Shown here piece by piece: positions 1-38,669 of a stretch of DNA of 38,669 nt. Below the pieces are notes generated by a model, which saw only the letters and a list, made by a program, of their open reading frames with translations, made no database searches and was not told the origin of the DNA. Origin of the DNA: Deltaproteobacteria bacterium. GTDB lineage: Bacteria > Desulfobacterota > Desulfobulbia > Desulfobulbales > Desulfocapsaceae. The stretch spans positions 1 to 38,669 of the forward strand of contig JAJRQL010000198.1 in assembly GCA_024280265.1 (NCBI GenBank). Direction: 5' to 3'. A program made the translations under genes and the position numbers. Each line of letters starts with the position of its first letter. Positions within the stretch are counted from its first letter, which is position 1.

Positions 1-1295
1 AGATTATTGGCACGTCTAAGTGACTTTAGGCTCACCCGATGATTGCGGGCTATCTTGCCGGCTGTATCTCCTGCCCGCACCCTGTAGAATCTGGTGGGTT
101 TTTGTCTGCTGTGGTAGAGGCTCTTCGGGATAGCGCTCAAGAGGGTTTTCTGTTTGTTATAATGGGGTATTTTAAGAGTATAGCCTTTAGGGATATATTT
201 TTTGTCGTCGAGTACCGGTCGTCTGAGAGCAGGGTTGAATTTTTTGAGCGTATCTTTGGAAATATTGAGGTGCCTGCAAAGATCACTGGCAGCAATGTAT
301 GCGGGAAGGGTCATGCGCAGCGTATTCGGTGGTTTATCAAGGGGCAGGGACGGGTTCTTTTCGAGTTTTTTGGCGACCGTCATAGCTGCAAGAAATTCAG
401 AGTAAAAGTTGCGGGAGGCAAATTTAAAATAGCCCTGTTTGTAACTGGCGAATATTTTATCATAACTCAGGTGCGCATTTTTGGCCCGTAACATGCCGGA
501 TGGTCCATAATTATATGCTGTGATGGCCAAGGGCCAGCTACCCAGAAGTTTGTAGTTGGCCTTTAAGAACCTGGCTGCTGCCTTACTTGCCAGTATGGGG
601 TCCTGTCTTTCGTCAACTTCGTAGTTAATCGTGAGATACTGTTTTCCGGTGGACCGAGTAAACTGCCATATTCCGGATGCCCCAAATTTTGAATAGGCTT
701 TTATATTAAAAGAAGATTCTACATGGGGGAGGTAGGCCAGGTCCTGAGGGAGACCATGGCTTTTGAAAATTTTTCGAATAGTAGTTATGTAAGCGCCGGA
801 CCTGATCACCCCTTCAATAAAACGGTCTTTCTGGCCGATCTGAATCCGAACTGAATCTGCGGCTTGTTTGAGTCGTTTCCGGCTGCTTTTACCAAAGAGG
901 GCAGCAACTCTTTTCTCGTCTTTGGTTTTGGGTTGAATTCCCTTTGCGAGCTGATCTAAAATTCTTGAGTATTTGTTTTTGATCCCCTTTAAAATCGGTC
1001 TGTTAATCCTTGAGGAACCCGGGAGTCGATGGTTGAATATGGGAATTACTTCATACACAATTCCTAGATCATCTGAATCGTGGACAACACCCTGGCTGGT
1101 AGAATATCGGCTGTATATATTTTCCCAGAACCGAACATTCTTTTCAATTACGGGATAACGGGGAAAGTCTGCCGATGCACTAACCGGTTTGCAGCATAGA
1201 ATGAGCAGAAAGCAGCTACAGAACAGCAGGAACCATGTGGTAGCAATAATGCCGGTATCCCCAGAGGTGAGTCCGGGGGCAAAGGTTCCTTGCAT
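1..1295 (-). CDS. Lytic transglycosylase (MltD/Slt-like) with C-terminal LysM motif, partial, runs off the left edge
   Basis: Manual minus-strand translation from ATG at 1295: MQGTFAPGLTSG...SGAYITTIRKIFKSHGLPQDLAYLPHVESSFNIKAYSKFGASGIWQFTRSTGKQYLTINYEVDERQDPILASKAAARFLKANYKLLGSWPLAITAYNYGPSGM... then RFYRVRAGDTAGKIARNHRVSLKSLRRANN (LysM-like). Open to position 1, so absent from the ORF track. Confidence 0.9.
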   Translation of the reverse strand, partial: MQGTFAPGLTSGDTGIIATTWFLLFCSCFLLILCCKPVSASADFPRYPVIEKNVRFWENIYSRYSTSQGVVHDSDDLGIVYEVIPIFNHRLPGSSRINRPILKGIKNKYSRILDQLAKGIQPKTKDEKRVAALFGKSSRKRLKQAADSVRIQIGQKDRFIEGVIRSGAYITTIRKIFKSHGLPQDLAYLPHVESSFNIKAYSKFGASGIWQFTRSTGKQYLTINYEVDERQDPILASKAAARFLKANYKLLGSWPLAITAYNYGPSGMLRAKNAHLSYDKIFASYKQGYFKFASRNFYSEFLAAMTVAKKLEKNPSLPLDKPPNTLRMTLPAYIAASDLCRHLNISKDTLKKFNPALRRPVLDDKKYIPKGYTLKIPHYNKQKTLLSAIPKSLYHSRQKPTRFYRVRAGDTAGKIARNHRVSLKSLRRANN

Positions 1296-1417
1296 TATGA
1301 CGGCTTGTTTCTTATATAACATAAGGGAATAAAAGGAAATTAGTGACGCCATAACAGTAAACAGGAATGAGAAACATTTGTATCATCCTCCCACTATTAA
1401 ATCATAAGGAGTAGTTG

Positions 1418-1903
1418 ATGTATAGACCTATCTTGGCGACCCTTGGTTTTATCCTTTCCGAAGACGAACGGCAGGTACTTCTTGTCCACAGAAATAAGAG
1501 GTCTGAGGATGCGCATCTCGGTAAATATAACGGTCTTGGCGGAAAAATGGAAGCTGAAGAAGATGCTTTGGCGTGCCTGAAACGGGAAGTGAAAGAAGAG
1601 GCTGGAATTGATTGCCTTGAAACTGAGCTTCGGGGTACTGTAAACTGGCCTGGATTTGGTCCCGACGGGGAGGATTGGTTTGGGTTTATTTTCTTAGTGA
1701 AGAGTTACCGGGGTGCAGTTGCAACAGAAAATGAAGAAGGGGATTTGTACTGGAAACAGATAGCTGAGCTTTCTGAGTTGCCGATGTGGGAAGGGGATAA
1801 ATATTTTATGCCATTGGTCTTTGATGGGGATCCTAGACCTTTTCATGGTCATATGCCTTATAAAGATGGTTCGCCATTGGGGTGGAATTTTTTAAGGGGT
1901 TAG
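1418..1903 (+). CDS. NUDIX hydrolase (MutT / 8-oxo-dGTP diphosphatase-like)
   Basis: NUDIX box GGKMEAEEDALACLKREVKEEAGI; AAGGAG RBS just upstream of ATG 1418. Confidence 0.9.
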   Translation: MYRPILATLGFILSEDERQVLLVHRNKRSEDAHLGKYNGLGGKMEAEEDALACLKREVKEEAGIDCLETELRGTVNWPGFGPDGEDWFGFIFLVKSYRGAVATENEEGDLYWKQIAELSELPMWEGDKYFMPLVFDGDPRPFHGHMPYKDGSPLGWNFLRG

Positions 1904-2063
1904 GCAACAATCATTGTGATTGTGCAAAGAACAACAACCCGGAGCCCTTGTTCTTTTCCGGGCCCACCATACTTGCAATAAAAGTAATCAAGGGTATAGT
2001 TAGTTACTATTACCGGTCAAATTGTATCGTTTTGTTTTTTTTATTTATATTGGAGTGATTGTT

Positions 2064-2393
2064 ATGACAGAAGAAAATGAGCTTGTGCGGCTTGAAAAAT
2101 TTGTTTCCACGTTGCTTGAAAAATTTAATGATTTACAGGCTGAGAATAAGGAAATTACAGAGCGTTTATTGAGACGGGAAGCAACAATTGAAACCCTGGA
2201 GGATGACCTTGCTGTGCTGAAGAATGAACGTGGCGATATTTCATCACGGGTGAGCAGTCTTATCGGGAAAATTGAAGAATGGGAGTCAGCAGCCGGTATT
2301 TCCATGGAAGAGAGTGGAGAGGATGAAAAACCTTCTTCAGACTCAGGAGTGCAGGGCAGTCTTTTCTCGGTGGAATCTCAAGGGACCCAGTAG
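2064..2393 (+). CDS. zapB: Small coiled-coil protein, ZapB-like cell division factor
   Basis: Heptad-rich coiled coil MTEENELVRLEKFVSTLLEKFNDLQAENKEITERLL..., directly upstream of zapA; ATG 2064 preferred over the upstream alternative start. Confidence 0.6.
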   Translation: MTEENELVRLEKFVSTLLEKFNDLQAENKEITERLLRREATIETLEDDLAVLKNERGDISSRVSSLIGKIEEWESAAGISMEESGEDEKPSSDSGVQGSLFSVESQGTQ

Positions 2394-2453
2394 CTTGAAT
2401 AGTAAACTCGCAAAGCCTTCACGGGTTCAGTATATCTTAGCTGAGAGGTAGGT

Positions 2454-2768
2454 TTGTTGGAACGACTGGTCCGGTTTGAACTTATTGGGCACGAATTTGC
2501 TTTTTATACTGGTGCGCCTGAAGAAGAGGTGGATGAAATCATCAAAATGGTGACGGATTTTGTTCGTGAAAACAGTTCATCTACTGCGGTAGGAAGTATT
2601 CCAGTCGGAAAGGTGGCGGTGCTTGCAAGTTTAAACATTGCATCTCAGTATGTTGAGTTAAAACGGGATTTCAATGCCTATAAGCAGGAGACGGAAAGGA
2701 GACTTGCCCGTCTCGGTAAACAGATAGACGAACAGCTTGCAGGAGAAAAGCCACCCGTTGGAAGATAA
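2454..2768 (+). CDS. zapA: Cell division protein ZapA
   Basis: LVRFELIGHEFAFYTGAPEEEVDEIIKMVTDFVRE...VAVLASLNIASQYVELKRDF is ZapA-like; TTG start. Confidence 0.8.
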   Translation: MLERLVRFELIGHEFAFYTGAPEEEVDEIIKMVTDFVRENSSSTAVGSIPVGKVAVLASLNIASQYVELKRDFNAYKQETERRLARLGKQIDEQLAGEKPPVGR

Positions 2769-2822
2769 GCTATATTTTTTTTGAATTTTTTGCTATACTG
2801 TTTGCAATAAGAATAGTTTACA

Positions 2823-2995
2823 GTTTTCCCTGGCCTGTTGGTGATTGCCAGTGTTGTTGAGCCAACTCTCTTAAAAAGGGTAACTCCGCTGTCTCAGGAA
2901 GGAAAATCGCTTGCGAATTCCCCGATTGAGTTATGAGTCTGCCCACCTATATCATAGGTTTAACGTTCCTGGTGACACGGCAGGGTGGGGAATTT
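2823..2995 (+). ncRNA. ssrS: Probable 6S RNA
   Basis: Lies between zapA and rny; 5' TTTTCCCTGGCCTGT can pair with 3' ACGGCAGGGTGGGGAA; TTGAGCCAACTC on the 5' side; long non-coding gap. Boundaries approximate. Confidence 0.55.
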
Positions 2996-3489
2996 TACTT
3001 TATCAGGAAGATCATGGTTTTGTTGATTTATCCTGTTTGCATATTCCGGGAAACATCTGCACTCTCTGTAGATTTTCCTGGGAATTACCGGCAGAATTGA
3101 CTGTGGTGGGATCAAAGAGTTTCAGGAAGGAAAGCGAAAAGAGGAAGGAAAAGTCTGTTTATACCTGCTGTCGAGCGGTTCTCTCTGTGGGGATCGATTT
3201 AACATATAGAGTGATTGGTTCGTGTTTGTTTATGTATGTATGGAAGGTGTGTTTTGTTCGTATAGCAGATTCAAAATAACAGAATAACATGCTGGTGGCA
3301 GTGGTCTGACATTGGTTTGTTATGCTGTTGCAGTTTTGGTTCGCGATGTGGGGATCTTTCAGGAATCATAATGGTTCCATGGGAGGTTGTTGCAGTCTCA
3401 TTCGTCTCGTTTCTGTCTTTCCCCTTTATCGAGGGTTCTCCTTTCTTGTTCCTGTCCCTGGTTGATTGTGCTGTTATGGGGGAGTTTTT

Positions 3490-5049
3490 GTGGATGTTCA
3501 TTTAATTATCTATCTTGTTGTAGGTCTGATTGCGGGCATTGTTGTTGGAGTCTTCCTGCGAAGGCGCCTTGTGGAGAGTCATCAGGCAAATATTGACTCT
3601 CAGGGGAAGCAGATTATCGAGACAGCCATTTCTCAGGCTGAACAGATTAAAAAAGAATCTTTGCTCAAAAGTAAGGAAGCTGCCTATAGACAGAAACAGA
3701 TGGCCCAGGAGGAGATCCGTAAGGAAAAACAGGATCTGAAGGAAGAACTTCTTCGTCTTGGACAGAAAAAAGGCCAGTTGCGCCAGGAATGGGCTGCCTT
3801 GGACAAGCGCCAGGGAGAGCTTGAAAAACATTCCGCTCGTCTCAAGAAACAGGAAAAAGACCTGGTAGAAAAAAACAGAGAGGTGGAGCTTCTCATTGGT
3901 AAAAAAAGATACGAGCTTGAAAAACTCTCGGGTATCAGCCAGCAGGAGGCAAAAAAAATGCTCATGGAGTCTCTTGAAAGTGAGGCTCGCATGGATGCTG
4001 ATAAACGCCTTGCCCGCATTGAAAATGAGATGAAGATGCAGGCAGACCGGAAAGGTAAGAATATTCTGGCTCTGGCAATTTCAAGATATGCCGGGGATTA
4101 TGTGGCAGAGAAAACCGTGTCCATGGTGCCTCTTCCAAATGATGAGATGAAGGGAAGGATTATTGGTCGGGAAGGACGAAATATCCGTGCCATTGAGGCT
4201 GCGACGGGTATCGATATCATAATAGATGACACCCCGGAGGCAGTAATATTATCAGGCTTTAATCCCGTGCGTCGGGAGGTTGCCCGTCTTGCCCTGCTTC
4301 AGTTGATAAATGATGGCCGTATTCACCCTGCACGAATCGAAGAAGTTGTGGAGAAGGTGACTAAAGAGCTTGAAGTTGTTATGCGTGAGGCTGGTGAACA
4401 GGCGACCTTTGATGTCGGCTCACACGGGGTACATGTGGAACTCATCAATATTCTTGGTCGGCTCAAGTACCGAACCAGTTATGGTCAGAATGTACTACAG
4501 CATTCTCTTGAGGTGGCCTTTCTCTGTGGTATTATGGCTGCTGAACTTGGAATTGATGTGAAAATGGCTAAACGTGCCGGTCTGCTTCATGACATCGGTA
4601 AGGCTGTTGATCATGAGGTTGAAGGATCCCATGCAGTTATCGGCCGAGATCTTGCCAAGAAATATGGAGAACCTGAAGAGGTTGTTTATGCTATAGGGGC
4701 TCACCATGAAGATCAGCCACCACAGTCTGTTCTTGACATTTTGGTCCAGTCTGCTGATGCCTTGTCGGGGGCACGCCCTGGTGCCAGAAAGGAGATGCTT
4801 CAATCATATGTGAAGCGACTGGAGGATCTGGAGGCAATAGCGGGAGCTTTTGACGGTGTTGAGAAATCCTATGCCATTCAGGCTGGTCGTGATCTGCGAA
4901 TTATGGTGGATTCTAAGAAGGTGAAAGATGGTGCAGCCACTCTGCTCAGTCAGGATATCGCGAAATCAATAGAAGAAAAACTAACCTATCCTGGCCAGAT
5001 TCGGGTGACCGTGATCAGGGAAACCCGCGCAGTTCAGTACGCGAAGTAG
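3490..5049 (+). CDS. rny: Ribonuclease Y
   Basis: N-terminal TM segment, coiled coil, KH domain ([45 protein letters not shown]), HD domain ([16 protein letters not shown]). GTG 3490 with GGGGGAG RBS is preferred over 3466. Confidence 0.93.
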
Positions 5050-5145
5050 CGTGTCGGGTTACCTGCCAGTGCAATGCTTCGACACTCAACATTGTTGGTT
5101 ACATACTAAAACAAATAAATAAAAAATACAGAATTACTACGTACA

Positions 5146-6357
5146 ATGGCAACTATTGAAGAACAGATGACCCTGCTTGAAAGAGGGGTTGTTGACTGTA
5201 TCGGGCATGATGAACTGCTCAAAAAGCTTAAGAAATCAGAACAGAGCGGAGTTCCCTTACGGATAAAGGCTGGTTGTGACCCAACAGCACCTGATCTCCA
5301 CCTTGGGCATACCGTGCTACTGCAGAAGCTGAAACATTTTCAGGATCTTGGGCATGATATTTACTTTTTGATTGGTGATTTTACAGGGATGATTGGGGAT
5401 CCAACGGGTAAGTCAGAGACTCGGAAGGCTCTTACACGGGAAGATGTTGCTGCAAATGCTGAAAGTTATAAGGAGCAGGTTTTTAAGATCCTTGATCCTG
5501 AAAAGACAAAAGTTGTGTTTAACTCAGAATGGCTCTCTAAGTTAGACTCTTTTGATATGATTCGCCTTGCATCAGAACTAACCGTTGCCAGAATGCTTGA
5601 GCGTGAAGATTTTAAGGTCAGGTTTCGTGATGGGAACCCCATCTCTATTCATGAGTTTATGTATCCCCTTATTCAGGGCTATGATTCAGTTGCTCTTGAA
5701 GCGGATATTGAACTTGGTGGTACAGATCAGCTTTTCAATTTGCTCATGGGGAGAGATATTCAGCGTTCTCGGGGGCAGGAGTCCCAGGTTGTATTGACCA
5801 TGCCGTTGCTGGAAGGACTTGACGGGGTGAACAAGATGAGTAAGTCCCTTGGCAATTATATTGGGGTTTCGGAACCTGCCAATGATATCTATGGCAAGGT
5901 ACTTTCCGCCTCAGATGAACTCATGTTTCGTTATTACGAACTTTTGAGTGATCTGAGCAGTGAAGAGATTGCTGTTTTAAAGGTTGATATGAAGTCAGGG
6001 GTACGCCATCCCAAAGATATCAAGCAGCAGTTGGCTCGTGAACTCACTTCTCGTTTTCACTCGGATGAAGCCGCCCTTCAGGCAGAGGAAAATTTTGAAA
6101 AGGTTTTCCGGAAGGGTGGGCTGCCCGACGATATTGCCGAGAAGAAAATTCATTCTGATGAGGACATCTGGCTGCCCCAACTCCTTGTTGATCTGGGGAT
6201 GGTCAAGTCCACTTCTGATGGTCGCCGTATGATTAAGCAGAATGCTGTTTCCCTTGATGGTGTAAAAGTGACGGAGATGAAAACGAATGTGTCTCCTCAG
6301 GGGGAGTTGCTGGTGAAGGTTGGAAAAAGACGCTTTTGCAAAGTTGTTTTTGAGTAA
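5146..6357 (+). CDS. tyrS: Tyrosyl-tRNA synthetase
   Basis: [33 protein letters not shown]-terminal S4-like domain. Confidence 0.95.
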
Positions 6358-6384
6358 AAATCATCCGAAAAAGCATAAAAAAAA

Positions 6385-6423
6385 GGGCCTGTCGGATAAC
6401 TATCCGACAGGCCCTTTTTTTTT
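6385..6423. terminator. Intrinsic terminator, likely bidirectional, between tyrS and the Fur-family gene
   Basis: Perfect 14-bp stem gggcctgtcggata-ac-tatccgacaggccc, A-tract before and T-tract after. Confidence 0.9.
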
Positions 6424-6465
6424 ATGGATGGATTAACTCAGGGTTAATCTGAGCTGTGGGATAGA

Positions 6466-6882
6466 TCAGTTAACCAGGGTCTCTTCCGAGGTGCTGCTGC
6501 ACTCGCTGCAGATTCCTGAAAACTCGATGTGGTGGCCGATAACCTCATAGTGGCTGATTTCGGCAGCAGTCTTGTTGATATCTTCCATCACCGGGACTTC
6601 AATATCATCCACCTTGCCACAACTGAGGCATCGGATGTGGTAATGGGGGGCAACAGTGGCATCAAAACGTTTCTGGGTTCCCCCGACTTCAAGTTTAAGG
6701 ATGATTCCGGTTTCAGCCATAAGTTCAAGGTTTCTGTAAACAGTGCCTAAGCCGATGCGGGGAAGGCGTTTTCTTACCATGTCATAGACTTCGTTGGCGG
6801 TAGGATGGGAAGTCACCTTCCCGAGTTCTTCTAGAATTATTTGACGTTGAGTGGTCAAACGCATTTGTGGAGTAAGTTGCAT
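6466..6882 (-). CDS. Fur family transcriptional regulator (PerR-like)
   Basis: LTTQRQIILEELGKVTSHPTANEVYDMVRKRLPRIGLGTVYRNLELMAETGII; HYHIRCLSCGKV and CSEC zinc motifs. Confidence 0.88.
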   Translation of the reverse strand: MQLTPQMRLTTQRQIILEELGKVTSHPTANEVYDMVRKRLPRIGLGTVYRNLELMAETGIILKLEVGGTQKRFDATVAPHYHIRCLSCGKVDDIEVPVMEDINKTAAEISHYEVIGHHIEFSGICSECSSTSEETLVN

Positions 6883-7032
6883 TGGAATCCTCTTGGAGTG
6901 AGTAGTAACTATTCTTGACCTAGCAATTTAGACCAAATTTCTGAATTATAAAAGGAAAAAATGAAAAAAAGTACTCGTTAGAAGAATAAATAAAATTGAC
7001 TTAGATCAAGAGGGCAGGAAAGCCGGGTCTTT

Positions 7033-8313
7033 TTAGCGGATTGCGGGATTGTAGTAACCAAATTGTAATTGAGGGAAGGTTTCTTTTATTTTGCTGAGCC
7101 ACTGTCTCATGCCCAATGATATGACAGGTCCTTTTGAGTTTATAGTTTGCAGGTACCATTCTGGGTCCATGTTCAAATTTCGTAATTGGATGCGATCCGG
7201 CTGATAGATACTGAGCAGAGAACAGAGAGCATCAAATTCTTTTACCGAATCAGTAAACCCGGGTTGGATGAAATAGTTGAGTGAGACAAAACCTCCTTCT
7301 CCTTTCATTATTCTGATAGATTCCAGGACGTCTGATAAGGTGAAATTCTGGGGCCGATAGTATTTCTGATGGTGAAATTCCTGCGCCGAATTGAGGGAAA
7401 CACGCAAACTGTCCAGTCCGGCATCCACAAGACGTTTTATGGCAAGAGGGAGGCTGGCGTTTGAGTTCAGGTTGATGGTGCCTCTGTCAGTTTCTTTGCG
7501 AATGGCAATGATTGCTTTTTCAATGGTGTCTGCCTGTAACAGCGGCTCTCCTTCACAGCCCTGTCCAAAACTGACAATAGCATCTTTGGCTTTTTGCAGA
7601 TGTGGAATGGCAACTTCACCTATCTCTGTGGCCGTGGGGACAAACTGAATTCTGTCCTGTGTGGCCGAGCACTTGCCGGATGCCTGAAGAGAAATGCAGC
7701 CGATACATTTAGCGTTGCATGTCGGTGATGTTGGCAGTGGTGCTTCCCAGCGACCAAGAAAGTAGTTTTTCGCCGCAGGGCAACCGTAGGTAAGGCAACA
7801 TTTTCCAAGGTGTTGTATCAGTCTGTTGTCAGGATTGCTGCGGAGTATTTTTGCAGTTTTGGTGTTGATTTCATTTTGGTTGAACTGGCTGCAGTCCTGC
7901 CGGATATCCTTGTCGCTGCGAAAGGCAGTGGTCCAGAACTGACCATCATACCAGCCGACTGCGGTGTATGCAAAGAGTGGCAGTTTTGGCGCATCTTTTC
8001 CTGTTTGGTAGGCACTGTTCAGAATAGCCGTATGGGCAGGAGACATGAAGACAGCCACCGCCTGGATTATTCCTCCGGAATACGGGTCTTCTTCAAGAAG
8101 CAGGGGCTCATCTGTCTGGGGGTGGAAACCGACAGGTAACCTGTCGGGCAAGACAAAAAGCTCGCTGCCTTCAGGAAGTGGGATAAAGTCATCTGTTACT
8201 GGGAGCTTGAAGTCACCACAACTCATTCCTGCAGCGTGCAGATCAGGAAAGTCAGTTATGTTGCCGCGGGCATCTGCAAAAACAAGGGACGGCTGGCCGG
8301 AAGGATGAATCAC
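7033..8313 (-). CDS. Radical SAM protein
   Basis: CNAKCIGCIS (CxxxCxxC), FGQGCEGEPLLQ, NLNSNASLPLAIKRLVDAGLDSLRVSLNS. Confidence 0.85.
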   Translation of the reverse strand: MIHPSGQPSLVFADARGNITDFPDLHAAGMSCGDFKLPVTDDFIPLPEGSELFVLPDRLPVGFHPQTDEPLLLEEDPYSGGIIQAVAVFMSPAHTAILNSAYQTGKDAPKLPLFAYTAVGWYDGQFWTTAFRSDKDIRQDCSQFNQNEINTKTAKILRSNPDNRLIQHLGKCCLTYGCPAAKNYFLGRWEAPLPTSPTCNAKCIGCISLQASGKCSATQDRIQFVPTATEIGEVAIPHLQKAKDAIVSFGQGCEGEPLLQADTIEKAIIAIRKETDRGTINLNSNASLPLAIKRLVDAGLDSLRVSLNSAQEFHHQKYYRPQNFTLSDVLESIRIMKGEGGFVSLNYFIQPGFTDSVKEFDALCSLLSIYQPDRIQLRNLNMDPEWYLQTINSKGPVISLGMRQWLSKIKETFPQLQFGYYNPAIR

Positions 8314-8738
8314 TGCTGCGGTCGAAGAATTTTAAAAATCGAGTCAATGGCACGGTAAATATCAATATCATCACCGAAGACGTCTTCCACTGCCGGGTTG
8401 TCAATCAGATCTTCTATGACATATCCGGTGAGGTAGAGGCTGAGGATATTTGGGTCAGGAATCAGGGTCCTGATAGGAGCAACTTTCAGCTGAATATCAA
8501 AATCCTCCATGGTGGGGAGCTGCCTGAGTTGCTCAATGAAAGCATCTCGCACGGCCTGGACAGAAGTGATCTCAAGAACCTCACGATCGATGAGTCGCTG
8601 GGTCACCCGTGTGGCGAATTCGTCCGCATTATCACGAGCCTTGTTGAGGATAAATCTTCGTTCTCGTTCGCGTTTTCTATCAATGGCACGGATAGTCTTA
8701 TCTGTGGTATTGGTTGCACTTATATGGGCTTTGGCCAT
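8310..8738 (-). CDS. Conserved hypothetical protein translationally coupled to the radical SAM gene
   Basis: 142-aa ORF overlapping the downstream radical SAM start by 4 nt; good RBS (ggagaac) before the start. Confidence 0.7.
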   Translation of the reverse strand: MAKAHISATNTTDKTIRAIDRKRERERRFILNKARDNADEFATRVTQRLIDREVLEITSVQAVRDAFIEQLRQLPTMEDFDIQLKVAPIRTLIPDPNILSLYLTGYVIEDLIDNPAVEDVFGDDIDIYRAIDSIFKILRPQQ

Positions 8739-8818
8739 GTTGTTCTCCTGTGGAGGAAGCTGTAAATTAGAATTTTCTAAAATTTACAGTATAACCACGA
8801 ATCTTCCAATGAAAATCT

Positions 8819-11020
8819 CTACTCGTTACTATTATAAAGTTTGGCAAAAGCATCCATTCTGCTCTGTAGTGATGAAGGAAGGTTGAGCTGGTATTTTTGA
8901 AGATACTCAGCTGCCATTCTGTGGGTATTGAAAATCGGAATGTTAAGGCTCATGTTCATGATTGCCTTGTCTATAAACCGTGACTTGTTGGAATCTTCAT
9001 AGAATTCTTCAAGTACACACGGCAGTATCTCATAAAAAGAAGCTGAGTCTTCTGTGTAGAATAGAGCCTCTGGTGATTCAGAGAGATCTGCCTCGTCAAT
9101 AGGTCCTTCGTAGCCGAATTTCCAACCGGTGAGGCCATCGTGATATCCCTCAACCCACCAGCCATCCATGATAGACAGATTTGGAACACCGTTCAGTGCA
9201 GCCTTCATACCGCTGGTGCCAGAGGCTTCAAGGGGGCGTTTGGGGTTGTTCAGCCAGGTATGGACACCCGCAACCATCATTTTGGCGATCTTCATGTCAT
9301 AGTTTGGAATAAAAATCAGGTTTACCAGACCGTTGCTCTTGGTGTGGATCTCGTTCTGATAATCAAGTATCAGTTTAATGATTGATTTTCCAGGTTCATC
9401 AGCAGGATGGGCCTTGCCGGAAAAGAGGAAGTTGATGGGCCAGTTATTATCAACGGCAATGGCGCAGAGGGTATCAATGTTGTCGAAGATGAGATCTGCT
9501 CGCTTATACGTTGAAAAACGTCTGGCAAACCCTACTGTAAAGACTGCGGGATCAAGCTTTGTGTCGATGTCAATGATGTTTGAGTAGTGGTTTGGAGGAT
9601 CTATCCAGGTAGATATCATCTGGTTGCGGTGCCGCAGGAGCATTGAGTTGACAAATGAGTAGAGACGTGAGGAGTCCTCTTCCCAGGCGCGAAGCAGGTA
9701 CGTTCTGAACCGCTTGTTATCTTTTAGAACTGCGGTGTTTTTGAGTACCCCCGGGTTGCTTCTCCAATCGGTAAGCTCAGGAAAGTTGTCAAAGAGCTCA
9801 GCTCTGGCATCACTTATCCAGGTTAGGTGATGGACACCATTGGTTATGGCGGTGATCTTGTCTGCAAAATCGGGAAACTGCTTGTGGGTGACATCCCTGT
9901 GCAGTCTACTGACACTATTTGCAGTACGGTTTACCCGCATGGCAAGGGTGGTAAAATTGTATGAATGTGGTGCTTCTGCGTCATGGGCCAGCAGTTCAAG
10001 GATGTGTCTGCATGATTTGTGGCTGATTCCGGCGTATACAGACTTGTTGAAGCGGTCGTGGCCAGCTTTAACCGGAGTGTGAATGGTGTACACAAGGTTC
10101 TTTGCCACCTTGTCTGCAGCATCAATGATCTGTTCATCAGTTGCCCGAGATAAATCTGTATGCTTGAGGCTGGCCATGAGTTCTTCAGCAATGAGCTGTA
10201 GCGCAACCACAACTCCATGCTGTTCATTGAGATGTAGAGTTGAAGATGTGATTCCCATGGCCTGCATCACCGGTAAAATCCCAGTACCCAGCATTCTGCG
10301 TTGTGTGGCTTTGATGATGGATGACTCGGAGTTGTAGAGTTGTCCCGCGGCATCTCTTATGGGGGCAGGATTGCCATCGAGAGAAAAGTCGAGCAGAAGC
10401 TCGGGTATAAAATAATCAAGGGTGGGGTTTACCTCCATTTTCATCCAGACCTGGGCTGAGACGAAGGTTTCCTGGTCATATTCATTGAAAAAAGGTATCT
10501 GGATCTGAAGCGGCTCGCCGGGGGTGTTCGGGTCTTGCATGAGGTAAAGGCCTGGGGTATCTTCGGGGCGCCATTCCACAGACTGGGATATCTGGCCAAG
10601 TTTTGAATCCACTATCTGAGAAAAGTATCCATGGCGGTAGAGCAGACTTACTGCCACAACGGGTATTTTGCAATCGGCAAAACTTTTCAGGGTATCCCCT
10701 GCAAGAACCCCGAGCCCTCCTCCGTAGCAGGGGATTTTTTCCGGACCATGAAAGAGCTTTTTGACAAACTGCTTCAACTGCAAGTCCATACTGTCAGTTT
10801 TCTCAAGGTCCATGAGCTTGTCCTTTACGGGGTGAAAGACATCGGGGTCTGCACCGATTTCCATGGAAATATAGACAACGGAATTTGCATCTGAGGCTGT
10901 GAGTTTCTGCCAGACTTCATCAAATATTTTCTGGGAGACACCAAAAAAAGTACCAAACTTGTTTGTGGCAACAAGGTTGTGGAGGTTCAGGTTTTTGTTG
11001 TTGTAGTTGCTTGTATGCAT
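8819..11020 (-). CDS. glgP: Alpha-glucan (glycogen) phosphorylase, GT35
   Basis: GGGLGVLAGDTLKSFADCKIPVVAVSLLYRHGYFSQ, HLNEQHGVV, GFARRFSTYKRADL, EASGTSGMKAALNGVPNLSIMDGWWVEGY. Confidence 0.93.
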   Translation of the reverse strand: MHTSNYNNKNLNLHNLVATNKFGTFFGVSQKIFDEVWQKLTASDANSVVYISMEIGADPDVFHPVKDKLMDLEKTDSMDLQLKQFVKKLFHGPEKIPCYGGGLGVLAGDTLKSFADCKIPVVAVSLLYRHGYFSQIVDSKLGQISQSVEWRPEDTPGLYLMQDPNTPGEPLQIQIPFFNEYDQETFVSAQVWMKMEVNPTLDYFIPELLLDFSLDGNPAPIRDAAGQLYNSESSIIKATQRRMLGTGILPVMQAMGITSSTLHLNEQHGVVVALQLIAEELMASLKHTDLSRATDEQIIDAADKVAKNLVYTIHTPVKAGHDRFNKSVYAGISHKSCRHILELLAHDAEAPHSYNFTTLAMRVNRTANSVSRLHRDVTHKQFPDFADKITAITNGVHHLTWISDARAELFDNFPELTDWRSNPGVLKNTAVLKDNKRFRTYLLRAWEEDSSRLYSFVNSMLLRHRNQMISTWIDPPNHYSNIIDIDTKLDPAVFTVGFARRFSTYKRADLIFDNIDTLCAIAVDNNWPINFLFSGKAHPADEPGKSIIKLILDYQNEIHTKSNGLVNLIFIPNYDMKIAKMMVAGVHTWLNNPKRPLEASGTSGMKAALNGVPNLSIMDGWWVEGYHDGLTGWKFGYEGPIDEADLSESPEALFYTEDSASFYEILPCVLEEFYEDSNKSRFIDKAIMNMSLNIPIFNTHRMAAEYLQKYQLNLPSSLQSRMDAFAKLYNSNE

Positions 11021-11180
11021 AGTAGAATAGTGGGTGAAGATAGACGCCGTTTGAGATGGGCCTTATAATGAGTAGTCTCAGAACATTATTTCCTGAGAGT
11101 TTCTTTTTGTTTTTTGGTATTGTTATGAATTTCAGCTCCGTGTGTAGAGTAGGTTCTGTTTTTTTATGAACATAAGACTA

Positions 11181-11310
11181 CCTTGAAAAATTGGTTTTTT
11201 CCTAATCTCTGCGTTATGCTTAAAATTTTATCCTCGGAATATCTCATACATGCATGCAGTAAAATTTTGAGCATGCCTTGACTTTGAACAAAAATCCTAA
11301 TTTTTCAAGG
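11181..11310. repeat. Dispersed hairpin-forming repeat, copy A
   Basis: ccttgaaaaattgg...cctaatttttcaagg with internal aaaatttta / taaaatttt arms and a conserved TCCTCGGAATATC core; related to 29396-29526. Confidence 0.8.
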
Positions 11311-11691
11311 CAGCCATAAGGTATATTTAAGAGGTGCATGATATTTTTCAAGTCCAAAATGGCGTCAGAGCAATTCCCTCTCTGAAGAGTATCTGTAATT
11401 ATCCAGTTTGAGCACGCATGCTGCAGTTAACTCTGAATGTACTGTTCCTCGGTGGCCGGGATTCGTTCATTTGGGACTTTAAAGCGTACTTTTGGGCTAC
11501 TCGCGAAGGCTCCGAAGGACGAGGATGAGGTGCCAGTGAATAATTGTGAGTATCTTATCATGGTCTAGAGGAAAACGTCTGGTGTTTTCTCAAAAAAAAA
11601 GTAAAATCAGAAAAATGATTTCAGAGTATTATTAAATAAAATAAGAACTATCTTACCCGAAGGTATATTTGTTTGTCCATAGGAGGAAAAC

Positions 11692-12201
11692 ATGACCACA
11701 AAAAACAATTTATGTTACGGAATACTTTTGTGCTGTATTTTTCTGTTATTGTCCGCATGTAGCGGTAAAAAGGAAAATGCAGCAATTATCACTCCCGAGG
11801 ATCCTGCTGCTATAGGGAAGGAGGAGTCTCTGGTATCGAGTTCCATTGGGATTATGGAAGGGCGGACCACAGGTCCGATGCTGCCTGTTTATTTTAGCTT
11901 CGACAGCTATTCAATCCGGGATGATCAGGTTCCTCGGATAAAGGTAAATGCTGATTTTTTGAAAGATAAGCAAGATGTCAAGATCAGAATAGAGGGCAAC
12001 TGTGACCCAAGGGGAACCCGGGAATATAATCTTGCCCTTGGCGAAAAACGTGCCCAGGGTGCAAAAAAGTTTCTGATTAATCTTGGTATTGATGCTGAGC
12101 GAATTTCCACAGTAAGTCTTGGTGAAGAGAAAATTCTTCTTCATGGTCATGATGAGCTTTCGTGGGCTCAGAATCGTCGTGATGATTTTATAATTGAATA
12201 A
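11692..12201 (+). CDS. pal: OmpA/Pal-family peptidoglycan-associated lipoprotein
   Basis: Lipobox LLSACS; VYFSFDSYSIRDDQVPRIKVNADFLKD...IRIEGNCDPRGTREYNLALGEKRAQGAKKFLINLGI. Confidence 0.88.
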   Translation: MTTKNNLCYGILLCCIFLLLSACSGKKENAAIITPEDPAAIGKEESLVSSSIGIMEGRTTGPMLPVYFSFDSYSIRDDQVPRIKVNADFLKDKQDVKIRIEGNCDPRGTREYNLALGEKRAQGAKKFLINLGIDAERISTVSLGEEKILLHGHDELSWAQNRRDDFIIE

Positions 12202-12246
12202 TAGTTTAAATAGTTTTTAAAACAATTTCTACAGGTAGGAGATACA

Positions 12247-12777
12247 TTGATGTTGAAACGTATTACGTTACTGGTAACTTTGGTGGTATTTGCAGGTTTT
12301 TGCCTTAACAGCACTGCAGCTCATGCCGAAGCACAGAAAATCGGAGTCATGAACATTCAAAAAGTTCTGCTTGAGTCCACGGCTGGCCGTAAGGCAAAGA
12401 GCATTTTTGAAAACCGGATGAATGAGCTTCAAGATAAATTCAAGACCGAGCAGGACAAACTGGTTGGGTTGCAGCAGGAGATCGAGAAAAAGAGTTCTGC
12501 ATGGAGCAAGGAAAAAAAAGGCGAGAAAATTCGTGAACTGCAGAGGGGGCAGCGTGAACTGCAGGCCAAAAGCGAAGATGCCAAGATGGAACTCAGACAG
12601 TTGCAGGATAAAGAACTGGAACCCATTCTGAAAATGTTGCAGACTGTAGTAAACAGCTATGGTGAAAAGAATGGATATTCTGTTATTCTTGACTCTAAGG
12701 TTGCTGTTTTATATGCTGCTCCTGCCATTGATGTCAGTGAAGACGTAAAGAAAGAGCTGGATAAACGTATGAAATAG
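12247..12777 (+). CDS. OmpH/Skp family periplasmic chaperone
   Basis: Signal peptide, QKIGVMNIQKVLLES..., long coiled coil, GYSVILDSKVAVLYAAPAIDVSEDV. Confidence 0.88.
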   Translation: MMLKRITLLVTLVVFAGFCLNSTAAHAEAQKIGVMNIQKVLLESTAGRKAKSIFENRMNELQDKFKTEQDKLVGLQQEIEKKSSAWSKEKKGEKIRELQRGQRELQAKSEDAKMELRQLQDKELEPILKMLQTVVNSYGEKNGYSVILDSKVAVLYAAPAIDVSEDVKKELDKRMK

Positions 12778-12868
12778 GAGTGCTCCTCAAGGCTCTTGTT
12801 AGATGGTAGTTTGAAAACGATACGGGGGACTCTCCCTTGTGTCGTTTTCTTTTTTTCCTGGATAAGAA

Positions 12869-13693
12869 ATGCAACCACTGGAATTTATAAAGTATACTCC
12901 CCGGACGAATTGTGGTGAATGTGGCTATGCAGCGTGTCTTGCATTTGCTGCAGCTGTTACAAAGGGAGGTGAAAGACCGGAAAAATGCCCCTATGTTGAT
13001 GTCTCACAGCTTGGAGACGAATTTTCCAGTGAAGATCGTGGCTCAGATGGCCTGGAAGGGCTAGGAAAGCTCCTTAATGAAAAAGATCTTGCTCTGGTAG
13101 CTTATCTGAAAAAAAAGACGAGTAACATTAACTTCAGTGAGGTCGCAGAAGCCATTGGTTGTCACTGGTCAGGCCCTGAGAAAGACAGTCTTCTTTTTCA
13201 ATTTCTGGGAATGGATATTGAACTGTCCCATGACGGTATTCTCATCAATGGTGAAGAGGTGGAGGATCCGCGTGATCAGATCCTGCTGTATAACTATGTC
13301 CATTTTGGCGGTGGAAAGGTACCACAGCAGGATTGGATTGGTATGGAATCACTTCCCAATTCAATATCCAAAGTGAGAACTCTGCGCGTATACTGTGAAG
13401 AACGGATTGCATCTTATTTTACGGGGAAATCTGAGTTGCTGACAGGTGCAGCGCCGGAGATTGGAGCTGTTTTACAGGAGAATCCGGAGCAGAGCTGTAG
13501 TGCCGCATTTTTTATTTCTGCCCTGCCACGGCTTCCTCTTTTTGTGCTTTTCTGGGATGAGGACGAAGAGGACGGGTTTCCTGCAAAAGTAAAGGTTCTG
13601 TTTGATAAAAATGTTAATGATTTCCTGGATATTGAGTCCCTAGTCTTTGTCTGTGAGAGAATGGCCGAGCGTTGGGTTGAGATGATAAAATGA
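12869..13693 (+). CDS. DUF3786 protein with N-terminal 4Fe-4S (CxxCGYxxC) domain
   Basis: YTPRTNCGECGYAACLAFAAAVTKGGERPEKCPYV, followed by a DUF3786-like region (HFGGGKVPQQDWIGMESLPNSISKV). Confidence 0.8.
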   Translation: MQPLEFIKYTPRTNCGECGYAACLAFAAAVTKGGERPEKCPYVDVSQLGDEFSSEDRGSDGLEGLGKLLNEKDLALVAYLKKKTSNINFSEVAEAIGCHWSGPEKDSLLFQFLGMDIELSHDGILINGEEVEDPRDQILLYNYVHFGGGKVPQQDWIGMESLPNSISKVRTLRVYCEERIASYFTGKSELLTGAAPEIGAVLQENPEQSCSAAFFISALPRLPLFVLFWDEDEEDGFPAKVKVLFDKNVNDFLDIESLVFVCERMAERWVEMIK

Positions 13694-14712
13694 ATTCTGA
13701 ATTGGAAAAACTGATCCAGCGGATTGGTGGAAAAAAAATACTGGTGGTCGGTGATATCATTGTTGACCATTTTATCTGGGGAACCGTAAATAGAATTTCT
13801 CCTGAAGCACCGGTTCCTGTGGTGAATGTAACCGAAGAGGACTATCTGCTTGGTGGTGGGGCGAACGTGCTGCACAACATATATTCCCTGGGTGGCGAGG
13901 CCGTTCTTTGTGGCATTATCGGTGACGATGAAATGGGACAGCGGCTTCAGGGATTGCTTGGAGAACTTGGTGCTTCCACAGCAGGTCTTGTGAAGGGGAC
14001 ACGGCCAACTACTGTTAAAACAAGAGTTGTGGCCCAGGGACAGCAGGTGGTTCGTTTTGACAGAGAGCAGGCGAGATCCCCCTCCGAGGAAACCGTTGCT
14101 TCGATGATTTCTTTTATTGACCAGAATATGTCAGGTTTTGATGCTGTTATTATTTCTGATTACTACAAAGGAGTCATAGGGAAAAGGCTGATGGAGCAAC
14201 TTCTTTACCAGGTGGCCCAGGTGGAGAGGGAAAGTGGCCGTCGGATACCTGTCGTGGTTGATCCAAAACCAAGTCAACCGGAGCGTTTTTACGGGGCATC
14301 ACTCATTACTCCTAATCAAACGGAGGCTGAAAAGATATCCGGGGTAGGCATTGATACGGTTGCTGATCTCAAAAAAGCTGCCGATATCTTGCTTTCAAGG
14401 ACTGGCTGTGAGGCGGTCCTGATAACCCGTGGTGAATCGGGAATGGCACTTCTTGAAAAGGGTAAAGAACTGGTGGCTATCCCAACGACTGCCAAGGCAG
14501 TCTTTGATGTGACAGGTGCCGGGGATACGGTTATTGCGGCTTTGGCCCTTGGACTTGCTGCTCGTGGCTCTTTTGCTGATGCTGCCGCGTTTGCAAATAT
14601 TGCCGCCGGGGTGGTGGTCGGAAAGATCGGAACTGCCACTGTTAACAGGGAAGAACTTCTGGCGGTACTTCACGGAGAGGAAGCAGTTGAAACAGCATTC
14701 AGCACTTGTTGA
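13690..14712 (+). CDS. rfaE1: D-glycero-beta-D-manno-heptose-7-phosphate kinase (PfkB family)
   Basis: VVGDIIVDHFIWGTVNRISPEAPVPVVNV, GGGANVLHNIYSLGG, VVDPKP, FDVTGAGDTVIAALALGLA; no C-terminal adenylyltransferase domain. Confidence 0.92.
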   Translation: MNSELEKLIQRIGGKKILVVGDIIVDHFIWGTVNRISPEAPVPVVNVTEEDYLLGGGANVLHNIYSLGGEAVLCGIIGDDEMGQRLQGLLGELGASTAGLVKGTRPTTVKTRVVAQGQQVVRFDREQARSPSEETVASMISFIDQNMSGFDAVIISDYYKGVIGKRLMEQLLYQVAQVERESGRRIPVVVDPKPSQPERFYGASLITPNQTEAEKISGVGIDTVADLKKAADILLSRTGCEAVLITRGESGMALLEKGKELVAIPTTAKAVFDVTGAGDTVIAALALGLAARGSFADAAAFANIAAGVVVGKIGTATVNREELLAVLHGEEAVETAFSTC

Positions 14713-14726
14713 TAAAGGAAAAAGAG

Positions 14727-15608
14727 ATGTCCAGTAAAAGTATGACAGGCTTTGGCTGTGGTGAAACAGAGGCAGAGGGACGAAATTGGGTGGCGGAGAT
14801 ACGGTGCGTGAATCATCGTTATCTTGATTTGAAGATTAAGCTGCCAAAAGGCTATGCCGGCCTAGAAGAACGGGTTCGGAAAATGGTTACCACAGTACTG
14901 ACAAGGGGGCGGGTGGATGTGCAGCTCAGTGTTAGTGGTGATTTCTCAGATCTTCAGAAAATTGAAGTGAATTCAACCCTAGCTGTTACATATTATAAGG
15001 CCTTAACAGACCTCGGAAATGCACTGAATTTACCAGCCAACACCAGTATTTCCATGCTGGCATCCTATCCTGACGTGTTGAATCTCAGGCAGCAGGAGGA
15101 AGATCTCGATCTTGTATGGGCTGCCATGGGCACTGCTCTGCAGCAGGCACTGGCCAACTGTGACAGTATGCGAAGTCAGGAGGGTGAAGCCATGGCCGTA
15201 GATCTCCGTGAACGTCTGACAAACTTTGCCGGTATTGTAAAAAAAATAGAGGCCAGTATCCCTGAGCTGCTCGAGTGCAGAGAAAAAAACCTTACAGAAC
15301 GGCTCCAGAAACTACTTGACAAGGTACAGCTTGATCCGCAGCGACTGGCGCAGGAAGTGGCTGTTCTTGCGGATAAAACTGATGTTACAGAATAGATAGT
15401 CCGCCTTGAAAGTCATATCCGGCAGTTTGCGGCCTTTCTTGACGCAGATGAGGCGACAGGACGGAAGATAGATTTTCTCCTTCAAGAATTTCTGCGTGAA
15501 GTCAACACTATGGCTTCAAAAATTAATGATGCCGAGATTGCTCACCTCACTGTGGATTTAAAGGCAGAGCTTGAGAAGATGAGAGAGCAGGTGCAGAATC
15601 TTGAATAA
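14727..15608 (+). CDS. yicC: YicC family endoribonuclease-like protein, reading frame interrupted by an in-frame TAG at 15393-15395
   Basis: [40 protein letters not shown]...; after TAG the same frame continues [11 protein letters not shown]...[49 protein letters not shown], the canonical YicC C-terminus. Confidence 0.88.
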
Positions 15609-15622
15609 GGAAGGGACGTAAA

Positions 15623-15904
15623 ATGCAACTTATTAATATTGGGTTTGGCAATACAGCCATGGCTGATCGTATTATTGCCGTAATTAATACTGGCTCTTCT
15701 CCAGCTCGCAAACTGAAAGAGCTGGCAAAGGACGCAGGGCGCCTGATTGATGTGACAGAGGGGCGTCGTACCCGTTCACTCCTGATAATGGACTCCAATC
15801 ATGTGATCCTCTCCTCCATCCAGCCGGATACTATTTCTCAGCGTTTAGCGGCACTGCAGTTGGCTCCCCATCTAACCACTACTCAGGGTGGTATGGAAAG
15901 GTGA
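15623..15904 (+). CDS. RemA-like (DUF370) regulatory protein
   Basis: [75 protein letters not shown]; sits between yicC and gmk. Confidence 0.9.
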
Positions 15905-15909
15905 TTGCT

Positions 15910-16527
15910 ATGAAACCAAAAGGACAGCTTTTTATTCTTTCTGCCCCATCAGGAACAGGAAAAACCACTATTTTGAAAAAGGTGATGCAGGAGATTGGTA
16001 AACTGGCTTTTTCGGTGTCACACACTACCAGACAGCCACGGAAAGGTGAAAAGGATGGAGTGGATTATCATTTTGTTACAGTAGAAGAATTTAAGAGTAT
16101 GCGTGATGAGGGGATGTTTCTTGAATGGGCTGAGGTGCATGGTAACTACTACGGAACCAGCAGGATGGCAGTGCTTGAGCAGCTGAAAAAAAGGATAGAC
16201 ATTATACTCGATATTGATGTCCAGGGGGCTTCAATCATTGCTGAAGATGACAGCCAGGATTCGGTGTCGATCTTTGTGGCACCGCCTTCTCTACAGGAAC
16301 TTGAGAGGCGGCTTCGGGGACGGGGAACTGACTCTGAAGAGACCATTACGGTTCGTCTTGGAACTGCTCGGAAAGAGATGGGTTCTGCCGCGAAGTATGA
16401 CTATCTGGTTGTTAATGATAACCTTGATGAGGCGGTGGAAACTCTGAAAGCAGTGCTTATTGCAGAACGAAGTCGTGGTCACCGGCTCCCTTCGGGTGAG
16501 CCCATAGACCTGGAGGCAGGCAGATGA
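15910..16527 (+). CDS. gmk: Guanylate kinase
   Basis: LFILSAPSGTGKTTILKKVM, SVSHTTRQPRKGEKDGVDYHFV, DIDVQGASII. Confidence 0.95.
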   Translation: MKPKGQLFILSAPSGTGKTTILKKVMQEIGKLAFSVSHTTRQPRKGEKDGVDYHFVTVEEFKSMRDEGMFLEWAEVHGNYYGTSRMAVLEQLKKRIDIILDIDVQGASIIAEDDSQDSVSIFVAPPSLQELERRLRGRGTDSEETITVRLGTARKEMGSAAKYDYLVVNDNLDEAVETLKAVLIAERSRGHRLPSGEPIDLEAGR

Positions 16528-17330
16528 AAAAAACAGCAGACTTTCGCAGGGCAAATGAGCGGAAAATTCGTTTAAGCGAAGATCTGCTCTGGGGCATTCA
16601 TCCGGTATTCGAGGCACTGGAGCAGGAACCTGAGCGAATCAGTGAGATTTTCATAGTCAAAGACAGAAAGGGTGGCAAACGTGAAGATATCATAGAGAAT
16701 GCCAGGAAGGCAGGGATCAAAGTACACTTTGTCTCCTCCCTTAAGCTCGTTGGAGAGGAGGCCTCACAGGTTCGTCATCAGGGGGTTGTGGCGAAGATGT
16801 CCCAGACCAGGCTGATGCCTTTTGACGATCTTCTTGACAGGTTCCAGGGTAAGGTGAGAGAAGGACTTAATCCAAGGATTATTGCTCTTGATACCCTTCA
16901 GGACCCCCATAATATAGGCGCAATTATTCGTTCTGCTCACGCTTCCGGCGTGGATGCAGTTCTGGTCACTCGAGAGCGCTCTGCTCCCATTGGTGGTACT
17001 GCAGCAAAATCTGCAGCAGGAGCCATGTCCCATATTGATATTTGCCAGGTGACCAATTTGGCTCAGGCACTGCAGTCTTTAAAAGATGCGGGAGCATGGA
17101 TTTTTGGTGCAGTAAAGGATGCTGAAGCCCAATCTCTGTATCAGTCTGATCTGGTTCTCCCTGCCTGCATTGTTGTGGGAAGTGAAGGGAGTGGTATTCG
17201 TCCTCTTGTCCGAAAACAGTGTGATGTACTCCTGTCCATTCCCATGGAGGGGAAGTTGGATTCCTTAAACAGTTCAGTTGCTGCCGGAGTTATTATGTTT
17301 GAAATAATGCGTCAAAGGCAGTTGGCCTGA
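16524..17330 (+). CDS. rlmB: 23S rRNA 2'-O-ribose methyltransferase, SpoU/TrmH family
   Basis: LLWGIHPVFEAL, ALDTLQDPHNIGAIIRSAHASGVDAVLV, IVVGSEGSGI, SLNSSVAAGVIMFEI. Confidence 0.9.
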   Translation: MKKTADFRRANERKIRLSEDLLWGIHPVFEALEQEPERISEIFIVKDRKGGKREDIIENARKAGIKVHFVSSLKLVGEEASQVRHQGVVAKMSQTRLMPFDDLLDRFQGKVREGLNPRIIALDTLQDPHNIGAIIRSAHASGVDAVLVTRERSAPIGGTAAKSAAGAMSHIDICQVTNLAQALQSLKDAGAWIFGAVKDAEAQSLYQSDLVLPACIVVGSEGSGIRPLVRKQCDVLLSIPMEGKLDSLNSSVAAGVIMFEIMRQRQLA

Positions 17331-17369
17331 TCTTTCTGTTTATCTGGTCCATGACGCTGCCTCTGTTGC

Positions 17370-17404
17370 TCGACATTCTTGTCGCAGCTGCTGGAAATGT
17401 CGAG
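17370..17404 (+). promoter_or_regulatory. Putative upstream activator site 1 (enhancer-binding protein site)
   Basis: TCGACATTCTTGTCGC-N12-TGTCGAG; same bipartite motif and 28-bp offset as 20244-20278; CTCGACATT/AATGTCGAG inverted repeat. Confidence 0.55.
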
Positions 17405-17480
17405 TTGTCCTGGTGCAATACTCCTTCTTGCCTGTTTGTAGTGTGCTAATATTAAAGTAGAATTGTGATATTTCTGGTAT

Positions 17481-17496
17481 TGGTATGCTTGTTGCT
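17481..17496 (+). promoter_or_regulatory. Putative sigma-54 (-24/-12) promoter for the Gly-rich gene
   Basis: TGGTATGCTTGTTGCT fits TGGYAYRNNNNTTGCW with correct GG/GC spacing, 112 bp (to GG) from the activator-like motif. Confidence 0.6.
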
Positions 17497-17559
17497 TTAG
17501 TGTGTCCAGTTTATATATCTTTCCATAACGGGAGGATTATTTTTAACAGGAGATACTTT

Positions 17560-17931
17560 ATGAAACTCTCAGCAAAGTACATGAGAACATTTGTTTTGGC
17601 TTCAGCAATGAGTCTGCTCACAATTCCAGCAATAGCCGGTAATGGCCATGGTCCTGGTAACGGCAGTGGCAACTCTGGGAATGGCCCGGGAGACGGAACC
17701 GGAAATGGCCAGAAAAGCGGGACCTGTATTAATGCTATGATCAGTCACCCTGATGCTGTCCTGCTTGCACGGGGTGGTGGAGGAAACGGTGGTGGCGGTA
17801 ATGGTGGCGGTGGTAATGGATCAGGTGACGGCAGCGGCAACGGTGGAGATGGCCCAGGCGATGGCAGCGGTAACGGTCCTGGAGATGGAACTGGAAGTGG
17901 TAATGGAACCGGAGTGTGTCTAACCTCCTGA
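17560..17931 (+). CDS. Secreted glycine-rich low-complexity protein (GNG/GPGDGTG repeats)
   Basis: AGGAGA RBS then MKLSAKYMRTFVLASAMSLLTIPAIAGNGHGPGNGSGNSGNGPGDGTGNGQKSGTC...; signal peptide; two repeat blocks each ending in GTxC/GVC. Confidence 0.75.
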   Translation: MKLSAKYMRTFVLASAMSLLTIPAIAGNGHGPGNGSGNSGNGPGDGTGNGQKSGTCINAMISHPDAVLLARGGGGNGGGGNGGGGNGSGDGSGNGGDGPGDGSGNGPGDGTGSGNGTGVCLTS

Positions 17932-18004
17932 GCAGTATGAGTTATCTGCTGTTAAACGGGCAGATCCTGACTGCCTCAGGTGGGTGACTGTTTTCTCTTT
18001 CCGG

Positions 18005-18038
18005 GTGTCGTGCCAGAAATTGGCACGACACTTTTTTT
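18005..18038. terminator. Intrinsic terminator downstream of the Gly-rich gene
   Basis: gtgtcgtgcca-gaaat-tggcacgacac followed by ttttttt. Confidence 0.88.
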
Positions 18039-18063
18039 ATTTTCCCTCCAGATTCCAATATAA

Positions 18064-19083
18064 TCAGGAATCTTTTGTAAAGCTGAAACTATATTTGAAT
18101 GTCTTCGGGTCGAGCCAGTTGAGGGCTTTTGTGCCAATTTCAGCATACGGATAACCAAAGGTGTTCAGTGGTGAGCCATGCTGGGGTGGGTTGAGGAGCA
18201 GGTCTCGCCCCATGGCAAGTTTTACCCGATATTGGTCCCATCCTCCCCAGAAGTAATCCCGGTAATATCTGGTTTTGGCGTCTTCGAGCTGCAAATTTTC
18301 TTTGAGCATCATTTTACGAACATCAGCAGGATCAACAGGTACCCAGTCATATCCCGGCAGGTAGAATTCGGCCCAACAGTGCTGCCAAGTTGTAATATCC
18401 TGCTTGTTTTTCTTTCCTTGTCTAATGCCGAAAACTTCACGGGCAGGGACTCCTGCTGCCCGACACAGAGCAACAAAAACAGAGTGGATATCGGTGCACT
18501 TTCCCCCAGGATTTGTAAGAAGGAGACACACATCTCCTGGACCACAACCAACGGTTTCAGGGTCACGGAACATATTTTCGCAGGTCCAGTCATAGATTGC
18601 CTTCGCCTTGGCAAGAACACCCTGTTTACCAGCAGTTATTTGATCCGCAAGCTCTTTGACAGCACCATCAATGGGGCCAAGGCTGGTTGGGGTAAGATAC
18701 AATGAATAATCAGCAGGATTCCAACTGGCTTCGGTCTCAGGAAAATCGCGTCGCGATACTTCCTTGCGGGTGACATGAAAAGAGAGGGTCAGTTTGCGGC
18801 TTTTGCTGTCCCTGTTCCATTTGGCATAGAGCATAGGGGTGGAATAGGTCTGATCACTGTACACTGCTGATTCACTGTAATCTCCGTTCACCGCTATGTT
18901 GGTAATCAGCTGATCTCTATCTGAGAGGGGATAGGGAATCCATAGTTGCGCCTCTTCTGCAGGGTCATGGGCAGAAAGATCAAATTCCATGGTTATGGCG
19001 CCACTGCTCTGTTGTGATGCCAGGGCACTGACTGCAAGCAGGAGACAACTGATTCCGACAAGAAGGGTCCATATCTGTTTCAT
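18064..19083 (-). CDS. Exported transglutaminase-like domain protein
   Basis: Signal peptide MKQIWTLLVGISCLLLAVSALASQ; IYDWTCENMF, NPGGKCTDIHSVFVALCRAAGVPAREVFGIR, WQHCWAEFYLPGYDWVPVDPAD (Cys/His/Asp triad). Confidence 0.88.
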   Translation of the reverse strand: MKQIWTLLVGISCLLLAVSALASQQSSGAITMEFDLSAHDPAEEAQLWIPYPLSDRDQLITNIAVNGDYSESAVYSDQTYSTPMLYAKWNRDSKSRKLTLSFHVTRKEVSRRDFPETEASWNPADYSLYLTPTSLGPIDGAVKELADQITAGKQGVLAKAKAIYDWTCENMFRDPETVGCGPGDVCLLLTNPGGKCTDIHSVFVALCRAAGVPAREVFGIRQGKKNKQDITTWQHCWAEFYLPGYDWVPVDPADVRKMMLKENLQLEDAKTRYYRDYFWGGWDQYRVKLAMGRDLLLNPPQHGSPLNTFGYPYAEIGTKALNWLDPKTFKYSFSFTKDS

Positions 19084-19260
19084 GTTTTCCTCATAAGGGT
19101 GATTGTTAGTTTTTGAATTTAAACCTTGGGTTCAGTGGAGGGAGAATGTATATTCAAAAACACAATAAATCAAATAGTAAATATCTATGAATACAGTGTT
19201 GTCCATAGGGGTGGCTGAGGATGGACACTGGTAAGAAAATATTACATTAACAGGGAAGAT

Positions 19261-20154
19261 ATGGAGATTCGAAAACTGGATGCATTTTGTAAGGTTGTTG
19301 AGTGTAAAAGTTTTACCAGGGCAGCGGAGCGAATGTTACTGTCTCAGCCAACGGTTAGTGAGCATATTCGTTCCCTTGAGGGAGAACTTGGTCAGAAACT
19401 GTTGGACAGACTCGGTAAAGAGGTGGTGCCCACTCCGGTGGGGAACCTGTTTTATGGATATGCCTCCAAAATTTTGCGGACACAGCAGGAAGCAATACAA
19501 GCAGTAGATGAGTTCAGTGGTATTCTGAGTGGCAGAATTGTTATTGGTTCCGGTACAATTCCGGGCACGTATATTTTACCCAGGTTAATAGCCAGGTTTC
19601 GCACCATGTATCCAGCTATCAAAGCTACTTTGAAAATATCCAGTTCCAGGATAATAGCTGAAAAAGTACTGGCAGGAGAGTTGGAGCTTGGAGTGGTGGG
19701 TGCCAGGTGGAATGAAAAAGGACTCGAATGGAGGGAAATATTTTCAGATGAACTGTGTCTTGCAGTTCATCCTGCACATCACTGGGCCTCTGCTGGATCA
19801 GTGAAACTTGAAACACTTTTTGGAGAACCCTTCATTATGCGGGAACGTGGTTCCGGCACCCGTGAGGTTATTAAAACAATTTTAGATGAGCATGGACTGA
19901 AAGAGCGCGACCTGGAGGAGGTTGCTGAAATTGGATCAACTGCCGCCATCAAGGAGGCCGTGAAGGCAGGTATCGGGGTGTCAATCTTATCAAAATGTGC
20001 CGTAGTGGATGATGTTGCCTGTGGCAGGGTAAGGGCGCTTGGTATCGAAAACCATGTTATGAAGAGACATTTTTATCTGATAAATCGAAGAAAGAGGGGT
20101 GTCTCCCCGGTGGCATCTTTTTTTTATGAGTACCTGTGTGAAAATTCAAAATAA
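19261..20154 (+). CDS. LysR family transcriptional regulator
   Basis: MEIRKLDAFCKVVECKSFTRAAERMLLSQPTVSEHIRSLEGELGQKLLDRLGKEVVPT HTH; periplasmic-binding-like effector domain. Confidence 0.92.
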   Translation: MEIRKLDAFCKVVECKSFTRAAERMLLSQPTVSEHIRSLEGELGQKLLDRLGKEVVPTPVGNLFYGYASKILRTQQEAIQAVDEFSGILSGRIVIGSGTIPGTYILPRLIARFRTMYPAIKATLKISSSRIIAEKVLAGELELGVVGARWNEKGLEWREIFSDELCLAVHPAHHWASAGSVKLETLFGEPFIMRERGSGTREVIKTILDEHGLKERDLEEVAEIGSTAAIKEAVKAGIGVSILSKCAVVDDVACGRVRALGIENHVMKRHFYLINRRKRGVSPVASFFYEYLCENSK

Positions 20155-20243
20155 AATCTGCCAAGCTCGTAAAAAGCTAAAATAACCGACGCCATCAAAT
20201 CCGATTACGCGGCTGTTTTGGGATGGTTTGCTGTTTTTAGGTG

Positions 20244-20278
20244 TCGACATTTCTGTCGAAGTGGCAGGGATTGTCGAG
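20244..20278 (+). promoter_or_regulatory. Putative upstream activator site 2
   Basis: Perfect palindrome TCGACA-TTTC-TGTCGA followed by TGTCGAG at a 28-bp offset, as in site 1. Confidence 0.6.
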
Positions 20279-20352
20279 TGCAGGCTGGGGGAAGCTATTT
20301 GTGAAACTGTTATGTTGTTGGAGTATCGGTAAATTCTCATGTCCTTTTGAGG

Positions 20353-20368
20353 TGGCATAGTTTTGGCA
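20353..20368 (+). promoter_or_regulatory. Putative sigma-54 (-24/-12) promoter for the DUF4405/HK/RR operon
   Basis: TGGCATAGTTTTGGCA fits TGGCAYRNNNNTTGCW except one T>G, with correct GG/GC spacing. Confidence 0.6.
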
Positions 20369-20433
20369 ATATGGTGAGAATAAGATGTTTTAGCCGTTTT
20401 TCTTTAACAATTAGTTATTTAAGGAGTCCTCCT

Positions 20434-21279
20434 GTGAATATGCGAAAAATTACATCTATGACCATGTTTGTGTCATTTTTGTTTCTGGTTCTCACCTCAA
20501 TTATTCTATATATTGTGCCCTATGGTCGTGTGGCATACTGGGCAGGTTGGAAGCTTTGGGGCCTGACTAAGGGAGAGTGGGGTGATCTTCATATTAACCT
20601 TGGCTTTCTGTTTCTGTTTGCGGGCTTTTTGCACATGTATTATAACTGGGCTCCCATTAAGGCATACATGAAGAATCGTGCCAGGGAGCTGAAAGTTTTT
20701 ACTCCCTCTTTTAATGTTGCCCTCCTTTTGACCCTGGTGGTGGCAGTGGGAACCTATTTAGAAGTCCCTCCTATGAGTACGGTGATAAACTTTGGTACTT
20801 CCTTTAAAGACAGAGCATCAGAAAAGTATGGTGAACCGCCCTATGGACACGCTGAACTGTCATCGTTGAAACTTTTTGCAAAGAAGCAAAACCTTGATTT
20901 GTCGGTTGCAATGGAGTTGTTGGCTAAGGCAGATATTCGAGTCTTAAACAGTAAGGAAACACTGGCGGCCATAGCTGCTGCAAACAGGATGAGTCCTCAG
21001 GATATTTATGATATTATCAAACCTGCGGCAGCACAGAAAAGTGTGGATGGGGTCAAGTTTCCAGATTCCCCCATGACTGGATTTGGGAAAAAGACCCTGG
21101 GAGCTTTGTGCAGTGAGTATGAGTTGATGTTTCCCGTTATTCAACAAAAGCTTGCTGAAAGGGGAGTAAATGCTGAGGCGGCAATGACCATTAAAGAAAT
21201 TGCTGCTGCCAACGATAGAGAGCCCATGGGTATTTTTGAAGATCTTCATGAAATTATATATGAGAACCTGGAAAAATAA
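20434..21279 (+). CDS. DUF4405 integral membrane protein with C-terminal helical repeats
   Basis: TM helices with paired His (GDLHINLGFLFLFAGFLHMYYNW); AAGGAG RBS; GTG 20434 or ATG 20440 start. Confidence 0.8.
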   Translation: MNMRKITSMTMFVSFLFLVLTSIILYIVPYGRVAYWAGWKLWGLTKGEWGDLHINLGFLFLFAGFLHMYYNWAPIKAYMKNRARELKVFTPSFNVALLLTLVVAVGTYLEVPPMSTVINFGTSFKDRASEKYGEPPYGHAELSSLKLFAKKQNLDLSVAMELLAKADIRVLNSKETLAAIAAANRMSPQDIYDIIKPAAAQKSVDGVKFPDSPMTGFGKKTLGALCSEYELMFPVIQQKLAERGVNAEAAMTIKEIAAANDREPMGIFEDLHEIIYENLEK

Positions 21280-21280
21280 A

Positions 21281-21802
21281 ATGATGGCCTCCAGCCGGAT
21301 CATGGTTTTGCTTGTGGTGTTGATTTGCAGCAGTACAGGGAGTGCATATGGCCAGGATTTTCTGGTAGGGACGGTTCTGGCTGTGGATACAGAGCAGTTG
21401 GAATTGATGTTGATGGTTCAGAATGGTTCAGAAGGTTCTGCTGCTGATAAAGGGAAGAGTATCCTGATACGTATTGCAACAGAGAATAATCTTCCTTCCC
21501 TCAATAGAAGGACGGTGTTGCCGGGATGTGTGGAAACGGGAGAAATGATCAGGGTGTGGGGACAAAAACTTGATCAGGCTGAGGCGGTTTTTCTGGCCAC
21601 TGATATCAGAGGTTGCAGAGGTGGTGGGTGCTCCGACGCCACTGGAGTCAGATCCCGGCTTCTGAAAAAACGAATGGGTTTTCGGGGGGGGAGGCTTGGT
21701 TTTGAGTTTTCCGGTCAGCATGAACATGGTGCTGAGGATCGTGGTCGAGGGAATGGTGGCCATGGCGGTGGTGGAAATGGCGGTGGAGGTGGTGGCAGGT
21801 GA
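21281..21802 (+). CDS. Exported small protein, possible OB-fold-like domain plus Gly-rich tail
   Basis: Signal sequence MMASSRIMVLLVVLICSSTGSAYGQ; DFLVGTVLAVDTEQLELMLMV...; C-terminal GRGNGGHGGGGNGGGGGGR; tightly packed in the operon. Confidence 0.65.
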   Translation: MMASSRIMVLLVVLICSSTGSAYGQDFLVGTVLAVDTEQLELMLMVQNGSEGSAADKGKSILIRIATENNLPSLNRRTVLPGCVETGEMIRVWGQKLDQAEAVFLATDIRGCRGGGCSDATGVRSRLLKKRMGFRGGRLGFEFSGQHEHGAEDRGRGNGGHGGGGNGGGGGGR

Positions 21803-23313
21803 AATTTTATCCAAGCTGGAGAACCAACCTGTCAGTCTTTGCTCTCATTATTGCCATCGTAGGCGGTTATTTTTTCAGGCAGACCCAACGGGCTGCCGGT
21901 GAGCTCCAAAAACATGCTCAGGAACACTCGGAAATTCTGGCAGCCGTTGTTGAATTAAACATAAAGAATGCTCTGCTTTCCCAAAGTGCCTTAGAGGATA
22001 CCGTGGCTGCATCCCTTGAAAATAGTGTCAGATTTATCCATTATCTCGACCAGATAGAGCCTTTTGCCAGCGCAGAACTCACCGCTTTTGCAGCCGAGTC
22101 AGGATTGGCGGGAGTAACAATTATTGCGGAATCAACTGGTAAGGTTGTGAGTGGTCCCCCCGGCTGGTTGTCTGAGACCAGCTGCCGGGAGCAACCGGGG
22201 CTAGATAGGCTTGATACCGAGCAACTCTACCTTTTCTCCTCTGTTATCCCATCTGCTGGTGGACAGGGAAGGGGATGTGTGATGGTTGGGCTGTCAGCTC
22301 AGGCCATTGATGCGACTCTTGAGCGTATATCTGTGAGGAGGCTGCTCAATATGTTTGAAGGTCTCTATGATATATCCTATGTTCGTTTTGCCTCTGATAC
22401 AGGTGAGAGTCCCCCGCCCGATGATATTTTGGAGACAGTGGTGAATGTTGGTGGAAAACGACTCATTGTTGCCTTAAAAACAGATCGTTTTGGAAAGCGC
22501 CGCAAGCAGATGCAGAAAGAGTTTATTGTTTTTATCAGTTTTTTGATTTTGTTTGGGGCCTTTTCTTCATGGTGGTTGTATCGCGTCCAGCGCCAACGTT
22601 TACAGCAGACACGTGATTTTGAACGGAAGATGGCACGGCAACGTGAAGATGCGGCACTTGGCAGAGCTGCTGCCACAATTACCCACGAGTTGAAGAACCC
22701 TTTAAATGCGATTGGCATGGGGTTGCAGCGTCTTCAGATTGAAGCTGGGCACCTGGATTCTGATCACAACAAACTCATTGCCAGCATGCGAAGTGCCGTG
22801 GATCGGTCAGATGTTATTCTGAATCGATTAAGACAGTCCATTCATAGTATGGAACTGAGGTGTACACGGTGCGATCTTGTGGATCTGGTATCCCAGGTGC
22901 TTACCCTGTACCGGGGTCAGTGCGAGGAACAGAAGGTTCGTGTTGATTATCAGCATGGGGAGAATGTTGTTGTAAATGGTGACAAAGTTTTGCTGGAGCA
23001 ACTCTTTGAAAATCTTATCAAGAATAGTGCTGAGGCACAGGGCAGTGGGGGGGTTCTCTCCGTTTCGCTGAAATGTCTTGATTCAGAGAGGCTCTGCCGG
23101 GTTGAGATAAGCAATGGAGGCTTTCTACTGACAGAAGAAGAGAGTAAGCTTTTGTTTGAGCCGTATTTCACAAGTAAAAGTAAGGGGACCGGACTTGGTC
23201 TTGTGATCAGCAACAGAATAGTACAGGCCCATGACGGGACCCTGGAATGGGAGCCTGATTTCAAAGCAAAAACCATCAGGTTTGTCGTCAGTCTGCCCTT
23301 GGCTGGCAAGTGA
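21799..23313 (+). CDS. Membrane sensor histidine kinase
   Basis: Two TM segments flanking an extracytoplasmic domain; HisKA AAATITHELKNPLNAIGMGLQRL; HATPase N, G boxes (ENLIKNSAEAQ, SKGTGLGLVISNRIVQAHDG). Confidence 0.93.
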   Translation: MKFYPSWRTNLSVFALIIAIVGGYFFRQTQRAAGELQKHAQEHSEILAAVVELNIKNALLSQSALEDTVAASLENSVRFIHYLDQIEPFASAELTAFAAESGLAGVTIIAESTGKVVSGPPGWLSETSCREQPGLDRLDTEQLYLFSSVIPSAGGQGRGCVMVGLSAQAIDATLERISVRRLLNMFEGLYDISYVRFASDTGESPPPDDILETVVNVGGKRLIVALKTDRFGKRRKQMQKEFIVFISFLILFGAFSSWWLYRVQRQRLQQTRDFERKMARQREDAALGRAAATITHELKNPLNAIGMGLQRLQIEAGHLDSDHNKLIASMRSAVDRSDVILNRLRQSIHSMELRCTRCDLVDLVSQVLTLYRGQCEEQKVRVDYQHGENVVVNGDKVLLEQLFENLIKNSAEAQGSGGVLSVSLKCLDSERLCRVEISNGGFLLTEEESKLLFEPYFTSKSKGTGLGLVISNRIVQAHDGTLEWEPDFKAKTIRFVVSLPLAGK

Positions 23314-23365
23314 TTTTTCAAATGATAGACACTGCTGTTACAGAACCCCACAGAGAATATTTGTT

Positions 23366-24697
23366 ATGCTTATATTGATTGTTGACGATGAAAAAACTCA
23401 GCGGGAAATGCTCCAGGGATTTCTCGAAAAACAGGGGTACAAAGTACTAATAGCCCCTGGTGGGCGGGAGGCTATCCAGATTTTCAAACAGGTTCCTGTG
23501 GAGCTTGTTCTCATTGATCACCGGATGGAGGATATGAATGGAGATGTGGTTCTTGAAAAGATGAGAGCAGCATCGCCGCTGGTACGGGCCATCATGATTA
23601 CCGCCTATGGTAATGTGACCACAGCAGTGAAGGTTATGCAGCTTGGTGCTGATGATTTCATGGAGAAGCCAGTAGATCTTACCAGTTTGCTTGAGAAAAT
23701 CAGACGGATCGAAAAGAGTATTACCATACGGCAGGAATCTGAGAAAATTGCAGAGTCGCTGGAAGACATTGAACTGCCTGTTTCCATAATAGGTTCAAGC
23801 AAGGCGATGAAGGAACTGCTGTCTCTTGTTTATCGTATTGCGCCGACTGAGTGGGCGGCTCTTATTCATGGTGAGACCGGTACAGGAAAAGAGCTGGTTG
23901 CCCGTCTCATACATCTCATGGGGCCCAAGAAAAATGGACCCTTTATTGAGGTGAATTGTGCAGCTATCCCGGAAAATTTATTTGAATCAGAGTTGTTTGG
24001 CCACGAAAAAGGATCTTTTACCGGAGCTTCTGCCCAACGTCGAGGACGTTTTGAGCTTGCTGCCGGGGGAACGATTTTTCTTGATGAGGTGGGGGAGCTT
24101 CCTTTACATCTGCAGGCAAAGCTCTTACGTACTCTGCAGGAGAAAAAAGTCAGCCGGGTTGGGAGCGAGAAAGAGATTGATGTTGATGCAAGGGTGCTGA
24201 CTGCCACCAATAAGGATCTCAAAAAGATGGTTACTGAAGGTACTTTTCGTGAAGATCTCTTTTTCCGTCTGAATGTCTTGGAACTTATTGTGCCACCACT
24301 TAGAGAACGTCGCGATGATATTGTAGAGCTCACTGATTATTTTCTGGGTAAATATGCAAGCAATGGCCTGGTGTTTGACAACGAGGCCATGGGACAGCTG
24401 GTGAAGTACAGTTTTCCTGGAAATGTCCGGGAACTTGAGCATATGATACAGCGTCTGGTGACCTTGGTTCGGGGGGCTGTTGTTGAAGTCTCAGATCTTC
24501 CTCCTGAAATTCGGGAACACCAGGAAAAAGGGGGACTGCTCAGTAAACGTCTTGCCGAAGTGGAAAGAAAGATGCTGATTGCTGCCCTGGAGGAACACCA
24601 GTGGGTTCAAACCAGGGCTGCGGAGTCACTGGGGATCAGTGAACGGGTATTGCGCTATAAAATGACCAAGGCCGGAATAAAAAAACAGGTACCATAA
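23366..24697 (+). CDS. NtrC-family sigma-54-dependent response regulator
   Basis: Receiver (LIVDDEKTQREML, DHRMEDMNG); AAA+ GETGTGKE, GAFTGA-type ESELFGHEKGSFTGA; C-terminal Fis-type HTH. Confidence 0.95.
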   Translation: MLILIVDDEKTQREMLQGFLEKQGYKVLIAPGGREAIQIFKQVPVELVLIDHRMEDMNGDVVLEKMRAASPLVRAIMITAYGNVTTAVKVMQLGADDFMEKPVDLTSLLEKIRRIEKSITIRQESEKIAESLEDIELPVSIIGSSKAMKELLSLVYRIAPTEWAALIHGETGTGKELVARLIHLMGPKKNGPFIEVNCAAIPENLFESELFGHEKGSFTGASAQRRGRFELAAGGTIFLDEVGELPLHLQAKLLRTLQEKKVSRVGSEKEIDVDARVLTATNKDLKKMVTEGTFREDLFFRLNVLELIVPPLRERRDDIVELTDYFLGKYASNGLVFDNEAMGQLVKYSFPGNVRELEHMIQRLVTLVRGAVVEVSDLPPEIREHQEKGGLLSKRLAEVERKMLIAALEEHQWVQTRAAESLGISERVLRYKMTKAGIKKQVP

Positions 24698-24763
24698 GGC
24701 TCTTGTCAGCAGGGACACACTAGGAAAGTTCGGGAGGCGAATTTGTCCCTATACAGGGGGAAG

Positions 24764-25960
24764 CTATTTCCCCGACTTTTCGGCCAGTTTTTTCTGAAGG
24801 AGGTCTCCCAGTGTTCCAAGGGTTGCTTTTCCTTCCCGGCTGGTTTTCTGGAAGTTTTTTACCAGTTTGTCTTCAGATTTCTGGTCCTCTTCCGGGCTGA
24901 TATAGTCAGAGGGAGCCAGGCTGATCCGTTTTTCTGCAGTGTCAATACTTTCAATCTGGACTTCGATCTCCTGTCCCTCTTCCAGAACCTCACGTGGGTG
25001 ATTGATACGACGGCCCTTACCAAGTTTTGAAATGTGAATAAGGCCATCCACTCCTGCTTCCAGTGTGACAAAAGCACCAAACTGTGCAAGACGGGCAACT
25101 TTCCCTGTGATGATCTGGCCGCTGCTCAGTTGTGCCGCGGTCTCTTCCCAAGGGTCGGTAAGAGTTTCCTTGATACTGAGGGTAATGCGATTATTGTCCC
25201 AGTCCAGCTTTTTGACCATCACGCTGACACTCTGGTCAACAGAGTAATAATCGCCGATATTTTCAACCTTGCTCCAGCCGATCTCGGAAATGGGTACCAG
25301 TCCGTCCACCCCACCAATATCCACAAAAGCGCCAAAATCGCGGATGGAAGTTATGGTTCCGTTCAGTGTATCTCCTTCAGAGAGTGTTTCCTTTAACGAA
25401 TCACGAAGTTTTTTCCGTTCAAGTTCAAGGAGTTCTCTGGCAGAAACTACAATATTCCGGCCATTTTCTTCAAAACGGGTGATGAGGAAGTTGAGATGTT
25501 TTCCCAGATACTCTGCAGCGGCATCTTCTACTCGGCGCAGGCCCATCTGTGAGTAAGGGCAAAAAGCGCGGATGGAACCGCCAAGGGTAATTTCAAAGCC
25601 ACCCTTGATCTCTTCCTTTACAAACCCTTCAACCGGGATACCACTTCGGCAGGCCTCTTCGAGGTGTTCAGTGTTCTTTCCGGAACCGATACTGATGGTG
25701 AAGAGCTGAGCTCCGCCCTTGGCTTTTAGAAAATAGACTTCGATTTTATCGCCAACAGCCGGGGCCTGATCCTGCTCATCACTCTTCAGTTCCGAGGCAT
25801 CAAGGATTCCTTCGCTTTTGCCACCTGTATCAATAAACACTGATTCTTCGCTGATACCTACAATGGTGGCCGTGATCTTCTGACCCGGTTTGAGGCGGCG
25901 TACTGGTCTGGATTCAGTGGCCTGAAAAAGCTCTGCAAAACTACTACTGTCTTCTGTCAT
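24764..25960 (-). CDS. S1 RNA-binding domain protein (ribosomal protein S1-like, about four S1 repeats)
   Basis: ITATIVGISEESVFIDTGGKSEGILDASEL; GTITSIRDFGAFVDIGGVDGLVPISEI; GKVARLAQFGAFVTLEAGVDGLIHISKL. Confidence 0.9.
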   Translation of the reverse strand: MTEDSSSFAELFQATESRPVRRLKPGQKITATIVGISEESVFIDTGGKSEGILDASELKSDEQDQAPAVGDKIEVYFLKAKGGAQLFTISIGSGKNTEHLEEACRSGIPVEGFVKEEIKGGFEITLGGSIRAFCPYSQMGLRRVEDAAAEYLGKHLNFLITRFEENGRNIVVSARELLELERKKLRDSLKETLSEGDTLNGTITSIRDFGAFVDIGGVDGLVPISEIGWSKVENIGDYYSVDQSVSVMVKKLDWDNNRITLSIKETLTDPWEETAAQLSSGQIITGKVARLAQFGAFVTLEAGVDGLIHISKLGKGRRINHPREVLEEGQEIEVQIESIDTAEKRISLAPSDYISPEEDQKSEDKLVKNFQKTSREGKATLGTLGDLLQKKLAEKSGK

Positions 25961-26055
25961 ATCTGTAACCTGTGAGTTGAGGCCGATGGCCAGGGCTTGG
26001 CTGGAAATTTTTTTCCATTGTACTTATTTCTCAAAAAGAAAGGAAGAGCGAAATG

Positions 26056-27870
26056 TCAGTGTTTGACGGCCAGAGCCAGAAAATGATCGTTTTCCTGGAA
26101 GAGCAGCTTTTTATGATGGAGGTCATGAAAAAATCTCCGCATAGTGGACTTTTTTATGGTTGGGAACTCTCTGGAAATCTCTTTCATGGAACGGATCCTC
26201 CGGCAAAACAGATAGAGTTTCCTGGAGTTTCCCTGCAGTCTGTGCTGCAGGGTTGGACCTTTCATCTGTTCTTGACGGATAAGCAGGAACTGGTTTCCAT
26301 CCCGATAGCTGAGGGGCGGATGATTGCTGTTTCTGCTGCGATGAAACTGGTGCCAGGATTCGATCTTCATTTTCACCTCCTGCCACTTTTTCTTCTGGAT
26401 AAGGCGGTCACCACGGTACCCTTTGATGAGCATGCTTAGACCGTTGAGGGTGTCTTTGGGGAACAGTTGCTGATTCTTGGCGTGCCAGGTCAGCGCCACA
26501 ATCCCATAGGCCGTCGGATTGCTTGCCACCGGAGAACCATGGCCTAGAAAAAATGAGGCAGCAGAGAGTGGAGTATAGGGGAGTATGAAATCCAGATTTT
26601 TGAGTGTTTCCGCCACTTCCTCTGTGGTGCTGCCTGGAAAATCAGTGATCAGGTTGCCTTCCAGTTGTATTCCGGCCTCTGCACTTTGTCGCATTGCCGC
26701 AATGTTTTCAATGGCTGTGGTTCCCTTGTTCATCTTTTTAAGAAGGCTGGTTGAAAGAGACTCAATACCAACCTGGATGGTGGTCAATCCACCTTTACGG
26801 TATCGTCTCAGAGTGTCAGGGTCGGTGATGACTCTGACTTCTGCAAAAAAGTCATAATCAGTTTCTGTCTCAGCAAGAGTGCTGAAGAAGGTGTCAGTCT
26901 CTTTCGGGGGCAGGGCATTGTCGGTGAAACAGAAATCGAGACACTGATGCTCTCTGCTCTGTTCTTTCAGCTCCCGGAGCATGGTCGTGGCCTTCTTCCA
27001 CCTGTATCCATGCCACTGCAGGTTCAGGTTGCAGAAGCTGCATTTGTTCCACCAGCAGCCCCTTGAGAATTCAATGGGGAGGACGGGAATAAAGGATTGG
27101 TTGGGGAATATTTGTTTCATCTCTTCGAAATAAGGATGATAATCTGGGGGTGGCAGGGAGTTGATGTCCGATATTCCATCACAGCACTTTGTGGTGCAGC
27201 GCTCTGACTGCCGACTGATAATACCGGCAGGGAGTGTTACTGATGCTGCTGTGGGGCGTAGTGACTCACAGAGTTGTAAAAGGGCATTTTCTCCTTCTCC
27301 GCTGATAACATAGTCAATCTGAGGAAAGGTGTTGAGCAGAGAGGGCCCGATATCTCCAACACAACCTGAACCACCAATGACAATGGGCAGGTTTGGACAG
27401 CGTTTTTTTATTCTCTCTGCTGCTGTGAGTGATGCAATAAGTTGGTTGAAGCAGATGGAGAAACCAATGAGGTCAAAAGCGGAAAAGTCAATGTTTTCCA
27501 GCCATTTGTCAAGGCTCTGGTCAAGGAGTTCGGTGCAGGATTGAAAGGTAAGGTGTTGCAGGCCGGTCTCTTTTTTACAGCGGCTTTGGAAAAGTTTTTC
27601 TGCACTGACGTATTGTTCAGAAAAGAGTAACGGGCTATAGAGCGCCTCACCTGCCCAGCTGTCTTTGGCGAGGTAGTGGTACGTTTCTGTTTTTAGATCA
27701 GCTGCCACTGTGAGATAGGGGTGGAACAGGGTTGTGGTGACAGTGCGGGGCTCCTGAGCATCCAGGTATGTTTTAAGGGATGCAAGTTGTATTGATGGCC
27801 TGTTGAAAATGGCCCAGGGCATGGAAATCAGACCCAGCGCAATGGGAGGGAGGACAATCTGCTGCATCAC
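26056..27870 (-). CDS. B12-binding radical SAM protein resembling RiPP-maturation radical SAM C-methyltransferases
   Basis: LISMPWAIFNRPSIQLASLKTYL; B12-binding-like region GGSGCVGDIGPSLLNTFPQIDYVISGEGENAL; SRGCWWNKCSFCNLNLQWHGYRWKKA. Confidence 0.78.
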   Translation of the reverse strand: MMQQIVLPPIALGLISMPWAIFNRPSIQLASLKTYLDAQEPRTVTTTLFHPYLTVAADLKTETYHYLAKDSWAGEALYSPLLFSEQYVSAEKLFQSRCKKETGLQHLTFQSCTELLDQSLDKWLENIDFSAFDLIGFSICFNQLIASLTAAERIKKRCPNLPIVIGGSGCVGDIGPSLLNTFPQIDYVISGEGENALLQLCESLRPTAASVTLPAGIISRQSERCTTKCCDGISDINSLPPPDYHPYFEEMKQIFPNQSFIPVLPIEFSRGCWWNKCSFCNLNLQWHGYRWKKATTMLRELKEQSREHQCLDFCFTDNALPPKETDTFFSTLAETETDYDFFAEVRVITDPDTLRRYRKGGLTTIQVGIESLSTSLLKKMNKGTTAIENIAAMRQSAEAGIQLEGNLITDFPGSTTEEVAETLKNLDFILPYTPLSAASFFLGHGSPVASNPTAYGIVALTWHAKNQQLFPKDTLNGLSMLIKGYRGDRLIQKKKWQEVKMKIESWHQFHRSRNSNHPPLSYRDGNQFLLIRQEQMKGPTLQHRLQGNSRKLYLFCRRIRSMKEISREFPTIKKSTMRRFFHDLHHKKLLFQENDHFLALAVKH

Positions 27871-28580
27871 TGGTAAATGATCTCTGTTCCTGCTGGTGGG
27901 ATGAAAGAAAAGAGACGCTTCATAAGCTCTTCATCATTTGGGTCAAGGGTGTTGACTTTTAATTTGCTGAAGTTGAGGACTGTCAGGGTGTCGAAGTGGT
28001 CAAGGATTGCTATACGCCTGACAAGCGAATCGGATGTGACCCAGAGTTGAATGGAGGCAACCTGGCTTGCCTTTGATTTCGGAATCAGCTTTATCACTTT
28101 GGTTGAATCTTCGGACCTCCCGGGCTGATCCGGGGGGAGAACGGTAAAGTCTTCAAGCAGATTCCCGGCGCCTGTAAAAAACGAGTATGTGAGATCCTGC
28201 TCCAGTGCTTTTGACGGGGTGACAATCATCTGGGAAAGAGAGGCAAAATACATGGAAAAATTGATTCCATCGCTTACCAGGATCTGCTTGTCGGGGGCTG
28301 AATAGTTCCAACGCATTTTACCGGTTTTCTTTTTATCACCGATCTTTACGAAAAATGCCTGACCACTGCCTTTTTTGGGGCGTCCGCTGAGTTGACCTCT
28401 GGTGTCCTGATTGAACTCAAACGTCAAAGATTGGATTTTATCATATCGTTTCTGTAACCTGCTTGCTGTTTCTTCCGGTGTCTCGGCATGAAGTGGAGCT
28501 GCAATGAGAAGGAACAGCAGTATCGGAAACAGGCTGAGTCGGAAGGGTAAGCTTACTGGTCGTAGGGAGTTCATACACAT
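27867..28580 (-). CDS. lolA: Outer membrane lipoprotein carrier protein LolA
   Basis: Signal peptide; RLQKRYDKIQSLTFEFNQDTRGQLSGRPKKGSGQAFFVK...GKMRWNYSAPDKQILVSDG. Confidence 0.88.
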   Translation of the reverse strand: MCMNSLRPVSLPFRLSLFPILLFLLIAAPLHAETPEETASRLQKRYDKIQSLTFEFNQDTRGQLSGRPKKGSGQAFFVKIGDKKKTGKMRWNYSAPDKQILVSDGINFSMYFASLSQMIVTPSKALEQDLTYSFFTGAGNLLEDFTVLPPDQPGRSEDSTKVIKLIPKSKASQVASIQLWVTSDSLVRRIAILDHFDTLTVLNFSKLKVNTLDPNDEELMKRLFSFIPPAGTEIIYQ

Positions 28581-29347
28581 ATCAGCTCCATGGGCCGTGA
28601 AAAGATGCGTTTAGCCACTTTTCGGGCTGTTTCGGTACTGTCAGAGACATAGTAGTTATGGCTGGTCTGCTTCTCTCTGGTTACCATATCAGGGGTGCGC
28701 GTGAGGAATTTTTTTACATAGTGTGCGGTTTCAATGGAAGAGTCAATGAGTTTTACCTGTTTTCCCATACGAGGCTGAATGAGATCTTTTAACAGGGGGT
28801 AGTGGGTACAGCCAAGCACCAGGGTGTCGATCTGTTTTTCTTTCAAAGGGTGAAGATAGCGGCGCAGGATCATTTTGGTCTCCCTTCTGTTCAGCCAGCC
28901 CTCTTCCACAAGGGGGACCAGCAGGGGGCATGCTTCCTGGAATATCTTGGCTCGTGGCTGTTCTGTCAGAATGGTTTTTGGGTAAATACCGCTTTTCACT
29001 GTGGCTCTGGTACCGATTATCCCAACCCGGCCACTTTTGCTTGTGACAGCAGCCCGATGGGCCGCAGGGGAAATAACCTCAATGATCGGCACTTGGAATT
29101 TTTTGCGAAGGGTCTCTGTGGCCACTGATGATGCTGAGTTACAGGCAATAACAATAAGCTCAGCGCCTCTTTTCAGGAGAAATTCAGTGTTACGGATGGA
29201 GTAGTTAATGATGGTTGCCGGACTTTTGGGGCCATAGGGAGTTCTGGCGATATCACCATAATAGATGAGTGAATGGCCGGGGAGGAGCTGTTCGATGGCA
29301 TGAGCTACTGTCATTCCACCAACACCTGAATCAAAAATACCAATCAT
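28571..29347 (-). CDS. murI: Glutamate racemase
   Basis: IGIFDSGVGGMTVAHAI, VIACNSASSVA, VLGCTHYPLLKDLI. Confidence 0.95.
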   Translation of the reverse strand: MIGIFDSGVGGMTVAHAIEQLLPGHSLIYYGDIARTPYGPKSPATIINYSIRNTEFLLKRGAELIVIACNSASSVATETLRKKFQVPIIEVISPAAHRAAVTSKSGRVGIIGTRATVKSGIYPKTILTEQPRAKIFQEACPLLVPLVEEGWLNRRETKMILRRYLHPLKEKQIDTLVLGCTHYPLLKDLIQPRMGKQVKLIDSSIETAHYVKKFLTRTPDMVTREKQTSHNYYVSDSTETARKVAKRIFSRPMELICV

Positions 29348-29395
29348 GATATAGAGAACGGATTACTTACTGGGTTTTTGTTCTGTTGTAGGCAA

Positions 29396-29526
29396 CCTTA
29401 CAAAATTGTCTTTCCGCACGATCTCTGCGTTATGTTAAAAATTTTATCCTCGGAATATCACACATATGCCTGTGGTAAAATTTTTTGCATGCCTTGATCT
29501 CGAACGAAAAGCCTAATTTTTCAAGG
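29396..29526. repeat. Dispersed hairpin-forming repeat, copy B
   Basis: ccttacaaaattg...ATCTCTGCGTTATG...AAAATTTTATCCTCGGAATATC...GCATGCCTTGA...cctaatttttcaagg; matches copy A across its full length. Confidence 0.8.
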
Positions 29527-29886
29527 CTGTCTGTATTCTATTTCTTAGTGGATTTTCCTGTACCTGTACAATTTCAGCTGCCATTTCAATCGGTCTTTTT
29601 GTTATCATTGTTCCCTGATAAGTAAATGCGAAAGTATCTTTTGGGTGAAAAGGCATTTGCGGTTGCATTGATACTATATCCGGTAGTGTAAAAGTCAAGT
29701 GAAGAGAAGTCCTTCAATAGGTGACGATACCTTGTTTCGATAGCTGAAAAAGGGTTTTACAGGGGGAGTTGACATGACCCGGACGGAGCATTACAGTAGT
29801 CAGCACCTGAGTGGAAGGTGACTTCAGCCTTGCCCGGGCAGTGAAAAGAAACAGTGATAAAACAGATATGTTTATGGAGTCAGGAA

Positions 29887-30162
29887 ATGCCAGTTGATGA
29901 GTATGAATGTCCAGCGTGTGAAAAGATATTTGAAGTTCAACAACGTATGAGCGATGATCCTCTGTCCCAGTGTCCGGATTGCGAAGGGCCTGTGACAAAA
30001 ATAATGTCCAGGAGCTCCTTTCAGTTGAAAGGTGGTGGTTGGTATGCAGATGGTTACTCTTCTGCTAAACCTGCGACCAAAAAAGAATCTGCTGCCCAGA
30101 TCAAATCTGCGCCACCCTGCAAAACGTCAGGAAGCTGTCCCTGTGCAGCTGCAAGTTCATAA
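29887..30162 (+). CDS. FmdB-type zinc ribbon protein
   Basis: MPVDEYECPACEKIFEVQQRMSDDPLSQCPDCEGPVTKIMSRSSFQLKGGGWYADGY. Confidence 0.9.
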   Translation: MPVDEYECPACEKIFEVQQRMSDDPLSQCPDCEGPVTKIMSRSSFQLKGGGWYADGYSSAKPATKKESAAQIKSAPPCKTSGSCPCAAASS

Positions 30163-30191
30163 CTGTCCAGCTCGACTTCTCCGGGGTTCTG

Positions 30192-31277
30192 TCAGGGGAT
30201 GTCACAAACAGCCATGGCATCCCCGTAAGAATAGAAACGGTAGTTCCGCGTAATGGCGTCCCTGTAAGCCTCCATCAGGGGCTTGCGGCCACAGAGAGCA
30301 GACACCAGAAAGAGCAGTGATGATTCGGGCAGATGGAAGTTGGTTATGAGATTGTCTATAACTTTAAAGGTGTAGCCGGGCATAATGTAAAGCCTGCACC
30401 AGTCGTCTCCTGCCAGGACTTTTCCCTCTTTGTCGGCCATGAATTCAAGTGTCCGTACAGTGGTTGTGCCCACAGCCCAGATCTTGCCGCCCCTCTTCTT
30501 TGTTTCATTTATGAGCTCTGCAGTTTCCTTGGTGACAGAAACATATTCCTGGTGAATTTTGTGGTTCCGTATATCTTCACAGCGAACCGGGGCAAAGGTT
30601 CCGTGACCCACATGAAGCGTTATTGCGGTAAAGTTGACTCCTGTGTTTTGGATCTCGCGTAAAAGGTTCTCCGAGAAATGCAATCCTGCGGTCGGAGCGG
30701 CTACCGCTCCCGGATTTCTGGCGTAAACCGTCTGGTAGCGCTCTTTGTCATTGCTGGTACACCCGCCTTTTCGACTGATATAGGGTGGGAGAGGGACCTG
30801 ACCATGTGCCTCTAACAGCTCTGCCAGAGATCTGTCTCTGGCATAACGCAGTTCGATTTTGACCTTCCCTTCATCGAGCAGCTGGAGTACGTTTGCCGAA
30901 ATATCTGGTCCGAGAAAGAGAGTGGTCCCAGGTTTCGGGCGTTTGGAACTTTTAATAAGACTTGTGACTTCAGCCCGGATCTCGGTTGTACCGGTTATGG
31001 TCTCAACCGGGTAGCTCAGTAGAAATACCTCGATTTTGCCACCACTTTCCTTGTGTCCGTACAGGCGAGCCGGAAAAACCCTTGTATTGTTGGCCACCAG
31101 AAGATCACCAGGATTGAGGAGTTCTGTTATGTTTTTAAAATTGCTGTGGCTTCGTTTTCCGGTTTTACGGTTGAGAATAAGCAGTTTTGAGTTTTCTCTG
31201 GCATCAGCCGGATGCTGTGCAATGTTCTCAGGGGGTAGTGCGTAGTTATAGGTCGAAAGGTCGAATTCCTGTTGCAT
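30192..31277 (-). CDS. queA: S-adenosylmethionine:tRNA ribosyltransferase-isomerase
   Basis: DLSTYNYALPPENIAQHPADARENSKLLILNRKTG, AAPTAGLHFSENLL, HVGHGTFAPVR, NFHLPESSLLFLVSAL. Confidence 0.96.
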   Translation of the reverse strand: MQQEFDLSTYNYALPPENIAQHPADARENSKLLILNRKTGKRSHSNFKNITELLNPGDLLVANNTRVFPARLYGHKESGGKIEVFLLSYPVETITGTTEIRAEVTSLIKSSKRPKPGTTLFLGPDISANVLQLLDEGKVKIELRYARDRSLAELLEAHGQVPLPPYISRKGGCTSNDKERYQTVYARNPGAVAAPTAGLHFSENLLREIQNTGVNFTAITLHVGHGTFAPVRCEDIRNHKIHQEYVSVTKETAELINETKKRGGKIWAVGTTTVRTLEFMADKEGKVLAGDDWCRLYIMPGYTFKVIDNLITNFHLPESSLLFLVSALCGRKPLMEAYRDAITRNYRFYSYGDAMAVCDIP

Positions 31278-31454
31278 GGGGATTTGGCTGCGTGTAAATT
31301 GTTTTGAATAAGGGACTCTGTGAAAGGTTCTGTCAAACTGACAAGTTTGACAGAACGGTTTATACTGTGTCCCTGATTACCGAAATGTATACCTTTGAGG
31401 TATGCAAAACTGGAAGAAGTCGTTTCTTTTATCTCTGAAAATCGTCTACCTACC

Positions 31455-32126
31455 ATGTTCCTTGTCGTTTGTGCAACAGAATTTGAACTTCAGTCACTGT
31501 CTGATCAACTGGATCGGGTACAGAACGGTTGGGTATCGCTTGTCACCGGCGTGGGACCAGTAGAGACAGTTCTCAGGATGACACAATTCTTCGAAGGTCG
31601 AGCTCTGAAGGGTGGTGAGCAGATCCGTGCAGTGCTGAATTTTGGTGTGGCTGGCGCTTATGTTTGTGATGGTGTGGCAAGAGCCGGGCTTTTGGATGTC
31701 TGTCTGGCAGAAGAGGAAATCCTTGGTGATTTTGGGATATCGTATCCTGACCGCATTGAGGCACTTGATGAAAAACTGCTGTCTCGGCAGAACTACAGGC
31801 TTGATACAGATCTCCTGTACAGGGCGCGGCTTTTGCTCAAGGAGCATAGTATACCCCAGAAAAGTGGCAACTTTGTTACAGTATGTGGAGTAACAGCCAC
31901 TGAAACTCGAGGCTCAATGTTGGGGCAGCAATACTCGGCTCTTTGTGAGAATATGGAGGGAGCGGCTGTGGCAAGAGTCTGCCGGGAATATCACCTTCCC
32001 CTCCTTGAGCTGAGAGCCATATCAAATTATGTGGAGCAGAGAGATATCGTGCGCTGGAAATTACCTGAGGCCTGTAAAGTTGCAGGAAATGCGGTGGCCG
32101 TTCTTTTGCAAGGTATGACTGAATAA
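31455..32126 (+). CDS. mqnB: Futalosine hydrolase
   Basis: Nucleosidase fold VCATEFELQSL, GVGPVETVLRM, NFGVAGAY, ENMEGAAVARVCREYHLPLLELRAISNYV; directly precedes mqnD. Confidence 0.88.
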   Translation: MFLVVCATEFELQSLSDQLDRVQNGWVSLVTGVGPVETVLRMTQFFEGRALKGGEQIRAVLNFGVAGAYVCDGVARAGLLDVCLAEEEILGDFGISYPDRIEALDEKLLSRQNYRLDTDLLYRARLLLKEHSIPQKSGNFVTVCGVTATETRGSMLGQQYSALCENMEGAAVARVCREYHLPLLELRAISNYVEQRDIVRWKLPEACKVAGNAVAVLLQGMTE

Positions 32127-32128
32127 TG

Positions 32129-32971
32129 ATGAAAGCACCGCTGAGCCTTGGATATTCACCCTGTCCAAATGATACATATATTTTCTACGGCCTGACCCAT
32201 GGCAAGATTCCTCTCTCCGGGGTGAGTATCGGTGTGCCTGAACTGGCTGATGTGGAAACCCTGAATTCAGCAGCACTTGAACGCAGGCTTGATATTACCA
32301 AACTCTCTTTTCATGCTCTCGGGTATGTCTTGGATGAATACTGTGTTCTTTCCGCGGGATCTGCTCTGGGCCGCGGTTGTGGCCCTCTGCTTGTGTCAGG
32401 GGCAGGGTTTGATGCTGCCGGGCTGGAGGAGGCACGAATAGCAATTCCAGGAAAGCTGACCACAGCAAATCTTCTGTTTCGGATGTATGCGCCGGGTGCA
32501 CTGAATCTCATCGAAATGCGATTCGATGAGATTATGACAGCTGTTTCTTCGGGTACGGTGGATGCCGGGGTCATTATCCATGAGAGCAGGTTTACCTATA
32601 CTGATCAGGGTTTGAATTGCCTTTGTGATCTGGGAGGCTGGTGGGAGGAGACCTCGGGACATCCCATACCACTTGGTTGTATTGCAGCACGACGCAGCCT
32701 CGGAAAGGATGTGATTATGAAAATAGATCAGGCAATCCATGATTCTATTGTCTGGGCCTCTGAACATCCCCGTGAGTGTTTTCCCTATATTCAGCAGTAC
32801 GCGCAGGAGATGGATCAGCAGGTGATGCAGAGTCATATTCAGCTGTATGTAAATGCATTTTCCCGGTCGTTGGGGGACGAAGGACTCGCTGCAATTGAGA
32901 GCTTTCTCCGGCTCGGGCGTGAGGCTGGAATCCTGCCGGTATTGCCCGACAACGTGAGTTTGCAGATATGA
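32129..32971 (+). CDS. mqnD: 1,4-dihydroxy-6-naphthoate synthase
   Basis: LSLGYSPCPNDTYIFYGL, DVETLNSAALERRLDITKLSFHALGYV, GCIAARRSLG. Confidence 0.93.
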   Translation: MKAPLSLGYSPCPNDTYIFYGLTHGKIPLSGVSIGVPELADVETLNSAALERRLDITKLSFHALGYVLDEYCVLSAGSALGRGCGPLLVSGAGFDAAGLEEARIAIPGKLTTANLLFRMYAPGALNLIEMRFDEIMTAVSSGTVDAGVIIHESRFTYTDQGLNCLCDLGGWWEETSGHPIPLGCIAARRSLGKDVIMKIDQAIHDSIVWASEHPRECFPYIQQYAQEMDQQVMQSHIQLYVNAFSRSLGDEGLAAIESFLRLGREAGILPVLPDNVSLQI

Positions 32972-33624
32972 CTTCAAAGAGTCTTGATGCGTCTCCGGCT
33001 CCGTGGCGGGCCTGTTTGCTGATAGGTGGTCGCAGTTCCAGAATGGGGCGTCCCAAGCATTTGATAACAGGTGTGAATGGTAGAACATGGGTTGAGAATA
33101 CAGTGAGTCTGCTACAGCCTCTTACCCGTGATATAGTCCTTTCAGGTGGGGGAGATGTCCCTGGCAGCCTTGGCTCCTTGACGCGTCTCCCCGATGTTCC
33201 CGGGGTGCAGGGGCCACTCACTGGAATACTGGCTGCCATGCGCTGGAAACCGGATTCCTGCTGGTTGCTGCTTGCCTGTGATATGCCTAATATCACTCCG
33301 GAAGCATTGCAGTGGCTTGTTACTGGGAGGCACCCTTCTTCGTGGGGGACGGTTCCCCGTCTTCAGGAGGATGGCTTTGTAGAGCCCCTTCTTGCCCTCT
33401 ATGAACCGCAGGCCAGAAGATATTTTGAAGAGCTTTGCGCTTCAGGGATTTTCCGAATTTCCGTGGTGGCCAGGCAGCCAAGAATCACCACCCCTGTTAT
33501 ACCGGATGCCCTCTGTGGAGCCTGGAGCAATATAAACACTCCCGAGGAGTTATCCCGTTCACGGCAGGCTGGCGGGTCTGAGTCTCAAGCCGGCTGCAAT
33601 CCAGGTAGTTGTTGTGAGAGGTAG
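32968..33624 (+). CDS. mobA: Molybdenum cofactor guanylyltransferase
   Basis: ACLLIGGRSSRMGRPKHLI, LPDVPGVQGPLTGILAAM, WLLLACDMPNI, NINTPEEL. Confidence 0.88.
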   Translation: MTSKSLDASPAPWRACLLIGGRSSRMGRPKHLITGVNGRTWVENTVSLLQPLTRDIVLSGGGDVPGSLGSLTRLPDVPGVQGPLTGILAAMRWKPDSCWLLLACDMPNITPEALQWLVTGRHPSSWGTVPRLQEDGFVEPLLALYEPQARRYFEELCASGIFRISVVARQPRITTPVIPDALCGAWSNINTPEELSRSRQAGGSESQAGCNPGSCCER

Positions 33625-33900
33625 GTTGTAGTAGGTTCTGCGAATTTACCGATACCCGGGCATGTAGCATTAATTCTCTTCGCCTGTAGAGTTGGTTGTG
33701 GTTCAGCTCGCATCCGGTAATTATCACTTTTATAACGACCAATCATTGTATTGAAAAGTGAAATTAACAAATGTATTACAGGACTGGGTGGATGTCCAAA
33801 CTGGACGGACACCAGTTGATTGTAAAACTCTATAGCACGTTGTATCTTCCAGACCGAGATATGGATCCTGCCCCTGGAGTTGGTGCATAATCGGGGCAGG

Positions 33901-34522
33901 ATGCTTTTTCGCTTACCGTTTATAATTGTATTGCTGGCTGCATGGGGACGGGCCAGGTACCGCTCTGTTGCGACAAATTCTTGTTGCTGGGTATACTCTT
34001 TCGCTTCTGTTATCGTTTTTTTTGACTCGCTCCTTCTGGCATGGGGTGCTGAGTGCTGCCATTTTGTTTTCTCTGCTTCTCCTCTGGTGGTCGAGTCTGA
34101 CACCGGTTGCTGATAAAAAGTGGACTGCAGATGTGGCCAGAATTCCCTATGGTAGATACGACGGTGATATTCTGACGTTGCACAATGTCAGAAATTTCGC
34201 CTACACCAGTGAAAAACAGTTTACTCCCAAATGGGAGACAAGAAGTTATGATTTAGATATAATGCCCTTGCCAGAAACAGTACTGCTTCAATCCTGCTGA
34301 CCATCAAGGCGTTGGATCCTGAATGCATCCCAGTTTGACTGGCGCCTCATTGTAAAGGGATACCTTGACAGGTTTCTGTATGAGCAGCAGCCTATCCGTG
34401 CCAATATACCTTTTGAAAAGCTTCGTCGAAAAAGTCGTATTGGTGAGAAAGTATTAGATGATGGTGCCGCTGATTTTTCTGCAATTTCACGAAAGGGTTT
34501 AATTACAGAAAATAATGATTAA
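33901..34522 (+). pseudogene. Degraded DUF4105 (Lnb N-terminal-like) gene: internal deletion plus frameshifts
   Basis: Fragments in different frames: MLFRLPFIIVLLAAWG; ...WWSSLTPVADKKWTADVARIPYGRYDGDILTLHNVRNFAYTSEKQFTPKWETRSYDLD; YNALARNSTASILLTIKALDP; NASQFDWRLIVKGYLDRFLYEQQPIRANIPFEKLRRKSRIG...DFSAISRKGLITENND*. Confidence 0.8.
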
Positions 34523-34621
34523 TGTTGACCTCCAGTTGGGGGAGTTCCGGTGTGACACGTTCCGGCTGAGAAGATATGCTAATGTCATCTATTTGTAATT
34601 ACAATCGATTGTGAGGTCTGT

Positions 34622-35302
34622 GTGAAACGTAATAATGTGAAAGAAATCTGTTGTCGAAAGGCGAGTCAGATAGCCATGTCTCTGCTTTTGCCATTGGTTG
34701 TTGTGGGGGGTTATTATCACCCGATTCTAGGTTTTACGGTGTTGGCCCTGATAACTGTTTTTATGGTACTGTCCAGCCGTAGGGGTCGTTTTTATTGCGG
34801 CTGGCTATGTCCTATGGGGGCCTTTCATGAACGGTTTCTGGCTAAGATGAGTCTGCACAAGCCTATTCCGGCTTTATTTAAATCATGCTGGTTGCGTTGG
34901 GTTCTGTTTTCCGTGATGATGAGTTTTATGGCAAGCCAACTGTTCCTTGCCTGGGGTGATTATCATGCTGTTGGTGATGTCTTTCGTACAATGTGGATAA
35001 TCTCGACTGGCATGGCCATTGTACTGGGGGTATATTTCAAACCAAGAATATGGTGCAGCATTTGTCCCATGGGGTCAATGCAGGGGGCCTCAAGTAAAAA
35101 TACATACTTGCTGACAGTGGAGGATTCCTGCGCACAGTGTAAGAAATGTCAGAAAGTATGTCCTGTCTCACCGTATCCTGGTAGTTTTAAAAAAGATGGA
35201 GTTTCCGGCCAGGTTCCTTCGATAGAGTGTCTGCGTTGTTCAAACTGTGTGGAAAACTGTCCCAAAAAAGTTCTTTCATTTCAGGACCGTCTGGATCTGT
35301 GA
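34622..35302 (+). CDS. NapH/MauN-like polyferredoxin membrane protein
   Basis: Several TM segments, FYCGWLCPMG and WCSICPMG motifs, two ferredoxin motifs CAQCKKCQKVCP and CLRCSNCVENCP; GTG start. Confidence 0.85.
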   Translation: MKRNNVKEICCRKASQIAMSLLLPLVVVGGYYHPILGFTVLALITVFMVLSSRRGRFYCGWLCPMGAFHERFLAKMSLHKPIPALFKSCWLRWVLFSVMMSFMASQLFLAWGDYHAVGDVFRTMWIISTGMAIVLGVYFKPRIWCSICPMGSMQGASSKNTYLLTVEDSCAQCKKCQKVCPVSPYPGSFKKDGVSGQVPSIECLRCSNCVENCPKKVLSFQDRLDL

Positions 35303-35477
35303 GTGTTTGAAGGTACTTTCAAAACCCGTCACTTTGGAGGGCTAAAGGATGCCCTCAAACAATTTTTCTGATACGATAAGTCCACCCATTTTCTTTCCAA
35401 TAGGATGGTCCTTATGCTACACTCCTTATGTGAGACTGGTCTGTTTTTTTTGTAAACATCATTAAGGGAAGCTCTGT

Positions 35478-38400
35478 ATGCGTTTTGAATCTGGAAAGAT
35501 GATTTCTGATTTTGATCCTCATTTTAAGATTTTCCATGAGCTGATGCTCTTTAAGGTGAAAGAAATTTTACTTGTTTCAAGCCCTTATGATGCATTTATC
35601 CTCGAGGAGGATGGTTCCCTGGCAACACGCATCATAAGTGAGTATCAGGGTTGGAATTTGAGTGGTGCCCCGCGTATCACCCTGGTCTCTTCAGGCCAGG
35701 AGGCCATAGAAATCCTGCGCAGGCAATCCTTTGACCTGGTTATCACCATGCCGAATGTGGGTGGGATGGACGCCTTTGCACTTGGTGCCGCAATCAAGAG
35801 AATTCATCCAACCCAGCAGGTTGTGCTCATCTCCCACAGCGTCAGGGGAATATATCCTCTTCCCAAAAACATAGACTGCCAGTCTATTGATAACATTTAC
35901 CTCTGGTGTTGCGAGGCGGATCTGCTCTTGTCACTGATCAAGAATTTTGAGGATCATGTCAATGTTGATGCGGACACTGCCCGTGCCATGGTGAGGGTGA
36001 TTATTATGGTGGAAGATTCTCCTGTGTACAGGTCTCTCTTCCTGCCCATGCTCTATTATGAGGTGGTTCGACAGACTCAAGCTGTATTGGACGAGAGTCT
36101 CAATGAACCGCATCGTCTACTGCGTATGCGAGCCAGACCGAAAATACTTTCTGCCATCAATTATGAAGAGGCAATGATACTTTATGAGTCCTACAAACCT
36201 TACGTGTTCGGAATAATATCTGATGTTCGTTTCCCGAGGCAAGGGAAAGTGGATCCTGCTGCTGGTTTGTACCTCCTGGAAACCATACGTAAAGAAGTGC
36301 CTGATCTGCCCATGTTGATGTTGTCCTCCGAGCCTGAAAATCGGGAGCGGGCAGAGGCCATTCCAGCAGTATTTCTTGATAAGGATTCGCCACTGGTAAA
36401 GGATGAGATACATTCTTTTTTTCTCAATTACCTCGGTTTTGGAGATTTTGTATTTCGCTATCCCGACGGGACTTCAATTGGTCATGCCTCAAATCTGTAT
36501 GAGTTTGAGCAGAAGCTTCGAACTATCCCCTGTGAGTCACTACGCTATCATGCTGAAAGCAATCACTTCTCCAACTGGGTTATGGCTCGTGCAGAGGTGG
36601 CCCTGGCAACCCGTCTGCATCGCGATTATGTGAGTAGCATAAAGAGCTGCGCCGATTTGCGTGACGATCTTATCTTTAAGGTACATTCTCTTCGTAAACT
36701 TCGGCAACAGGGGGTGGTTGTTAAGTTCTCCCGTGATTATTTTGATCCTGAGGTGATGGATTTTGTGAAGATAGGGAGTGGCTCCATGGGGGGCAAGGCT
36801 CGTGGTCTGGCTTTTATGTGGATGCAGCTGCAGCAGTCACGCCAATCACATCCTGTTCTCGCTGAAAACCGGGTGAGACTGCCTAAGACCTGTGTAGTTA
36901 CTGCAGATGGATTTGATGATTTTATCCGTAAAAACAGACTTCGACTGGATAAAGAGGCTGATGATGATGACATAGTTGAAATATTTCTTGCAGCAGAGCT
37001 TCCCGGTTGGTTGCATGAAGACCTGAAAGCTTACCTCACAAAAACCACTTTTCCCCTCTCTGTTCGTTCTTCAAGTCTGTTGGAGGATGCCCATTTTAGA
37101 CCCTATGCAGGGCTTTATTCCACGTATTTTCTGGCCAATAATCATCCCTCATTTACCCTTCGCTGCCAGCAACTCGAAGATGCCGTAAAGCTTGTTTATG
37201 CTTCCACCTGGTTTGAAAGTCCAAGGGCCTTCTCCAAGGTGTCGGAGCAGGGGCGGGAGGATTCGATGGCGGTGATTATCCAGCAGGTGGTCGGTGAGGA
37301 GTACGAAGGTTTTTATTATCCTCACATCTCAGGAGTTGCCCAGTCCCATAATTACTACCCGGTCATGAAAATGAAGGCTAAGGAAGGGATATCCCACATA
37401 GCGATCGGTATCGGAAAAACTGTTGTGGAGGGAGAGCGTTCCTTAAGATTTTCTCCGGCACATCCTAAACGACTGGTTCAATTTTCCACTGTGGAGGATA
37501 TTTTGGAGAATTGCCAGAGACATTTTTACGCCATTGATATGCGTCGTTCCAATCAGTTGAGGCGGGAAGGGTCGAACCTGATAAAAAGGCTGGTTCAGGA
37601 TGCCGAGCATGAAGAGCCGGTGCAACTGCTCTCTTCAACCTTTATCCCTGAAGAGAACCGGATTCGTGATTCTGCTATGGCTGGTGTAAAAGTTGTTACA
37701 TTTGCCCGTATTTTAAAACATAAACTGTACCCTTTGACGGAAATTCTCCAGGAGCTTCTCGATCTTGGCAGGCGCGGTATGGGCTGTGAAGTTGAAATTG
37801 AATTTGCCGTACGGCTTGATGAAAAGATCCACAAGAGTGAATTCTTTTTTCTCCAGATGCGTCCCATGGTAACTGGTGGTGAGCATAAGGACGTTGCGAT
37901 CTGTTCCTATGATATAGACCGGGCATTTTGCTTTACGAAATCGTGTCTCGGGCATGGTCGTTTCGAGACTATGGCTGATATCCTCCTTGTCAGGCCTAAT
38001 AGCTTCGATGCTGGAGCTACAAGGGACATAGCATCAGAAATCAATATTTTAAACGCAAAACTGCAGGCTGTGGAACGCCCCTATCTTCTGATTGGTCCTG
38101 GGCGCTGGGGGTCAGCAGACTCCTGGCTTGGTATTCCTGTGCAGTGGCGTGATATCTCAGGTGTGGGGGCAATTGTTGAGTTGCAGAACGAACAACTTCA
38201 TGCTGATCCGTCACAGGGCTCACATTTTTTTCAGAACATCACCTCACTTGGTATTCCGTACCTTACACTTTTTGAAGAAAGTGATGGGGGGACCGCGGAA
38301 TGTTCAGGTAAAAAAGGTGTGGATTGCCTTGACTGGAACTGGCTTATGGCTCAGGAAGATTTCGAGGACTTAAAGTATGTACGTCATGTGCGTTTAGAAA

Positions 38401-38510
38401 AACCATTTGTGATGAAGTGTAACGGGAAAGAAGAGATTGCTGTGCTGTATCAGAGAGGTATGGACGATATCTTGCCGCAGGAGATATGTGCTGAAGTGAA
38501 AAGGACATGA
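35478..38510 (+). CDS. Two receiver-like domains fused to a PEP synthase/PPDK N-terminal (nucleotide-binding) domain
   Basis: Degenerate receiver (EILLVSSPYDAF...LVITMPNVGGMDAF), canonical-like receiver (VIIMVEDSPVYRSLF...GIISDVRFP...VFLDKDSP), then GSGSMGGKARGLAFM...FPLSVRSSSLLEDAHFRPYAGLYSTYF... Confidence 0.85.
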   Translation: MRFESGKMISDFDPHFKIFHELMLFKVKEILLVSSPYDAFILEEDGSLATRIISEYQGWNLSGAPRITLVSSGQEAIEILRRQSFDLVITMPNVGGMDAFALGAAIKRIHPTQQVVLISHSVRGIYPLPKNIDCQSIDNIYLWCCEADLLLSLIKNFEDHVNVDADTARAMVRVIIMVEDSPVYRSLFLPMLYYEVVRQTQAVLDESLNEPHRLLRMRARPKILSAINYEEAMILYESYKPYVFGIISDVRFPRQGKVDPAAGLYLLETIRKEVPDLPMLMLSSEPENRERAEAIPAVFLDKDSPLVKDEIHSFFLNYLGFGDFVFRYPDGTSIGHASNLYEFEQKLRTIPCESLRYHAESNHFSNWVMARAEVALATRLHRDYVSSIKSCADLRDDLIFKVHSLRKLRQQGVVVKFSRDYFDPEVMDFVKIGSGSMGGKARGLAFMWMQLQQSRQSHPVLAENRVRLPKTCVVTADGFDDFIRKNRLRLDKEADDDDIVEIFLAAELPGWLHEDLKAYLTKTTFPLSVRSSSLLEDAHFRPYAGLYSTYFLANNHPSFTLRCQQLEDAVKLVYASTWFESPRAFSKVSEQGREDSMAVIIQQVVGEEYEGFYYPHISGVAQSHNYYPVMKMKAKEGISHIAIGIGKTVVEGERSLRFSPAHPKRLVQFSTVEDILENCQRHFYAIDMRRSNQLRREGSNLIKRLVQDAEHEEPVQLLSSTFIPEENRIRDSAMAGVKVVTFARILKHKLYPLTEILQELLDLGRRGMGCEVEIEFAVRLDEKIHKSEFFFLQMRPMVTGGEHKDVAICSYDIDRAFCFTKSCLGHGRFETMADILLVRPNSFDAGATRDIASEINILNAKLQAVERPYLLIGPGRWGSADSWLGIPVQWRDISGVGAIVELQNEQLHADPSQGSHFFQNITSLGIPYLTLFEESDGGTAECSGKKGVDCLDWNWLMAQEDFEDLKYVRHVRLEKPFVMKCNGKEEIAVLYQRGMDDILPQEICAEVKRT

Positions 38511-38595
38511 TGTGAAATGTTAACTTTATAACCTAAATCCTGCAGTTCCTTTTTTTTGAGTATTACTTGCTCAGGAAGTACTACGTTGCGGCTTG

Positions 38596-38614
38596 GAAAT
38601 TGATATTCATTCTC
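38596..38614. promoter_or_regulatory. Candidate Fur box
   Basis: GAAATTGATATTCATTCTC compared with GATAATGATAATCATTATC: 15 of 19 positions by hand count. Confidence 0.5.
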
Positions 38615-38669
38615 ACTTGTTGTTGCCAAACCGGCAAGCTTGTCGGTCGGACGACGGTATTTGCTGTTA

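Follow-up and report, generated by a model that had tools for sequence, protein, structure and literature searches.

An in-frame amber codon at a catalytic glutamate position of yicC in a draft Desulfocapsaceae genome, most likely a draft artefact

The yicC locus and its interrupted frame

The window, meaning the whole stretch of 38,669 nucleotides that was analysed, carries a yicC gene on its forward strand at positions 14727-15608. The frame is opened by an ATG at 14727 and is interrupted on translation by an in-frame TAG at 15393-15395. The genes around it lie on the same strand: a sugar kinase-like gene upstream, taken from the ORF list and named by sequence impression (13690-14712), and, downstream, a RemA-like/PRK04323 family gene (15623-15904; NCBIfam NF003315, 3.1e-35, above the cut-off) followed by gmk, which encodes guanylate kinase (15910-16527; NCBIfam TIGR03263, 3.9e-73). 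Two predicted proteins elsewhere in the window, at 17485-17931 and 21200-21802, contain GNG/GGGNGG repeats rich in glycine and asparagine.

The 5' part of yicC (14727-15395) consists of 222 codons and the TAG. It encodes the N-terminal domain, matched by the Pfam profile YicC-like_N (PF03755) at 6e-44 over profile positions 2-155 of 156, together with the beginning of the C-terminal domain, YicC-like_C (PF08340). The 3' part (15396-15608) continues in the same frame for 70 sense codons up to a TAA at 15606-15608, and these codons alone match PF08340 at 8.1e-30. This domain is therefore split, with positions 1-49 of 120 before the TAG (5.6e-7), positions 51-120 after it and the stop codon exactly between them. 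Half-domain matches on both sides of the stop are far beyond chance. The domain is incomplete in the product as written and is completed only if the TAG is read through, in which case the protein is a full-length match to the YicC/YloC family model TIGR00255. The first-pass annotation had described an in-frame amber codon with a conserved C-terminus downstream, and both the translation and the two consecutive parts of PF08340 agree with it. No second yicC was found in the genome, so the interrupted copy is the only one.

For the alignment to E. coli YicC (8ver), the chain numbering was taken as the native numbering +2, which puts the Arg211 of PMC10793500 on an arginine. Codon 223, the TAG, then aligns with the catalytic Glu217. 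The read-through protein aligns end to end with the E. coli YicC/YloC endoribonuclease (TIGR00255; PF03755 and PF08340; PDB 8ver, 8ves and 8hvj), whereas the frame as written stops at the Glu217 codon and lacks the last 71 positions. In E. coli YicC, mutation of Glu216, Glu217, Glu252 or Glu281 was reported to abolish activity, and mutation of Arg251 or Arg280 to impair RNA binding (PMC10793500). Because the Glu217 equivalent and all later residues are missing, and the E. coli mutants at such positions are inactive, the truncated YicC should be inactive as well.

A yicC gene was found in 18 of 19 other congeneric genomes; the one that gave no match is an incomplete draft. At the site of the TAG, 14 of these genes have GAA and four have GAG; all frames are uninterrupted, and none of the 18 has a stop at the codon-223 site. 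Comparison with close relatives, one of the checks proposed earlier, thus places a glutamate codon in every one of them and the TAG in the studied genome only, in agreement with the earlier remark that homologues usually have Glu here. A read-through conserved across the genus was rejected on this basis. The proposed single change from GAG to TAG requires an ancestral GAG, the codon of the congener G017 and three others, but the nearest relative, G006, has GAA. Compared with G006, changes at the first, second and third codon positions numbered 3, 2 and 20 downstream of the TAG and 19, 14 and 61 upstream of it. On its own branch the downstream part has acquired one nonsynonymous and ten synonymous changes. 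Together with the third-position bias, this suggests that the 3' part was under coding selection until very recently, or still is.

Lesions elsewhere in the draft

The lesion survey sampled 663 kb in stretches, about 20% of the genome, and a reference-free scan of 422 kb suggested many split genes. In the census, 234 genes of the draft (G000) were aligned to G006, and nonsense codons were counted when 30 or more residues separated them from either end of the gene. Seven internal nonsense codons were found; six came from the filtered census, and the seventh, in a histidine kinase gene, was added from other comparisons, being excluded by the flank rule of the filter. The residue in the relative is Glu for yicC, prfA, a chemotaxis receptor gene and the histidine kinase gene, Trp for mutY, Ser for radC and Asp for pilM. 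Another eight genes were frameshifted by one or two bases, in most cases through a deletion: ffh, gatB, lnt, prmA and the genes for an AsmA/DUF748 protein, fructose-6-phosphate aldolase, an integrase and a PRK10579-like phosphorylase. A stop in dxs, 22 residues from the end, was left out of the nonsense count, and a frameshift upstream of yicC and stops close to gene ends were not counted because they stem from query ORFs that had been extended too far.

The reciprocal test gave at most about four events in 243 genes of G006. Several of these were artefactual: one came from a joint hisD-rsmG query, in which the hisD stop is lost in the studied genome, and two came from query ORFs over-extended upstream. 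The excess, 15 of 234 genes against about four of 243, is significant even when all four are counted (Fisher p = 0.009). In the near-complete congener G017, queried with the G000 proteins, no lesion was found in 62 genes. When G017 was used as the outgroup, the studied branch had 182 nonsynonymous and 1170 synonymous changes, compared with 143 and 1212 on the sister branch. The extra nonsynonymous changes are in the direction expected of unselected errors, though modest in number.

Some further observations were made in the same survey. Three adjacent damaged genes lie at L091:5354-11276 (G000:C223), where the AsmA/DUF748 gene and prmA are frameshifted and mutY has TAG for Trp. At L092:5888-7945, hisD and rsmG are fused in frame; the TGA that ends hisD in G006 is GGA here, apparently a lost stop. 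The reference-free scan pointed to several more genes that are likely interrupted, with names given by sequence impression: a metallo-hydrolase (L077:9900-10673, LTH*HGDH), a CcmE-like gene (L079:18397-18819), a LivF-like ABC ATPase (L086:16557-17303), a SulP/STAS gene (L086:7795-8640) and a biotin-dependent carboxylase-like gene (L087:5399-7378). A chemotaxis receptor-like gene of G006 itself seems to have an internal TAG too (L066:6425, G006:C74; NNVA*AAQGLSEVN).

Three of the damaged genes deserve separate mention. The only copy of prfA, encoding RF1, contains an in-frame TAA (GWKV*VMSSS; L082:3818-4894, G000:C49:23827-24894) at a position that is Glu in both G006 and G017. In ffh, the loss of one base compared with G006 puts the two halves in different frames on one contig (L090:18312-19660), and gatB is split in the same way (L153:7595-9015). 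No intact second copy of prfA, ffh or gatB was found in the genome. The ffh gene is indispensable for cell life, and a genome that uses TAG to end about a quarter of its genes is not expected to lose RF1. Because these lesions in ffh and prfA are incompatible with life or unexpected in a living cell, at least some of the draft's lesions are faults of the consensus, not of the organism.

Draft error or recent mutation

We consider it probable that the yicC TAG is absent from the living organism, or from most of the population, and that it came from an error of the draft consensus or from the mixing of strains. Base-calling or assembly mistakes, or strain mixing, may leave single-base lesions, that is, nonsense substitutions and mostly one-base deletions, in the consensus of a metagenome-assembled genome. 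By parsimony, the yicC lesion would share its cause with the others, and the natural gene would have Glu at codon 223 and produce the full-length YicC endoribonuclease. This reading is favoured by the uniqueness of the lesion within the genus, the genome-wide excess, the damage to indispensable genes for which the genome has no second copy, and the 3' part of yicC, which shows no decay. The lesions also resemble the false nonsense and frameshift lesions of draft metagenome-assembled genomes in being scattered, single-base, confined to one genome and blind to gene essentiality, with the difference that here they are known from the assembled consensus alone. With the terms used, a literature search turned up no paper about premature stop codons in draft genomes from metagenomes.

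Some observations count against an error. Of the seven nonsense codons, five were scored at Glu, and random error would not necessarily produce such a bias, although this count takes pilM, with Asp in G006, as a possible Glu, so that strictly four are at Glu and the bias is weaker than its p value of 0.003 (with every route to a stop weighted equally). Moreover, the 19 other genes of the window aligned to G006 showed no such lesion, and the completeness (95.97%) and contamination (1.33%) of the assembly are acceptable. In addition, error at 15393 itself is inferred from the other lesions of the draft.

The main alternative, which we regard as possible but clearly the less likely, is a genuine and very recent nonsense mutation that inactivated yicC in the strain or in part of the population, so recent that decay of the 3' codons has yet to set in. 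Model bacteria can do without YicC, so its loss would be tolerable and the stop could be real. The lesion is confined to a single codon of the studied genome, and the truncation removes residues whose E. coli mutants are inactive. If the allele were real, which we find rather unlikely, its product is predicted to end at residue 222, to lack the equivalents of Glu217, Glu252, Glu281, Arg251 and Arg280, and to be dead. On the other hand, the lesions in ffh, gatB and prfA cannot all be real, so the draft carries false lesions, and there is no decay 3' of the stop. The first-pass annotation had left open a sequencing error, a recent nonsense mutation and read-through or suppression; the first is now the best supported, in view of the many lesions that include indispensable genes, the second is possible, and the third has found no support.

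Amber decoding, mutator activity and the meaning of the stop

Some marine Deltaproteobacteria are known to use pyrrolysine (PMC8318568), and the yicC TAG resembles that of their pyrrolysine-containing MttB in being in frame, at an active-site residue and followed by conserved sequence. Unlike MttB, YicC is not a methyltransferase, the TAG is not conserved in relatives, and TAG is a common terminator in this genome. The best PylS match in the genome reached 40.1 bits against a cut-off of 178.15, a level that ordinary synthetases also reach, as similar scores occurred in 13 of 14 control genomes. Neither PylD, for pyrrolysine synthesis, nor MttB, the pyrrolysine-containing methylamine methyltransferase, gave a match. 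The CUA anticodon was absent among the 39 tRNAs found, in a set that is incomplete (only one serine tRNA, and the rRNA-linked tRNAs missing) and with tRNA-Pyl being atypical, so that a suppressor might be among the missing ones. The search for pyl genes or an amber suppressor tRNA, suggested earlier, returned none within this scope, and the pyrrolysine system is unsupported.

The use of TAG points the same way. Of the 182 genes with ends matching their G006 counterparts, 78 stop at TAA, 61 at TGA and 43 at TAG, and 36 of the 43 TAG ends are also TAG in G006; TAG is an ordinary terminator in the studied genome. Amber reassignment, or the reading of TAR as Glu, was rejected, since both TAG and TAA serve as normal stops and no more than a few Glu codons are hit. 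Whether through inserted pyrrolysine, a tRNA that suppresses amber codons or leaky termination, read-through of the yicC TAG to full-length YicC would agree with the conserved 3' part and its third-position-biased changes. Given the results of these searches, the frequency of TAG as a terminator and the absence of a stop at this site in any relative, it is very improbable. That the lesions are real, with RF1 lost through the TAA in prfA and leaky UAG decoding permitting internal TAG codons in yicC and mutY as an early stop-codon reassignment, is hardly credible.

Equally hard to credit is a mutator lineage, which differs from the recent mutation considered above only in its mechanism: the lesions would be real products of a lineage without MutY, whose G:C>T:A changes would give Glu-to-stop mutations such as the one in yicC. 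The mutY gene is indeed interrupted by a TAG for Trp, at residue 286 of a 396-residue relative and inside the NUDIX domain, and the Glu bias becomes unremarkable when only G>T/C>A changes are allowed (p = 0.29). Nevertheless, the substitution spectrum of the studied lineage contains no general G:C>T:A excess, either synonymous or nonsynonymous; the one-base deletions are left unexplained, essential genes are broken, and the mutY lesion may itself be an error. In view of the missing G>T excess, neither a mutator driven by MutY loss nor oxidative G>T error was accepted as the sole cause, despite the Glu bias and the broken mutY.

Taken together, recoding is unsupported, and the yicC stop is most likely a draft artefact or, failing that, a null allele of the ordinary kind. 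Were the TAG genuine and decoded, a broadly conserved RNase would carry a residue of unknown identity in the place of its catalytic glutamate. As it is, a striking in-frame amber codon at an active-site residue, in a group with known pyrrolysine, is explainable by draft quality, and similar breaks in essential single-copy genes offer a cheap filter before recoding is proposed.
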